Below, piece after piece: positions 1 to 64,000 of a stretch of 64,000 nt of DNA. Origin of the DNA: Methanosarcina vacuolata Z-761 (GTDB lineage Archaea > Halobacteriota > Methanosarcinia > Methanosarcinales > Methanosarcinaceae); the NCBI RefSeq assembly GCF_000969905.1, contig NZ_CP009520.1, positions 2,728,001-2,792,000 of the forward strand, read 5' to 3'. The translations under genes were made by a program, and so were the position numbers. Position 1 is the first letter of the stretch. Each line of letters begins with the position of its first letter. The notes below the pieces were generated by a model that did not search any database, had not been told where the DNA came from, and was given only the letters and a program-made list of their open reading frames with translations.

Positions 1-380
1 TTTCCTATGTATATTCCCACATGAGTGGCAAGCCAGTATATTCTGCCGTTTTGGGGAACGTCCTTTTGCCAGAAGATCACATCTCCCGGAGCTGGAGAGC
101 TTGTATTTACATAATCTGTATTATTTTTCATATCAGGTACTTTCTGGAAAAATATGTCTTTGGCGCCTACCTGGCTGTATACTTGATATACTAAGTGAGA
201 ACAGTCAATGGCAGTTGTATTATTGCCCCCATGTACGGATTTAACTCCAAGCCAGTTGTTTGCGGCTTCTAATGTTGCGTTTTCTGAGGTTCCAACAGGA
301 GCTGCTGCTCCAAGGGGTATGAATGCTATTAAAATAGCCAGAAGGAATGTGACTATTAATCTTTCTTTACTTATCTTCAT
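1..380 (-). CDS. Secreted NlpC/P60-family cysteine hydrolase (5' part, runs off window)
   Basis: The gene runs leftwards out of the window; 126 codons are visible. ATG at 380 opens a signal peptide (basic KISKER, then a hydrophobic stretch to about residue 27, ending in Ala-Ala-Ala). The mature part has the NlpC/P60 signature: a nucleophile in A-I-D-C-S-H-L (Cys60) followed by a helix-forming V-Y-Q-V-Y, a G-D-V-I-F-W strand, and the second catalytic residue in T-H-V-G-I-Y-I-G (His120). Such enzymes hydrolyse or transfer amide bonds outside the cell, usually in bacterial peptidoglycan. Methanosarcina has no murein, so the substrate is unknown; bacterial walls or its own surface polymers are possible. 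The third catalytic residue lies outside the window. Confidence 0.8.
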   Translation of the reverse strand, partial: MKISKERLIVTFLLAILIAFIPLGAAAPVGTSENATLEAANNWLGVKSVHGGNNTTAIDCSHLVYQVYSQVGAKDIFFQKVPDMKNNTDYVNTSSPAPGDVIFWQKDVPQNGRIYWLATHVGIYIG

Positions 381-733
381 TTTTTCTCATCAATATCCGT
401 GTTTTTACCAGTGTCGAGTAATCATCAAGGATTCAATAATTCCAAATAATTGCAATTGATTTTATGCGATATTTTGTTGTTGACTCGACGCTGGCCTAAT
501 TATTGTTAAGGCTTGTTTATTATACATCAGAATAAATTTATTTTTATAATTGCCACTACTTAACGACGTTAACATATATACATAACGGCAGGAGTCCATT
601 TTGGTATGAAAGTAGAGACTCTGAAATAAGAATTAACTAAAAGTTTCAGGTTTGATTTGCTGATGCCTGTAGTACCAGATTATATAAACTGGGGATACAT
701 ACTTTCTGAATACAGGAATCTGAGGGGGAAATA
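381..733. other. Divergent spacer with a TATA-like promoter for the AOR operon
   Basis: About 350 bp between two divergent genes. No coding sequence seen. A TATA-like stretch (attatataaac, about 679-689) lies some 45 bases before the ferredoxin ATG at 734 and fits an archaeal promoter. A GAGGGGGAAATA ribosome binding site lies directly before that ATG. The left half is AT-rich and presumably holds the promoter of the NlpC/P60 gene. Confidence 0.5.
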
Positions 734-1252
734 ATGGCAAAAAGGTTAAAGGTCGCAAATCCGGCCCGTTGTATAGGCTGCTACTCCTGTATGATGGCCT
801 GTGCAAGAACCTGGTATGATACTATATCTTTGAAAAACAGCCGAATTGATATACAGACCCGCGGGGGGATCGAAACTCCTTATTCTCAAATCGTCTGCCA
901 TGCCTGCATAGACCCTCCTTGCATGAGGGCATGCCCGCTGAGCGCGCTTACCAAAAGGAAGGGGGGAGGAGTGAATCTCAATAAAGAGATCTGCGATGGC
1001 TGCGGAAACTGTATAGAAGCCTGCCTGGTGGGAGCTATCCATCTGGACGCGGAGAAAAAAGCCGTAATCTGCAAACACTGCGGCGTATGCTCGAAGTTCT
1101 GTCCCCATGATGTGCTGGAAATGATTGAAGTCGAAGACAGCGGAGAAGTAAAGCTTACTGACACGGGCCCTGCTCTGGATACAAGCCCGGTTAGTCCTAC
1201 TGCGTCTCATAAAGACCTCTACGGAGGGAAAGAACCAGGGGAGGGAAAATGA
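734..1252 (+). CDS. Four-cluster ferredoxin-type electron transfer subunit, partner of AOR
   Basis: A 172-residue protein of the DmsB/HycB type. It has sixteen cysteines in four groups: C13-C16-C19-C23, C55-C58-C63-C67, C87-C90-C93-C97 and C113-C116-C119-C123, enough for four [4Fe-4S] clusters. The C-terminal 45 residues are Ser/Thr/Gly-rich and look flexible. There is no signal peptide, so it should be cytoplasmic. The stop overlaps the start of the next gene (ATGA), so the two proteins are probably translationally coupled and form one complex in which this subunit carries electrons to or from the tungsten enzyme. A strong ribosome binding site (GAGGGGGAA) precedes the ATG. Confidence 0.9.
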   Translation: MAKRLKVANPARCIGCYSCMMACARTWYDTISLKNSRIDIQTRGGIETPYSQIVCHACIDPPCMRACPLSALTKRKGGGVNLNKEICDGCGNCIEACLVGAIHLDAEKKAVICKHCGVCSKFCPHDVLEMIEVEDSGEVKLTDTGPALDTSPVSPTASHKDLYGGKEPGEGK

Positions 1253-3012
1253 CAACCGAGCAATACGCTATTGAGGGGCTTAAGAATATACTCTATATTG
1301 ACCTGAGCAGCCATAGCTATCATATTAAGGAAAGGCGCGACCTCTATGAGAAATATCTGGGTGGTGTGGGAGTTGCCACAAACCTCATGCTTGAAGAGTA
1401 CAGAGAAGGCACAGGGCCACTTGATCCGGAGATGCCAATAATCCTCAGCACAGGGCCGCTCTCGGGAGTATATCCTACATGCACCAAGACAGTTGCATTG
1501 TTCCGTTCCCCTCTCAATGGAGAATTGGGAGAATCCTATGCAGGTGGCCATCTTGCTATGTCCATGCGCTATTCAGGGTACGAAACAATTGTTATCAAAG
1601 GGGCCTCCCGATACCCTGTGTATGTGGCAATCCACAACGACAAAGTTACCTTCAGGGACGCCTCTTCCATATGGCATCTCTCTTCAGCAATTGATGTGGG
1701 AAAAATCCTGCGCGAAATAGAACCCGGTGCAGGCAGGCGCAGTATTATCAGAATTGGGCCTGCAGGAGAATGTGGGATCACATATGCCGATGTCAATGTC
1801 GATACCTACCGCCATTTCGGGCGCCTCGGGCTCGGAACGGTCTTTGGGGCAAAGAAACTTAAAGCTATGCTTATTTCCGGAAACAGGGAGCTGAAAAGCC
1901 CTGAACACAATGCTTACCGAAAGACTGTCAGTATGCTCTATGACACTATTGTGAAAACCGGGCTCACTGAGAAGTACCATAACCTAGGCACAAGCGAAAA
2001 TATTCTGGTTTTAAACGAACTTAAAGGCCTGCCTACCCGAAACCTGCAGGCAGCTTCTTTCGAAGGAGCTGAAACGATTTCAGGAGAGTTTTTTGCCGAG
2101 AAATATCTTCTCAGGCGGGTCTCCTGTGCAGGCTGCCCAATTGGATGTATCCACGTAGCCATGCTAAAGCGAGCCTTTTCAAAAGCCCATGAATATGAAG
2201 CATTGAATATTTCTTATGATTTTGAATTGATCTATGCTCTGGGATCGAACCTTGGCGTAGCTGATCCTGAAGCCGTGCTTGAGCTTATTGATGCCTGTGA
2301 AAAAACGGGGGTTGATATAATCAGCATGGGAGTTGTACTCGCCTGGGCAACAGAGATGCAGCAACGCGGGAAGATTTCTACTGACGAGACTCTGGGGCTT
2401 AAATTTTCCTGGGGAGATAAAGCTACATATCTGAGAGCAATAGACCTTGTAGTCCAGGCGCCAAACGAATTTTACTCAGACCTTGGAAAAGGGGTGGAAT
2501 ATGCCTCCAAAAAATACGGAGGAGAGGACTTCGCAATTCGACTTGGAGGACTGGAAATTCCGGGCTATCACACAGGGCTTGGAAACATTCTTGGACTCAC
2601 CGTAGGTGCCAGGCACTCCCATCTTGACAGCGCAGGTTATTCCGCAGATCAGAAAGCATTTAATCAGCCAATTTCAGATGAGCAGATTGTTGATTATATA
2701 ATTGATGAAGAAAACCGGCGCAATGTCCTGAACTGCATGATTTCCTGCCTTTTTGCCAGAAACGTCTACACATACGAAAACGTGATTCTGGCCCTTAAGG
2801 GTCTGGGAATAGAAAGAACCGAAGAGGAATTAAAAGCACTGGGAAAGGATATTTTCAGGAAAAAGTATGCATTAAAAGAGAAATTCGGATTCAGGTTCGA
2901 AGACCTTCGAATCCCCAAAAGATTTTTTGAAACTCCTTCCACCACAGGGATAATTGAAGAAGAAAGAGTTAAAAGAGCGATTGAGCTTTATCGAAAGAAA
3001 AGGGGAGTATGA
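1249..3012 (+). CDS. Aldehyde:ferredoxin oxidoreductase family tungsten enzyme
   Basis: 587 residues, close to the usual size of the AOR family, which oxidises aldehydes to acids with a tungsten-bis-pterin centre and one [4Fe-4S] cluster. Seen in the sequence: the N-terminal Y-L-G-G-V-G-V-A segment typical of the pterin-binding domain, a T-G-P-L-S-G-V motif, and cluster cysteines C293-x2-C296-x3-C300 with a fourth among C496/C500. The start overlaps the ferredoxin gene by 4 bases. The ferredoxin partner suggests electron transfer through a bound FeS protein rather than only free ferredoxin. The substrate cannot be told from sequence. The family has several branches (AOR, FOR, GAPOR, WOR, benzoyl-CoA reductase BamB); this pairing also occurs in WOR/BamB-like systems. 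Confidence 0.9.
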   Translation: MTTEQYAIEGLKNILYIDLSSHSYHIKERRDLYEKYLGGVGVATNLMLEEYREGTGPLDPEMPIILSTGPLSGVYPTCTKTVALFRSPLNGELGESYAGGHLAMSMRYSGYETIVIKGASRYPVYVAIHNDKVTFRDASSIWHLSSAIDVGKILREIEPGAGRRSIIRIGPAGECGITYADVNVDTYRHFGRLGLGTVFGAKKLKAMLISGNRELKSPEHNAYRKTVSMLYDTIVKTGLTEKYHNLGTSENILVLNELKGLPTRNLQAASFEGAETISGEFFAEKYLLRRVSCAGCPIGCIHVAMLKRAFSKAHEYEALNISYDFELIYALGSNLGVADPEAVLELIDACEKTGVDIISMGVVLAWATEMQQRGKISTDETLGLKFSWGDKATYLRAIDLVVQAPNEFYSDLGKGVEYASKKYGGEDFAIRLGGLEIPGYHTGLGNILGLTVGARHSHLDSAGYSADQKAFNQPISDEQIVDYIIDEENRRNVLNCMISCLFARNVYTYENVILALKGLGIERTEEELKALGKDIFRKKYALKEKFGFRFEDLRIPKRFFETPSTTGIIEEERVKRAIELYRKKRGV

Positions 3013-3082
3013 TCGACGATAGAGTAGAACCTGAAGGATAAAGCAGGACCTCTTACTTCGCAAACCCCCAGGATTATAAAGA

Positions 3083-3829
3083 TTACTTTTTAACAGCTTT
3101 CATAAGGTAGATGGGATGAGCATAGTCAAGCTTATCCAGCAAATTCCCTTTTTTCCTTGCAGAACGGCATAGGGAATTCATACGCTCAATATTTATATTC
3201 TCAAAACCCGCATCATTTAAGAACCTGGATACCTGGTCAGGTTTTAAACTATAAAGAGGAAGGTCTTTTTTTATCGGGTTATAGTGTTGATTAAAGGGGT
3301 TATGAAAGTTTCTTTCCTTTATGGAACGTATGCCATCCGAGATGGTTCGGATCGATTTAAGGAATATACCAGAACTGAACCAGTCTCCATCGATGGCAAT
3401 GATCATACCGTCTTTCTTAAGCACCCGTTTCCATTCAGACAGAGCCTTCTGCGGATCAGGAAGTGTCCACAGGAGAAATTTGCTGGATACCACATCAAAT
3501 TGCATGTCCGGAAGCTGCAGATCCTCGGCATCCCCCTGGATGAAGTTTATGTCCAGAGACCTCATCAAGGCGTTTTTTCTGGCTTTTTCAAGCATCCTTG
3601 TCGATAGGTCAACAGCAGTCACATGATGACCCAGCTCCGCAAACATCAGGGCAAGTTGACCTGGCCCTGTACCGACATCGAGTATTTCAAGATGTTCTCT
3701 GCTATCTACTATTGATGAAAGCATGTTTTTCCAGGTAGCCCATTCCTCCTCGGATTGTTCCACAATGCCAGTATTATAAGTCTCACTGCGATAATCCCAG
3801 TAGTTTCTTATCACTTCTTTAGCTTCCAT
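3083..3829 (-). CDS. Class I SAM-dependent methyltransferase
   Basis: 248 residues from the ATG at 3829, which has GGAG with good spacing; an in-frame TTG at 3844 lacks such a site. The Methyltransf_11/UbiE-like fold is clear: motif I I-L-D-V-G-T-G-P-G-Q (SAM binding), V-D-L-S-T-R-M-L with the acidic ribose-binding residue, G-D-A-E-D-L, and the D-V-V-S-S-K post-motif. Small molecules are the usual substrates of this group. It converges with the AOR gene and is not in an obvious operon. No specific function can be assigned. Confidence 0.8.
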   Translation of the reverse strand: MEAKEVIRNYWDYRSETYNTGIVEQSEEEWATWKNMLSSIVDSREHLEILDVGTGPGQLALMFAELGHHVTAVDLSTRMLEKARKNALMRSLDINFIQGDAEDLQLPDMQFDVVSSKFLLWTLPDPQKALSEWKRVLKKDGMIIAIDGDWFSSGIFLKSIRTISDGIRSIKERNFHNPFNQHYNPIKKDLPLYSLKPDQVSRFLNDAGFENINIERMNSLCRSARKKGNLLDKLDYAHPIYLMKAVKK

Positions 3830-4086
3830 GTGTTCACTCCACAAATATGAGTTTGGGAAATGATTTTATGAATGATAAATAAATGGCGATTTAACGAATA
3901 AAAATCTTATTTATTGTAACACTATATTGAATGAAAATATAAAATATTATCGTTTTTTAACACAAGTATTAAGTAGCATAATAATTATTGGAAGACAGAG
4001 CAAACGAAAAAAAGCCCGGCTATATAAAGTAAAGTTTCAGGGAATTCAGGTGTAAAATAAGGCACGATGAGTACTGAGGTAAGATG

Positions 4087-4147
4087 AATGTTTTAGATAA
4101 TTGAAGGTTTGAAGCTTGCTGGTTTCTCAGTCAATCGCTTAAGTGCC
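4087..4147. repeat. Degenerate copy of the 118-bp MITE-like element at 16625
   Basis: The stretch tgttttagataattgaagg onwards, with gtttctcagtc and cgcttaagtgcc further on, matches the reverse complement of the element at 16625-16742. Only about half of that element is recognisable here and the left terminal repeat is lost. Confidence 0.5.
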
Positions 4148-4192
4148 ATCAGTTTCTAAAAAATCCAATCCATGACTTAGCTTAAAATTAGA

Positions 4193-4340
4193 GAGACTCA
4201 GAAGTTGTCTGTTTTGAAGGACATAAGATTGTAAGACTTGAGTTATATGAAAGGTGAGACTCAGAAGTTGTCTGCTTTGAAGGACATAAGATTGTAAGAC
4301 TTGAGTTATATGAAAGGCGAGACTCAGAAGTTGTCTGTTT
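4193..4340. repeat. Tandem repeat, 63-bp unit, 2.3 copies
   Basis: The unit begins gagactcagaagttgtctg and recurs at 4193, 4256 and 4319, with only a few substitutions between copies. Because 63 is a multiple of three, it creates a repetitive minus-strand ORF that I do not take as a gene. The third, partial copy runs straight into the two-hairpin element at 4338. The rest of the 3.85-4.8 kb spacer is AT-rich and shows no gene. Confidence 0.85.
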
Positions 4341-4406
4341 AACATGAAAGTTCTTTCAAGTACTTTCATTTCTTTGTGCGTGTTATTAGAAGAATTTCAC
4401 GTGTGT
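4338..4406 (-). repeat. Two-hairpin dispersed element, copy A (divergent)
   Basis: Read on the minus strand, this copy has a weakened hairpin with outer stem GTG/CAC followed by an 8-bp hairpin ATGAAAGT/ACTTTCAT. Copies B-D have ATG/CAT at the outer stem of the first hairpin. Copies B and D have ATGAAAAT or ATGAAGAT paired with ATTTTCAT at the second. The changes therefore keep pairing. This is the most diverged of the four copies. Confidence 0.6.
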
Positions 4407-4826
4407 TTTGAAGGTAACTGCATAAGTCATATGAGATAAGATCTTTTTTTATATTTTTGAAATTTCTGAGAAAATACTCCAATATATTATTATTTTCCTA
4501 TCCGCGATTGTTTCGAAAGTTTTATAATGGTTATGTTTTTTAAATATTTCAGCATAAAAATTGATAGAATTTTGTTATTAAATATCATTAGATTTTATAA
4601 TTATCTGACAAAATTTTTAAAAAGGTAAGAAAAGACGAAAAATCGTGTATGTGAAAAAGGCTGCAATAAGTGCAGGATTGTTGTTCTACATGCAAATTAA
4701 TACTGAAATAATTTGCAAAGAAGCTGTGCTGGAAAAAACACAGATCAAAATTCGAACCTCTTAGACAACTTTGTTGGATACCATATGGTTTCAAGAGTGT
4801 TCCTCTGAAAAAAGGGTGATTTTAAG

Positions 4827-5759
4827 TTGAACTTCCTCACAATTTCTAATTTATATGTGACTTTTCCTACTGAAGATGGTCTGGTCAAGGCAGTAAACGG
4901 CGTAGATCTTTCTATTGCTGAAAGCGAAATTGTAGGCTTAATAGGTGAATCGGGCTCCGGCAAAAGTGTCCTTGGGCTCTCTATCATGAGACTGCTGCAG
5001 GATGACGTAATCTTTAAAGGAGACATTCTCTACCGTGGAAAAAACCTGTATTCTATTGAAAAAGAGGATATGAGAAAACTAAGGGGTAAAGAAATCGGTA
5101 TGATTCTCCAAAATCCAGGAAGTTCTCTCAATCCGGTACTGACCGTGGGTTTTCAGATAGCTGAGCCTCTCATGCTGCATAAGCACGTAAAAGGCAGCCT
5201 GGCTATCGAGATGGCACAGGAACTTCTGGGACGCGTAAAGATCAAAGAACCTTCTAAAAGAGTAAAGGAATACCCTCACCAGTACAGCGGAGGAATGAAA
5301 GAAAGAGCAATAATCGCCATGGGTATCGCCAGTGAACCGCGCTTTATAATCGCTGATGAACCAACAAAAGGCCTTGATGTGACTGTAAAAAGGAACATAG
5401 TGAAACTGTTAAAAGAAATATCTGATAAAAAAACGATGCTAATCATCACTCATGACCTTGGAGTTGCAGAGGAATTATGCGACAGAATTGCTGTGATGTA
5501 TGCCGGAGAATTAGTTGAAATCGCTCCAGTAACCTCGATATTTGAAAGCCAGCTACACCCATATACTCAGGGTTTTTTTAACTCCCTTCCTGCCAGGGGG
5601 CTCAAACCTGTAAAAGGTAACAGCCCTTCTTTGATCGATCTCCCTGATGGATGCAGGTTCCACCCACGCTGTACCCATTGCATAGACAGATGTCGAAAAG
5701 AACATCCTCCGATGGTTGAAAAAAACAGAAGGCTTGTGAGGTGCTTCCTCTATGCTTGA
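4827..5759 (+). CDS. ABC transporter ATPase, peptide/nickel family (DppD/OppD-like)
   Basis: 310 residues. The start is a TTG at 4827 preceded by AGGGTGAT. Walker A is G-E-S-G-S-G-K-S (40-47), the signature loop is Y-S-G-G-M-K-E-R, and Walker B is F-I-I-A-D-E-P-T-K-G-L-D. The C-terminal oligopeptide/dipeptide extension has four cysteines (C-R-F-H-P-R-C-T-H-C-I-D-R-C), a pattern reported to bind an Fe-S cluster in some DppD proteins. It overlaps the next ATPase gene by 8 bases, and the two should form the heterodimeric motor of the importer encoded by the following genes. The family imports di/oligopeptides, nickel or metal-opine complexes. Confidence 0.9.
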   Translation: MNFLTISNLYVTFPTEDGLVKAVNGVDLSIAESEIVGLIGESGSGKSVLGLSIMRLLQDDVIFKGDILYRGKNLYSIEKEDMRKLRGKEIGMILQNPGSSLNPVLTVGFQIAEPLMLHKHVKGSLAIEMAQELLGRVKIKEPSKRVKEYPHQYSGGMKERAIIAMGIASEPRFIIADEPTKGLDVTVKRNIVKLLKEISDKKTMLIITHDLGVAEELCDRIAVMYAGELVEIAPVTSIFESQLHPYTQGFFNSLPARGLKPVKGNSPSLIDLPDGCRFHPRCTHCIDRCRKEHPPMVEKNRRLVRCFLYA

Positions 5760-6717
5760 AGTTACGGGTTTAAAGAAAACGTTTACTTCCGGCATAATCT
5801 CCAGAACTGTAACCAGAGCAGTAGATGACGTATCTTTTTTTATAGAGAAAGGAGAGACCCTGGGCCTGGTTGGGCAAAGCGGTTGCGGGAAATCTACTCT
5901 CGGACAATGTGTACTGAGGCTTATTGAACCAACAGCAGGAAAGATCGTGTTCAATGGCACGGATATCACTGCCCTTGATAACAGAGCTCTGAACAGCATC
6001 CGGCCTTCAATGCAGATGATATTCCAGAACCCTGACTCTTCTCTTGACCCTAAAATGACGATTGGGCAGAGCATAGCAGAACCGCTAAAACTTAAAGGAA
6101 ATAACAGGGAAAAGACCGAAAGCAAGGTTGTTGAGCTTATAAAGCAAGTGGGGCTGAGTCCTGAACATATCCACCGTTTTCCTCACCAGCTCAGCGGGGG
6201 CCAGAATCAGAGGGCAGTTATTGCAAGAGTGCTTGCCCTTGAACCTATTTTTATTGTTGCCGATGAGCCTACAGCCTCCCTTGACATCTCGGTACAGGCC
6301 CAGATTTTGAACCTGCTAAAGGACCTCAAAGAAGAATATGACCTTACCATGCTGTTCATTTCTCATGACCTTGAGCTGATGAAACACATGTGCGAGAGGG
6401 TAGCTGTGATGTACAGGGGAAAGATTGTGGAAACTGGAAAGATCGAAGATATCTTTCAGCATCCTCTGCACCCTTACACAAAATTGCTGTTGACAGGGGA
6501 TTCTGATTTCGAAATCAGTACAGTGGACTATAAGGGAGCCAAAAATCAGGGAACTAAGAATCCGGTATGTTCGTATTATTTTGAATGTCCTTTGAGATCA
6601 AAAGCATGCTTAACAGAAACACCCGAGTTGAAGAAAGCTTCAAACAATCAACTCGTGGCATGTCATCATATATTGAAAAACGTGTCCGGCAATATAATCC
6701 GGATGGAGAATAAGTGA
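5752..6717 (+). CDS. ABC transporter ATPase, peptide/nickel family (DppF/OppF-like)
   Basis: 321 residues. It starts at an ATG inside the end of the previous ATPase gene (8-base overlap). Walker A is G-Q-S-G-C-G-K-S (41-48), the signature loop L-S-G-G-Q-N-Q-R, Walker B I-V-A-D-E-P-T-A-S-L-D, and the switch histidine I-S-H-D. The C-terminal extension again carries cysteines (C-S-Y-Y-F-E-C-P, K-A-C, A-C-H-H), which fits the OppF/DppF tail. It is the second ATPase of the importer. A 250-bp spacer filled by a 29-bp tandem array separates it from the binding-protein gene. Confidence 0.9.
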   Translation: MLEVTGLKKTFTSGIISRTVTRAVDDVSFFIEKGETLGLVGQSGCGKSTLGQCVLRLIEPTAGKIVFNGTDITALDNRALNSIRPSMQMIFQNPDSSLDPKMTIGQSIAEPLKLKGNNREKTESKVVELIKQVGLSPEHIHRFPHQLSGGQNQRAVIARVLALEPIFIVADEPTASLDISVQAQILNLLKDLKEEYDLTMLFISHDLELMKHMCERVAVMYRGKIVETGKIEDIFQHPLHPYTKLLLTGDSDFEISTVDYKGAKNQGTKNPVCSYYFECPLRSKACLTETPELKKASNNQLVACHHILKNVSGNIIRMENK

Positions 6718-6768
6718 AAAAAATATTGTTTAGACAGCTTGAGTCTGACATTGTTTCTGGACTTCAAG

Positions 6769-6969
6769 AAAGTGAAAATTCAGGAAATCGAGAAAGGAAA
6801 GTGAAAATTTAGAAAATTGAGAAAGGAAAGTGAAAATTTAGAAAATTGAGAAAGGAAAGTGAAAATTTAGAAAATTGGGAAAGGAAAGTGAAAATTTAGA
6901 AAATTGGGAAAGGAAAGTGAAAATTTAGGAATAGGGAAAGGAAAGTGAAAATTTAGGAATTGGGAAAGT
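6769..6969. repeat. Tandem repeat, 29-bp unit, seven copies
   Basis: The unit aaagtgaaaatttagaaaatt with gagaaagg following recurs at 6771, 6800, 6829, 6858, 6887, 6916 and 6943 (steps of 29, the last 27). It fills the gap between the second ATPase and the binding-protein gene. The ribosome binding site of the next gene (AGGAG, about 6977) lies just outside it. Confidence 0.95.
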
Positions 6970-6990
6970 GTAGATCAGGAGTTTATAAAC

Positions 6991-8586
6991 TTGAGTAAAA
7001 AATACAGAATTACAGTTCTTGTCATGCTGTTAGTCATGGCAACAGTCCTTGGGTCGCTATGTATCGACCAGAAAAGTGATGAAAAAACTGCTACTGCCAA
7101 TCAGTCAGGCGTACAAAGCCAGGAAGGCGCACTAAGATATGCAACTGCTTTTTATCCCGAAGACACTCTTGACCCGGCAGTAAAATGGACTGGCTGGTAC
7201 ATGCGAGAAGCCGGAGTCTATGAGACGCTTTTCAGTTATGACGAGAATATGAACTTACGGCCTGAACTTGCTAGCAAATATGAGAAAATATCAGATACTG
7301 AATGGAGGATCTACCTTAGAGACGGAGTAAAGTTTCATGATGGAACTCCCATGAATGCAGACGCTGTGGTGTATTCACTCAACAGGATACTGGATGATAA
7401 TAATTCAAGAAAAGTAGAATACAATTTCATCCAATCCATAAGCAAATACTCTGACGATGCAATTACAATAAAAACAAATTCTACATACGCTCCTACTATA
7501 GCAAGCCTTACAGACCCTATAACTTCCATAGTCAGCCCCAGTTCAAAAGACCTTAATACCACAGCAATAGGAACAGGTCCATTTAAAGTTAAAAGTTACA
7601 CCAAGGATGTAAATCTCGTTCTGGAGAAGAATGAAAACTACTGGAACGGTACACCTAAACTGGACAATGTCACTATCTATTTTGTCAAAGACGACATGAC
7701 CAGGCTCTTCAAGCTGGAAAGCGATGAAGTGGACATTGCTGACGGCATTCCTCAATCAGAAGTGGCAGACCTGAAAAACAATTCTGACTACACCTTATAC
7801 AGTAATGCGACTTTGAGAACATATTTCCTGTATGTAAATATGAATAAAGAGCCTCTGAATAATGTAAAAGTAAGGCAGGCCCTGAACTATGCTCTTGATC
7901 GCCAGCAGATTGTGGATACGGCTCTCGAGGGTGTTGGAGGAACTCCTGCAAAGAGCTTTTTCCCGTCCGTCATGAACTGGTCAATAAACAATAAAATCGA
8001 TATGGTTTCCCAGGATGAACAAAAAGCCAGGAGTCTTCTGACCGAAGCTGGCTTAAACGACACTAACGGGGACGGCTGGCTGGAATACAATGGTAAACCT
8101 TTCGAATTGAACATAAAGACCTATACTGGTCGCCCTCAGCTTAAACCCGCTGCCGAGGTAATTGCAACCCAGTTTGAGTCAATCGGGATAAAGACAAGTG
8201 TCACTGTCCTGGAAAGTGGTGCATTAACGGATGATATGAACAAAGGAGACTACGATCTTGCCCTCTATGCCTGGACAGTAGCCACTACCGGGGACCCTGA
8301 CTACTTTGTTTCAAAGCATTTTGAGTCTACAGGAGCTGAAGCACAGAAGACAGGTTACTCAAATCCCCAAGTAGATGAATGGATAAAGGCAGGTGAACAG
8401 ACCATGAACCAGACTCAGAGAAAGGAATATTACGACAAAGTTCAGGAACAGGTACTGGAAGACTGTCCGGAGATATTCGTATTCTATCAGAACTCCATAG
8501 TTGGAGCAAACAAGAACGTTGGAGGGATTAAACAGTTCCCGAATGAGATCTCTTTCCTTACCAAGGACATCTACATCAAACAGTGA
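6991..8586 (+). CDS. ABC transporter substrate-binding lipoprotein (SBP_bac_5, peptide/nickel)
   Basis: 531 residues, starting at TTG 6991 behind AGGAG. The first 24 residues form a lipoprotein signal with lipobox G-S-L-C24, so the protein should be anchored outside the membrane. The body is family 5 extracellular binding protein: a Y-E-T-L-F-S-Y segment, L-R-D-G-V-K-F-H-D-G-T-P, G-T-G-P-F-K-V and V-R-Q-A-L-N-Y-A-L-D-R are all family hallmarks. It delivers the substrate to the two permeases encoded downstream. The ligand is not decided by sequence: peptides, nickel complexes and metallophores are all possible. Confidence 0.92.
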   Translation: MSKKYRITVLVMLLVMATVLGSLCIDQKSDEKTATANQSGVQSQEGALRYATAFYPEDTLDPAVKWTGWYMREAGVYETLFSYDENMNLRPELASKYEKISDTEWRIYLRDGVKFHDGTPMNADAVVYSLNRILDDNNSRKVEYNFIQSISKYSDDAITIKTNSTYAPTIASLTDPITSIVSPSSKDLNTTAIGTGPFKVKSYTKDVNLVLEKNENYWNGTPKLDNVTIYFVKDDMTRLFKLESDEVDIADGIPQSEVADLKNNSDYTLYSNATLRTYFLYVNMNKEPLNNVKVRQALNYALDRQQIVDTALEGVGGTPAKSFFPSVMNWSINNKIDMVSQDEQKARSLLTEAGLNDTNGDGWLEYNGKPFELNIKTYTGRPQLKPAAEVIATQFESIGIKTSVTVLESGALTDDMNKGDYDLALYAWTVATTGDPDYFVSKHFESTGAEAQKTGYSNPQVDEWIKAGEQTMNQTQRKEYYDKVQEQVLEDCPEIFVFYQNSIVGANKNVGGIKQFPNEISFLTKDIYIKQ

Positions 8587-8596
8587 ATTCCATAGA

Positions 8597-8658
8597 GTCC
8601 AATGAACTCGATAAGATCCAGTGAACTCGATAAAGTCCAGTAAACTCGATAAGGTCCT
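8597..8658. repeat. Tandem repeat, 19-bp unit, three copies
   Basis: aactcgataaggtccagtg-like units recur at about 8601, 8620 and 8639 directly after the binding-protein stop codon. The last copy leads into the hairpin at 8653. Confidence 0.85.
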
Positions 8659-8676
8659 GGAGTTTTTTCCGGGGCC
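8653..8676 (+). terminator. Hairpin after the binding-protein gene (attenuator or 3' processing stem)
   Basis: ggtcctgga, six bases, tccggggcc: a 9-bp stem with two G-U pairs and a T-rich loop, in the 306-bp gap before the permease genes. It may let the binding protein be made in excess over the permeases, as is common in such operons. No long T run follows. Confidence 0.5.
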
Positions 8677-8892
8677 TTACAAAAAAATTGGGAACTAAAC
8701 TGGACACAAAAAAGTCATTTAAAACTTATGGGTTATCGAAGAAAACTACTGGATTATCGAAGCAGTAGTTAGATTAATGGAGTCATTAACACTCAGGAGA
8801 AGACTATGGAAGTTTATACTTACATCAGTTATAGAAGAGAAGTAAAATTAAAAATAAAGCAAACTTTGCAACATAATAGAGAGGACTGATAA

Positions 8893-9837
8893 GTGATAGA
8901 GTTTATAACTCGAAGGCTTTTGCTCCTTCTCCCTGTCCTTTTACTGGTATCTGTAATCAGTTTTTCTATAATCTATATCTCTCCAGGGGATACGGCAGAA
9001 AATGCTCTAACGAATCCCGGAGGAGGGGTAGACCAGAGAGCCGTAGAAGAGTTCAGGGCTAAAACGGGGCTTGATGACCCAATACATATCCAGTACATTC
9101 ACTGGATGGGTAGAATCATCCACGGAGACCTTGGAAAATCATACATGACAGGTGAAGATGTCTCGAAGGCAATTTTCAGATGCTTCAAAGTCACCCTGAA
9201 GCTTGCCGTAATCAGTATGCTGGTGTCTCTAATCATTGCGATCCCACTTGGTATCATCTCAGCTCTGAAAAAAGGAACATCTATAGACGATGTCTGCAGA
9301 TTCTTTGCCCTTGCAGGAGTCTCAATGCCCAATTTCTGGCAGGCATATCTCCTGATCATAGTCTTCGCGCTTACCTTGAAGGTCTTGCCTTCTTCAGGAT
9401 ATGGAGACGGAGGCATTGCTGATATCCTACTGCCTGCCATCACCCTTGGAACGGGCTATGCCGCTGTAACTATGAGATTGATGAGAGCAAGCATGCTTGA
9501 CGTGATGCAGCAGGATTATATCCGGGCAGCCAGAGCCAAAGGAGTTCCTGAATACATGATTATTCTCAAGCATGCTTTGAAGAACTCCCTCATACCCGTG
9601 GTAACAGTTGCAGGGCTGAATTTCGGATATCTCTTGAATGGTTCTGTTATAGTTGAGACGATCTTCTCGTGGCCGGGCATAGGAAACCTGATTGTTTCAT
9701 CCATACTCAGCAAGGATTACCCCATGATACAGGGCTGTGTGCTGTTCATTGCTGTGATATTTGTACTGATCAATTTTGCAGTGGATATATCATACTCTTA
9801 CCTTAACCCAAAGATCAGATATGAAACTAAGAATTAA
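8893..9837 (+). CDS. ABC transporter permease, DppB/NikB type
   Basis: 314 residues with six predicted membrane segments. The start is GTG 8893 behind GAGG. An N-terminal R-R-L-L-L-L-L-P-V helix, the periplasmic T-G-L-D-D-P region, and the EAA loop (Q-Q-D-Y-I-R-A-A-R-A-K-G) that docks the ATPases all mark the DppB/OppB family. It pairs with the following permease, whose gene it overlaps by 17 bases. Confidence 0.92.
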   Translation: MIEFITRRLLLLLPVLLLVSVISFSIIYISPGDTAENALTNPGGGVDQRAVEEFRAKTGLDDPIHIQYIHWMGRIIHGDLGKSYMTGEDVSKAIFRCFKVTLKLAVISMLVSLIIAIPLGIISALKKGTSIDDVCRFFALAGVSMPNFWQAYLLIIVFALTLKVLPSSGYGDGGIADILLPAITLGTGYAAVTMRLMRASMLDVMQQDYIRAARAKGVPEYMIILKHALKNSLIPVVTVAGLNFGYLLNGSVIVETIFSWPGIGNLIVSSILSKDYPMIQGCVLFIAVIFVLINFAVDISYSYLNPKIRYETKN

Positions 9838-10654
9838 AAACAAAAATCCGGGATTGTTCCTTAGTGCAGGAATTCTTATTTTTTTCATGCTTTCAGCGCT
9901 TTTCGCAGGGTATATAGCGCCCCACAATCCCGAGAAAGCGAATCTTGAACTTCGACTTAAAGAGCCCTGTCATGAGTATCCGTTCGGAACCGACCATTTA
10001 GGACGCTGCATATTAAGCCGGATAATTTTTGGCGCAAGAGTATCTTTATCAGTTGGACTTCTGGTAGTAAGCTCCTCTCTGATTTTAGGTCTTACCATTG
10101 GCGCTCTATCCGGATATTATGGAGGATGGCTGGATGAAATAGTTATGCGGGTAGTTGACGCTTTTCTGGCCTTTCCCAGCCTGTTACTGGCTCTTGGAAT
10201 AGCCGGGCTTTTCGGTGCAGGATTCATGAATCTGGTCATGGCCCTGATAATAGTGGACTGGGCTGGTTATGCCCGCCTGGCCAGAAGCTCTGTCATGGCT
10301 GTAAAAGAACAGGACTATATTAAGGCTGCAAAAGGGCTTGGAACAGGGGATTTACATGTTATTTTACACCACGTAATCCCAAACGTGATGTCTCCACTCA
10401 TAGTAATGGCAACAATAGGAATGGGATATGTCATACTGTCTGCAGCAGGACTCAGTTTTCTGGGTTTTGGAGTGCAGCCGCCTACTCCGGAATGGGGCTC
10501 CATGCTGAATGAAGGAAAAATATACATCCGATCTGCTCCCTACATAATGATCTTTCCCGGAATTGCTATCATGCTTACGGTCCTGGCGTTCAACTATCTT
10601 GGGGACGAGTTAAGGGACCTGCTTGACCCGAGAGAAACGAAGGACATCGACTGA
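9821..10654 (+). CDS. ABC transporter permease, DppC/NikC type
   Basis: 277 residues from ATG 9821, which overlaps the previous permease gene by 17 bases; this start gives the usual short basic N-terminus (K-L-R-I-K-N-K-N-P). Family marks are a P-F-G-T-D-H-L-G-R segment after the first membrane helix, the EAA loop (E-Q-D-Y-I-K-A-A-K-G-L-G) and S-F-L-G-F-G-V-Q-P-P-T-P-E-W-G. About six membrane segments. The last codons (ATC GAC TGA) form the first unit of the tandem array that follows. Confidence 0.92.
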   Translation: MKLRIKNKNPGLFLSAGILIFFMLSALFAGYIAPHNPEKANLELRLKEPCHEYPFGTDHLGRCILSRIIFGARVSLSVGLLVVSSSLILGLTIGALSGYYGGWLDEIVMRVVDAFLAFPSLLLALGIAGLFGAGFMNLVMALIIVDWAGYARLARSSVMAVKEQDYIKAAKGLGTGDLHVILHHVIPNVMSPLIVMATIGMGYVILSAAGLSFLGFGVQPPTPEWGSMLNEGKIYIRSAPYIMIFPGIAIMLTVLAFNYLGDELRDLLDPRETKDID

Positions 10655-10788
10655 AATTAACCCTCAAAGAAGGGCATCGACTGAGCTTAACCTTTGAAAA
10701 AAGAAGGGTATCGACTGAGCTTAACCTTTGAAAAAAGAAGGGTATCGACTGAGCTTAACCTTTGAAAAAAGAAGGGCATCGACTGAAA
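10645..10788. repeat. Tandem repeat, 34-bp unit, seeded by the dppC stop codon
   Basis: atcgactga recurs at 10647, 10676, 10710, 10744 and 10778 (steps 29, 34, 34, 34). The first copy is the end of the permease gene, stop codon included, so the array appears to have grown from the 3' end of that gene. It fills the gap to the MFS gene. Confidence 0.95.
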
Positions 10789-10821
10789 CTGTATATTCGA
10801 TATTTCTTCAGAGCAACTACC

Positions 10822-12117
10822 ATGAAAAAATACTCATCATTTAACAGCAAGTTTATTTTAAACGCAACCATCAGTGTTGTTGCCGGATACAGGGAAAAAT
10901 TAAATTGTTTCAGTCGAAATGCGTGCCTGTTCTTAGGATATATTTTCCTCATCTCTTTGAGCCTGGGAATCTACGAGGTAATCTTCAATCTGTACATCTT
11001 AAGGCTCGGGTTCAGGGAGGACTTCCTGGGACTCATGCTCTCACTGGTTTCCATATCCACCGGCTTGTTTGCAATCCCTGCGGCCATGTTCTGCGACAGG
11101 GTAGGCAGAAAGAGCACATTGTTATTGTCCTGCCTTCTTCTCCTGTTTTCCTTTGCAGTCCTGTACACCACTACCTCGACATTACTGCTGGTTTTATTCA
11201 GCATTCTCTATGGGGTATCCTCATCACTTAAAATAGTTACAGCATCTACGTTCATGGTTGAAAACTCCACGAGTTATGAAAGGATGCATCTGTTTTCGAT
11301 GTACTACCTGTTATACACCATAGGCGTCATGATAGGAAACTTTGCGGGCGGCATTCTACCGCAAACCTTTACCAGCTCACTAAAGATTGACCCAGCAGAC
11401 CCAACGGGTTACCAGCTCTCACTATATGCATCTTTAACTGCTGTGTTAATTTCCCTGCTGCCCCTGATATTCATAAAAAACAAAAAACCCGCTCTGCCAG
11501 GAAAGTCAGATCTGTTTTCTACCCTTTCTTCGACTTTAAGGTCAAAAACGATCCAAAAATTAGTTCTGGTAAACGGGCTTATAGGTATGGGATGGGGGCT
11601 GGCTCTTCCCTATTTTAATGTTTATTTTGACATTGTCCTTGGAGCAAGTTCCAGGCAGATAGGTTTCATCTTTTCCCTTTCCCAGGTGGTCATGATGTTC
11701 ACCTTATTATTTGTCCCTATACTTACCGAATGGTTAGGGAAAGTGAAGATCGTAGCCCTGGTTCAGCTCTCCTCAATCCCATTTCTTCTGCTTTTTACAT
11801 CTACATCCCTACTTACAATAGCTGCTTTCGGATACATCATGAGGTCAGCTATAATGAATATGTCAAACCCTATATTGAGCAGTTTCAATATGGAAGTGGT
11901 CAGCGAAGACCAGAGGGCAACTGTTAACAGCCTGATATGGATGAGCTGCTATACCTGTGTTGGACTGAGCACCTATGCAGGTGGTTTGATGATGGCTCAC
12001 AATTACTATAGCCTTCCTTTCCTTCTGACCTGCATATTATACGTAGTTGCTACTGTACTTTATTACTTGTTCTTTGAGAAGATGGAAAAAGAGCAAAGAA
12101 ACTTAGAGGTTGTCTGA
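10822..12117 (+). CDS. Major facilitator superfamily transporter
   Basis: 431 residues with about twelve membrane segments. ATG 10822 is chosen because the upstream in-frame TTG (10762) lies in the tandem array. The MFS loop 2-3 motif is visible as D-R-V-G-R-K-S, and the first half contains F-L-G-L-M-L-S-L, typical of drug or metabolite exporters. It follows the ABC importer genes on the same strand. An importer plus MFS exporter recalls metallophore systems such as cnt, but no metallophore synthesis genes are seen here. The stop codon region forms one arm of an inverted repeat (12104/12361). Confidence 0.8.
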   Translation: MKKYSSFNSKFILNATISVVAGYREKLNCFSRNACLFLGYIFLISLSLGIYEVIFNLYILRLGFREDFLGLMLSLVSISTGLFAIPAAMFCDRVGRKSTLLLSCLLLLFSFAVLYTTTSTLLLVLFSILYGVSSSLKIVTASTFMVENSTSYERMHLFSMYYLLYTIGVMIGNFAGGILPQTFTSSLKIDPADPTGYQLSLYASLTAVLISLLPLIFIKNKKPALPGKSDLFSTLSSTLRSKTIQKLVLVNGLIGMGWGLALPYFNVYFDIVLGASSRQIGFIFSLSQVVMMFTLLFVPILTEWLGKVKIVALVQLSSIPFLLLFTSTSLLTIAAFGYIMRSAIMNMSNPILSSFNMEVVSEDQRATVNSLIWMSCYTCVGLSTYAGGLMMAHNYYSLPFLLTCILYVVATVLYYLFFEKMEKEQRNLEVV

Positions 12118-12361
12118 ATATTATAATTCTCTTATTTTGTAATTATTGAGGCCATCCCAAAACCAACTTTATTCTCAAAACAATAAAATTTTCAGAATTG
12201 TTTTCATTATCCGAAGATCAAATAATAATCGCAAATTCGAGATCAAGAAAAGTAATTTTGAGTTTTGGGATCAGCTCATTATTATTTTGTTATTATTTTT
12301 ATTATATTTATAGATTTGAGAACCGATACAGTAGCATTATTTAATTTTAAGACAGCCTCTA
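12104..12361. mobile_element. MITE-like element with 12-bp ends (tagaggttgtct / agacagcctcta)
   Basis: The ends at 12104-12115 and 12350-12361 are inverted repeats (11 of 12 pair). The left end lies inside the last codons and stop of the MFS gene. A second, different element (12148-12278) sits inside it. No transposase is encoded. Confidence 0.5.
12148..12278. mobile_element. 131-bp MITE-like element, family 'GAGCTgATCCCAAAAC'
   Basis: The terminal inverted repeats are gaggccatcccaaaacc at the left and gttttgggatcagctc at the right. A second copy with the same ends and nearly the same length lies at 38894-39025, so this is a true dispersed family. There is no coding capacity. Confidence 0.75.
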
Positions 12362-12426
12362 AGGAATTTAATAAAGAAAAATTAAATAGACTTAAAGATT
12401 CAAATTCTTAAAAAGGGGAAGTGAAT

Positions 12427-12957
12427 ATGGATATTGAAGAAATTCAAGCAATCTTCAAATTTTCAGCCCTTGAAAAGCACATGATTTCCAGTTTTGGAAT
12501 TCAAGAAGATCTATTTCTTCCTTTTCTGCTTTCATTAAAATCAGGAGGCTCCTGGAGTTATGCCTCCGAAGAAACAAAAAGCATGGCAGTAAAAGACGTG
12601 ATAACTTACTATAGTGAGGAGAGCAAGACCGGTTATACTCTGGAAAAGATATACTTCTTTATCGAACCCGAAGTCATAGCTGAAGAAGGGGTCATCCAGA
12701 GGCTGGAAAAATGCGGAACAAAAGAAGAAAGAGAACTGGTTGAAAGGCCCTATATAATAACCCTGCATGCAAAAAAAATCATATTTGCAGAGGTAAACCC
12801 TGATCTCAGGAAAATAACAGTCAGGGAGTTAAAGAAAAAACACATAAAACTAAAAGGTACGCCGGCATATAGCGCAGCTCATGAGATGGAACATCTTGAA
12901 AAGGGAGAAGTAGGAGGAATTCCGCTCTGGACTTTTGAGTACATTAAAGGTCAGTAA
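12427..12957 (+). CDS. Uncharacterised protein
   Basis: 176 residues from ATG 12427, placed ideally behind AAAGGGGAA; an in-frame GTG at 12421 is closer to that site. I do not recognise the family. There are no membrane segments or signal. The N-terminus (D-I-E-E-I-Q-A-I-F-K-F-S-A-L-E) is helical, the rest is mixed alpha/beta and rich in Glu and Lys. There is an H-E-M-E-H run near the C-terminus (A-A-H-E-M-E-H-L-E-K), where His and Glu spacing resembles a metal site, but it is not a standard HExxH motif. It stands alone between a MITE-bearing spacer and the convergent histidine kinase gene. Base composition is like its neighbours. Confidence 0.75.
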   Translation: MDIEEIQAIFKFSALEKHMISSFGIQEDLFLPFLLSLKSGGSWSYASEETKSMAVKDVITYYSEESKTGYTLEKIYFFIEPEVIAEEGVIQRLEKCGTKEERELVERPYIITLHAKKIIFAEVNPDLRKITVRELKKKHIKLKGTPAYSAAHEMEHLEKGEVGGIPLWTFEYIKGQ

Positions 12958-13025
12958 AAATGTTTAGAAAAATAAAAATATGTTAAACAACTGAACATTG
13001 TATGAGAATTTGATTTTAATATTTT

Positions 13026-15536
13026 TCAATTTTGTACTGGTACTGTAAATCTGATACAGAATTCAGTCCCAAAAGCTCTTTTGAGTTCAATTTTGCCCCC
13101 TAACTGGTCTACCAGGGTTTCCACTAACTGTAAGCCAAGAGAATTGGAATCTTCTAAATAAAATTCATCAGGAATACCAATCCCATTATCCGAGACTATT
13201 AAAACAAAATCAGTGACATTAAAACTTTCTTTTGTGTTTTCCTGCTCTTTGTTTGCGTATTCTGCAGAGTCTTCTTTGTATAGTTTGATTTGAATTTTCC
13301 CGTTATCTCTGCCTAAAAATGCGTACTTAAGGGAATTTGAAACAAGTTCGTTAATGATTATTCCCAGCGGGACGGCTATATCCATATCAAAGAAAATGTT
13401 TTCTTCCAGTTCGATGTTCAGGATCGTGTTGACATTTCCAAGTTTATAGGTCTGGAAAAGATTTTCAACAAGCCTTTTAATATACGAAGAGAAGTTTATT
13501 GTATCGTTTCCTCTGCCTTCATGCAGTTCTTCGTGGATAAGAGCAATTGACATTACCCTGTCCTGGCTTTCTATGAAAGCGTTAAGAACTTCTTCATTCT
13601 CAGCATGTTTTCTGTTTCTGAACTTTTCAGCCTGTAAGTCAAGAAGGGAAGAGATCACTTGCAGATTATTTTTAATTCTATGATGGATTTCTTTTTTTCG
13701 GGCATCTTCGGCTTTTGCCAGAAGTCTTTCCGCATTGACTTGCTCAGTAATGTCTCTGCTAATAGCTGAGACAGCCTTCAGCTTTCCAGAAGCGTCAAAA
13801 ACTGGAGAATAAGTTATTGACACATTTATTAGTCTACCATCTTTTTTTAGCCGTAAAGTTTTGTGATGCTGGACTATTTCTCCCCGTTTAACCATTTCAA
13901 CAAATTTTCTTATTTCACCTTTAAGATTATCTGGTTCAAAGATTGAAACATTTTTACCCAGAATCTCTTCAGCCGAATAACCATAAATCTGCTCTGCGGC
14001 TTTATTCCAGCTTGCAATAATACCATCTAGAGTCTCAGTTATAATAGCATCATTTGATGATTCCACGACATCGGCTAATGTCCTGATCTTCTCTTCTGTT
14101 TTCATGATATCTGTAATATCCTGAATTGTTCCTCTCAGGAGAATTGGGCGTTTTTTCTCATCAAAAACAACTTCACCATGTGAGTGGACTACGCGATCTG
14201 ACTCATCAGATGAGATAATCCTGTGATCAATGCTAAAGAACTTCCCATGTAAAGCACTATTAACAGTGTTATATACGTAACTTCGATCTTCGGGATGTAT
14301 AAAGTTAAAAAGTTCACTGTACTTGTGAAACACTTTTTGGGGAACACACCCAAAAATACGACACATCTCATCAGACCAGTACATTTCATTAGTTGCAAGA
14401 TTCCAGTCCCAATTTCCAATATGAGCTATTTTTTGGGCTTCAGAAAGTCTTCTCTTTTCTTCCATCAATGATTCATAAGCCTTTTCAAGCTCATCTGTAC
14501 GTTCTTTAACTTTTGCTTCTAAACCATCATGTGCTCTTTTAAGCGCTTCTTCTGCTTTTTTGCGCTCCGTTATATCCTGCGTTATGCCGAAGCCGCCAAC
14601 AATCTCTCCATTTATGTCAAATTCAAAATATGCCTTCTTACGAACCCATTTGACCTTTCCATCTACGATAATCCGGTGTTCTATACTATATGGTTCACCC
14701 TTTAATTTTGCTATCCATTCTTTCTGGACATATTTTCTGTCATCCGGATGGACTTTAGAAAGGAAAGTCTCATAGGTCAAATGAGTGCCTTTTGGGATAC
14801 CAAAGATACGATAATTTTCATCAGACCACGTTAATTCTTTTTTACGCGCGTCCATACGCCAGCTTCCTAAATTACCAACCTCCTGAGCGCGATCGAGATC
14901 TTCCTTGTTTTTCTTTAGCTCATCCACAAGGATATCGCATTCCTCCAATGCTTGAGAAAGCTTGAAGTTGCTATGACTTAGTTGTGAGATCATGTTGGCA
15001 AGTTTCATAAGGAAGGACATGTTTTTGTTCACAGTTTCCCTACTTAACCGTGGAACTTTTTCGAGCGCCTTTATATATTCCTCTTCATTGAAGCCATATT
15101 TTCTAGCCTGGGATCGGAAAAGTTCATAGTCCAAAGTCTCATCTTCAAAAAAGAAATGTCCTGAGAAGATATTGGCGATATGTTGTCCTTCCACGATCAG
15201 ACCCGTCACAAAATTCCACATATTATTCTTACACTTATAAAGCTTAAATTCTCCAGGAGCAACGCCCAGTGATAGCTGTGTATCGCTTTCTATGCAGTGC
15301 CTGCAGGTCTCTGGATGGACTCTGTGGAATCTTGTACATATATCCGGCCATCCAATACTCATAAGGACATTGCCTTTGAGATCAATAATAGATATGGTGA
15401 TGTAAGTAAGTTGAGATAAGTCATTCATAAGAGACTTGAGCGCTGGAACATCAAGAATATCAACTAATTCAAGGCTCGCAGCACTGAGCGCAGGATTCGA
15501 GTTTGTTGTCTTTAATTGCTCCAGGTCTATTTTCAT
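13026..15536 (-). CDS. Cytoplasmic sensor histidine kinase: PocR, three PAS domains, HisKA_2, HATPase
   Basis: 836 residues, ATG with GAAGGAA before it. Domains in order: a PocR-type sensor (about 20-190) with its cysteine set (D-I-C-T-R-F-H and E-T-C-R-H-C-I-E-S-D); a coiled coil; PAS 1 (about 225-335); a coiled coil; PAS 2 (about 370-480, H-I-G-N-W-D-W-N); PAS 3 (about 490-610, A-D-V-V-E-S-S-N-D-A-I-I); a HisKA_2 dimerisation helix with the phosphate-accepting His in E-I-H-H-R-I-K-N-N-L-Q; and the ATPase with N box N-E-L-V-S-N-S-L-K-Y and G1 box D-N-G-I-G-I-P. There are no membrane helices, so it senses something inside the cell. PocR domains are thought to bind small organic ligands. No response regulator lies nearby. 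It is probably one of the many orphan PAS kinases of Methanosarcina. Confidence 0.9.
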   Translation of the reverse strand: MKIDLEQLKTTNSNPALSAASLELVDILDVPALKSLMNDLSQLTYITISIIDLKGNVLMSIGWPDICTRFHRVHPETCRHCIESDTQLSLGVAPGEFKLYKCKNNMWNFVTGLIVEGQHIANIFSGHFFFEDETLDYELFRSQARKYGFNEEEYIKALEKVPRLSRETVNKNMSFLMKLANMISQLSHSNFKLSQALEECDILVDELKKNKEDLDRAQEVGNLGSWRMDARKKELTWSDENYRIFGIPKGTHLTYETFLSKVHPDDRKYVQKEWIAKLKGEPYSIEHRIIVDGKVKWVRKKAYFEFDINGEIVGGFGITQDITERKKAEEALKRAHDGLEAKVKERTDELEKAYESLMEEKRRLSEAQKIAHIGNWDWNLATNEMYWSDEMCRIFGCVPQKVFHKYSELFNFIHPEDRSYVYNTVNSALHGKFFSIDHRIISSDESDRVVHSHGEVVFDEKKRPILLRGTIQDITDIMKTEEKIRTLADVVESSNDAIITETLDGIIASWNKAAEQIYGYSAEEILGKNVSIFEPDNLKGEIRKFVEMVKRGEIVQHHKTLRLKKDGRLINVSITYSPVFDASGKLKAVSAISRDITEQVNAERLLAKAEDARKKEIHHRIKNNLQVISSLLDLQAEKFRNRKHAENEEVLNAFIESQDRVMSIALIHEELHEGRGNDTINFSSYIKRLVENLFQTYKLGNVNTILNIELEENIFFDMDIAVPLGIIINELVSNSLKYAFLGRDNGKIQIKLYKEDSAEYANKEQENTKESFNVTDFVLIVSDNGIGIPDEFYLEDSNSLGLQLVETLVDQLGGKIELKRAFGTEFCIRFTVPVQN

Positions 15537-15771
15537 AATTCCTTCAGACTCCTCTCTTTGACGTCGACATACTTAACTTTAGTATACTACTGTGACCACT
15601 CACAAGCGAGAGTACATCTTTAATTTAAAAAAATATTTAATGTATAAAATTTAACTGATTTCTCAGGTATAATATTACTAAATTTAAAAAAATAGTAGAT
15701 AAAGATATTTATTTTGTGTGTGAAGCTCACATGACAATATCAAGAACTCAAGGAACCTGACTTTGATAACA

Positions 15772-15904
15772 CCCTTTTTGAAGTTTACCTCACCATTTTT
15801 GAAGTTTACCTCACCATTTTTGAAGTTTACCTCACCATTTTGACGTTCACCTCACCATTTTGACGTTCACCTCACCATTTTGACGTTCACCTCACCATTT
15901 TTTG
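15772..15904. repeat. Tandem repeat, 20/21-bp unit, six copies, two sub-types
   Basis: ctcaccatttttgaagttta (21-bp step) changes midway to ctcaccattttgacgttca (20-bp step): copies at 15789, 15810, 15831, 15851, 15871 and 15891. The array lies in the 660-bp spacer between the kinase and lipoprotein genes. The rest of the spacer is AT-rich. Confidence 0.95.
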
Positions 15905-16095
15905 ACTATTTATCTCGTCATTACCTCAGGTATGAAGATTGTCCTAACGATGTTTTTTCAAACCATCGCTAAACTAATCAGTGAATTGTCATAGAAGGCT
16001 TAAATTTGATAGGGTGCAGAAAATTAAAAAGAGCATTGTGAGCCATTTTTGTTCCGTACTTTCATGCTAATCAATGTACTGTGCGCCAGATCGTA

Positions 16096-16195
16096 AGAAG
16101 AATTATGTTCAGAATTTAGCAGTAATTATTATAAAATCTCAATGTTAATTATAACGCACTTAATATAAAATGCATTAATTAAGTGGAGGGAAAAT
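16096..16195 (+). promoter_or_regulatory. Upstream region shared with the lipoprotein gene at 19556
   Basis: gaattatgttcagaatttag and the following cagtaattattataaaatctcaat are repeated, with few changes, in reverse complement upstream of the second lipoprotein gene (about 19967-20050). The ribosome binding site GTGGAGGGAAA lies just before the ATG at 16196. The shared block probably holds the promoter. Confidence 0.6.
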
Positions 16196-16585
16196 ATGAA
16201 AAAAGCACTTATCATATTGATAGTGTTATTCGGTGTATTCCTGGCCATAGGATGTGCTGGTCAGCAAGATGGAGCTCCAAATGAAACGGGAACTCCGGTC
16301 CAGGCTGTGACTGAAGTTGTAAAAGAGACTCCTGTTACAGAAGTAACTCCAGCCACAGGAGTGAACAAGACTACCTTACAGGACAATAATACTACTGCAA
16401 ACAGGACCGTTATATATGGTAACAACACTACTGCAGCTAGAACCACCATAAAAAGCAACAATACTACTGCAAAAAGGACCGTTATATCTGGTAACAATAC
16501 TACTGCAGCTAGGACCACCATAAAAGGCAACAATACAACTATAACCAGTACCACTATAGTCAAAAAAACTCCTGGAAACGATTAA
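16196..16585 (+). CDS. Small Thr/Asn-rich surface lipoprotein with 12-residue repeats
   Basis: 129 residues. The signal (K-K-A-L-I-I-L-I-V-L-F-G-V-F-L) ends in a lipobox A-I-G-C, giving a lipid-anchored Cys20. The mature chain has four copies of a 12-residue repeat of type N-N-T-T-A-x-R-T-x-I-x-x, alternating in two forms, plus a partial fifth. Each repeat carries an N-x-T sequon, so the protein is probably heavily N-glycosylated. There are no enzymatic motifs. A paralogue with the same signal peptide and upstream sequence but no N-N-T-T repeats lies at 19556-19966 on the other strand. The role is unknown; a surface spacer or coat protein is the simplest guess. Confidence 0.8.
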   Translation: MKKALIILIVLFGVFLAIGCAGQQDGAPNETGTPVQAVTEVVKETPVTEVTPATGVNKTTLQDNNTTANRTVIYGNNTTAARTTIKSNNTTAKRTVISGNNTTAARTTIKGNNTTITSTTIVKKTPGND

Positions 16586-16624
16586 TAAGTCGTTTAGTGT
16601 CTACCAGGTACTGAATTTTTAATG

Positions 16625-16742
16625 TAGGACTTACGCTGTTGGACTGAGAAATCGATAGCATTAAACCTTCAATTGTCTAAAACACTAAACAAGTCACAAT
16701 GTCGAAAGTGCTTGATTTTGTACTTCAAGTGCGTAAGTCCTA
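16625..16742. mobile_element. 118-bp MITE-like element with 12-bp perfect ends (TAGGACTTACGC)
   Basis: taggacttacgc at 16625-16636 is exactly inverted as gcgtaagtccta at 16731-16742. The element is non-coding. A degenerate relative lies at 4087-4147. It follows the lipoprotein gene by 40 bases. Confidence 0.8.
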
Positions 16743-17020
16743 TAATGATAAATCTGAACTCTATACTTTTCATTGGGGATCGGTTAAGGAATTTTCTTGC
16801 CAAAAAGCTATCAATTTTGCATTAGAAACCGGCCTTAAATTTTCGCATCTTTAAATGAAATCGATAACTGGTTCCACTTTATATCCCATTAGAATATTTG
16901 ACAAATGTTGTGGAAATGGACGCAGTTTGTCACAATCCCTTACTTAACCGAAGACGCATGAATTCAGATTTTCAATCAAGAAATGCAAAAATCGCTATAT
17001 TTTGGAACAGAGTCATCTTA

Positions 17021-17097
17021 TTTAGCATGAAAATACTGCCATCTGCAAGCATTTTCATTGGCTGCGCATGTTATTCGAAGAATATCATTTTCGTTTA
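17021..17097 (-). repeat. Two-hairpin dispersed element, copy B
   Basis: On the minus strand it begins at the stop codon of the HAD gene. Hairpin 1 is ATGATATTC, loop, GAATAACAT. Hairpin 2 is ATGAAAAT...ATTTTCAT. One minus-strand frame reads H-A-Q-P-M-K-M-L-A-D-G-S-I-F-M-L-N-K, as does copy D. The nine differences from copy D all fall at third positions of this frame. Confidence 0.8.
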
Positions 17098-17823
17098 GTG
17101 AAATAAGTCAAGCATATCCGAAAAAGTATCGAGTCTGAAGTCGAAGCACTGATCCTTTTCTTCTCCGGGTCTCCAGTCTCCATAAGAAGCGTAAGCGGTT
17201 CTCAATCCAAGTTTGCGAGCAGGGACCATATCCCTTTTGATGTTGTCTCCCACTACCAGAGTTTCTCCGGGTTTTATCCCGAGCTCCTTAAGCGCGAAAA
17301 GAAAATGTGCCGGATCTGGTTTTTTTGTGCCTGTCGTATCCGCAGCCACGATAAGATCGAAGTAATTAAGAAGCCCGACCCTTGTAAGCCTTGCCAGGGC
17401 ATGATAACTATCGGCATCCGTTATAATCACGAGCTTTAAGCCCAGCTTTTTAAGCTTATCAAGGGTATCCGTTACAGCTGGATAGAGTTCGAGATTTTGC
17501 AGTTTTTCCCGTTCATAGATCTCACAGCACTTCCTGTAGCCCTGAGCTGTAAAAACATTTCTCTCCTGCATGTAGTCTCGAATATTTTCGTGATCTTCAA
17601 AACCGTAAACTCCTCTCAGGAAGTATCTGAAAAGTACAGAAGGTTCTTCCGTAATATCTCCCTTCCAGATAAAAGAGAGAATCTCCCTGCAAGCTTCCAG
17701 TTTTGCAGCTACGAAATCAAAAAGAGTGTTATCCATATCAAAAAGCACGGCTTTCAGAACTCCGGGATAAACTCGCTCCAGATCTTTCTGAATTATATTC
17801 ATGTTCTTCTCAACTTCTTCCAT
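17095..17823 (-). CDS. HAD-superfamily hydrolase (phosphatase)
   Basis: 242 residues with a complete HAD active site: motif I D-M-D-N-T-L-F-D (about 29-36), motif II I-I-T-D-A-D, the conserved Lys in G-T-K-K-P-D-P, and motif IV V-V-G-D-N-I-K-R-D. The cap domain is of the small helical type between motifs I and II, as in the TIGR02253-like archaeal group. It removes phosphate from a small metabolite, identity unknown. ATG 17823 is used; an internal Met at residue 8 is an alternative. The stop codon merges with the two-hairpin element (copy B). Confidence 0.85.
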   Translation of the reverse strand: MEEVEKNMNIIQKDLERVYPGVLKAVLFDMDNTLFDFVAAKLEACREILSFIWKGDITEEPSVLFRYFLRGVYGFEDHENIRDYMQERNVFTAQGYRKCCEIYEREKLQNLELYPAVTDTLDKLKKLGLKLVIITDADSYHALARLTRVGLLNYFDLIVAADTTGTKKPDPAHFLFALKELGIKPGETLVVGDNIKRDMVPARKLGLRTAYASYGDWRPGEEKDQCFDFRLDTFSDMLDLFH

Positions 17824-18073
17824 TTTCTTCGTGCCTGCTGCTTTTTCTAAACCATGTAAATTTGCTTTTTCTTTCTCTGCTTTTTCTTTCTTTACTCTTC
17901 GTCTATGCTCTTCTTTCCGGAACTATTTTCAGAGCTTTTCGGGGAGAGGCTATAAAAGCCATAAAGGACAGATGTATAAATCATAAACGAACAACGGATT
18001 TAAGTAAATACCGAACGCGGACATTTTAGAATCCGCAGGGTCTACTATAAAAGGCAGAGCAGGAAATTTTGAT

Positions 18074-19264
18074 ATGAGCTCCGACGAACCAAAAGATGAA
18101 ACCTTCAGGAAAGAAGGCAGTGAAGAAAAAACTGAAGAAGAGACGGTTTCCGAAGAAATGTTTGTTCTAAGCGATTCGGGGGATACATGTAAGCAGGAAA
18201 TCAGCGATAAAGTCATTGCGGCCAAGCTTAATGAATACGGACTTGATTTTCTCAGCTGTGGAAACTTTAATGAGGCAATGGAGGCTTTTGATAAAGCAAT
18301 CGAGCTTGATCCAGATAATATAGACCTATTAAACAATAAGGCTCAAGCTCTTGAAACCGTTGGAAAATACGGCGAGGCTCTTGAGTTTTATGAAAAAGCT
18401 ATCAAAATCAATTTCGAGGACCCAGATCTCTGGAATAATATGGCTTTCTCCTTGTCCCAGGTTGGTAAGTATGAAGAAGCTGTTAAAGCCTATGAAAAAG
18501 CCCTTGAGCTCAGACCGGACTATCCCAATGCATGGTACGGAAAGGCCCTGAACCTGAGCCAGGCAGGAGACTATAAAGCAGCTATCGAAGCCTATGAAAA
18601 AGTCCTTGAGGAAAATTCCGATTATAAAGAAGCATGGGTAGGAAAAGGCATAGCTCTGGGTCAAATGGGTAAGTACGACGAAGCAATTATCGCATACGAC
18701 AAGGCAATTGAACTTGATCCTAACTTTACCGAAGCCTGGCATTATAAAGGCGTGGACCTGGACAGCCTTGGAAGTTACAGGCCGGCCTTAAAAGCATATC
18801 AAAAAGCTGTGGAGCTTGATCCTGAGAACGATGATGCCTGGAATAATATGGGGATAGACCTCGAAAACCTTGAAAACTATGACGAGGCAATTAAAGCCTT
18901 TGACAAAGCAATCGAAATCAACGCCGAAAATGCCGATGTCTGGTATAATAAAGGCTTTACCCTCAGCCAGATGCAGAGATTCGAGGAAGCAGCAGAGGCA
19001 TACAGGAAAGCTACACAACTTGACCCTGAGTATTTAGAAGCTTATTCCAGTCTGGGTTTTGTGCTTGCTCAACTCAGACACTTTGAAGAAGCTCTGGAGA
19101 CTTATGAGCAGGCACTCAAGCTTGATCCTGAGGCTGCAGACTCATGGTTCGGAAAAGCTGTCTGTCTGAGTTTCCTCGGGCAGGAAGAAGAAGCAGAAGA
19201 AGCATACAGGAAAGCTGTAGAAATTGATCCCAGATATGCCGAAGTAGGGGGAAATACCCAGTAA
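18074..19264 (+). CDS. TPR-repeat protein (ten tetratricopeptide repeats)
   Basis: 396 residues. The N-terminal 50 or so residues are very acidic (E-E-K-T-E-E-E-T) with no signal or membrane helix. From about residue 58 to the end there are ten consecutive 34-residue TPRs, each with the pattern A-W-x-x-K-G-x-A-L...Y-E-E-A-x-x-A-Y-x-K-A-I-E-L-D-P. TPR arrays form a solenoid that binds other proteins. Large families of such proteins are typical of Methanosarcina. The partner is unknown and the neighbours give no clue. Confidence 0.88.
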   Translation: MSSDEPKDETFRKEGSEEKTEEETVSEEMFVLSDSGDTCKQEISDKVIAAKLNEYGLDFLSCGNFNEAMEAFDKAIELDPDNIDLLNNKAQALETVGKYGEALEFYEKAIKINFEDPDLWNNMAFSLSQVGKYEEAVKAYEKALELRPDYPNAWYGKALNLSQAGDYKAAIEAYEKVLEENSDYKEAWVGKGIALGQMGKYDEAIIAYDKAIELDPNFTEAWHYKGVDLDSLGSYRPALKAYQKAVELDPENDDAWNNMGIDLENLENYDEAIKAFDKAIEINAENADVWYNKGFTLSQMQRFEEAAEAYRKATQLDPEYLEAYSSLGFVLAQLRHFEEALETYEQALKLDPEAADSWFGKAVCLSFLGQEEEAEEAYRKAVEIDPRYAEVGGNTQ

Positions 19265-19445
19265 TCGAATTTTTTACATACCAGCCTATTTTTATTCGAT
19301 AGCCTATTATTATCCAACGTTTACTTTTTTCAAGATTTTTAAATTTTTATTTTTTCGGTCATACATACTATAGCGCCTTACTGTTTTATGTTATGGGCAG
19401 AATTCGGATTATTACTAATTGTACTAATTGTTACTCGATAATTCG

Positions 19446-19509
19446 GCCTTTGCTCAGAATTACCAGGTCTTTGCTCAGAATTACCATGCCTTTGCTCAGA
19501 ATTACCAAC
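19446..19509. repeat. Tandem repeat, 21-bp unit, three copies
   Basis: ctttgctcagaattacca recurs at 19448, 19469 and 19490, just beyond the 3' end of the minus-strand lipoprotein gene. Confidence 0.9.
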
Positions 19510-19555
19510 TACTCTGCCCATATTCATTTTTTATAAGTTTTTCAGGCCTGAGCCG

Positions 19556-19954
19556 TTATTTGCCCTTGCTAGGTGTTACGTGGATTACTCCTGTGTCCCC
19601 GGTAGTACCTGTAACATTTTTGGCTGGAGTTTGTACTTTGGTTGGAGTTTCCAATTCAATTGGAGTCTCCTGTTCATGTTTCTTTGTTATGGTTATGTTT
19701 GTCGGTTCGGTTACATTTTCTACTTCAGTAACTGCTTCAGCCGGAGTTACTTTTGTAACAGGAGTTTCTTTTACAGCCTCAGTTACGGTTACTGCTTCCT
19801 GAACCGGTGTTACAGCTTCAGCTCCGGTTACTGCTTCAGCCTCAGTTACAGCTTGGACTGGAGTTCCCGTTTCATTTGGAGCTTTCTGACCAGCGCATCC
19901 GATGGCCAGGAATACACCGAACAATACTATCAATATAACAAACGCTTTTCTCAT
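19556..19954 (-). CDS. Small Thr/Val/Glu-rich surface lipoprotein, paralogue of 16196
   Basis: 132 residues from ATG 19954 (an in-frame upstream Met at 19966 overlaps the GGGGG ribosome binding site). The signal peptide R-K-A-F-V-I-L-I-V-L-F-G-V-F-L-A-I-G-C and the next residues (A-P-N-E-T-G-T-P-V-Q-A-V-T-E) are almost the same as in the 16196 protein. The mature part is a low-complexity chain of A-V-T-x/E-A-V-T repeats followed by a Thr/Lys-rich tail with several N-x-T sequons. It is probably lipid-anchored and glycosylated. The function is unknown. Confidence 0.78.
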   Translation of the reverse strand: MRKAFVILIVLFGVFLAIGCAGQKAPNETGTPVQAVTEAEAVTGAEAVTPVQEAVTVTEAVKETPVTKVTPAEAVTEVENVTEPTNITITKKHEQETPIELETPTKVQTPAKNVTGTTGDTGVIHVTPSKGK

Positions 19955-20084
19955 GTTTTCCCCCATTCAAATCATGTGTTTTATAATAAATGCTTTATAA
20001 TTGATATTGAGGTTTTATAATAATTACTGCTAGATTCTGAACATAATTCTCGATGGTCAATTTGTATCTGATTGGTATTAATAT

Positions 20085-20655
20085 TTGAATAACGTATGTT
20101 TAATTATGGGAAAAAGAGGTCCAAAACCACAATTCTTTGACGTTGCCTGTCCAAACAAAAACTGCAAACTCTATGGTCTGACTAACCAGGGCAATATTAC
20201 TGGGAATGGAACTTACATAAGTCGTGGAAAGAAAACAAGAAGATATGTTTGCCACAATTGCGGTAAAGTATTCAATGATAACACAGGCACTTTTTATCAT
20301 GATCTTCGCAAAGATGAGCAAACTATTGATCTAGCTCTAAAAATGTCTATGAAAGGAATGAGCATTGAAGGTATTGCCGATGTTTTAGAGGTACAATCTG
20401 CCAGTGTAAAGCGATGGTTAGCTCGTGCAGATGAACAATGTGATAAAGTAAATGAAGTATGATGAAAGACCGGGATGTACCCAGATAGAAATGGACGAAC
20501 TATGGGTAATAATTGAGGGTTTGCCAAAATTAACGAAAAGGCGTTAAAAGCAAAAAAGTCCGATAAGAACACATATATTCTTATTAGAAATTGTAGGGAA
20601 AGCTCTCTGTTTTGTGATGTCCATTGTATCGAATAGCACAAAACAAAGAGCACTT
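20085..20655 (+). pseudogene. Broken IS1-type transposase (InsA-like zinc finger/HTH plus DDE remnant)
   Basis: The first part (ATG 20106 to stop 20462) is intact: an N-terminal zinc ribbon (C-P-N-K-N-C ... Y-V-C-H-N-C) and an HTH (I-E-G-I-A-D-V-L-E-V-Q-S-A-S-V-K-R-W-L), as in IS1-family InsA regions. A frameshift then leads to Q-I-E-M-D-E-L-W, the first catalytic Asp motif of the DDE domain, which soon meets stops. The remainder, to about 20655, is scrambled. No terminal inverted repeats were found with confidence. The element is dead. Confidence 0.75.
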
Positions 20656-20656
20656 A

Positions 20657-20732
20657 TTTGGTATGAAAGTGCTTTCAAACACTTTCATTTTTTGGACATG
20701 TTATTCGAAGAATATCATGTATGTTTTTATTT
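20657..20732 (-). repeat. Two-hairpin dispersed element, copy C
   Basis: On the minus strand it lies about 105 bases downstream of the DUF1699 stop. Hairpin 1 is ATGATATTC/GAATAACAT, the same as in copy B. Hairpin 2 is ATGAAAGTG...CACTTTCAT, a 9-bp stem that differs from copies B and D by paired changes. It abuts the transposase relic. Confidence 0.75.
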
Positions 20733-20838
20733 AACTGTCAACGTCAGGATTTGTTCCTATCCACCGCCCTTCACAGGATAAGATTTAAAAAAGTCATATC
20801 CTGAAATACACCTAGAAGATGGCGAAAGAATTAACAGA

Positions 20839-21246
20839 TTAATCCACAATTTTTTTGCTCAGGATGTACAGGATCATATCCGAATTCAATTTACTTTCCC
20901 TGGAAAGCTTTTCAGCAATAACCTCATTGGTAAAGCGGTCGGCTTTTAATTCCTGAATTTTCTCCAGAACATTCTGAGAGACATTATAATATTCGTTTAT
21001 GTCTTTCCTGTGTCCCCATACATCGCCTTCCAGAAGATTTATCTTCTGCATCTCCAGGAACATTTCAATTGACTTGGAAACCGTCCTTCTGTAAGATTTA
21101 GGAAGCTGTATAGCTTCAATTTTCGGACATGTTTCCGCAAGCATGAATACATCCTTGTTAGATGGCCTGAAAGCAAGATGGATAACCTTTTCGTTCGGGT
21201 TCAGGGTAGGAATTTCCTCCCGTGAACTAACTACTCTTATTTTCAT
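20839..21246 (-). CDS. DUF1699 family protein, copy 1
   Basis: 135 residues, ATG behind AAGGAG. I recognise it as the Methanosarcina family DUF1699, of unknown function. The N-terminal about 90 residues are alpha/beta and nearly the same in the three copies in this window, ending in the strongly conserved E-G-D-V-W-G-H-R-K-D-I-N-E-Y-Y. The last 45 residues are variable and helical, with an I-A-E-K-L-S-R-E-S-K-L segment that could be a helix-turn-helix. There is no signal or membrane segment. It stands alone with a long AT-rich 5' region, next to a dead transposase. A DNA-binding regulator is a reasonable guess. Confidence 0.85.
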   Translation of the reverse strand: MKIRVVSSREEIPTLNPNEKVIHLAFRPSNKDVFMLAETCPKIEAIQLPKSYRRTVSKSIEMFLEMQKINLLEGDVWGHRKDINEYYNVSQNVLEKIQELKADRFTNEVIAEKLSRESKLNSDMILYILSKKIVD

Positions 21247-21347
21247 ACTATCCCCACTCCTTATTTAATAATTAGATTTTCATTTATTTAAAAATCAAAT
21301 TTTGTTTACGCATTTACATTTTAAATACATATCGATTAGCCGATATA

Positions 21348-22643
21348 TTATTTAGAGGGTTTATACCCAAAACGAGTTCTAATAGAATCAGCATGTGCCT
21401 GTAGACCCTCTTCCTCGGCTAATGCGATTACAGTTTCTTTCAGACTTTCAAGCCCACTCTTGCTGATTCTCTGAATACTTGAGTATTTAATAAAATGGTT
21501 TATATTCAGACCAGAATAAACTCTGGCATATCCGGATGTGGGAAGCACGTGATTTGTCCCTGAGGCATAATCCCCAACAGGAACCGGAGAATAGTTTCCT
21601 ATAAAAATCGATCCTGCGTTTTTAATCTTCTCAAGTACGAAATCCGGGTCCGATACCATAATCTCAAGGTGTTCGGGAGCAAACTTATTGCTAAAGCCAA
21701 TACATTGTTCCAGGGAATCTGCAATAAGAATTGCGGCATTTTTAAGAGAAGCCTTTATAATACAGCTTCTTGCAGCCTGTTCCGCCTGAACCAGAACCTC
21801 TCTTTTTACAGCTTCTGCCAGCGTATCCGAACCTGTGACGAGTATTGAAACTGAATTTGGATCGTGTTCGGACTGTGCGAGAATATCCGAGGCGACCATA
21901 ACGGCATCTGCCGACTCATCTGCAATAATGAGCACCTCGCTTGGGCCGGCTGGAAAATCAATTTCTGCAAAATCCCTGATCTGCATTTTGGCAGCTGTGA
22001 CAAAAATATTTCCAGGTCCTACGATTTTATCCATCTTAGGAACGGTTTCAGTCCCGTAAGCCATTGCCCCTATAGCCTGCACGCCTCCGAGCTTGAACAC
22101 CTTGTCCGCTCCTGCAACCTTTGCAGCGGCAAGCGTAAGCGGGTGTACGGAACCGTCCGGCCTTGGAGGGGTACAAACAATGACCTGCTCCACGCCTGCA
22201 ACCCTGGCAGGGATTACAGTCATGAGCACGGTTGAAGGATAGGAAGCACGCCCTCCAGGAGCATAAGCGCCCACACTTTCCAGAGGCGTTGCCTTTTGAC
22301 CCAGCACAATCCCTGGCTTTAATTCCATAAACCAGGTAGCTTTCGGAAGCTGAGCTTCATGGAAAGCCCGTATGTTTGCAGCTGCAGACTTAAGGTGATC
22401 CAGAAGTTCAGGACTTATGCCGGAAAGAGCCTGTTGAAATTCCTCCTCACTTACCTCAAAGTTTGCAAGTTCGACTTTATCGAATTTAGCCGTATATTCC
22501 CTGAGCGCAGAATCTCCTCTGGTACGCACATCAGAAAGCACAGCTGAAACGGTATTCGCTACGTCCTCAAGCCCGGAGCCCCGGGAGATTAATTTTTGCA
22601 TTTCAGCTTCCGAAACATCAGACAACTTTTTGAATAACATCAT
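21348..22643 (-). CDS. hisD: Histidinol dehydrogenase
   Basis: 431 residues from the ATG at 22643 (behind AGAGATGG); the longer upstream frame is not family-like. HisD oxidises L-histidinol to L-histidine in two NAD-dependent steps, the last of histidine synthesis. Family marks include [48 protein letters not shown] (with zinc-binding His) and N-K-F-A-P-E-H-L-E. The gene is single here, not in a his operon. Confidence 0.96.
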
Positions 22644-22931
22644 GACCATCTCTAAAAGAACCTGACATAACCTACAGGTTGAAATCCGAAATTTGATCTC
22701 GAAATTTGATATAAACTGACTACTCAAATCTGATATAAAATAACTCTACTACAAATTAGTTATCGGCAATCTGAGAATTGAATAAGAGGATAATTGGTTA
22801 ACTCGATAATCCGATTCAATTAAATCCCTGCTCTCATTTAATATTTTATCCCTTACTGAGCCCATTAACAGAGATAAAACCACGTAAGAATTCCCAATTT
22901 ATAAAAATAAAAGAAAATCAGGCAGGTATAA

Positions 22932-25139
22932 TCAATAATCATTAATTGTTTTTTGCCCTGAATACGGACTTTTCTCAGAAGATTCAGGCCCAGTAGGAGG
23001 CTCAGACTCAATAATCCCAGACAATGTCCCTCTGTTCCTGATCTGCTTGAAAATCCGGTCTGCAATTTTCGGCCCAAGAAGAGCAGCCACTTTCTCAGGA
23101 TCAACTCCCGCAAGCTCTGCTGAGGATCTGAAGCCTGCTTCATAGAGCTTCCTTGCCCTCACGCGCCCTATACCTCTGATATCGAGCAGACCCATAAGTT
23201 CAGGGGCTGCTCCGTAATGGATCCGCTTTTCAAGTTCTGCGGCTTCTTTTGCACCTTTGAGGTCAAGGAGCCCGGCAAGCTGAGCGGTGACATGCATTAT
23301 CCATTCCGCAATATCCGCAATTGAATGAATGTCACCTTCCCCGGTGCCGAACTTTAAGCAAATCTCGTTTTCAGATTTTTCATGGACCCAGTCAAGCAGA
23401 AGGAGAGAAGTCTTGACTTCCCCAAGGAACCATTCATATTCCGTAGCATCAAAGGGACTGGGCACCTTTACAAATTCGCTCGCATGAGCCATTACATAAT
23501 CGTTGATATCCTGATAATCGTGGCTCCGCATGTAAAGCAGGCGCATGTCAGGTGTGCTGCACACCAGATGAAGCAGGGTAAGCTCGCTCAGGCTCTTTGC
23601 TTCTTTCAGGCCCTTTGCAATCCGGGCGGCTGACAGGGGGTCGATATAAAGCCTTGAGACAAGCTTTCCGAAGCTTGTAGGAATAAGGGCATCGGTTTTC
23701 TCAATCATCCCTTCCTGACGCAAAAAAGTAAGGCATTCGTTCACAACCGTAGAAAGCCCGAAGTTCGAGTACTGGAAAGCGAAAAATGTTGCCTCAAGAA
23801 AATCCATGAGTTCATCATATGTACGCGCAAAACCGTTAGAGATCGTAGAGAGCACATGGGTCCTGAGAGCGTTTTCGGTTCCGAGTTTAGACCAGATATC
23901 TTCGGCATTAGCTTCGATGTAATTTTCAAAAAGGAAAACAAACTCCTTATATGATTTTGCAACAAGCACGGCTTCTCCGTATGGGTCAAGCCTCGGCCTG
24001 CCTGCCCTGCCTGCCATCTGTTTGTACTCGAGCACAGGAATAGGCTGCATTCCGTCTTCAGAGGAATAGCGCCGATAATTTCGGATAATTACTCGTCGAG
24101 CAGGCAGGTTGAGCCCGGCTGCAAGGGTAGGCGTGCTCGAAATCAACTTTATCTTTCCAGCCCTGAAACCGTCCTCCACAAGTTCTCTTAAAGGCGTTGT
24201 AAGGCCTGCGTGGTGAAAAGCCGTGCCTGAACGAATACAGGCTGCAAGGTTCGTTGAAGTATCGGTTTCACTGTTTTCAAGGATCTCGTCTGCAATTCCT
24301 GCAAGGACTTTCCTGTCTTCTGCTGAAAGGGTCTTATTAACAGTTGAAGCCGCCTTTTTTGCAAAAGCCATGCAGTTTTTTCTGCTGCTTTCGAAAACCA
24401 GGCACTGCCCATCTTTTTTGAGGGTATCCAGTGCAAGGTTCACAGCTTCGTCTTTTGTGGACTGCTCAACAGTTTTTTCCCTATCTTTGCAATAGAAGGT
24501 CCCATTAAAGAATACTCCCTCAAGAAGCTCGGTAGGCCTCCATTCACTTACTACAAGCTCGGCTTCCAGCCAGGTTGCGAGTTCGTCGGCATTCCCGACG
24601 GTTGCAGACAGTGCAAGGATCTGGCAGGAAGAGTTCATTTTCCGAAGCTTTGCAAGGGTAACCTCAAGCGTTGGGCCCCTATCCGGCGAGTCTATAAGAT
24701 GCACCTCGTCTGCCACAACAACCGAAATTTCCTGCATCCAGGCAGTCTCGTTTCTGAGCAGGGAATCGGTTTTCTCGGAGGTTGCAACAATAATGTCGTT
24801 CACTCCGAGTCCCTCGTCCCGCATGTCATAGTCCCCTGTAGAGATCCCGACCCTAATTCCAAGTTCCGAAAATTCCCTAAACCGCCTGAATTTCTCTGAA
24901 GCAAGAGCTCTGAGAGGCACAATATAGAGTGCCTTTCCTCCTGCCAGGATGGACTTCAACATTGCAAGCTCGGCAAGGAGAGTCTTCCCTGAAGCTGTAG
25001 GGATTGCAGCAAGCAGATTTCTTCCTTCAAGCAGCCCTTTTTCCACAGCTTCAGCCTGAGGGGGATAAAGTTCCAGAATCCCGGAATTGAGATAAAAACG
25101 CTTTACTTCGTCGGGCAGATCGAGACTTTCTATCTTCAT
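22932..25139 (-). CDS. hel308: ATP-dependent DNA helicase Hel308
   Basis: 735 residues, the usual size. Hel308 unwinds DNA 3' to 5' at stalled replication forks. Seen: the Q motif region with Gln28, Walker A P-T-A-S-G-K-T (47-53), the D-E-V-H box, S-A-T-V-G, and motif [11 protein letters not shown]. The C-terminal helix-hairpin-helix ([15 protein letters not shown]) marks the inhibitory domain. The last residues, Q-K-T-I-N-D-Y, resemble a PCNA-binding PIP box. The gene is flanked by hisD and rli1 on the same strand, with spacers of about 200-300 bases. Confidence 0.96.
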
Positions 25140-25358
25140 TGAAAATCAGAAACTCACACATTAGATAAAAAACTATTTTGGAATTGAATGCCAGTATCAA
25201 AAAAGTTGGTATCTGCAGAAACCTCTTTAAAAGTCTCTGCAAAAAACTTTAGTTTCTATTCAGAGAAACTCAACTTTTTGTATTTTTCCAACTTTTATGA
25301 TTTTTTGAACATAACTTACTCAGTACTACTTATCAAATATCAGTAACCGATGCCGAAT

Positions 25359-27125
25359 TTAATCACCTGCTGAGTAATAGTAATTTCCACTCTCTTTTTG
25401 CTCCCGGTCAAGCCTTGAACCCATATTATTCACACGCGGCCGCCTTGTTTCCTCATCCCTGCGGAAGGTTATGCCCAGGTTTTTCAAGAATCTGTTCATA
25501 CCATCTTCCATGCTGAACGGACCATGCGCTTCACCGTATACCGAAGGCTTGCCTTCAAAAACCACGAGTCTCTGGCTCAGCATATCTATCATGTAAATAT
25601 CGTGGTCTACGACGAGGGCTGTCTTGTTGTTGTTTTCGGCAAAGCGGTTGAGGACTTTTGTGACCATTGAACGCTGTTCAACATCCAGGTGGGCACTGGG
25701 TTCGTCCAGGATATAGAGGTCGGCTTCCTGAGTAAGGCAGGCTGCAATCGCAACTCTTTGCAGTTCTCCGCCGCTTAGTTCTGTAAGCAGGCTGTCATAG
25801 ATCTTATCAAGTTGTAGTGGGTTTGAAATCTCTACCTCATAATAGCTGGTCCCAAAATGCTTTGAGATCCCGCGCAGGAAGTCCTGTACGCGCACAGGGA
25901 TGTCGGCTTTAATATACTGAGGCTTGTAAGAGATTTTGACGTCTATGCCTGGATCGCCCTCATCAGGTTTGATTTCCCCTGCGAGCACTTTTACGAAAGT
26001 CGACTTTCCTATCCCATTGGGGCCCACTACTCCGAGCACCTCTCCCTCACGAAGGCTGCCACCTGTGGCTTTCAGGGAGAACCCATCTCCGAATTTCTTT
26101 GAAAAACCATTAAAGGTAACCATAGACCTTAACTGGTGGTCTTCTCTTGGAGGATGGACTTCAAACTTAATGGCCTCAGGTCGGATCCTTATATTTTCTT
26201 CATGGAGATAGCCTTTGAGATACTGGTTGATCCCCACACGTACACTCTTTGGAAGAGTAACCACACCGAAACCTGCAGGCTCTCCGTAGGCAATGTGAAT
26301 GACGTCTGTGAGCATGTCCAGGATTGCAAGGTCATGCTCTACTACAAGTACAGCCCTGTCCTTTGAAATCTCCTGGATCAGGCGGGCGACGTTAATCCTC
26401 TGGTAAATGTCAAGATAAGGGCTAATTTCGTCAAAGAAGTAGAACTGAGCGTCCTTTGCCGCACATGCTGCTATTGCCACACGCTGCAGTTCTCCACCGC
26501 TCAATTCCGAGATTTTTCTGTCAACTATGCTTTTTAAATCGAGATAGTCGATAAGCTCATCAAGGACTCCTCGTTCATCGGTTTTTTCGAGCAGTTCGGA
26601 GGTTTTTCCTTTGAAAGCTTTAGGGATGAGGTCTACATACTGCGGTTTCTGGGAAACCCGGACTTTCCCGTCCACGACATCTTTAAAGTAATCATAAAGT
26701 GCAGTTCCGGCATAGTGTTCAAGCACAGTATCCCAATCGCCTGTTTTCTGTCCGAAGTTAGGGATCAAAGTTCCTGAAAGAATCTGGACGGACGTACTTT
26801 TTCCTATCCCGTTAGGGCCGAGAATCCCTGTTACTTTTCCTACCCTGGGTACAGGCAGCCCGAAGAGGGCAAAACCATTTACTCCATACCTGTGAGTGGG
26901 TTCCTTCAGAGCTTCAGGAAGCCCTATGATCATAATGGCTTTAAAAGGGCATTTATTAACGCAAATTCCACAGCCTACACAGAGTTCCTCGGAAATGACG
27001 GGTTTTCCATCCTCCTCAAAAACAATAGTTTCATCCCCTGTCCGGACCCTCGGGCAATATTTCTCGCACTCCTTACTGCACCGTCTGGGCTGACACCTAT
27101 CTTTATTAAGTATAGCTATTCTCAT
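25359..27125 (-). CDS. rli1: ABCE1/Rli1 ribosome recycling ATPase
   Basis: 588 residues, full length. ABCE1 splits ribosomes after termination together with aRF1/Pelota. The N-terminal Fe-S domain holds two [4Fe-4S] sets (C-Q-P-R-R-C-S-K-E-C-E-K-Y-C and C-V-G-C-G-I-C-V-N-K-C). Both ATPase domains have Walker A G-P-N-G-I-G-K-S-T, the signature L-S-G-G-E-L-Q-R, and Walker B ending in D-E-I-S-P-Y-L-D (first) and D-E-P-S-A-H-L-D (second). All key residues are present. Confidence 0.97.
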   Translation of the reverse strand: MRIAILNKDRCQPRRCSKECEKYCPRVRTGDETIVFEEDGKPVISEELCVGCGICVNKCPFKAIMIIGLPEALKEPTHRYGVNGFALFGLPVPRVGKVTGILGPNGIGKSTSVQILSGTLIPNFGQKTGDWDTVLEHYAGTALYDYFKDVVDGKVRVSQKPQYVDLIPKAFKGKTSELLEKTDERGVLDELIDYLDLKSIVDRKISELSGGELQRVAIAACAAKDAQFYFFDEISPYLDIYQRINVARLIQEISKDRAVLVVEHDLAILDMLTDVIHIAYGEPAGFGVVTLPKSVRVGINQYLKGYLHEENIRIRPEAIKFEVHPPREDHQLRSMVTFNGFSKKFGDGFSLKATGGSLREGEVLGVVGPNGIGKSTFVKVLAGEIKPDEGDPGIDVKISYKPQYIKADIPVRVQDFLRGISKHFGTSYYEVEISNPLQLDKIYDSLLTELSGGELQRVAIAACLTQEADLYILDEPSAHLDVEQRSMVTKVLNRFAENNNKTALVVDHDIYMIDMLSQRLVVFEGKPSVYGEAHGPFSMEDGMNRFLKNLGITFRRDEETRRPRVNNMGSRLDREQKESGNYYYSAGD

Positions 27126-27313
27126 GATAGTCCCCGAAAATTACGTTTTTCGTTAATTTGTTAAGTAGTGTTAGATAAAGCACCTGCTGTGAGTTCAAGC
27201 GTAACTGGAGCGTAGTAATATAAGTTCCATAAGTTCCTGCTATAGCAGAGAACAGTTATCACGGCAAGGCAGTTGATAATGTAATGTCCAGTATTAATGT
27301 TAAGAGGATATTG

Positions 27314-27380
27314 CATGTATACAGCAGTTATCTGAGAGGTATTTCGGTATACAGTTGTTGTATACAGTAGTTATCGGTTA
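27314..27380. repeat. Short imperfect direct repeats (gtatacagyagttatc)
   Basis: Three related units (gtatacagcagttatc, gtatacagttgttg, gtatacagtagttatc) in the 450-bp spacer between rli1 and the EMC6-like gene. No coding sequence is seen in the spacer. Confidence 0.6.
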
Positions 27381-27525
27381 TGAAATGCCTGCTCTGGTAT
27401 ATGAACCGTTGGACTAACTGCATACATAAAATACCAGTCATACAGGAGTTTAATGAAATAAACGGCCAGGTAATACAGAAGCTGAGGAAATCAAAAAGGT
27501 AAAAACCTGTGATAAAAAACTGTAT

Positions 27526-27556
27526 AAAAGGCCCTTAAATTTAAGAGAGCCTTTTT
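27526..27556 (-). terminator. Hairpin terminator after the EMC6-like gene
   Basis: aaaaggc ... gccttttt forms a 7-bp stem enclosing the palindrome cttaaatttaag. It lies 20-50 bases downstream of the minus-strand stop at 27577, with T-rich flanks. Confidence 0.6.
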
Positions 27557-27576
27557 GCAATTCAGGAAATTAAATC

Positions 27577-28014
27577 TTAATTCAGGAGGAGAGTCCAGAC
27601 TATAAGGAAAAAATCAATGACTATAAACTCTACGTAGAACCAGTCCTTGAATTTGAACTCCTTTGTACTGATCTGAAGTTGAGGATAAAGAAACTTCTGT
27701 ATGAAATACGTAATTCCAATGACGATTGTAAGTACAGCATACCAGATCCTGTCTTCTCCGGTCCCGTACACGTGGAAACATAAAACTCCTGCGATTGTGC
27801 CGAGTAATGCGGCTACTACTGTCTTTACAATTCCGTCCCTATGCTCCTTTTGCTTTTCCTCAGGCGTCCTTTCCTTGATAAAAGTCTTCTTCTCTGGAGT
27901 CTCAATCTTTGCTGCAGGAACTGCTGAAGTAGCCTCTGCTATTTTTGCAGGTTCCTTTCTGGACTTTGACTTCGGATTTTGCTTACTCAACCTGTATACT
28001 CTCCTGAACGGCAA
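27577..28014 (-). CDS. EMC6-like small membrane protein
   Basis: 145 residues. The N-terminal 60 residues are charged and rich in Lys, Glu, Ala and Pro. Three hydrophobic segments follow (about 68-88, 90-110 and 124-144), ending in F-F-L-I-V-W-T-L-L-L-N. The three-helix layout and the W-T-L-L ending resemble archaeal proteins annotated as EMC6/Rab5IP-like, relatives of a subunit of the eukaryotic membrane protein insertase EMC. That link is from memory of the family, so moderate confidence. A terminator-like hairpin follows the gene. Confidence 0.6.
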   Translation of the reverse strand: MPFRRVYRLSKQNPKSKSRKEPAKIAEATSAVPAAKIETPEKKTFIKERTPEEKQKEHRDGIVKTVVAALLGTIAGVLCFHVYGTGEDRIWYAVLTIVIGITYFIQKFLYPQLQISTKEFKFKDWFYVEFIVIDFFLIVWTLLLN

Positions 28015-28079
28015 TTAACATTCCCTGGATGTAATCGTAGTCAGAACCTAATCTCGGTTAAAAAATTAGACCTGAATTG

Positions 28080-28171
28080 TAAGATTTTAATTTGCGATAA
28101 GATATTGATTTGTACATAAGATTTTAATTTGCGGATAAGATATTGATTTGTACATAAGATATTGATTTGCA
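28080..28171. repeat. Tandem repeat, about 39-bp unit, two and a half copies
   Basis: ataagatattgatttgtaca followed by taagattttaatttgcgg recurs in the spacer upstream of the EMC6-like gene. The remainder of 28015-28365 is AT-rich with no gene seen. Confidence 0.85.
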
Positions 28172-28365
28172 TATTTGAGATCTCAGATTAAAATCATTGT
28201 ATTTAAAATTATTAGAATCAAATTATATATCAGGTAATTATAATTTTTTGCTGAAATAAGATTCTTGAATTACAATACGGAATTAAATCCTTGGAGTTTA
28301 GTTTTTGATACAAGATTCTCGAAATTGAATTGTTGAAGTTACTATTAAGACTGGATTTCACAGCT

Positions 28366-29385
28366 TTAAATAAATTCATTACTTAAAACATTACCGATCT
28401 GATCTATAGATATCGAATCAATTCCTATCGAATTTAAATGTTTTGAAAATTTTGAAGGTCTATTCCCTCCTGGGTGATAGACAAGAGTGACTTCAGGAGA
28501 AAGTTTCCGGACCATATCTTCAAGCCCGCAAGCATCAAGATGGTCGCTTATCCTGATTGTTGGGTAAGGATAATCCATGCGGCAACTTAAGACGTATTTT
28601 TTCATGTTCCAGGGCAACTTGTCAAGGTCCCAGGGAGCAACTATAAAAACCCCGTCATCTTCTCCGGAGTCAAGCCCTACCAGTTCCCCGGCATCCTCAA
28701 GCATGCTGCGGGTAAGAGCCCTTGTCCTTGCCTCCATACAGATGGCGCCGTCATATCCAAATCCTCTTATAAGTTCAACTGCACGCTGGGCCTTTCCGAA
28801 TTCATACGCTCCAAAGGCTACAGGCCCGTTTTCAAAAAGTGCAGATTTCATGCCTTCAAGGTCATCTGCAAAATGGCAGGAAGGATCAGCAGGGTCGCCA
28901 TAGTTAGCTTCAGTGATAAGGACATCACAGGAAGGAAGGCTGCTTGCATCTTTGACGTCGCCTGTAACCAGAATCCTTGTCCCTACATCGTTTTTCCAGT
29001 AAAAAGCACTCGCTCCTGCGGTATGTTCCGTAGGATAAGTCTTTACCTTTGTTCCTTCAATGTCGATTTCATCCCCAAGCCTGCACATGCTGCCCGCATA
29101 TTTTCTGTCGTGCCTGATTTCAAGCGCCACAGCAGTTTTTTCCGTACACACGGCATTGGGGGAGAGCATAGCCGATTTTCCGTTGTGGTCGGAATGGGCA
29201 TGGGTGATCAGATAGGCATCGGGCTGAGGATGCTTTCCCAACGTCCTGGTAGTATCAATGGAAAAGGTGCGCAAATCCCCGGCATTGTCCCTGAACCGGA
29301 GAGAAATATGCGGTTTAAAAGTCCCGCGAGAATTACGCTGCCTGAGCGCCAGCACACCAAGATCAATCAGTTTTTTAGAAATCAC
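28366..29385 (-). CDS. Metallo-beta-lactamase fold hydrolase, possible nuclease
   Basis: 339 residues. Metal-binding residues are visible as H-A-H-S-D-H (about 84-89), T-E-H-T-A-G-A-S and V-T-G-D-V-K-D, followed by further conserved segments (G-A-Y-E-F-G-K-A-Q-R, E-A-R-T-R-A-L-T, V-Y-H-P-G-G). The layout, with a strand-rich C-terminal region after the lactamase core, recalls the beta-CASP and SNM1-like exonuclease-related group found in archaea. The substrate is not known. It stands alone; the 5' neighbour is the restriction operon on the other strand. Confidence 0.8.
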   Translation of the reverse strand: MISKKLIDLGVLALRQRNSRGTFKPHISLRFRDNAGDLRTFSIDTTRTLGKHPQPDAYLITHAHSDHNGKSAMLSPNAVCTEKTAVALEIRHDRKYAGSMCRLGDEIDIEGTKVKTYPTEHTAGASAFYWKNDVGTRILVTGDVKDASSLPSCDVLITEANYGDPADPSCHFADDLEGMKSALFENGPVAFGAYEFGKAQRAVELIRGFGYDGAICMEARTRALTRSMLEDAGELVGLDSGEDDGVFIVAPWDLDKLPWNMKKYVLSCRMDYPYPTIRISDHLDACGLEDMVRKLSPEVTLVYHPGGNRPSKFSKHLNSIGIDSISIDQIGNVLSNEFI

Positions 29386-29787
29386 GCAAATCCTTGAGGA
29401 GATAAGACTTAAGGTATTTAAGGTTAGGGAAATCTCGTAGACTCGTAATATGCCGACTTATATATAAATAACGGACAGTATATAAAGTTTTAACCACCGC
29501 GAAATGAACAAAATTAAATAAATTTTAGTAACTGATTTATATCAAAATCAATATTTTAAGTTATACGATTGTTTATAAAGTTTATACGAATTTTAAGCCC
29601 GGTAGTATTACGGTCAAGGTACAAAAATATGGAGTAAAGTTCAGCAAACTTAAAGCGATGGAAATACGAACTTTAAGGGCCGAAGTTTCACTTTATGGCT
29701 ATCCATATACCTATAAAGTATTTATAAACTAATGATTTCACCACTTTATCAAGTTAATTTACAATTTAATAACAGAAGGCATTAATA
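29386..29787. other. Divergent AT-rich spacer upstream of the hsd operon
   Basis: About 400 bp without a recognisable gene. It holds several tataaag/tttataa stretches that could serve as TATA boxes for both directions. acgaattttaagcccg (29586-29601) resembles acgaaatttaagctcg just beyond hsdR (36133-36148), 14 of 16 bases. Confidence 0.4.
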
Positions 29788-31518
29788 ATGATTGATATTG
29801 AACAGCAATTTTTAAATGATCTCGATAACCAGCTCTGGAGGGCCGCCGACAAACTGCGCTCTAACCTGGATGCCGCCAATTACAAACATGTGGTGTTAGG
29901 GCTGATTTTCCTTAAATACGTGTCCGATGCCTTCGAAGAGCGCCAGCAAGAACTTACTGAGCTGTTTCAAAAAGACGATGACGACAATATTTATTACCTA
30001 CCCCGCGACGATTACGACAGCGATGAAGCCTACCAGCAAGCCATAGCAGACGAGCTGGAAATTGTCGATTACTACACCGAAAAAAATGTCTTTTGGGTAC
30101 CTAAAACCGCTCGCTGGAACGATATGAGAAATGTGATCACTCTTCCTGCTGGCAGCGTTATTTGGCAAAATGAACAGGGCGAAGACGTTAAACTGAGATC
30201 CGTGTCATGGCTGATTGATAATGCCTTCGACGACATTGAAAAAGCCAACCCAAAACTCAAAAGCATTCTCAACCACATCAGCCAGTACCAATTGGATGCA
30301 GACAAGCTTATTGGCCTTATCAATGAATTCAGCCGTACCAGTTTTAGTAACCCCGAGTACAACGGCGAAAACCTTAACCTTAAGTCCAAAGACATTCTCG
30401 GCCATGTTTACGAATACTTTTTGGGTCAGTTTGCTCTTGCCGAAGGCAAACAGGGAGGCCAGTATTACACACCTAAATCCATCGTTACTTTGATCGTGGA
30501 AATGCTGGAGCCCTACAAAGGCCGTGTGTACGACCCTGCCATGGGCAGTGGGGGCTTTTTTGTTTCCAGTGACAAATTCATTGAAAAACACGCCAATGTA
30601 AAACATTACAATGCTTCCGAACAGAAAAAACAAATTTCGGTGTACGGGCAGGAATCCAACCCCACCACCTGGAAGCTCGCTGCCATGAACATGGTCATTC
30701 GCGGCATTGATTTTAACTTTGGCAAAAAGAACGCCGACTCTTTTTTAGACGATCAACATCCCGACCTGCGGGCCGATTTTGTCATGACCAACCCACCCTT
30801 TAATATGAAAGATTGGTGGAACGAAAAGCTGGCTGACGATGCACGCTGGACGGTTAATAACAATGGCGAAAAACGCGTCCTTACCCCACCGACGGGTAAC
30901 GCCAACTTCGCATGGATGTTACACATGCTGTACCACCTGGCTCCCACAGGCAGCATGGCGCTTTTATTAGCCAACGGCTCCATGAGCAGTAACACCAATA
31001 ACGAAGGTGATATCCGCAGAGCTCTCGTCGAGCTAGACCTGGTGGAATGTATGGTGGCACTACCGGGACAACTCTTTACCAACACTCAAATTCCCGCTTG
31101 TATCTGGTTTTTAACCAGGGATAAAAGTGCTAAGAACGGCAAGCGTGATCGAAACGGCCAGATGCTGTTTATCGACGCCCGTAACATGGGTTACATGAAA
31201 GACCGTGTACTGCGAGATTTCACAGATGAAGATATCCAGCAAATCGCAAATACCTTCCATAATTGGCAACAAGAATGGTCAGAGGAAAATAACCAGGCAG
31301 GATTTAGTTTTTCGGCAGATTTAGCGGCTATTAAAAAGAACGACTTTGTACTGACTCCTGGCCGCTATGTAGGTGCAGAAGCCGAGGAAGACGACGGCAT
31401 CCCCTTCGCTGACAAAATGACTACACTAACCAGCCAGTTGAAAACACAATTTGAAGAAAGCGAGAAACTGGAAGCGCAGATTAAACAAAATTTGGCAGGG
31501 TTGGGTTATGATATCTAA
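29788..31518 (+). CDS. hsdM: Type I restriction-modification system, methyltransferase subunit
   Basis: 576 residues. HsdM adds methyl groups to adenine within the site chosen by HsdS. Motif I (SAM) is D-P-A-M-G-S-G-G-F-F and the catalytic motif IV is N-P-P-F-N, the N6-adenine type; Q-Y-Y-T-P-K-S-I-V precedes motif I as usual. The N-terminal helical HsdM_N domain is present (about 10-160). Codon use (many gcc, ggc, gac, ctg and few ata/aga) is unlike the neighbouring genes and looks gammaproteobacterial. The stop overlaps the start of hsdS. Confidence 0.97.
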   Translation: MIDIEQQFLNDLDNQLWRAADKLRSNLDAANYKHVVLGLIFLKYVSDAFEERQQELTELFQKDDDDNIYYLPRDDYDSDEAYQQAIADELEIVDYYTEKNVFWVPKTARWNDMRNVITLPAGSVIWQNEQGEDVKLRSVSWLIDNAFDDIEKANPKLKSILNHISQYQLDADKLIGLINEFSRTSFSNPEYNGENLNLKSKDILGHVYEYFLGQFALAEGKQGGQYYTPKSIVTLIVEMLEPYKGRVYDPAMGSGGFFVSSDKFIEKHANVKHYNASEQKKQISVYGQESNPTTWKLAAMNMVIRGIDFNFGKKNADSFLDDQHPDLRADFVMTNPPFNMKDWWNEKLADDARWTVNNNGEKRVLTPPTGNANFAWMLHMLYHLAPTGSMALLLANGSMSSNTNNEGDIRRALVELDLVECMVALPGQLFTNTQIPACIWFLTRDKSAKNGKRDRNGQMLFIDARNMGYMKDRVLRDFTDEDIQQIANTFHNWQQEWSEENNQAGFSFSADLAAIKKNDFVLTPGRYVGAEAEEDDGIPFADKMTTLTSQLKTQFEESEKLEAQIKQNLAGLGYDI

Positions 31519-32920
31519 ATGGCAACATCTCTCACTTAGAGAAGCTGGAATCTCTCTAATTGATTGCGTGCACAAAACTCCAGAAGCGAAAAATGATGGA
31601 TATCCATATGTAGCCATTCCCCAAATGAAAGATGGTCGAATCGATTTAAGCTCAGCCCGTAAAATTAGCCATGATGATTTTTTAGAGTGGACAATTAAAG
31701 CAAAACCAGAAGCTAATGACGTAGTTTTATCCAGAAGATGTAACCCTGGCGAATCAGCTTATGTGCCGGAAGGTGTTGAATTTGCACTTGGCCAAAATTT
31801 AGTTTTGCTTAGATCTGATGGAAAGAAGGTGCATAAGCCATATTTAAGATGGTTACTAAACAGTCCTTTCTGGTGGGCTGAAATTCAAAAATTTATGAAT
31901 GTTGGCGCTATATTTACAAGTTTAAAGTGCGCAGATGTGCTTAAATTTACACTTCCAATTCCACCTCTTGATAAACAGGAAAAAATATCTGAAATACTGT
32001 ATTCGATAGATACAAAAATCGAACTAAATCGCCAAATAAACCAAACCCTCGAAACCATGGCACAAGCTATTTTCAAAAGCTGGTTTGTGGATTTTGAGCC
32101 GGTGAAAGCCAAAATAGCCGCCATCGAAGTAGGTGAAGATACCGAAGGTGTAACCCGCGCCGCCATGAGTGCCATCTCCGGCAAGACCAATGAAGAGTTG
32201 GACCAACTGCAAGTCGAACAGCCAGACAATTATACTCAACTCAAAACCACCGCTGAACTATTTCCATCCACCATGCAGGATTCGGAATTCGGGGAGATTC
32301 CAGAGGGATGGACTTGGAAACGAGCTGATGAAACATGCGATATTTCAATTGGCAAGACCCCTCCACGCAAGGAATCTCAATGGTTCTCTTCATTCCCAGA
32401 TGGATTAAAGTGGATTTCGATAAGAGATATGGGAGAGTGTGGAGTTTTTGTTCTCGATACATCTGAAACACTAACTCATGACGCAGTAAAAAAATTTAAT
32501 GTAAAAAAGGTACCTGATAATACGCTTATCCTGAGTTTTAAATTAACCGTTGGTCGAGTTGCAATAACATCAGGTGAGATGCTTACAAATGAAGCTATTG
32601 CTCACTTTATACAAAAACTCGGAACCAATATTCCGACCAGTTTCTATTATTTGTATTTAAAACAATTTGATTACAACTCGTTGGGTAGTACATCATCAAT
32701 AGCAACAGCGGTAAACTCTAAAACCATTAAAGCACTACCTATCATTAATCCATTAGAAGATGTGGTTGGTAGGTTTGACGCAATAGTCGAGCCATTATTT
32801 TCTCAAATAAAATTAGTAGAAAAACAAAATAGAGATCTTTCTCAACTCCGCGACACCTTGCTCCCCAAACTTCTTTCCGGTGAACTCTCTGTTGATGCCG
32901 CCAAGTTAGCGGAGGAATAG
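31508..32920 (+). CDS. hsdS: Type I restriction-modification system, specificity subunit
   Basis: 470 residues from ATG 31508, overlapping hsdM by 11 bases. There are two target-recognition domains (about 1-150 and 255-420), each followed by a conserved helical spacer: L-D-K-Q-E-K-I-S-E-I-L with L-E-T-M-A-Q-A-I-F-K-S-W-F-V-D-F, and N-R-D-L-S-Q-L-R-D-T-L-L-P-K-L-L-S-G. Both halves are intact, so a two-part recognition site is expected. The recognition domains are AT-richer than the spacers, in keeping with domain exchange. Confidence 0.95.
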   Translation: MISKWQHLSLREAGISLIDCVHKTPEAKNDGYPYVAIPQMKDGRIDLSSARKISHDDFLEWTIKAKPEANDVVLSRRCNPGESAYVPEGVEFALGQNLVLLRSDGKKVHKPYLRWLLNSPFWWAEIQKFMNVGAIFTSLKCADVLKFTLPIPPLDKQEKISEILYSIDTKIELNRQINQTLETMAQAIFKSWFVDFEPVKAKIAAIEVGEDTEGVTRAAMSAISGKTNEELDQLQVEQPDNYTQLKTTAELFPSTMQDSEFGEIPEGWTWKRADETCDISIGKTPPRKESQWFSSFPDGLKWISIRDMGECGVFVLDTSETLTHDAVKKFNVKKVPDNTLILSFKLTVGRVAITSGEMLTNEAIAHFIQKLGTNIPTSFYYLYLKQFDYNSLGSTSSIATAVNSKTIKALPIINPLEDVVGRFDAIVEPLFSQIKLVEKQNRDLSQLRDTLLPKLLSGELSVDAAKLAEE

Positions 32921-32930
32921 GGGTTAAACT

Positions 32931-35900
32931 ATGAACGAAGACGAATTAGAACAACACTGCCTTAAATGGTTTCGTGCTAATATCTGGGAAGTGGAGTACG
33001 GCCCTGACATTGCCCCTGATTCAGACAAACCCGAACGCAGAGATTACCACGAGGTAATTTTAAAGCGTTATCTACAAGAGTCGCTGGAGAAAATTAATCC
33101 GCATCTCCCTTTTAATGCTATTGAGCAAGCCATCGCCCTTGTTTTAAAATCTGAAAGCCTCGATTTGACAACTAATAACCACGCCTTTCACCGCTTGTTA
33201 CTGGAAGGTGTACCTGTCGAATATCGTAAAGATGACGAGACTATTCAAGACCGCGCTTTTTTAATCGATTTTGAAAACATTGCAAATAACCGTTTTTTGG
33301 CAGTAAATCAGTTCACCATTCAAGGAACGAAAAGACCGCGACGCCTCGATGTGGTCTGTTTTATTAATGGCTTGCCCATTGCAGTTTTAGAGCTTAAAAG
33401 CCCTGACGATGAGAACGTCGATATCTGGGATGCCTTTAATCAGCTGCAAACCTACAAGGATGAAATCAGCGACCTCTTTGTGTTTAACGAAGCATTGGTG
33501 GTGAGTGATGGTTATAATGCCCGTATCGGTGCGCTAACGGCAAACCAGGAGCGCTTTTCACCCTGGCGTGCTGTCAAGAATGAAGATGATAAACCACTGC
33601 TGGAATGGCAGCTGGAAACCCTGGTGCGGGGTTTTTTCGACCGCGAAATGTTGCTTGATTACATCCGCTTTTTTGTGCTTTTTGAAAACGATGGTGGAGC
33701 AATCATCAAAAAAATCGCAGGTTATCACCAGTTCCATGCTGTGCGAGAAGCGGTAAAAGCCACAATCATTGCTGCACAGGAACCAAAAGGCGTGGCAGAA
33801 AAGCGTGCAAAATACGGTGATGAGGTGGTGCCCGGCAGCAAAAAGGCTGGTGTTGTGTGGCATACCCAGGGTTCGGGTAAGAGTATCTCTATGTGTTGTT
33901 ATGCCGGTAAGCTATTGCAGCAACCTGAAATGAATAACCCTACCTTATTAGTCGTAACAGATCGCAACGATCTGGACGGCCAACTTTTCCAAACATTCTC
34001 CAATGCCCAGGAGTTATTTAAACAAACACCGGTGCAGGTTAATAATCGAGATGAACTTCGCCAGTTGCTCTCTGAACGGGAATCAGGCGGCATTATTTTT
34101 ACCACGGTACAAAAGTTCTCACCTTTAGATGGCGAAAGTGCCTACCCGGTCTTAAACGACCGCCATAATATTGTGGTCATTTCCGATGAGGCACACCGCA
34201 GCCAATATGGCCAAAAAGGTCACTTTGTAAAAGTGAAAGATAAAGACAAAAATGTAATAGGTGACAAACTTGTATTCGGCTTTTCCCAATACATGCGTGA
34301 CGCCTTGCCCAATGCCTCGTTTATTGGTTTTACAGGTACACCGATTGCTCTTGAAGACAAAGACACCCGCGCAGTATTTGGTAATTATGTTTCTATTTAC
34401 GATATTCAAGATGCCGTTGAAGATGGCGCAACTGTGCCTATTTATTATGAATCCCGCCTGGCCAGGCTTGATTTAAACCACGCTGAAATCGAAGCTTTGT
34501 CTGCTCAAGTTGAAGAAGTGGTGGAAGACGAAGAAGATGTGTCTAACCGCGAGAAAACCAAAGGAGAATGGAGCCGTTTAGAAAAACTGGTGGGGGCTGA
34601 ACCGCGCATTCAGCAAGTAGCTGTCGATCTGGTTGAACATTTTGAAACACGCACAGCGTTGATAGATGGCAAAGCCATGATTGTGGCCATGAGCCGCGAT
34701 ATTTGCGTTCATTTATATGATGCCATTGTGGAATTGCGTCCTGATTGGCACGATACTGATCCCAGCAAAGGCGCGATTAAAATTGTGATGACCGGTTCGG
34801 CATCTGAGCGCAAATTGTTACAGCCGCACATCTATACCAGACAAACTAAGAAAAAATTGGAGAAGCGTTTTAAAGATAATAACGATCCTCTCAAGCTGGT
34901 GATTGTGCGGGATATGTGGCTCACCGGTTTTGATGTGCCCTGTTGTCATACCATGTATATCGACAAACCGATGAAAGGCCACAACCTGATGCAGGCCATT
35001 GCACGGGTAAACCGGGTATTTAAAGATAAACAAGGTGGCGTGGTAGTGGATTACATTGGCATTGCCAGTGAATTAAAGCAAGCACTGAAAACCTATACTG
35101 ACGCCAAAGGGAGAGGCGAGCCCACGCTACGCGCCGAAGAAGCGTTTTCGGTGTTGTCGGTAAAAATGGATGTGGTGCGTGGGCTTTTCCATGGTTTTGA
35201 TTACAGTGACTTTATAGACCAATCTTACAAATTGCTGGTGCCAGCATCGAACCACATATTGGGGCTTGATGACGGTAAAAAACGCTTTTTAGATGCAGTG
35301 CTGGCGATTAACAAAGCATATTCATTGTGCGGCACCCTGGATGAAGCAAAAGAACTACGTGCTGAGATCGCTTTTTTTTCGGCCATTAAAACCGCCATTA
35401 GTAAGTTCACCTCTGTCGATAAAAAGCTCACCGAGGATGAAAAAAATTCAGTTCTCAAGCAGATCCTGGATAATGCCGTGATTGCCGAAGGTGTTGTCGA
35501 TGTGTTCAAGCTGGCCGGGTTAGAGAAACCTAATATTGGTCTGCTGTCGGATGAGTTTTTAGAAGATGTTCGGCAGATGCCCTATCATAATCTGGCAGTA
35601 GAGCTGCTAGAAAAATTGCTGAAAGACAACATAAAATCGAAAACCAGTAATAACGTGGTGCAGGAGAAGAAATACAGCGATCGTTTGCAGGAAACCCTGC
35701 GTAAGTACAATAACCGTGCAATTGAGACTTCCCAGGTGATTGAAGAACTGATTCAAATGGCTAAAGAGTTTCAAGAGGCACTCAAACGCAATGATGAACT
35801 TGGCTTGCAACCGGATGAAGTGGCTTTTTATGATGCCTTAGCGAATAACGAAAGCGCCGTTCGTGAGTTAGGTGATGAAACTCTCAAAAAGATTGCTGTA

Positions 35901-36089
35901 GAAATTACCGCGAAACTGCGTAAATCCACTACAGTAGATTGGCAGGTGCGCGATAGTGTAAGAGCCAGATTGCGTATTCTTGTCCGCCGTACATTGCAAC
36001 GCTACAAGTATCCGCCGGACAAGGCAACAGATGCCATTGAATTAGTGTTGAAGCAAGCTGAAGCACTTTCAAATTCATGGACAAATTAA
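32931..36089 (+). CDS. hsdR: Type I restriction-modification system, restriction/translocase subunit
   Basis: 1052 residues, full length. The N-terminal nuclease of the PD-(D/E)xK type is visible as [10 protein letters not shown] and V-L-E-L-K. The SF2 motor follows: Walker [13 protein letters not shown] box, G-F-T-G-T-P, and motif [12 protein letters not shown]-terminal helical region (about 850-1050) should bind HsdM. It starts 10 bases after hsdS. The complete operon suggests a working system. Codon use is bacterial in look, as for hsdM. Confidence 0.96.
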
Positions 36090-36314
36090 TGGATCCTGAA
36101 ACTGGTAACAACGGCTACTTAACTACCGAAAAACGAAATTTAAGCTCGCAGGTTCTGGAGTTCAACACGTTGTGACTATCCCCTTACAAAAAATTCATGT
36201 TCCGAATTAAGAGAATAACTGAATAAAATAAAAGGAAAACTGAAATAAATTATCTAAGCTACCTGAAAGATTAGCTGAAAAAATTAAAGTCTATTTGATC
36301 CTGATTAAATCAAA

Positions 36315-36424
36315 AGATCTTCTTGAAATGCAGATCTCAATTATACTTTCAAGTTTTCTCACTTCCCCTAAGTATAAACTTACTCAAATACAAGATTTAA
36401 GCTGGAGATCAGATCGCAGAAGCT
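36315..36424. repeat. Long direct repeat, left copy (about 110 bp)
   Basis: From gatcttcttgaaatgcagat to agatcgcagaagc it matches 36749-36861 with scattered changes. The two copies flank the small ORF region 36485-36730. Shared core: gatctcaatta, then tttcaagttttc, then aagatttaagc with ggagatcagatcg. Confidence 0.7.
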
Positions 36425-36730
36425 CTTTAGAGTTTCCTTGAAGAAGTACTCACAAATGAAAATGCACTGATTGAAGAAATATAAAACTCTTCTGCACCTC
36501 AAGAAGAAAAAGAAGAATCAAAAACCAGTGTCTCGAAAATGAGATCAGTTCTCGATAAAGTCAAGAAACCCATAAAGTCATTTGGGAAAAATGTCACAAA
36601 CGAAATTCTCGTGGGTTACGCCGCTGAAGAAATCGTGAAACTTGTTTTCCAGTTAGTATTGACAGCAACTTCCACAGCAACTCTGGGAGTCCCAATTACT
36701 CCACAGATTATAAATCTCTTAAAAAAGTAA
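36422..36730 (+). pseudogene. Decayed ORF with in-frame TAG and TAA; 3' part still open
   Basis: One frame reads G-D-Q-I-A-E-A-L, TAG, S-F-L-E-E-V-L-T-N-E-N-A-L-I-E-E-I, TAA, then 82 open codons to 36730. The open part has a charged stretch (Q-E-E-K-E-E-S-K) and a hydrophobic C-terminus (I-V-K-L-V-F-Q-L-V-L-T-A-T-S-T-A-T-L). The pattern of sense-like peptide on both sides of the stops suggests a gene that has died, or one reduced to the ATG at 36539 (63 residues). I do not recognise it. Confidence 0.45.
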
Positions 36731-36748
36731 CAAAAAAAGTTAATAAAT

Positions 36749-36861
36749 AAGAAATCCTCTTAAAAAGCGGATCTCAATTATGTTTTCAGGGTTTCCTACT
36801 TTCTCCAGGCATAAGCCTTCTCCAGTAGAAGATTTAAGCCGGAAATCAGATCGCGAGAACG
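36749..36861. repeat. Long direct repeat, right copy
   Basis: Matches 36315-36424. It begins gaaatcctcttaaaaagcgg and runs to gcgagaacgcgaaag. It is followed by the third-party spacer of the second DUF1699 gene. Confidence 0.7.
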
Positions 36862-36932
36862 CGAAAGATTCAACGCCTTTGCGGTTTAATCTCCAGTGAA
36901 ACGCCTTGTAGCGTATTTTATCCAGTTCAAAT

Positions 36933-37340
36933 TCAGGCAGGGGATTCCTTGGTTATGATATAAGCAACCATTTCAGGGTTAAGCATATTTTCCCTTGAAA
37001 TCTTTGCTTCGATATCCTCAGTGGATATACCTTCAGATCTCATTTCCTTTATTTTTTCAGTCACTGAGGACGGAATCGTGTAATACTCGTTTATATCTTT
37101 CCTGTGGCCCCAGACGTCGCCTTCAATGAGTTGGATTCTCTGCATCTCAAGGAACATTTCTATGGATTTTGAAACTGTAGCCATATAGGATTTCGGCAAC
37201 TGAATTACCTCAATTTTTGGGCAGGTCTCAACCAGGCCCAAAACGTCCTTGTTCGATGGCCTGAAGGCCAGGTGAACAACGCGCTCATTCGGATTAAGTG
37301 TAAAGATTTCTTCTCTGGAACTAACCACTCGGATCTTCAT
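36933..37340 (-). CDS. DUF1699 family protein, copy 2
   Basis: 135 residues from ATG 37340 (behind GTGAGATGAGA). The N-terminal about 90 residues closely match copies 1 and 3, including R-P-S-N-K-D, E-T-C-P-K-I-E-V-I-Q-L-P-K-S-Y and the invariant E-G-D-V-W-G-H-R-K-D-I-N-E-Y-Y. The C-terminal helices differ (E-K-I-K-E-M-R-S-E-G-I-S-T-E-D-I-E-A-K). It is isolated, with AT-rich upstream sequence and no operon partner. Confidence 0.85.
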   Translation of the reverse strand: MKIRVVSSREEIFTLNPNERVVHLAFRPSNKDVLGLVETCPKIEVIQLPKSYMATVSKSIEMFLEMQRIQLIEGDVWGHRKDINEYYTIPSSVTEKIKEMRSEGISTEDIEAKISRENMLNPEMVAYIITKESPA

Positions 37341-37352
37341 GTTTTTTCTCAT

Positions 37353-38022
37353 CTCACTTTAAATTTTTTTACGTTTTTACATTGATATAATTAAGATATA
37401 CTGACTATAAATATTTATCCCATTGAACTAACATTATTTAGATAGTATTAGAGATTTTTGATTCAAGAAACATTTCTTTAATCAAAATACTCTAGTTTAC
37501 TCATATAATTATTTTATATTAACTTATTAAATTATTATGATATTTACAGAATTTCATAATTTTTCAAACAAAAATCTCAGGGACTCACTTCCCGCAGCAA
37601 AATTCGGTACATGCATAGTTTCCCTGCTATTGTTTTTTAATTTAATATGAACCTGCGGGGATTATATGAAAAAGTTAAGAACAGATACATGGTTTTAATT
37701 TAAAAACCAAAAAATGAGAACATTAAATCCTATCAATTTTCCACCCACATACTATAATATTAGGATGAGTTTTAAAGTACTATTAATAAATATGCTCAGT
37801 TTTAAAACAAATACTAAAGAATCCGGCAACAAGACTTATTCTATTTTAGGGATATAGAAAAAGCTCAAATCAAAGTTGCGCTGGTGCGCCTCGCTGCAGG
37901 CAACGGGGTATGTTCGCGCCCTCGCTCCAAATTCGACTGAAATAAACAGATAAAAAGGATATGGAAAAAGATAGCCCCAGGTTTCTGGAACCCCGGGCGG
38001 TCTTTGTCAGAAAAACTGAGGG
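37353..38022. other. AT-rich spacer with one GC-rich patch
   Basis: No gene seen. Between about 37873 and 37942 there is an abruptly GC-rich stretch (aagttgcgctggtgcgcctc onward to ttcgcgccctcgctcc) with short inverted parts such as gcgctggtgcgc. It could be an RNA gene, a relic, or an insertion. Confidence 0.3.
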
Positions 38023-38289
38023 TCAGAGGATCTTATCGAGTTCCGACGCCAGTACACTACCCTGGGTAACTCCCATGAAGCGCTTTACCTCAATCCCATC
38101 TTTCTGGATAATCAGCGTTGGGACAGCATGTATGCCATATTTGGAGGCCATTTCCTGGTTTTCATCTACATCTACAACTTTGAACTCAACCTTATCCCCG
38201 TACTTTTTTTCAAGCTCTTCAAGAATAGGTTTTTGCATCCTGCAAGGTCCACACCATGTTGCGGAAAAGTCCAATAACATTGGTTTCAT
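38023..38289 (-). CDS. Thioredoxin
   Basis: 88 residues from ATG 38289 behind AAAGGTGAT. Active site W-C-G-P-C after F-S-A-T, with cis-Pro in A-V-P-T-L and the usual D-V-D-E-N. It is shorter than bacterial thioredoxin (about 105) because the first strand is missing, as in several archaeal small thioredoxins. It reduces protein disulfides in the cytoplasm. The upstream in-frame extension (to 38454) is not thioredoxin-like and is excluded. Confidence 0.93.
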   Translation of the reverse strand: MKPMLLDFSATWCGPCRMQKPILEELEKKYGDKVEFKVVDVDENQEMASKYGIHAVPTLIIQKDGIEVKRFMGVTQGSVLASELDKIL

Positions 38290-38519
38290 AAAATCACCTT
38301 TATATTTTGAAACGTCTGGGAATTTCTCTATTTTGTTTAATCCATTCCGGGAAGCATACAGAAGAGTCGTACATACACTGCCTAAAGGCCTGTACGACAA
38401 AGCTGCCGGAAACCCAATCCTGATGATAGGCGACATGAAAGCTGGATTTACCAAATACAGGGTCGGGACTCAATAATTGTATATTATCTTCGATGATGAG
38501 AAATAATTCCAAATATCCA

Positions 38520-38720
38520 ATTATTTATTCCTGCTTCATTCTCTCTACCGATAATAAATCCACAGGCCCTACCCTGGAATCCCCAGGTGAATTATTTCCA
38601 TATCGAAGTGGAATAGTCTTATATTGATCGCTGCATTTATATTTCTATCGTGTAAGATCCCAAAAAGGATCAAATCAATACTATCCGTTAGAAACCAAAT
38701 TCTAATTGAGATAGTAGCAA
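38520..38720 (-). pseudogene. tnpB: Relic of an IS200/IS605-type TnpB C-terminus
   Basis: On the minus strand one frame reads L-H-D-R-N-I-N-A-A-I-N-I-R, the terminal RuvC motif (DRDxNAAxNI) of TnpB, followed after frameshifts by G-P-V-D-L-L-S-V-E-R-M-K-Q-E and a stop, which resembles the usual end of archaeal TnpB. Upstream sequence is scrambled by stops. Only about 200 bases survive. Confidence 0.5.
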
Positions 38721-38893
38721 ATATGTACACGATTGGGATAATGGCTTAAAAGTGCCAATTTGCAAGTATTTTTTCCAATACCAGAGAGCTCTATATTCCA
38801 ATCGGGAGATAAAGCTGCTCATGAAGCATCACTTATTGCCTACGTAAGTTTGTGGTTTTCTTCGGATTATTCATAATACTGTGTTTATTTGTA

Positions 38894-39025
38894 GAGCTCA
38901 TCCCAAAACCAATTTTATTCCCACATCAATAAGAGTTTCAGAATTATTTTTCAGGACCAGAAGTTCTTATTGATAATCCAGAATACAACATTAAGAGAAG
39001 CAATTTTGCGTTTTGGGATCAGCTC
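38894..39025. mobile_element. 132-bp MITE-like element, second copy of the 'GAGCTgATCCCAAAAC' family
   Basis: Ends gagctcatcccaaaacc and gttttgggatcagctc, the same as at 12148-12278, and nearly the same length. Internal sequence is less similar but shares ttttatt near the left and aattttg near the right. Confidence 0.75.
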
Positions 39026-39211
39026 GTATAATACTGAATTTATATACTGCGTTTCTATAGCTAGTGTCATGAAAATGTAATTATTGAGCAAACCTTTGAT
39101 AGCTTTCCATCAACAGATAGCGATTCAGAGTTAACATGTGACCAATAACTAAATTTTCAAGATACTAGCTTATTGGATAGGAATTAAAGCTATTAAGGTG
39201 TTAATACAAAA

Positions 39212-39261
39212 CTGAACCTATTTTTTAGCTAGTAAGCTGAACCTATTTTTTAGCTAGTAAG
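39212..39261. repeat. Tandem repeat, 25-bp unit, two copies
   Basis: ctgaacctattttttagcta with gtaag, at 39212 and 39237, in the AT-rich spacer before the Gly/Cys-rich gene. No gene is seen between 39030 and 39570. Confidence 0.85.
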
Positions 39262-39584
39262 TACAAATTCCCCAAAGTTATTATTAATAAGGAATAGATA
39301 TTCTATTACTATTATATAATATATAATTATATTTATACTTGTACTCATGTCAATTAAAGTTGAACATTTTATCCCAAATAAAAAGGAGAAAAATGAATCA
39401 TTTCTAAAAATAACTGCCACGGGTACATTACAGGATTGGGGAGGTTGATGAGGAATTTAATCAGATTGTATCCTGATTTTAAAAATCATCTCCTCCAGTA
39501 TGCAGAACGAGTATTAAGAATATGAAGCGAATATGAAGCAAAAAAATATAAAAAGAATATCGTAAAATCATGGAGGTAAATACA

Positions 39585-39779
39585 ATGGGTGGAGGATTTG
39601 GAGTATTTGGAAGAGGAAGAGGATTTGATGGTTGCGGCGGCGGTTTTGGAGGCTTTGGAGGCTGTGGTGGATTTGACGGTTGCGGTTTTGGTGGCCGCTT
39701 TGACTGTGATGATGGATTCAGAAGGCGTCGCGGCGGCCGCAGAAGAGGATGTGGTCGTGACTTCGACTGGGACTGCTAA
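39585..39779 (+). CDS. Gly/Cys/Arg-rich mini-protein
   Basis: 64 residues from ATG 39585, placed 9 bases behind GGAGGT; the ATG at 39570 lies before that site. Over 40 percent glycine. The first two-thirds repeat G-F-G-G-F-G-G-C-G-G-F-D-G-C-G; the last third is basic (R-R-R-R-G-G-R-R-R-G-C-G-R-D) and ends in D-F-D-W-D-C. There are six cysteines. No signal peptide. I recognise no family. It might bind nucleic acid or metal. GC content is well above the surrounding spacer, so the ORF stands out clearly. Confidence 0.7.
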   Translation: MGGGFGVFGRGRGFDGCGGGFGGFGGCGGFDGCGFGGRFDCDDGFRRRRGGRRRGCGRDFDWDC

Positions 39780-40144
39780 TAATAACGACCGAGTCTGAAA
39801 AAATTACTAAGTATGAAGGGAAAAAGCATAATAGCTATCTTTTCACGGCATGACGGACAAGTCCCTGAAACTCGTCTTTTCTTGAATCGGTGACTGTTTA
39901 CTTTTCCTTTCATTTAACACACTTTTTTAAAATAGTGGCAAGTTCTTGCAGGCTCTCCAATGGGAGTTCCGAAGGAATAATTTTCTGAAGGAATAAGACC
40001 TGGACTTGGCACTCTATTTATTATAGATATCTATTTATTATAGATAATTCCTGCAAGAAGACCAGCTAACTCTAAAAAACTTTCAGTTTATTGAAGAGCA
40101 GTTAGAAAGAAAAATCCGCTTTTATCAGGGAACCAGTTAAGGAA
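39780..40144. other. Spacer between mini-protein and cofE
   Basis: No gene seen. It contains a 17-bp tandem duplication (tctatttattatagata at 40013 and 40030). Downstream of the mini-protein is an AT-rich stretch with no strong terminator. Confidence 0.4.
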
Positions 40145-40954
40145 TCATACATTTTTTTCGCAGTTTTTATCCTCGAGCCGACCTTTTATTATATTGCCGA
40201 AATACATACAGCCTTCCATTGGAATCGTTGGCATATCAGGTGACTCATTTATCATACTTACCGGCGCACCACGGATAAGCACGCATGGCACTCTTTCCCC
40301 AGCTTCTCCCATCAGGAGTTCGGCAGCCGAGACAAGGTTATCTGCTACAGCCTTGTATGTAATACGGAGAGGTTTCCCGTATATATCGTCAGTTCCCCGC
40401 GCATCTTCCACAGGCACAAAGCCTGAAACTCCAAGCGCAATTCCCGAGCAACCAAGCCTGAGAGGTTGAGTCCTGCTGTCTCCTATAATTACTCCTAGTC
40501 TGCATGAGTAACGCTGCTCAAGCCGGCTTCTGATAATCTCGGAACTTTTTCGCGGGTCTTCTGGGAGCAAGATCACATAGCCTTCAGGGGCATTTGAAGC
40601 ATCAATCCCTGCATTAGGAGCCAGAACGCCTTTTGTAATTGTAAGGGCAGCTCCAGGTACACCTCCAAAAATCTCATCGCATTCCTGAAGCACGAGTTCC
40701 ATTTCCCTGGGATCGATCCCGTACTGTTCCCCAAGCACTTTTGCCTTTTCACCTGGATTCACACTTGCAAGCCTGACGGCTCTTCTTTCCGCAGTGCCAA
40801 CTGCAGATTCTGCAAGTACGAAAACATCCCCATCAATAGGGACAAGCCCTGCTTCCTCCAGAGCCTTATCTAGAATCTGTACGATATCATCCCCTTCCCT
40901 TATAATAGGGGTCTTAATCCCAAACATCTGGATGGAAGTATTTTCTGAACTCAT
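40145..40954 (-). CDS. cofE: Coenzyme F420-0:L-glutamate ligase
   Basis: 269 residues, as usual. CofE adds L-glutamates to F420-0 with GTP, giving coenzyme F420-2, the hydride carrier of methanogenesis. Family segments seen: D-V-F-V-L-A-E-S-A-V-G-T-A-E-R, I-T-K-G-V-L-A-P-N-A-G-I-D-A-S-N, I-I-G-D-S-R-T-Q-P-L-R-L-G-C, and A-V-A-D-N-L-V-S-A-A-E-L-L-M-G-E-A. Single gene; no other cof genes nearby. Confidence 0.96.
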   Translation of the reverse strand: MSSENTSIQMFGIKTPIIREGDDIVQILDKALEEAGLVPIDGDVFVLAESAVGTAERRAVRLASVNPGEKAKVLGEQYGIDPREMELVLQECDEIFGGVPGAALTITKGVLAPNAGIDASNAPEGYVILLPEDPRKSSEIIRSRLEQRYSCRLGVIIGDSRTQPLRLGCSGIALGVSGFVPVEDARGTDDIYGKPLRITYKAVADNLVSAAELLMGEAGERVPCVLIRGAPVSMINESPDMPTIPMEGCMYFGNIIKGRLEDKNCEKNV

Positions 40955-41065
40955 ACTCTGCTGCCCTTAGGAGTTAATGACTAAATTGGTTTGCTGAATC
41001 TAAAATAAATGCGAAATCAAATCGTAAAATGCCGGAGGATATTGATAAATGTATCCGACGGCTCC

Positions 41066-41260
41066 CAAAAAGATGTGAGAAGAAATTCAAAAAGATGTAA
41101 GAAGATATTCAAAAAGATGTGAGAAGGTATCCAAGAAGATGTGAGAAAAGATCTAAAAAAATATAAGAAATTGCCAAAAAAATATTATGAAGTATTCAAA
41201 AAGATGTGAAGAAAAATCTAAAAAGATGTGAGAAAAAATCTAAAAAGATACGATGCAAAA
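41066..41260. repeat. Degenerate tandem array, about 23-26-bp unit (aaaaagatgtgagaa)
   Basis: About eight imperfect copies of caaaaagatgtgagaagaaa in the cofE upstream spacer. More variable in step than the other arrays. Confidence 0.8.
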
Positions 41261-41427
41261 TCTAAAAAAATATAAAAAGTGGCCTAAAAATATGAAAGGA
41301 TACCCAGATAAAATAATCGATGAGAATAAAAGCCTGAAGAAGAGAATACAGAAAGTAAAAATCTTACCGCTGAAAAAGAGGAAAAAGAGTCTTCCGGTAT
41401 AGATAGTGATTTTTACCTGTAAGAAAA

Positions 41428-42306
41428 TTATTTCCCGGAAATTCCAGCCATCGAAAGTAGTCTTGCAGTATTTTTATGAGATCCTATAGGCATAATATGA
41501 ACCCCTCGTGAGAGTTTCATAAGCTCCTTTATAGTCTCTGAAGCTATTGAAAGACCTTCTTCGACAGGATCAGGTGCATCTTTTATACGAAGCATGATTT
41601 CTTCAGGCACATGAATTCCCGAAATGTTCCTGTTCATGAATTCAGCCATACCCAGAGATTTTAGAGGAATCAGGCCTGCAATTACAGGTACTTCAAGGTG
41701 GCTTATAGCCTCCATAAACTCCTCAAACATGCCCACATCATAGACCGCCTGAGTCTGGATAAAATCAGCTCCACAGCTGACTTTCTTTTCAAGCTTTATA
41801 AGTTGCAAAGGTTTTTCAGGGTCTATACCAGAAACCGCACCTGCACAGAAAGAGGTGCCTCCGTCCAGCCTGTTTCCTGCAAAATTAGTGCTTGAGTCAA
41901 GCTTCCGAACAAGTTGAAGGAGCTGTACGGAATCAAGGTCGTATACGGGCTTTGAACCTGGATGATCTCCACACGAAGGAAAATCTCCTGTCATCACACA
42001 GATGTTCCGGATACCCAGAGCATACGCTCCAAGAAGATCGGACTGAAGTCCTATCCTGTTCCTGTCCCGACAGGTGAGCTGCATAATAGGTTCATGTCCC
42101 TCATCAAGCAAAAGCTTGCTAAAAGCCAGGGAGCTCATGTGCATAATTGAGCACTGATTATCCGTAACGTTTATAGCATCTGCAATACCTTTGAGCTGGT
42201 GAGCATCTTCAAGGGGAACTGAGAATCTTGTGCCCTTAGGAGGGGAGACTTCAGCAGTGACCAGAAATTTGCTGGAATTCAGTTTTTCACGAAAATTAAA
42301 GAGCAT
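41428..42306 (-). CDS. metF: 5,10-methylenetetrahydrofolate reductase (MetF-like)
   Basis: 292 residues. The flavoenzyme family reduces methylene-tetrahydrofolate to methyl-tetrahydrofolate. Seen: T-A-E-V-S-P-P-K-G at the N-terminus, L-T-C-R-D-R-N-R, V-M-T-G-D-F-P, Q-T-Q-A-V-Y-D, and V-I-A-G-L-I-P-L. It lies downstream of metV-like and folP-like genes on the same strand, so a folate one-carbon unit is likely. Methanosarcina barkeri is known to have folate-specific enzymes besides its main methanopterin pathway. A 23-bp tandem array separates it from the MetV-like gene. Confidence 0.9.
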   Translation of the reverse strand: MLFNFREKLNSSKFLVTAEVSPPKGTRFSVPLEDAHQLKGIADAINVTDNQCSIMHMSSLAFSKLLLDEGHEPIMQLTCRDRNRIGLQSDLLGAYALGIRNICVMTGDFPSCGDHPGSKPVYDLDSVQLLQLVRKLDSSTNFAGNRLDGGTSFCAGAVSGIDPEKPLQLIKLEKKVSCGADFIQTQAVYDVGMFEEFMEAISHLEVPVIAGLIPLKSLGMAEFMNRNISGIHVPEEIMLRIKDAPDPVEEGLSIASETIKELMKLSRGVHIMPIGSHKNTARLLSMAGISGK

Positions 42307-42409
42307 TGAGTAAGAATATTAGGGATGAAATTATTTAAACCATGCTCCTGAATCGTGCACCATCAGTCGGTTAATATTATTTTCAAAAACCTTTGTGCCG
42401 CATTATCCC

Positions 42410-42570
42410 TTTTTGCAGATCAGACAAGTTACTTTTTGCAAATCAGAGAGGTTACTTTTTGCAAATCAGAGAGGTTACTTTTTGCAAATCAGAGAGGTTA
42501 CTTTTTGCAAATCAGAGAGGTTACTTTTTGCAAATCAGAGAGGTTACTTTTTTGCAGATCAGAGTGGTTA
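42410..42570. repeat. Tandem repeat, 23-bp unit, seven copies, inside the folate operon
   Basis: gcaaatcagagaggttactt with ttt, at 42415, 42438, 42461, 42484, 42507, 42530 and 42554. It has no spacers, so it is not a CRISPR. It lies in the 350-bp gap between the metV-like stop and the metF start, so it is likely transcribed. Confidence 0.95.
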
Positions 42571-42659
42571 TAGCAGACTTGCACTGATGCGTCAAAGACA
42601 TGTATTTCAAGCACGGGAAAAAATATGATTTAAAAATTAAATAAAAAATGTGAATGAAT

Positions 42660-43274
42660 TTAATCAACTCTATGCTCCTGAGGGGCATGAACTGTGTAAA
42701 GGAGATCAAGCCTATTGATTTTTTTCAACCTATTATAAATCAAAGTCCATACGCAATCGTTCTCTCTGTTGACTTCACACATCCCGTCAATAGCTCCCCC
42801 ACAGGGCCCATTTAGAAGTCCTTTAGGGCATCGTGATTTAGGACAGATGCCTCCAAATTCACCAATTGTGCATTTTCCACACATTATACACTGGCCTGAA
42901 AGCAGCTTGCCTTCGCTTGAACCTCCCAGAGAAAGCGTATCATTTGAGCCGAATACAGGAACCTCCGTAACACCGGAAACCGTTGAAACTCCACTACCGC
43001 AGCCCATAACCAGAATACAGCGTGCTTCAGTTATTTTTTCATTCTTTTGGACCAGGGAGTCAAAAGACCGGACACTGCAAGCTGCTGTGGGTAGAGCCCA
43101 GCCTACTACACGCTTTCCGCTTTTCTCAAGCTGTCTGATCATCTCAAGCACTTCGGGTTCTCCACCGGTCTTCAGTTTTGCAGCACAGACATTGCATCCG
43201 ATAATAAATATGTCATCTTCGTCCTGTAATAGGGCCAGGATTTCTTCAAGGGGTTTTGCTGAAGTTATGATCAT
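42660..43274 (-). CDS. metV: MetV-like zinc/cysteine subunit of methylene-THF reductase
   Basis: 204 residues from ATG 43274; its GAGGT site overlaps the stop of the preceding folP-like gene. The C-terminal region has the cysteine pattern of the MTHFR_C family: C-I-M-C-G-K-C, C-P-K-S-R-C-P-K-G, N-G-P-C-G-G, G-M-C-E-V and D-C-V-W. In acetogens MetV partners MetF. The N-terminal 130 residues form an alpha/beta domain with G-C-N-V-C-A-A-K. The neighbouring MetF supports the same pairing here. Confidence 0.88.
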   Translation of the reverse strand: MIITSAKPLEEILALLQDEDDIFIIGCNVCAAKLKTGGEPEVLEMIRQLEKSGKRVVGWALPTAACSVRSFDSLVQKNEKITEARCILVMGCGSGVSTVSGVTEVPVFGSNDTLSLGGSSEGKLLSGQCIMCGKCTIGEFGGICPKSRCPKGLLNGPCGGAIDGMCEVNRENDCVWTLIYNRLKKINRLDLLYTVHAPQEHRVD

Positions 43275-43276
43275 AA

Positions 43277-44503
43277 CTACCTCAAATATCGATATTCCAG
43301 ATCGCTCCGCTTTGCAATACATTCGTGGATCATTTCGGCAATAAGTGGTAGGGAGCGCGCCTGCCCTTCAAGTTTCCTGGCAAGGCGCCCAAGCTGAAGC
43401 AGAGTACCCATTACAAGCACATCAGTCATCTCCGTTTCGTGGGAAACTGCATTCCTTGTCAGTGCTGCATCCCCTCCTCGGGAGAGTATCTCCTGTTTTA
43501 TTATCAAAGCCTCTGTGGTCGTAAGATTACGAATTTTCAGCATAAGATGGATACTTTTATTCTGCATTACCTTTGAGCCTGTCGTGGTAACTCCAAGTTT
43601 CCGCATTGCAATGGCTGCATCCTGTGGTGTCTTTACCTCAACCACAGAGACCTCATACCTGCCATCTTTTACTATACTTGGACTACTCCTGATAGCTCCT
43701 GAAAGCTTTACGACGTCAGCGGTCTCAGGTACATCATGTGTACGGACAATATGAGCACCTTTGTAGACTGCAATAGCTGCTGCAGCCAGGCTGCCATAGA
43801 GCCTCTCAGTTGCGGGTTTTCCAAGTACATCTCCTATGAATGATTTTCTTGAGAGAGCTGCTAATAAAGGCTTTTCAAAAATTTGAAGGCGTTCAAAATC
43901 GTCAAGAGTTTCAAAGTCATAAATGGAAAGTTTTTCTTCGATCCACCTGCCGGATGCAGGATCAAGTATGAGTTTTTCTGGGTTTATGCCACCTGCTTCA
44001 GCAGCCTGTATAATAGAATCAAGGGATTGTATAACGGCATCCATTCCGAGGGGATCACCCGGAACTTTATTTGAGGCCATGACAACAGCAGGACATCCGT
44101 AGTCTGCCACTACTTCAATCATTCTGGGGTCTGCAGTAAAACCGGAGACGTCATTTATGATATCAGCTCCCCTTTTGAGAGCTTCTTCTGCGATTTCAGA
44201 AAACATCGTATCCACAGAAATCACAGCATCCACATTGCCTTTCAGTGCTTCAAGCACTGGCAAAATACGTTCAAGTTCCTGTTTCCTGCTAATAGGCTCG
44301 GCATGTAACCAGGTTGAACGAGCTCCAAGGTCCAGAAAAGTTGCTCCTTCCTCAACCATTTTTAGAGCTGTCTCAAGCGCAGAATCAGGGTTTACGACCG
44401 AATTTCCGTAAAAGGACTCAGGACTAAAGTTAATAATACCCATTACATGTGCAGGGTATCGATCTCCTATTTTTATACCACATATTTCAGTATCAACAAC
44501 CAT
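43277..44503 (-). CDS. folP: Dihydropteroate synthase with C-terminal extension
   Basis: 408 residues from ATG 44503 (in-frame TTG at 44512 possible). The first about 280 residues are a normal DHPS: V-M-G-I-I-N-F-S-P-E-S-F-Y, D-L-G-A-R-S-T, I-N-D-V-S-G, L-D-P-A-S-G-R, S-R-K-S-F, H-D-V. The last about 120 residues form an added domain (L-G-V-T-T-T-G-S, L-T-T-T-E-A-L-I-I-K-Q-E, D-V-L-V-M-G-T) that I recall also from clostridial DHPS. It joins p-aminobenzoate to the pterin. The next two genes use the folate product, so the three form an operon; the following start codon is 2 bases beyond this stop. Confidence 0.9.
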   Translation of the reverse strand: MVVDTEICGIKIGDRYPAHVMGIINFSPESFYGNSVVNPDSALETALKMVEEGATFLDLGARSTWLHAEPISRKQELERILPVLEALKGNVDAVISVDTMFSEIAEEALKRGADIINDVSGFTADPRMIEVVADYGCPAVVMASNKVPGDPLGMDAVIQSLDSIIQAAEAGGINPEKLILDPASGRWIEEKLSIYDFETLDDFERLQIFEKPLLAALSRKSFIGDVLGKPATERLYGSLAAAAIAVYKGAHIVRTHDVPETADVVKLSGAIRSSPSIVKDGRYEVSVVEVKTPQDAAIAMRKLGVTTTGSKVMQNKSIHLMLKIRNLTTTEALIIKQEILSRGGDAALTRNAVSHETEMTDVLVMGTLLQLGRLARKLEGQARSLPLIAEMIHECIAKRSDLEYRYLR

Positions 44504-45953
44504 TTTTGACAACCAGGATCTATAAATTTCAATTAAAATAACGCTAGCTTGCGCTTAATAAACATTGGTAAATAGGCTGGGGGAAGCCGGCTTTACAGAG
44601 CTTTCTCACTGTCGGAGATTTCAACGATATGCCTTTAAATCGCGAAAATATAGTTTATTCCGCTTTACTACATTCCGTGAAAAATCTTTCTATTGCGTCC
44701 GCAGAGGCTTCCAGACAGAGGGAATTTTATTTATCAATTATTATCAGGATTAAACAAATAATCACTATAATCATATATTAATTAATACATATAAACTGAC
44801 TTTATCAGGTATACTTGTTTAAGGAATTTTTAAGATACATTAAAGCAGGTTTCAAGCCTTGCTGTAGGCCTCATTTTGCCGACCGAACATTATATATTAA
44901 TAGGATTATGTGTAAAACCAAATGATTATTTTGAATATTATTAACAGTAAACGCTATTATAGTATTATAAGCTCCAATAATACATAAAAATATTGATGTG
45001 TAGAATTGATATGGTACAATTAGGAAAGCAGCGTTTTATGGTTTTAAGAATTATGATTCTTCATTGTTTTGTGTGGATATCCTCGTAATGTCTTCATAAA
45101 AACCAACGCGGTCTCGAATTGAATATCGTCTTATCCACAGGGAATGACGAAGAGCCGAAATTATCTGTAAAAACAATTACTAATATTGTAAACTGGTAAG
45201 AGCGAAAGAATAAGGTTGCTTTCCCTAATCTGGTACAATTGGGAAAAACAACTTTTCTTGCTCTAGTATAAATGATTTTTACCAAATCTAGTGTATTGAT
45301 TCCAAAGTATGTTAAAAATTAATTTTTTGAAAACCAAAGAATACACGGAAAACACGAAAATGAGTGATAAAGACCTGGTTCTTCCGTGCTTTCCATGTTT
45401 TTCGTGGTTGTAACATCCAGATTGGATCACTCTTTCGAATCACTCTTTCGAATCACTCTTCGGAAGGCTGCGTTTTCCGTGTAACAAAATTACATATGAC
45501 TTTAAAATAATATTTGAGTTATAAGCTGTAATTATTTTTTTTAGTATGTATTTATTTGATAATCGATGCATTAACTTATGAAACCTTATGACTGACATTC
45601 TGACCCCTGTCAAATTGAGACAACAATCAATTGATGTTGGCCATTTTGTTAATGGATTACTATAATAATTATCCTTTTATGATTTGAATTATATAAAAGT
45701 ATCAAAAATCGGGATGTGCACTACGAAACATTATTATATTTTTTATATTTATTAATATTTTATAATCAAATTATATAGATTTGAAATATAAAAGTATTTT
45801 TTAGCTTTTTAGTTCTGCTTTTTCCATATACTTCTTTTTCAGTATTCTCAATACAACAGGACAAAATCGATGAGTACACAAGAAAAATATTTAAATAAAG
45901 TAGTGTAACTTATTTTATTGATACTTTAGTAAGTTTTGGGTCGGGGGATCTAT
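44504..45953. other. Long non-coding spacer (about 1.45 kb)
   Basis: No convincing gene on either strand. It contains two related segments 230 bases apart (ggtacaattaggaaagcagc near 45012 and ggtacaattgggaaaaacaa near 45231), a 13-bp tandem array at 45426, and a cacggaaaacacgaaaa motif partly inverted as tttttcgtgg near 45400. Close to its right end aaatatttaaataa (about 45886-45899) is a plausible TATA/BRE for the third DUF1699 gene. Confidence 0.5.
45426..45465. repeat. Tandem repeat, 13-bp unit, three copies
   Basis: atcactctttcga at 45426, 45439 and 45452 (last copy slightly changed). Confidence 0.85.
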
Positions 45954-46361
45954 ATGAGAATACGAGTTATCAGTTCAAGAAATGAAATTCTGTCACTGAA
46001 TCCGAATGAAAAGGTAGTTCACTTCGCATTCAGGCCGTCAAATAAAGATATTTTTCTGCTTGTTGAGACCTGTCCGAAACTGGAAGTAATCCAGCTTCCA
46101 AGATCATACATAAGGACAGTTTCAAGAGCCATAGAGATGTTTATGGAAATGCAAAAAGTTCAGCTCATAGAAGGGGATGTCTGGGGCCACAGGAAAGACA
46201 TTAATGAGTATTATACTGTCCCCTCATCCGTAATTTCAAAAATGAGAGGCATGAAAGCTGAAGGCATTCCCAGTGAAAAAATTGCGGAGAAATTAGCGCA
46301 TGAGAGCAAACTTAGTCCTGAAATGATTTCTTACATTCTGAACAAAAAAGATTTGGAGTAA
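45954..46361 (+). CDS. DUF1699 family protein, copy 3
   Basis: 135 residues from ATG 45954 behind GGGGGATC (a TTG at 45936 is less likely). Like copies 1 and 2 it has the conserved N-terminal domain (R-I-R-V-I-S-S, N-P-N-E-K-V-V-H, R-P-S-N-K-D-I, E-T-C-P-K-L-E-V-I-Q-L-P) and E-G-D-V-W-G-H-R-K-D-I-N-E-Y-Y. The C-terminus reads I-A-E-K-L-A-H-E-S-K-L-S-P-E-M. It is the only copy on the plus strand, isolated, and followed by an 80-bp structured direct repeat. Confidence 0.85.
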   Translation: MRIRVISSRNEILSLNPNEKVVHFAFRPSNKDIFLLVETCPKLEVIQLPRSYIRTVSRAIEMFMEMQKVQLIEGDVWGHRKDINEYYTVPSSVISKMRGMKAEGIPSEKIAEKLAHESKLSPEMISYILNKKDLE

Positions 46362-46388
46362 GAAAAAAATCTCTGCCCTTGTCCAGCT

Positions 46389-46550
46389 AGCCTTTTCAAA
46401 AAAGGCTTGAGAAAAAACCCAGCAATGACATGGTCGGAGTGATCAACCGGCGAAACGGTTGTAGAACAACCCTTTTCAAAAAAGGCTTGACCGAAAACTA
46501 TTGCTAAACCTAAAACGTCATGAAAGCGTGATCAAAAGGGGCAACGGTTG
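46389..46550. repeat. Two 80-bp direct repeats with hairpins, 3' of DUF1699 copy 3
   Basis: ccttttcaaaaaaggcttga starts each copy (46391 and 46471). The first copy has a hairpin agccttttcaaaaaaggct and, 50 bases on, caaccg-gcgaaa-cggttg; the second keeps gtgatcaa and gcaacggttgcagg. This could be the terminator region or a processed 3' RNA. Confidence 0.65.
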
Positions 46551-46946
46551 CAGGTAAATGGTTTCTGTGCAACATTTGTGCTCAAGACGACGAGTTCAAA
46601 TTCATAATCAAGCAACACATCTTTAAAAAAGACTATAAATAATCAAAAAAGCAAAAATATTTAAAAAGAACATAACTTTTAAAGAGGTTTTTGATTATAC
46701 AAGAAAACGTCTTTCTATATAAAGTTATATGAGCAAATATGATTTTGGAATCTAAATATTAAATTTTTAAACTCTTAAACATCCTTGAGACCAAATAATC
46801 CTGAAGTATTTTGACCAACTTGAGATTTCATGGAGTGTTCCTGGTTCTCTTGGCTACATCTGTACAGATGCGGTTTTTATAATGTCTTTCTATTCTCTGT
46901 AGCATTATTGCAGAAGGAGTAGAGGAGTGTGGGTTTCCTGATTGCC

Positions 46947-46967
46947 AGGATGCCTTTAAGGCATCCT
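46947..46967 (-). terminator. Hairpin terminator after trpB2
   Basis: aggatgcc, five bases (tttaa), ggcatcct: a perfect 8-bp stem, about 40 bases downstream of the TrpB2 stop on the minus strand. Confidence 0.65.
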
Positions 46968-47007
46968 GTTGAGTTATATCTTGAATTTTGTCTTTTTCAG
47001 TTGTTTT

Positions 47008-48306
47008 TCAGGCGAGTTCCTTGTTGAAATATTTATCATAGGAACTCATGTCGAAATGTCCGTGTCCACTGAGGTTAAATAGGATTGTTTTTTCTTCTCC
47101 GGTTTGCTTGCATTTGAGAGCTTCGTCGATTGCACAGCGGATAGCGTGGGAGGATTCCGGAGCAGGGACTATGCCTTCAGTCCGTGCAAACTGCACAGCG
47201 GCATCAAACACCGGGTACTGATCATATGAAACAGCTTCAATAAACCCTTCAGCGCAGAGTTTACTTATGATTGGGGAGTCACCGTGGTAACGGAGTCCGC
47301 CTGCGTGGATGGCAGGAGGCACATGTTTGTGGCCGAGGGTATACATTTTAAGAAGCGGGGTCATTTCCGCAGTATCTCCAAAGTCGTACCTGTATTCTCC
47401 TTTGGTCAAGGACGGGCAAGCTGAAGGTTCGACTGCAATTACTCTTGGATATCTTTTTCCTTCAATCCGGTCTTTAATGAACTCAAGAGATATTCCCGCG
47501 AGGTTGCTTCCTCCTCCACAGCAGCCTATAACTATATCAGGATAGGTTTCAACCTTTTCAAGTTGCTTCTTGCATTCGGCCCCGATTACTGTCTGGTGGA
47601 GCATAACATGGTTGAGGACACTTCCCAGGGAGTACTTAGTGTTATCGTGTGCGATTGCATCCTCCACGGCTTCACTGATTGCTATCCCCAGGCTTCCCGG
47701 TGTTTCCGGCTGCTCTTTCAGAATCTTTCTTCCGAATTCGGTATCTTCGCTTGGAGAGGGCACAACATTTCCTCCCCAGACTGTCATCAGGGATTTTCGA
47801 TAAGGTTTCTGGTAAAAACTGGAACGGACCATATAGACTTTACATTCGAGGTCAAAGTAATTGCAGGCAAGAGCTAATGCACTTCCCCATTGTCCTGCCC
47901 CTGTTTCAGTTGTGATCCTCTCGGTTCCTTCTTTCATATTATAATAAGCCTGAGCAAGTGAAGTATTTGTCTTATGGCTGCCTGCAGGGCTTACCCCTTC
48001 ATTTTTATAGTATATCTTTGCAGGAGTTTTGAGAAGTTTTTCCAGCCTGTGAGCCCTGTAAAGAGGACTGGGCCTCCAGAGCTTGTAAATTTCAAGTATC
48101 TCTTCAGGGATATCAATAAACCTTTCACTGCTCATTTCCTGCTTAATAAGACCTTTCGGAAAAATAGGTTCAAGAGCTTCAGGAGTTATAGGCTCCCAGG
48201 TCCTCGGATCAAGAGGAGGCTCGATAGGAGAGGATAAGTCTGAAAGGACGTTATACCACTGATTAGGCATTTCATTCTCGTCAAGGATAATTTTGGTCTG
48301 TTCCAT
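47008..48306 (-). CDS. trpB2: TrpB2-type tryptophan synthase beta-like protein
   Basis: 432 residues, ATG behind GGAGAAAA. TrpB2 proteins are pyridoxal-phosphate enzymes that make tryptophan from indole and serine, usually without TrpA. Seen: the PLP lysine in [17 protein letters not shown], the phosphate loop C-C-G-G-G-S-N, and a TrpB2-specific N-terminal extension (R-P-S-P-L-Y-R-A) and H-A-G-G-L-R-Y-H. No trp operon genes are nearby, as usual for TrpB2. Confidence 0.95.
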
Positions 48307-48616
48307 AGGTTTTCTCCGTAGTCGTTTAGGTACAGATTCGTACTTCGACGTATATAAGTGTTATTTATTTTACATTTAAGGTGTTCGCATCCCATTTATG
48401 TACTTTTGGGAAACAGGTGTTTGAAGAAAAGCTACTTATTAAAAATAGAGCTTGAAAAAAAGAAGACTGCCAGAAGTTGGAATTGAAAGAAGGGAAAACA
48501 GTTAGAAGCAAAAACCGGGAAAAAAGTAAACCGGACAGAAATCGGAACCGAATAAAACAAAAAAGGTCATAATCTCTCAATTCTATAAAAGCTCGATTCT
48601 ACAAATATTCACTTTA

Positions 48617-48699
48617 TATTCTGAGAGGTTCGCTTGATATTCTGAGAATCTCACTTGATATTCTGAGAGGTTCGCTTGATATTCTGAGAATTTCACTTG
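48617..48699. repeat. Tandem repeat, 21-bp unit, four copies (42-bp higher order)
   Basis: atattctgaga recurs at 48617, 48638, 48659 and 48680; alternate copies read ggttcgcttg and atctcacttg, so the true unit is 42 bp. The array ends at two-hairpin copy D. Confidence 0.92.
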
Positions 48700-48778
48700 T
48701 TTAGCATGAAAATGCTGCCATCCGCAAGCATCTTCATTGGTTGTGCATGTTATTCAAAGAATATCATGTTTGTTTAAG
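48700..48778 (-). repeat. Two-hairpin dispersed element, copy D
   Basis: On the minus strand it begins about 44 bases after the thiDN stop. It shows the same two hairpins as copy B and the same frame H-A-Q-P-M-K-M-L-A-D-G-S-I-F-M-L-N-K, closed here by TGA. Differences from copy B keep both the pairing and the encoded residues of this segment. Confidence 0.8.
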
Positions 48779-48821
48779 ATGGCTTGTAGATAACTGAAAT
48801 TATTGATTCTTAATCGGATTT

Positions 48822-50168
48822 TTACTGTATCTGTTCTGCAAGCTCCACAGCAAGTTTTGCCACTTCAGTGGCACATCTTCCGAGCAGGCGTATCATTGGT
48901 TCTTTTCCCTGACCCCCTTTATCATAGATGACTTTCGGCATGCTTCCGTATTTTTTGATTGCTTCGGTTGTACCCCAGTCCATAGTACTGGAGTTTTCCG
49001 GTTCTTCAGCCCTGTCAAAAGAGGAAATTCCAAGTTTCATATCTCTGCAGGCTGAAAGTGCCTTCCTGGAGTATTTTACGTTAATTGCGGCCCTTATTTC
49101 AGGATCATAACGAAGGGACGCAAGAATAATACTTGCTACATGTCGGCTGGCCCCAAAATCCACACAGCCCACAGGAACTGCCCGTCCCATGTACCTTACT
49201 ATCCTGCCTTCAACGGCAGCAACGTCTTCGTAGCTGTTGGCTTCGGGAATAGCCATTCCGATGTTGCAGCCTACTTCGGGAATCAGTTTTGAAAAATCAG
49301 GGCTGCCTTCAAGGATCGAAACTGCTTTTTTTACATTTCTTAAAACCAGGTAGCGCTCTTTTTCCTCCAGAATCGCTCCAAGCTGGTTTACAGGACTTAC
49401 TCCCCTGCCTGCAGGCCGGCTCTTGAGAATTGCCTTTTCAACGAATTTCTTTGCTTTCCTTGCAGCTCCTTCCAGGTTATCTCCAGAGGCTAAGAAGGCA
49501 GTCACTGCTGCAGAGTAAGTGCAGCCCGTGCCGTGTGTCCCTCCTTTAACAAAAGTGCCCGGAATACGGGTAAAAGTCTCAGAATCAGCTTCATAAATCA
49601 GGTCAGTGGCATCCAGATGTCCTCCTGTAATAATGACAGCTTCAACACCCAGGTCCGTGATTTTTCGAGCTGCAATTTTCGCGTCCTCAGGAGTTTTTAC
49701 AGACATGCCAGCCAGTACACCTGCTTCGGATGCATTGGGCGTCGTAACCTTGCATAAGGGCAGCAGTTCTTCAGTAAGGACAGAGATAGCTTCTTTTCGT
49801 AGCAGGTTCCCTCCTGCTTCAGCAGCTATAACAGGGTCCAGCACAAGGGAAAGCTCATATTTCCTTACTTCTTTTGCAACTTCCCTTACGATCTCCGATG
49901 AGGCAAGCATACCGCTTTTTGCCCACCTGACCTCCATATCGGTGCAGACAGCTTCAATCTGGCTGGCGACAGTTTCAGGAGTGAGGTCAAAGGTTTTCAG
50001 CACTCCAGTAGTATTCTGTGCAGTAACCGATGTAATAGCGCAGGTTCCGTGCACTCCAAGAGCGGCAAAAGTCTTCAGATCCGCAGCAATTCCTGCTCCT
50101 CCACCTGAATCCGAACCTGCTATAGTCAGAACAATTGGGGTTTTTATTTTCAAGGGTTTTTCGGTCAT
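48822..50168 (-). CDS. thiDN: Bifunctional HMP(-P) kinase / thiamine-phosphate synthase (ThiD-ThiN)
   Basis: 448 residues from ATG 50168 (GAGAG before it); ATG 50189 is an alternative. The frame stays open further upstream but is not family-like. ThiD half (about 7-265): T-I-A-G-S-D-S-G-G-G-A-G-I, V-L-D-P-V, G-G-T-H-G-T-G-C-T-Y-S phosphate loop. ThiN half (about 270-448): P-E-V-G-C-N-I-G-M-A-I-P, G-R-A-V-P-V-G, D-F-G-A-S-R-H-V-A, K-G-G-Q-G-K-E-P. It phosphorylates the pyrimidine and joins it to the thiazole phosphate. The ThiN part replaces ThiE in many archaea. Confidence 0.93.
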   Translation of the reverse strand: MTEKPLKIKTPIVLTIAGSDSGGGAGIAADLKTFAALGVHGTCAITSVTAQNTTGVLKTFDLTPETVASQIEAVCTDMEVRWAKSGMLASSEIVREVAKEVRKYELSLVLDPVIAAEAGGNLLRKEAISVLTEELLPLCKVTTPNASEAGVLAGMSVKTPEDAKIAARKITDLGVEAVIITGGHLDATDLIYEADSETFTRIPGTFVKGGTHGTGCTYSAAVTAFLASGDNLEGAARKAKKFVEKAILKSRPAGRGVSPVNQLGAILEEKERYLVLRNVKKAVSILEGSPDFSKLIPEVGCNIGMAIPEANSYEDVAAVEGRIVRYMGRAVPVGCVDFGASRHVASIILASLRYDPEIRAAINVKYSRKALSACRDMKLGISSFDRAEEPENSSTMDWGTTEAIKKYGSMPKVIYDKGGQGKEPMIRLLGRCATEVAKLAVELAEQIQ

Positions 50169-50189
50169 GGATGTCTCTCTTTCTTTCAT

Positions 50190-50823
<634 letters not shown>

Positions 50824-50908
50824 TCTATATCAAGCACTTCATCTATTATCGTAAAACCTCGATGACCAGGACTTATTGTGACTGGCCGCAGAGAGTAAAT
50901 TCAGATGA

Positions 50909-51142
<234 letters not shown>

Positions 51143-51191
51143 ACCTGTCTGTTCCACTTTCTCTATTTTTTACCTTCACCGGAGGTCGAAA

Positions 51192-52625
51192 TTGAAAGAA
51201 GAATGTGGCGTTGCAGGCATAATTCTACCAGGCGACAGGCCTCAATCCAATACTGTCGCATTCAAGCTGTATTACGCCTTGTATGCCCTCCAGCATAGGG
51301 GACAGGAATCCACTGGCATAATGGTATATGACGGTACATCCTCTCATTCCATTAAAGGCATGGGTCTTGTTCCTGATGTATATAACAAAGATTCTCTGGG
51401 GCACCTGATCGGAAATGTAGGAGTAGGGCATGTCCGCTACTCAACTACCGGAGGATCAAAAATAGAAAACTGCCAGCCCTTTATCCTGAATTTCAAAGGA
51501 GGAGCAGTTGCAATTGCCCATAATGGGAACCTTGTTAATGCCAGAAAGCTCAAGGATGAACTTGAGTGTGAAGGCCGTATTTTTATCAGTGATTCCGATA
51601 CCGAAGTTATCGGCCACCTTCTTGTAAAAGAACTGATAAAACACGACCCCATAGAATCTATCCGGAATGTCATGCGCAAGCTTGTCGGTTCCTATTCTCT
51701 GGTTATCCATATTGGCGGTGCTCTGTATGCTGTGCGGGATCCTCTCGGTCTTAAGCCGCTTTGCTTCGGAAAAGTCGATGGCGGATACGCAGTTTTCTCG
51801 GAAAGCGTAGCCCTTGATACCCTTAACGGCACCCTTATCAGAGATGTGCGGCCAGGTGAGGTAATAGTCTTTACGGGCGACGGCTTTGAGAGCTGCCAGA
51901 TAGGAAACGAGCCTCATCCTGCTCATTGTGTGTTTGAGTTCATTTATTTCGCAAGGCCTGATTCCATTATTGATGGAAAACTGGTCTACAAAGTGCGGGA
52001 AAATATTGGAAGGGAACTCGCCAGAGAGCATCCGGTAGAGGCTGACATTGTTTCTCCTGTTCCGGACTCTGGGATTACTTCGGCAATTGGTTATGCCAGG
52101 GAATCAGGTACTAAATACCTCGAAGGCCTGATGAAGAACCGTTACATAGGGCGTACATTTATCCTGCCTGGCCAGGAATTGCGTGAAACCGCAGTCCGGC
52201 TTAAAATGAATGCTATCCAGGATAATGTCAAAGGCAAACGTGTCGTTCTGGTTGATGACAGCATTGTCCGAGGTACAACCTCCAGGCGGATTATAGATAT
52301 GGTCCGCAGGGCAGGTGCGTCAGAAATTCATTCAAGAGTAGGAAGTCCCGCAATTATTGCTCCTTGCTATCTGGGCATAGATATGGCTACCCGGCAGGAA
52401 CTTATCGCCTCTTATAAAACCGTAAAAGAGGTTGAAAGCCTAATTAATGCGGATTCCCTCGGATATCTGAGTATTGACGGACTTATGAGGGCTCTTGAGT
52501 GCGATAAGAGTGACATGTGCCTTGGTTGTCTCACAGGAGAGTATCCTGTAGAAATCCCTGGAGAAAATTGCACAAGGAAACAGACACGTCTGGATGATTT
52601 TGATAATAAACCGGAAAGTTCCTGA
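51192..52625 (+). CDS. purF: Amidophosphoribosyltransferase
   Basis: 477 residues. The start is TTG 51192 behind GGAGGT, placing the nucleophile Cys at residue 5 (K-E-E-C-G-V-A-G); the short leader would be removed. PurF makes phosphoribosylamine from PRPP and glutamine, the first step of purine synthesis. Glutaminase marks: Q-H-R-G-Q-E-S-T-G, R-Y-S-T-T-G, H-N-G-N-L-V-N. PRPP loop: V-L-V-D-D-S-I-V-R-G-T-T. Two cysteines near the C-terminus (M-C-L-G-C-L-T-G-E-Y-P) match those that bind an Fe-S cluster in B. subtilis PurF. Confidence 0.96.
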   Translation: MKEECGVAGIILPGDRPQSNTVAFKLYYALYALQHRGQESTGIMVYDGTSSHSIKGMGLVPDVYNKDSLGHLIGNVGVGHVRYSTTGGSKIENCQPFILNFKGGAVAIAHNGNLVNARKLKDELECEGRIFISDSDTEVIGHLLVKELIKHDPIESIRNVMRKLVGSYSLVIHIGGALYAVRDPLGLKPLCFGKVDGGYAVFSESVALDTLNGTLIRDVRPGEVIVFTGDGFESCQIGNEPHPAHCVFEFIYFARPDSIIDGKLVYKVRENIGRELAREHPVEADIVSPVPDSGITSAIGYARESGTKYLEGLMKNRYIGRTFILPGQELRETAVRLKMNAIQDNVKGKRVVLVDDSIVRGTTSRRIIDMVRRAGASEIHSRVGSPAIIAPCYLGIDMATRQELIASYKTVKEVESLINADSLGYLSIDGLMRALECDKSDMCLGCLTGEYPVEIPGENCTRKQTRLDDFDNKPESS

Positions 52626-52660
52626 ACGGCTCTTCCCAGTCAATTCATAAGGAACTTTCT

Positions 52661-52791
52661 TCACTATTCTTTTTGATTTATCACTGTATTTTTAAATTCT
52701 TTCACTATCTATTTGATTTACCCCTACTCTTTTTGAATTATCACTATCTATTTGATTTTCCACTACTCTTTTTGAATTATCACTATCTATT
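52661..52791. repeat. Tandem repeat, about 40-bp unit, three copies
   Basis: tcactatctatttgattt and ctactctttttgaatta alternate through the purF 3' spacer. Confidence 0.8.
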
Positions 52792-52851
52792 ATGTTGTTT
52801 TTCAAAAACTCACACACGACATCTACGATATTACTAAAATATATTTTTTCA

Positions 52852-53215
52852 AGCTGTCTCAAAACTACACATAATTTTACAAATAGGATAATGTACTATA
52901 ATTCGAGATTCTGTTCCAAAATCTAGTGATTTTTGCATTTTTGGATTGAAAATCTGAATTCGCAAGAAGAATCCAGTTATCATCAAAACCAATATTCGAT
53001 ATCTAAAGACTTCAATTCTTAAGTCGTATCACAAGGATTGTGATTAATTACAAGGTCCAATGATTTTGAACTTTACATTCATCACTAGATTTTGGTACTG
53101 AGTCTAATTCGAGGCAAATAAATATCTGAATTTCAGAATAATTTTCGATCTGAATTTAAAGTCAACAATTTCAATTATCCAATTGTAGAAATGGGTCGAG
53201 TTTTGAGACAACCGG
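52852..53215. mobile_element. MITE-like element, about 364 bp, ends AGCTGTCTCAAAACT / GAGTTTTGAGACAACC
   Basis: Inverted ends agctgtctcaaaactac (52852) and gagttttgagacaacc (53198-53213). The interior is AT-rich without coding sequence. The end sequence is distantly like the ends of the element at 12104-12361 (ggttgtct). Confidence 0.55.
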
Positions 53216-53288
53216 TTTTAGAGATTTTTTATAATTAAAGGAAACAATTAAATGCAAAATTGAGCAAAAATACAAAGAGGGTTGATTT

Positions 53289-54353
53289 ATGGAAAAGAAG
53301 CTGGTATCAGGTCTTATTTTATTTATAATACTTTTTATTGTACTGCCCTATTCAGCAGTAGCTGCCGATGAGAACTTTCTTAAACATACAAGCTCAGGAA
53401 ATGCCTTTGGGGGTGGTGAGGACCTTCAGATCAACCAGGACATTCAGGGAGACCTGGTGCTTGCAGGGTCTCAAATCGAAGTAAACGGGAACACAGGAGG
53501 TAATTTCCTGGGTGCAAGCGGGGATATAATTGTTAATGGAAATGTTTCAGGAAACATTCTCGCACTAGGAGGCTCCATACGGATAAACGGAAATGTAGGT
53601 GGAGATGTAGCAGCACTCGGCGGTCAGATCATTCTTTCCCGGGACAGCGTGGTTGAAGGGGATATTCTACTTGGCGGAGGGGAAGTAACGCTTGACGGGA
53701 TAGTTAACGGAAATGGGGAAGTCTCAACGAGCACCCTCAAAACCGGAGACGACTTCGAGCTTAAAGGAAATCTTGCACTTCAAGCCGATAATTATCCACC
53801 CAATCTGAACGATAAGGTTGGTGGAAACCTGAATATTACGCAGGTAAATGCAAAGGAAGAAAGTTATGAAAGTGTTACCAAAGGATTTAGCATTTTCTCC
53901 TTCATCCTGAGATTGCTCGCGTCCCTGGCTCTGGGCCTGATCCTTATCCACCTTTTCCCGGGTTTCGTAGGCGGGCTTGCGGAACTAGTAAAAGATTCAC
54001 CTCTTAAGGCAGGATTACTGGGTTTTCTAACTCTAATTTTCCTTCCAGTGCTCTCAATAATCCTGCTTATTACTTTCTTTGGGTGGAGCCTTTCGATCCT
54101 GATTATCCTGCTTCTGGCACTTGCACTCCTTATCGCGACAGTGCCGGTGAAACTGCTTGCAGGCGAGATAATCTATAATAAAATATTAAAAAAGGAAGCG
54201 GGAAAACTGATGTACTATCTTGTTGGGGCAGTCCTATTTGCAATTATATACGAAATTCCTTTCCTGGGAGGGCTTATACGTTTTATTGCCCTCATTATTG
54301 GGTTAGGGGCAATAGTAGTTTGGCTTGCGACTCGCGCCAGACCAACTGATTAA
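53289..54353 (+). CDS. Membrane protein with extracytoplasmic bactofilin-like beta-helix
   Basis: 354 residues. Signal peptide to about residue 26 (L-I-L-F-I-I-L-F-I-V-L-P-Y-S-A-V-A-A). Then about 100 residues of short Gly/Asn-rich repeats (G-N-V-S-G-N-I-L-A-L-G-G-S-I-R-I-N-G-N-V-G) that form a polymer-forming (bactofilin/DUF583-like) right-handed helix. After about residue 200 come four hydrophobic membrane segments. It probably anchors a small scaffold on the outer face of the membrane. A good ribosome binding site (AGAGGG) precedes the ATG. Confidence 0.8.
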   Translation: MEKKLVSGLILFIILFIVLPYSAVAADENFLKHTSSGNAFGGGEDLQINQDIQGDLVLAGSQIEVNGNTGGNFLGASGDIIVNGNVSGNILALGGSIRINGNVGGDVAALGGQIILSRDSVVEGDILLGGGEVTLDGIVNGNGEVSTSTLKTGDDFELKGNLALQADNYPPNLNDKVGGNLNITQVNAKEESYESVTKGFSIFSFILRLLASLALGLILIHLFPGFVGGLAELVKDSPLKAGLLGFLTLIFLPVLSIILLITFFGWSLSILIILLLALALLIATVPVKLLAGEIIYNKILKKEAGKLMYYLVGAVLFAIIYEIPFLGGLIRFIALIIGLGAIVVWLATRARPTD

Positions 54354-54440
54354 ACTGGCGGACTTTTCAAGTGAGTGAAATTTCAATTTTCTCGTGCAGG
54401 TGATTTCAGTCAGATTTTCAAAAAACTTGAGAAAAACAGA

Positions 54441-54508
54441 AAATTTGGAGGGAATCAAAAAATTTGGAGGGAATCAAAAAATTTGGAGGGAATCAAAAAA
54501 TTTGGAGA
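54441..54508. repeat. Tandem repeat, 19-bp unit, four copies
   Basis: aatttggagggaatcaaaa recurs with steps of 19 (tttggag at 54444, 54463, 54482 and 54501). It overlaps the 3' end of the small minus-strand ORF at 54474-54611. Confidence 0.92.
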
Positions 54509-54611
54509 AAATAGAGGAATTTGAAGGAACTTTGGCATATCTTTCATCTTTAATTTCATCAGGATTGATGTCCAGTGAAGCCAGCACTTTTTTTAAAGCT
54601 TCAAGTTCCAT
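54474..54611 (-). CDS. Small ORF (45 residues), possibly truncated by a tandem array
   Basis: ATG 54611 has GGAG at ideal distance. The first 30 residues look like real protein (M-E-L-E-A-L-K-K-V-L-A-S-L-D-I-N-P-D-E-I-K-D-E-R), helical and acidic. The last 15 come from the tandem array and end at TGA, so the original C-terminus may be lost. I do not recognise it. Confidence 0.4.
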   Translation of the reverse strand: MELEALKKVLASLDINPDEIKDERYAKVPSNSSIFSKFFDSLQIF

Positions 54612-54931
54612 TTTTTACTCCAAGATATGAGAAGAGGAAATGGAAATATTATTATATTTTTTCTGTGGTTGGAAACCCATTTAATTTGAAGAGAATACAC
54701 ATAGTCACGCCTGTAATTGTTGCAACAAAAACCTTCATTGCACCTCATTGAATATTTGCATTATTTAGCCTTGTGACTATAGTTGCCGTTATATGTGTCA
54801 CAACACTATTATATAATTATAAAACTATAAATTTATATAGTGATGTTACACTAACTTTTATCACCAAATTTTGGAACTTAGTCGAATGAATGCGAATTAA
54901 ATTTATTTTTTGCTCAGAGATGGGTGAGAGA

Positions 54932-55651
54932 ATGGAAAAAAGGCATTTTTATATCTCAAATAATAAAATTCATATTCCTGCCATCCTGTGGGGAAAGCAG
55001 AGTGAAAAGCTGTTGATTGAAGTTCATGGCAACCTTTCTAATAAAGAAGACACCGTAATTTCCATGATGGCACAAAAAGCCGTTGAAAAAGGTTACCAGG
55101 CATTAAGCTTTGACCTGCCCATGCATGGTGAACGTGCAAATGAGGAATATGCCTGTATTCCTGAAAATTGCGTAAGTGATCTGACTGCTGTTTATGAATA
55201 TGCAAAGTCACTTGCATCTGAAATTTCTTTGTTTGCGTGCAGCATGGGAGCTTATTTCAGTCTGCTTGCCTATCATGACCTTAACATAAAGCAAAGTTTG
55301 TTTCTCTCGCCCGTCGTCAATATGGAATGCATCATACGCAATATGATGAAAGGCTTCCAGGTAAGTGAAGAAAGACTAAAAGCAGAGCATGAAATCCGGT
55401 TGCCAATCGGACAGACATTGGAATGGAATTATTATTGCTACGTAAAAGAAAACCCTATTTGTTTTGAATGGAAAGTACCTACTGCCATTTTGTATGGTTC
55501 TAACGATAATCTGTCTGACTGGGACGAGATTTCAGCATTTGCAGCGAGGTATCACTCAACAATTAAAGTCCTGGACCACGGGGAGCATTACTTCCATACG
55601 GAAGAGCAATTGAAGATATTTGATAGATGGGTAGATGAAAATCTGCTGTAA
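54932..55651 (+). CDS. Alpha/beta hydrolase
   Basis: 239 residues from ATG 54932 (GGGTGAGAG before it); an upstream in-frame ATG at 54890 lacks a site. Fold marks: L-L-I-E-V-H-G-N-L-S-N, S-F-D-L-P-M-H-G-E-R, nucleophile elbow A-C-S-M-G-A (Ala replaces the usual first Gly), a likely Asp in L-Y-G-S-N-D-N-L and catalytic His in D-H-G-E-H-Y-F-H. An esterase or related enzyme of unknown substrate. Confidence 0.8.
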   Translation: MEKRHFYISNNKIHIPAILWGKQSEKLLIEVHGNLSNKEDTVISMMAQKAVEKGYQALSFDLPMHGERANEEYACIPENCVSDLTAVYEYAKSLASEISLFACSMGAYFSLLAYHDLNIKQSLFLSPVVNMECIIRNMMKGFQVSEERLKAEHEIRLPIGQTLEWNYYCYVKENPICFEWKVPTAILYGSNDNLSDWDEISAFAARYHSTIKVLDHGEHYFHTEEQLKIFDRWVDENLL

Positions 55652-55915
55652 AACTCAGGAATGACAAAAATATAAATTCAAATATTTTGGTAGTCCATCG
55701 TTTGTTGATTGATATTAATCCAAAATAATCGAAATACAGTGTACAGCTATTCCTTTCCTACATTTTTAGCACTGCTGTGGCCGGTCTGCTGTGTGAATAC
55801 ATAAACGCAAGCAAAGCCATGTTTGAGACTATGCCATGAAAACATCAATCAGGTATTGGTGGACGACCAAAAGCTTACGTATATCTTTTATACCTCTTGC
55901 GTAAATATAGTGCCC

Positions 55916-56551
55916 ATGCGCGATATTGTTATTATAGGGCATAAAGCAAACACAAGCGGCGACTTTACATTAAATGACCTTCCAGGTTCTGCAGGAAGAA
56001 TGGATATCCTTTGCCGCTGCGTGAGTTCTGCCCTTTTTCTCTCTTTCGGAATGCGCAGGGATGTAAATGTGCACCTGCTCCTTCTGGGAGAACCCAATCC
56101 CGGAAAAATCCTCAGGTTTGAAGGACTACACCTGAGATACCTTAACCCGGACGAGCGAAGCAGCGGTTCGCTTATCCAGAAAGCCCTTCAAAAAGACGCA
56201 AGCGAACAGGATATCCGTTCCACTCCAGGCGTCTGGGTTCGCAAAGGAGATCTCGATTCCCTGCTCTCGGAATTTGAAGGACGCCCCCTGCTCTATCTGA
56301 GAGAAGATGGAGAGGATATCAGGGCAATTGCAAGTGAAATCCGCGACCCAGTCTTCATCCTGGGAGACCATTTAGGAGTTACCGAAGAAGAGGAAGCACA
56401 GCTCCTTAAGGCAGGGGTGAAAATTATCTCGGTAGGTCCTCTTTCTCTCCATTCTAATCACTGCATAACCCTTATACACAATGAACTTGACAGAGCTGAA
56501 GCTGAAAGAGGAGAGATCCCCGGAGAAGCTGACAGCAGGGTTGAAGATTGA
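55916..56551 (+). CDS. trmY: tRNA (pseudouridine54-N1)-methyltransferase
   Basis: 211 residues from ATG 55916; the longer frame upstream is not family-like. TrmY is a SPOUT enzyme that methylates pseudouridine 54 of archaeal tRNA. Seen: M-R-D-I-V-I-I-G-H-K-A, G-R-M-D-I-L-C-R-C, L-L-G-E-P-N-P, and the knot region F-I-L-G-D-H-L-G and S-V-G-P-L-S-L-H. The next gene, Pus10, makes the pseudouridine 54 that TrmY uses, so the pair acts in sequence. Confidence 0.93.
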   Translation: MRDIVIIGHKANTSGDFTLNDLPGSAGRMDILCRCVSSALFLSFGMRRDVNVHLLLLGEPNPGKILRFEGLHLRYLNPDERSSGSLIQKALQKDASEQDIRSTPGVWVRKGDLDSLLSEFEGRPLLYLREDGEDIRAIASEIRDPVFILGDHLGVTEEEEAQLLKAGVKIISVGPLSLHSNHCITLIHNELDRAEAERGEIPGEADSRVED

Positions 56552-56680
56552 GTGGTGACAGATTTAATGATGACCAGAAATATTAAGTGATAAGGAGCTT
56601 TCATCTCATACTTATCCCTTAATTTTGTCACTCATTCCCAGGTCAATTTCCCGAAAAAAGCTTAAAGAAAGTGAAAGAAA

Positions 56681-57976
56681 ATGGACGTACTCGATATTTC
56701 AAAAAAGATTTTGCATGAAGGCCCGATATGTGACAACTGTCTGGGCCGTCAGTTTGCAAAATTATCCACAGGCCTGAGCAATAGAGAACGTGGGCAAGCC
56801 TTGAAACTCGCCCTTGTCCTGGAAGGGGACCGGATCTATAAAGCTGAAAACGATGAGTCTCTTCTCAAAGAACTTGCTCCTTGCAGTGTATTTGCGAGAA
56901 AGGCTCTAGGAACAGAAAGCGAAGATGAACAGTGCTGGGTCTGCCTTGACCAGTTTAAAAAGCTGGATGAATGGGCCGATGAAGCTGCAAAAACCCTTGA
57001 AGGGCTTGAATATTCTACCTTTCTTGTAGGCACAAAGGTCAGCGGGCTTCTTAGTGAAAACGAGGAGCTGCTCTGGGCTGAGGCTGGGACTGCATATGCC
57101 GAACAGCTTAAGACCGAGCTTAATAGGGAAGTTGGCAAGCGGATATCAGAGAAAGTCCATAAAGACGTGGATTTCGAAAACCCTGATATTACAATTACCC
57201 TTGACCTTGGAAAAAACGAGCTTGATCTCCAGCTCCGCTCGGTATATATTCTAGGGCGCTACCGCAAACTTATCAGGGGAATTCCTCAGACACGCTGGCC
57301 TTGCAGGAAATGCAAGGGAAAAGGATGTGAGCGCTGTAATTTTACAGGGAAACAGTATCAGGAATCCGTAGATGAGCTCATAAAAGGGCCTGTAGTTGAG
57401 GCTTTCCAAGCAGTTGATACGGCTTTTCATGGTTCGGGCAGGGAAGATATCGATGCCCTGATGCTGGGAAGTGGCAGGCCTTTTGTAGTAGAAGCAAAAT
57501 CTCCTGTAAAGCGAAGCACAGACCTTGAAGAACTTATGCGAAATATTAATGAGAAAGCTGCCGGAAAAGTTGAGGTAAGAGAGTTTTCTTTCGCTGGAAA
57601 GGATATGATTGAGACCTTGAAAAGCTCAAAGGCGGATAAAACTTATAAGCTTAAAGTTACATTTAAAGAGCCTGTTTCGGAGGAAAAGCTTAAATCCAGC
57701 CTTGAGGCTTTGAGTGACATAGAGATCTCACAGCAGACTCCAACGCGGGTAGTTCACAGGCGGGCTGACCTTGTCAGAAAAAGGCATGTGCACCGTATCA
57801 AGCTTGACGAACTAACAGACGAAGGTTACGCTTACATAACAGTAAACTGCGAAGGCGGGCTGTATGTAAAAGAGCTTGTTTCCGGAGATGAGGGCAGGAC
57901 AAACCCGAGCCTGAGCGGACTTTTAGGGATTCCTGCGCTTGTGGAAGATCTTGATGTGGTCAACGTTGATATTTAA
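56681..57976 (+). CDS. pus10: tRNA pseudouridine synthase Pus10
   Basis: 431 residues. Pus10 forms pseudouridine 54 and 55 in archaeal tRNA. N-terminal zinc/THUMP part: C-D-N-C-L-G-R-Q-F and C-W-V-C. A second cysteine pair set C-R-K-C-K-G-K-G-C-E-R-C follows at about 208-219. The catalytic Asp is in the G-S-G-R-E-D-I-D-A segment, followed by R-P-F-V-V-E. The C-terminal part has R-A-D-L-V-R-K-R and E-G-G-L-Y-V-K-E-L-V. All expected parts are present. Confidence 0.95.
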   Translation: MDVLDISKKILHEGPICDNCLGRQFAKLSTGLSNRERGQALKLALVLEGDRIYKAENDESLLKELAPCSVFARKALGTESEDEQCWVCLDQFKKLDEWADEAAKTLEGLEYSTFLVGTKVSGLLSENEELLWAEAGTAYAEQLKTELNREVGKRISEKVHKDVDFENPDITITLDLGKNELDLQLRSVYILGRYRKLIRGIPQTRWPCRKCKGKGCERCNFTGKQYQESVDELIKGPVVEAFQAVDTAFHGSGREDIDALMLGSGRPFVVEAKSPVKRSTDLEELMRNINEKAAGKVEVREFSFAGKDMIETLKSSKADKTYKLKVTFKEPVSEEKLKSSLEALSDIEISQQTPTRVVHRRADLVRKRHVHRIKLDELTDEGYAYITVNCEGGLYVKELVSGDEGRTNPSLSGLLGIPALVEDLDVVNVDI

Positions 57977-58094
57977 ACTCAATCTGAATCAGCGTTATTT
58001 AATATATAGAGTCAGGAAAATACTGCCTGACGAAACGTCTTATTTAAATAATATCCATCTTATCTAGAGAAAAACTGTATATACTATAGACTAA

Positions 58095-58418
<324 letters not shown>

Positions 58419-58433
58419 TTCCCATTCCAGGCA

Positions 58434-58453
58434 GTTAGGTTGTAAAACCTAAC
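58434..58453 (+). terminator. Hairpin after rpl21e
   Basis: gttaggtt, gtaa, aacctaac: a perfect 8-bp stem with a 4-base loop, 15 bases after the L21e stop and followed by ccatttta. Confidence 0.65.
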
Positions 58454-58649
58454 CCATTTTATCTGAGTTTACAGTATGCAGGCATTTACCGTAGGATCAG
58501 GTTCTTGCTAGGGGTTTTCAGTAATTTGTAAGGGCTGGGTCTGTAATTAAATGTAAGAAACTCAATGACTCCTGGATAACTGCTTAAAGGGAGAGGGGAC
58601 TTAAAGAAAACTGATTTTAAAAACTTGTCTCTTATCCCTATATAATGGT

Positions 58650-58772
58650 TTATTATCTCAAGATGGTGATCTCTTATCACGAAATGGTGATCTCTTATCA
58701 CGAAATGGTGATCTCTTATCCTGAGATGATGGTCTCTTATCCCGATATAGATATCTCTTATCTCGAGATGGG
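58650..58772. repeat. Tandem repeat, about 21-bp unit, five copies
   Basis: atggtgatctcttatc with acgaa at 58663, 58684 and 58705, then two diverged copies. It lies in the 650-bp spacer before rpoF. The rest of the spacer is without genes. Confidence 0.92.
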
Positions 58773-59075
58773 ACTATCTATAATTATATATCGGTTGTCA
58801 GACATATACCGATCCAGATAAGGAAAAGATTATTCGGAACAATTTCAGATTATTATTAAATACGATCGAATTTCGTGCATAACGGCAATCTGAAGAAGGC
58901 CTATACATGAAAAGAGTTAAGCAATCTATCTCGAGGCCAGTTCAGATTTCCGGATGCTGACAGGCAGAAATTTACTTGCCAGGAACTCCTGGAGAATTGA
59001 AGAGTGACCTGAAGAGATTACTCAGCAGGGAATGGCAAATTGTTACAACTTTTAAGTCGAAAAGAGTGTATTCCA

Positions 59076-59429
59076 ATGATAGTTAAGGAAGTCCTCAGTG
59101 AAGAATTATTGACTTTAGCCGAAGTCAGAGATCTACTTAACAGGATCGCCGAAGAGCGCAGAGAGAAGGGGCTTGAAGTAGGATATGGATTTAGAAAAGC
59201 TCTGCACCATGCTGAACAATTCTCAAAGATCAGTGGAGAAAAATCAAGGGAACTGGTTAACAAGCTGTTAGAACTCGAAAAAATGAAGCCTTCAATTGCG
59301 ATCAGGATCGCAGATATTCTGCCTCAATCCAGGGATGAAATCCGATCAATCTACGCTAAAGAAAAATATACCCTGAGCAATGAGGAACTTGATCAAATTC
59401 TCGATTATGTATTGGAAGCTATTGAATAA
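59076..59429 (+). CDS. rpoF: DNA-directed RNA polymerase subunit Rpb4/RpoF
   Basis: 117 residues from ATG 59076 (M-I-V-K-E-V-L-S-E-E); the 12 upstream codons are not family-like. Helical HRDC-like C-terminal domain: K-P-S-I-A-I-R-I-A-D-I-L-P and E-L-D-Q-I-L-D-Y-V-L. Together with Rpb7 it forms the stalk of the polymerase. It lies in the L21e-Rpb4-DUF655-KsgA block common in euryarchaea. Confidence 0.94.
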   Translation: MIVKEVLSEELLTLAEVRDLLNRIAEERREKGLEVGYGFRKALHHAEQFSKISGEKSRELVNKLLELEKMKPSIAIRIADILPQSRDEIRSIYAKEKYTLSNEELDQILDYVLEAIE

Positions 59430-59784
59430 AACTGAGACGCAAAGGGAATAACCTATATAGAAGTTTTCATCTTCTTATTTATAAGGGAAGTATCCAAAAC
59501 TTAGAGTACTTTAAAGTGTCAGGGAGTGCCTGACCCGAATTCAAACATAGTGGACTTGTTGGGTTGTTGAAAATATAGAGTCCGGGGATGTCGGTTACAG
59601 GGTAGTCTAAAGTTTTACGGGACATATAGAACACCAGAAATTTGTGAATAGTCGGCAGTTCCGATTAATGGATAGATTTCAAACCGGATGGAACCGAGTT
59701 AAGCATATCAGGATAAGATATATCTTGAATATCCTGAACACAGATTTCCATGGGATTTCAGATTAATTGATAGGATGGGTGCTG
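59430..59784. other. Spacer rpoF to DUF655 with strong hairpins
   Basis: No gene seen. gtcagg-gagtg-cctgac (59518-59534) and tcaggata...tatcctga (59708-59737, enclosing agatatatct) are clear hairpins. The second lies 48 bases before the DUF655 start. Confidence 0.5.
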
Positions 59785-60507
59785 ATGAGAGTAGAGAAGT
59801 CGCAATCAGGTAGACCGTACGCTGGCAGATCAGCTGCTGAAAAACCTTCTTATGGCGGCAGGCGTCCGACAGGCAAACCGCAATCCGAGAGACAATCAGA
59901 AAGAGCTCCGCGCTCATCCCGAAAGTCCCAGGAAAGCTCACAGGACAGAGAGGAATATGCATGGGTTCTCGACTATCTTCCCTATGGGAAATCAGTTGAC
60001 GGCACTGCCGCATACCAAAAAAAGCCTCTTGTTCAGGCTGTGGGAGATAAAAAATTTACTCTTATGGAGCTTGTTCCCAAAAACGGTGTGGTTCCTCAGA
60101 TCCAGTCAAGAGTTTATATAGGATCGGGAGACAGGAATGAAATCGACCACGTAAAGCAGAGAATAGGCTATTTAGATCTTACGACAGGAGCGAATCTCGA
60201 ACTGCCTTTTATCCTTGAGGCGTGTGTGAGGTATCAGGAGGTACGCTTTGTAAAGTTTTTCAACGAGGCTCACTCTATAACTACCCGCCTGCACATGCTT
60301 GATCTTCTTCCCGGAATAGGCAAAAAACTCATGTGGTCTATAATCGATGAGCGCAAAAAGGGAGACTTCAAGAGTTTTCAGGATATCCGGGAGAGAATCC
60401 CAAGCCTGCATGACCCGGCTAAAGTCCTTGCCCACAGGATTGAAGAGGAACTCAAGGATGATTTCATCAAGTACAGGCTGTTCACAGCTCCACCGCGCCG
60501 ACAGTAA
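59785..60507 (+). CDS. DUF655 family RNA-binding-like protein
   Basis: 240 residues from ATG 59785. The first 60 residues are basic and low-complexity (G-R-S-A-A-E-K, G-G-R-R-P-T-G-K-P, R-A-P-R-S-S-R-K). Then Y-A-W-V-L-D-Y-L-P-Y-G starts the DUF655 domain, with an OB-like part (V-V-P-Q-I-Q-S-R-V-Y-I-G) and a helix-hairpin-helix L-L-P-G-I-G-K-K-L-M-W. The family lies next to ksgA in most archaea and is probably tied to ribosome or tRNA maturation; the function is not established. Confidence 0.88.
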   Translation: MRVEKSQSGRPYAGRSAAEKPSYGGRRPTGKPQSERQSERAPRSSRKSQESSQDREEYAWVLDYLPYGKSVDGTAAYQKKPLVQAVGDKKFTLMELVPKNGVVPQIQSRVYIGSGDRNEIDHVKQRIGYLDLTTGANLELPFILEACVRYQEVRFVKFFNEAHSITTRLHMLDLLPGIGKKLMWSIIDERKKGDFKSFQDIRERIPSLHDPAKVLAHRIEEELKDDFIKYRLFTAPPRRQ

Positions 60508-60607
60508 GCCGGATGAGATGAACTCTCTCGGCTCTATTTTTTCCAGTAAGGCTCTCAAAATTAACTTATTCAGTTTTTGATTGTCGTCATTTAAATTATA
60601 GCAATTC

Positions 60608-60716
60608 CTTATTGACCAAAGATTCTATTATTGATCAAAGGTTCCATTATTGACCAAAGATCCCGTATTAGATCAAAGTACTCAATTTACTCAGCAAATT
60701 ACCCAATTTACTCAGG
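60608..60716. repeat. Tandem repeats upstream of ksgA (about 20-bp unit, then 17-bp unit)
   Basis: tattgaccaaagattc-like units at about 60609, 60628, 60648 and 60667, then caatttactcagcaaattac and caatttactcagg. The array ends at the ksgA ribosome binding site, whose AGGAGGT begins inside the last unit. Confidence 0.85.
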
Positions 60717-60726
60717 AGGTTTCAGT

Positions 60727-61563
60727 CTGGTTCGTTCTCTTCTTAAAAAATATAATATAAAAGGAGGCACTTTTGATCAGCATTTTCTGGTCGATGCAGG
60801 CTATCTGGACAGAATAGTGGCTGCTTCTGAGCTTGGGCCTGAGGATGTAGTTCTTGAAATCGGTGCAGGTATCGGAAACCTGACTGAAAGGCTTGCAAAA
60901 AAGGCAAAAAAAGTAATCGCAGTTGAACTTGACCCTGTCCTTGTCAGAGTTCTCCATGACCGTTTCGATAAAATCGAAAATATTGAGATTATTGCAGGAG
61001 ATGCACTGAAAATCAAGCTCCCAGAATTTGATAAGGTCGTCTCTAACCTTCCCTATTCCATCTCTTCAGAGATAACTTTCAAGCTTCTTCGCCATAAATT
61101 CAAACTTGGCATTCTCATGTACCAGTATGAGTTTGCAGCCAGGATGGTTTCCTCGCCCAATTGCAAGGATTACTCGCGCCTTACAGTTGATACCTGTTAT
61201 TTTGCTGATGCCTCTATTTTGATGAAAGTCCCAAAAAATGCTTTCCAGCCGGCACCTGAGGTTGATTCTGCAGTTATCAAACTTGTTCCCCGCCCTGCAC
61301 CATTCGAAGTCAAAGACCAGGCTTTTTTCATGGATTTTGTGGCCGCAGTCTTCAGCCAGCGCCGGAAAAAACTGAGAAATGCGGTTCTGAACATGAACCA
61401 TGTACTCGAGATTCCCAGCATTAAAGAAGTAATTGCCCAGCTCCCAGAGGATATGATGAGTAAACGTGCTGAAAACTTGACTCCTGAAGAGCTTGCAAAA
61501 GTTGCAAATCAAATAATTGATTTAAAGACATCACTTCTTGCGAACGAGTTAAAAGGACAGTAA
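60727..61563 (+). CDS. ksgA: 16S rRNA dimethyladenosine transferase (Dim1/KsgA), apparent CTG start
   Basis: 278 residues if CTG 60727 is used. This codon lies six bases after a perfect AGGAGGT and begins L-V-R-S-L-L-K-K-Y-N-I-K-G-G-T-F-D-Q-H-F-L, exactly where the family normally starts. The next in-frame upstream ATG (60631) would add 32 residues encoded by tandem repeats. KsgA dimethylates two adenines at the 3' end of 16S rRNA. Motifs: E-I-G-A-G-I-G-N-L-T, E-L-D-P, N-L-P-Y-S-I-S-S (catalytic), and C-terminal Q-R-R-K-K-L-R-N. Confidence 0.95.
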   Translation: MVRSLLKKYNIKGGTFDQHFLVDAGYLDRIVAASELGPEDVVLEIGAGIGNLTERLAKKAKKVIAVELDPVLVRVLHDRFDKIENIEIIAGDALKIKLPEFDKVVSNLPYSISSEITFKLLRHKFKLGILMYQYEFAARMVSSPNCKDYSRLTVDTCYFADASILMKVPKNAFQPAPEVDSAVIKLVPRPAPFEVKDQAFFMDFVAAVFSQRRKKLRNAVLNMNHVLEIPSIKEVIAQLPEDMMSKRAENLTPEELAKVANQIIDLKTSLLANELKGQ

Positions 61564-61628
61564 AAAACCAAGAACACTGAAAAACTAAGAACAGTAAGAA
61601 ATCAAGAATAATAAAGAACTCGAAAATT

Positions 61629-62237
61629 ATGGTTGAAATTGAATACAGAAAAGCCCGGATAAAGCTCGGGGACACGGACCTTGTCTATGAGCCTGCAGAA
61701 GATTCTTTTTTACTTGCCGATGCTGCTCTTAAAGAAGCAAAACCAGGAATGCGAATTCTTGAAATTGGAACAGGGTCGGGTTTTGTATCTGCTGTACTTC
61801 TTGCAAACCTGAAAGAGATTCGTCTGGTCGCTACGGAAATTAACCCCCATGCCGCCCGCTGTGCAAAAATGAACGGCATAGAGGTTATTCGTACTGATCT
61901 TTTCAGGGGGATAAAGTCCAAAAATCCTGAAACTCTTTTTGACCTTATTCTATTTAATCCGCCCTACCTTCCGACTTCTGAAGAAGAAAAAGTTCCAGGC
62001 TGGCTAAATTATGCTTTTGACGGCGGGATTAGCGGAAGAGACACTCTGGAAAAGTTTCTGGACGAAGTAAGAGATTATCTCAAGCCTGGAGGAGAAATTC
62101 TTGTTCTTATCTCTTCCATTACTGGGTTGGATGCCGTTAAGGAGAAAATGGAGACGCTGGGGTTTGCAGTTGAAGTTGTAGCGAGGAAAAAGGTTTCTTT
62201 TGAAGAGCTGATCGTTGTTAAAGGTAAACTTTTGTGA
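61629..62237 (+). CDS. HemK2/N6AMT1-type methyltransferase
   Basis: 202 residues. SAM motif E-I-G-T-G-S-G-F-V and catalytic N-P-P-Y-L-P. The small archaeal/eukaryotic group (HemK2, N6AMT1) methylates the Gln of the GGQ loop in release factor aRF1. The D-L-V-Y-E-P-A-E-D-S-F-L-L-A-D-A-A-L start is typical. It follows ksgA by 65 bases in the same direction. Confidence 0.9.
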   Translation: MVEIEYRKARIKLGDTDLVYEPAEDSFLLADAALKEAKPGMRILEIGTGSGFVSAVLLANLKEIRLVATEINPHAARCAKMNGIEVIRTDLFRGIKSKNPETLFDLILFNPPYLPTSEEEKVPGWLNYAFDGGISGRDTLEKFLDEVRDYLKPGGEILVLISSITGLDAVKEKMETLGFAVEVVARKKVSFEELIVVKGKLL

Positions 62238-62308
62238 CCAAGTCTACCTCAAAACTAATATTAGTTTAAAATTATAAATATTATAGTTTTTTATTCCGTT
62301 TTACATTT

Positions 62309-62416
62309 TGGAGACTTTTTGAGGTTTTTTAGACGTTTTAAGATGTTTTAAGATTTTTTGAAATGTTTTAAGACATTTTAAGACATTTTAAGATTTTTTG
62401 AGACTTTTTATTACTT
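62309..62416. repeat. Degenerate repeats of gttttaagac / attttttgag
   Basis: About eight imperfect copies of gttttaagacatttt-like sequence, T-rich, after the HemK-like gene; this may serve as its terminator region. The rest of 62238-62836 is AT-rich with no gene. Confidence 0.7.
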
Positions 62417-62836
62417 TCTGGGCTCCAGATTTTCTCTCTAAATTGTGCAAAACAATAAAATTTTAATTATATTGAGATAATTTTTGATTTATGGGAAAAG
62501 GAAACATCGCAATAGATAAATCAATGGTAAAACCGATTGTTGATACCAAAATAATAATTCCTTTACCAAGGATTTTGGTTACTCCATAAATTTTAAAAAA
62601 TTATTAAAATAATTTTTCAAAGTTAATTTAAATTTTGGTTGCCCCATAATAAATTAAAAAGTGTCTAACGTTTTAAACCTTAACCGATGACCAATGAAGA
62701 GATATTTAAAAACAAGGAAGTAGTTAATATATAAATTATTAATTTCATCTGTATATTAACAAATTATCTTCATTAAAATCAATAACTGTTGGCTTAAGTT
62801 TATCTTATTCTAAGCCGGAGGGACTGTATAAAGTTT

Positions 62837-64000
62837 ATGGGGGTTTTGTTCTGGGAATCGCGCTTATCGAAGATTATCATAACAGATGGAGGTTCAGTGC
62901 TGCATTTGTTACCATCTTATTTCTGTATTCAGCAGGTGTTGGAAGTGCAGAGGTTATTTATGTAGAACCCGGCAATTCAATCCAGGCTGCAGTAAATAAC
63001 TCTACGGCCGGAGATCTAATCATTGTAAAAGCTGGGGAATACCAGGAGAATATTATTGTCAATGTTTCAGGGATAAAGATCAGTTCGGAGTTTGAGAACC
63101 CTGAAGATGTGCTTATAAGGACCAGGGATGAAAATTCCAGCGTGTTTCAGATTAAAGCCGATAATGTAACTGTCAGCGGCTTCAATATAACTGGTTCAGG
63201 TGAGGCTTCCAACATTTCTGTTTCCAGCATCTCCAATATTTCAGGTTCTGCAAATTTTTCCGAAATGGGAAGTAATTCCAATAACTCCAATAATTCCAGT
63301 AACTCCAATAATTTCAATAACTCCAATAATTCCAATAATTCCAATAATTCCAATAATTCCAATAATTCCAATAATTCCAATAATTCCAATAATTCCAATA
63401 ATTCCAATAATTCCAATAATTCCAATAATTCCAATAATTCCAATAATTCCAATAATTCCAATAATTCCAATCCTGGGCAGGCTTCCGGTTCAGAGCCAGA
63501 TAAGCCTATTTACCAATGGGATGGATTAGGTTGTCCTGCAGCAGGGATTTGCCTTGAGCAGGTTAGCAACTGCACAATTGAGAATAACACGTTTTTCGGA
63601 AACCAGTACGGGGTTTATCTGCAGGACTCCAAGAACAGTACAGTCTTGAAGAATACTTTTTTCCGCAACGGCATCTGGCTTGATGAAGGGTGCGGCAAAA
63701 ACCTGCTGATAAATAATTCTATTGAAGAGAGTAAATTCATTATTGGGGCTAACTGCTGGGACAATATAATGTTCCAGAATCGGGTTTCAAACGGTGAAGG
63801 AATAAGTATTGCCTGCTGTGGCGGAAACAATCTCGTCTCAAGGAATGAAATCGTAAACTGCAGTAATGGAATTGACATCTATGACGTTCAGGCAAGGACC
63901 GTTCTACGTGACAACATTATTATAGGCTGCGAGAAAGGGATTTATCTAACTTTTGTCTTCGATTCCAGAGTTTATAATAATACTATCTCAAACGGGACCA
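62837..64000 (+). CDS. Secreted beta-helix (NosD/PbH1-type) surface protein, 5' part; start codon unclear
   Basis: The gene continues past the window. The open frame encodes a signal-like segment (R-W-R-F-S-A-A-F-V-T-I-L-F-L-Y-S-A-G-V-G-S-A), then E-V-I-Y-V-E-P-G-N-S-I-Q-A-A-V, the usual start of Methanosarcina NosD/PbH1 surface proteins, and Asn-rich right-handed beta-helix turns (N-C-T-I-E-N-N-T-F-F-G-N-Q-Y-G-V-Y). Between residues of about 63272 and 63470 lies a tract of about 22 Ser-Asn-Asn triplets encoded by a 9-bp repeat. No ATG, GTG or TTG is found in this frame upstream; the ATG at 62837 is in another frame, so a frameshift near the start is likely. Probably exported and glycosylated. 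Confidence 0.75.
63272..63471 (+). repeat. 9-bp microsatellite coding for (Ser-Asn-Asn)n
   Basis: tccaataat repeated about 22 times, the first third with variants (aactcc, agtaac, ttcaat), the rest nearly perfect. Perfect copies at the 3' side suggest recent growth. All three plus-strand frames and one minus frame stay open, giving false ORFs. Confidence 0.95.

What the first reader, a model, noticed from the sequence alone, without database searches (positions are those of the whole stretch)
17021..17097. Dispersed two-hairpin element with compensatory changes, placed 3' of minus-strand genes (copies at 4338, 17021, 20657, 48700)
Four copies of about 75 bp. Read on the minus strand each can form two hairpins: ATGATATTC/GAATAACAT (outer ATG/CAT becomes GTG/CAC in copy A) and ATGAAAAT/ATTTTCAT (ATGAAAGT/ACTTTCAT in copies A and C). 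The stem changes are paired, the mark of a selected RNA fold. Three copies start 0, about 105 and about 44 bases after the stop of a minus-strand gene (HAD, DUF1699, thiDN), in sense orientation. They could be a 3' UTR element, a family of small RNAs or a mobile structured repeat. I know of no described family like this.
Basis: partly seen in the sequence, partly recalled or inferred. Interest (0 to 1): 0.8.

Follow-up and report, generated by a model that had tools for sequence, protein, structure and literature searches.

The report
Miniature transposon of an RNA-guided element
The four repeats are tiny, gene-less leftovers of an IS110-type jumping element whose guide ("bridge") RNA tells it where to insert, scattered in over 100 copies in this methane-producing archaeon and in many relatives; they are mobile DNA, not a 3' RNA control element.

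Summary
The four copies are real, but they are joined transposon ends, not a 3'-UTR RNA. A covariance model finds about 114 copies in this Methanosarcina genome, on both strands, and copies in 33 of 59 relatives. Each full-length copy is the left end plus right end of an IS110-family element (416-aa recombinase, homologous to IS621) with the middle deleted: a 65-71 bp MITE flanked by AA cores. Intact elements begin and end with the same sequences in unrelated flanks; a 106-bp form in another family keeps both private ends of its parent. Orthologous sites lack copies B and D. The parents carry a structured left-end RNA whose two guide segments match the genomic insertion sites (0/5000 permutations each; six control assignments fail), so they are bridge-RNA elements. 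The "compensatory" changes are mostly single events or co-varying subterminal repeats; hairpin 1 is broken in a third of copies. There is no preference for 3' ends or orientation. The own genome keeps only broken recombinases plus recombinase-free bridge-RNA cassettes, one degenerate one in this window (15.9-16.07 kb). Mobilisation in trans by recombinase plus bridge RNA is inferred, not shown. I found no earlier report of an IS110 MITE in the open literature.

The parts
17024..17094 (-). Copy B: 77-type MITE (left end with hairpin 1 + right end), AC...CATGCT, flanked by AA cores at 17095-17096 and 17022-17023
   Evidence: CM hit 101 bits; orthologous sites in G002 and G016 read TTTCACT-AA-AATATCGG without it
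17095..17096 (-). Left core AA = last two bases of the TAA stop of the minus-strand ORF 17095-17823
4341..4406 (-). Copy A: 72-type MITE
   Evidence: CM hit 69 bits
20660..20724 (-). Copy C: 71/72-type MITE
   Evidence: CM hit 80 bits; no copy within 260 bp downstream of the orthologous gene in G028 and G029
48703..48773 (-). Copy D: 77-type MITE
   Evidence: CM hit 103 bits; empty site CCATCTT-AA-AATCAAGTG in G029 and CCATCTT-AA-AATTAAGTG in G028
15908..16056 (+). Degenerate bridge-RNA region of a recombinase-free IS110 derivative
   Evidence: CM R3, 56.6 bits, E 6.9e-12; sequence
16057..16070 (+). Right end of that derivative, ACTTTCATGCT-AA, same right end as the MITEs; its left end is replaced by a minisatellite

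Best explanation
The element is a miniature (65-71 bp), internally deleted, non-autonomous derivative (MITE) of an IS110-family, bridge-RNA-guided transposon of Methanosarcinales. It keeps the extreme left end (hairpin 1, spacer, ATGAAAGT) and the right end (ACTTTCATGCY), each next to an AA core dinucleotide. Shown by sequence: shared ends, internal deletion, insertion at an AA core with 2-nt duplication, absence at orthologous sites, and a parental left-end RNA whose guides match the target sites. Inferred: recombinase plus bridge RNA made elsewhere excise or circularise the MITE, the donor-binding loop reads its RE-AA-LE junction as donor, and the target-binding loop places it at A/T-rich ...AA... 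sites, which explains its mostly intergenic, orientation-neutral distribution. In this genome the recombinases are broken, so the copies are probably relics now.
For: IS boundaries in intact copies are AA|ACrnAYATGAWATTC...TTTCATGCYAA| with unrelated flanks, including identical copies in G002. The 106-bp derivative L082 and the G056 MITE L070 carry the private ends of the G056 IS. A ladder runs from the 1.5-kb IS through ~300-bp bridge-RNA derivatives to 72/77 bp. Empty sites for D and B. Insertions into minisatellites (L204, L216) give the 2-nt AA duplication. Guide-target permutation tests 0/5000 for the left and for the right target, six other assignments not significant. The donor guide GGATGC[C/T/A]AA agrees with the right end CATGC[C/T/A]AA at the variable base in most IS types. 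The bridge RNA folds at z = -4.3 with an A-U/G-C switch in the outer stem. Recombinase: PF01548 + PF02371, IS621 structure 8wt6 at E 1.4e-11. MITE insertion sites have the same AA core and A/T-rich context, TYAYA(C/G)A-AA-ATAA. Tandem copies, some of mixed type, share one AA core. In IS621 a bridge RNA in trans with a 22-bp donor suffices (PMC11208160).
Against: No experiment shows movement in trans. Own-genome recombinases are broken, and no intact IS with the exact 77-type right end (CTTGCAGATGGCAGCATTTTCATG) was found. Donor guide and right end disagree in L184 and L219 and partly in L185. A 65-71 bp circle would be a very tight donor. The order of left and right guides is the reverse of IS621.
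Confidence: 0.9

Rival explanations
1. REP-like resident repeat into which IS110 elements insert, as IS621 does into REP elements; the IS would only interrupt hairpin 2.
For: IS110 elements are known to target REPs (PMC11208160); hairpin-2 arms lie at the two ends of the IS.
Against: Hairpin 1 is identical, with private substitutions, within each IS subfamily (G008 CTTGG, G002 CCCAGAGAATG) and begins exactly where unrelated flanks end. Target guides match the sequence outside hairpin 1, not the hairpin-2 loop.
Confidence: 0.03
2. PATE/REP-type element moved by an IS200/IS605 Y1 transposase (RAYT).
For: Small hairpin-bearing repeat, no long terminal inverted repeats, high copy number; Y1 transposases exist in some relatives.
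Against: No Y1 transposase in the own genome; only 3 scattered co-occurrences with Y1 loci; the ends belong to IS110 elements.
Confidence: 0.02
3. Selected RNA element in 3' UTRs or a small-RNA family.
For: Hairpin 2 is kept in most copies (93% of cells paired); copies C and D fold better than shuffles.
Against: No 3'-end or sense preference, hairpin 1 broken in a third, copies absent at orthologous sites, no Rfam match.
Confidence: 0.04

Closest known systems
IS110 family, IS621 (bridge-RNA recombinase)
   Same: DEDD + Transposase_20 recombinase, noncoding left end encoding a two-loop RNA, dinucleotide core duplicated, guides pair with the bottom-left and top-right target strands
   Different: core is AA rather than CT; the right guide lies on the 5' side and the left guide on the 3' side of both loops, the reverse of IS621; subterminal repeats ATGAAAGT/ACTTTCAT; archaeal
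MITEs of archaeal IS elements (Kamoun et al. 2013, PMC3852290)
   Same: short, ORF-less, only the ends of the parent kept, high copy number, Methanosarcina hosts
   Different: the 18 MITEs tabulated there come from other IS families (none IS110) and are 89 bp or longer; here the parent has no terminal inverted repeats and uses a guide RNA
REP/BIME and PATE elements (IS200/IS605, RAYT)
   Same: dispersed, intergenic, hairpin-bearing, tandem copies
   Different: the parent is IS110, not a Y1 element; no RAYT in this genome

Membership tests
MITE | both ends homologous to those of an autonomous IS, interior deleted | tested here: met
MITE | no ORF, many dispersed copies | tested here: met
   65-71 bp; 123 matches in own genome, 34 of 60 genomes searched
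MITE | absent from orthologous sites | tested here: met
   copies B and D
MITE | moved in trans by the parent's enzyme | not testable with these tools
   inferred from shared core, target context and shared ends
MITE | terminal inverted repeats (strict sense of the name) | tested here: not met
   no inverted repeat at the extreme ends; subterminal CATGAAA/TTTCATG only, as in the IS110 parent. So it is a MITE in the broad sense: a miniature internally deleted IS
IS110 family (parent element) | DEDD (PF01548) and Transposase_20 (PF02371) domains | tested here: met
   IS621 homology
IS110 family (parent element) | bridge RNA in the left end with target- and donor-binding loops | tested here: met
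   fold, outer-stem pair switch, guide-target permutation tests; RNA expression not testable
IS110 family (parent element) | circular intermediate, core dinucleotide | tested here: inconclusive
   AA core duplicated (L204, L216); circle not testable
IS200/IS605-RAYT REP | associated Y1 transposase | tested here: not met
   none in G000
3' UTR RNA element or sRNA family | consistent sense 3' placement | tested here: not met

The most novel reading that the evidence does not exclude
A distributed RNA-guided transposition system: separate recombinase copies, recombinase-free bridge-RNA cassettes and donor-only MITEs act in trans, so guide RNAs with different target loops send one MITE family to different sites. 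One cassette type (G000:C2:1255987 and 1058091) carries a left-guide segment CATGCT-AA identical to the MITE right end, which would direct insertion next to existing copies and build the tandem arrays.
Probability: 0.25. Interest if true: 0.85.

Novelty: new variant of a known kind. Interest (0 to 1): 0.58.

Why it matters
If the trans mechanism holds, these are MITEs spread by RNA-guided recombination: the guide sits in one element and the cargo in another. They give natural donors of about 70 bp, hundreds of recorded insertion sites and several guide variants in genetically tractable methanogens, so bridge-RNA rules (guide order, AA core, minimal donor) become directly testable outside bacteria. 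They also explain a common intergenic repeat that could be mistaken for regulatory RNA.

Tried and rejected
Y1-transposase/PATE origin: dropped. IS110 inserting into a resident REP: dropped after the IS boundaries were read. Rfam: no match in the window. IS621 guide order (left target on the 5' side, right target on the 3' side): p = 0.32 and 0.98, rejected. Model R2 was built with a shifted structure by my mistake and not used; R3 replaced it. Literature searches for an IS110 MITE or a Methanosarcina family like this found none in the open library; most subscription papers and ISfinder itself could not be checked. Empty site of copy A was not tested.

Full report
Observation. The four window copies are real: a covariance model (R1) scores them 69-103 bits. 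In the whole genome (4.56 Mb, 2 contigs) R1 finds 123 matches at E <= 1, 114 of them at E <= 0.01, on both strands; the weakest include left ends of longer derivatives. Among the 60 genomes searched (own included), 34 have copies: nearly all Methanosarcina, two other genera of the family (one with at least 79 matches) and two genera of another family of the order. Two size classes exist, 76-78 and 70-72 bp as hit by the model. Some copies lie head to tail sharing one AA, including pairs of mixed size class, so these are separate insertions rather than simple duplications.

What it is. Some own-genome copies run from hairpin 1 into a longer element, and one (G000:C2:784466) runs into an IS110-family recombinase gene. 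Intact relatives were collected from about a dozen genomes. All begin AA|ACrnAYATGAWATTCTTyGAATAACATGC...ATGAAAGT and end ...ACTTTCATGCYAA|, in unrelated flanks. Hairpin 1 is therefore the left end of the IS and TTTCATGC the right end; the small repeat is the two ends joined. The clearest case is outside the genus: L082 (G044, 106 bp) and L070 (G056, 70 bp) carry the private right end of the G056 IS...AGGGTACTTTCATGCTAA, and L082 also its private left end...GACATGCTCAAAAAATGAAAGTACCC. Hairpin 2 forms because the left-end ATGAAAGT and right-end ACTTTCAT, 1.5 kb apart in the IS, become neighbours.

Insertion. Copy D is missing from G028 and G029, whose sequence reads through one AA: CCATCTT-AA-AATCAAGTG in G029. 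Copy B is missing from G002 and G016, which read TTTCACT-AA-AATATCGG; the right flank of B differs from theirs, so this case is less clean. In B the AA core is the end of the TAA stop codon, so the stop is preserved. Two IS insertions into minisatellites (L204, L216) show the same 2-nt AA duplication.

Bridge RNA. The parental left end encodes a structured RNA (z = -4.3) with an outer stem that switches A-U/G-C (GGACAG/CTGTCC versus GGGCAG/CTGCCC) and two stem-loops with internal loops. Across 34 IS insertions with 11 guide types, the left target matches the 3' side of loop 1 on the same strand and the right target matches the reverse complement of its 5' side. No guide shuffle in 5000 reached the observed mean for either side, and six alternative assignments were not significant (a fixed-register test agrees). 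The 3' side of loop 2, GGATGCNAA, agrees with the right end CATGCNAA at the variable base in most types; L184 and L219 disagree, and related elements are not independent. The strand rule is that of IS621, but the left and right guides stand in the opposite order along the RNA. The recombinase has PF01548 and PF02371 and matches the IS621 structure entry at E 1.4e-11.

Own genome. Only broken recombinases were found (G000:C2 near 783-784 kb, 1987 kb and 3636 kb). The R3 model finds 17 bridge-RNA-like regions. At least four lie in ~300-bp recombinase-free derivatives with both MITE ends; one degenerate one is in this window at 15908-16070. MITE sites show the AA core and an A/T-rich consensus TYAYA(C/G)A-AA-ATAA, like the IS sites.

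RNA-element hypothesis. Gene context of 100 intergenic copies is neutral: 31 sense/sense, 24 anti/anti, 20 convergent, 25 divergent (simple codon-score gene caller). Hairpin 1 is broken in about a third of copies and GTG/CAC occurs in copy A only. No Rfam family matches the window.

What is inferred. Movement in trans by recombinase plus bridge RNA is not shown. It rests on shared ends, shared core and target context, and on the IS621 result that a bridge RNA in trans with a 22-bp donor is enough (PMC11208160).

Novelty. The kinds are known (MITE; IS110 with bridge RNA). I found no report of an IS110-derived MITE in the open literature searched; the newly described archaeal MITEs tabulated for Methanosarcina come from other families (PMC3852290).

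Noticed in passing
window 15776-16070: Minisatellite (TTTGAAGTTTACCTCACCAT / TTTGACGTTCACCTCACCAT) running into a degenerate bridge-RNA derivative with the MITE right end; the repeat unit resembles part of the IS left end.
   Followed up: partly
G000:C2:1255987 (L168) and 1058091 (L158): Recombinase-free bridge-RNA cassettes whose left-guide segment reads CATGCT-AA-ACGAA, the same as the MITE right-end/left-end junction; might direct tandem insertion.
   Followed up: partly
IS left ends, alignment A5 (L181-L223): Order of left and right guides in both loops is the reverse of IS621.
   Followed up: partly
G031 (same family, other genus): At least 79 MITE matches but no IS110 recombinase found; may be assembly loss or a relic population.
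   Followed up: no
window 16769-16965: A ~195-bp dispersed repeat next to copy B, matching dozens of places in relatives at about 82% identity.
   Followed up: no
window 20052-20514: A ~460-bp repeat present in 10 or more copies in G019 and in other relatives; unidentified.
   Followed up: no
window 48610-48698: Minisatellite of units like GTGAAATTCTCAGAATATCAA directly downstream of copy D, also present without the MITE in G028 and G029.
   Followed up: partly
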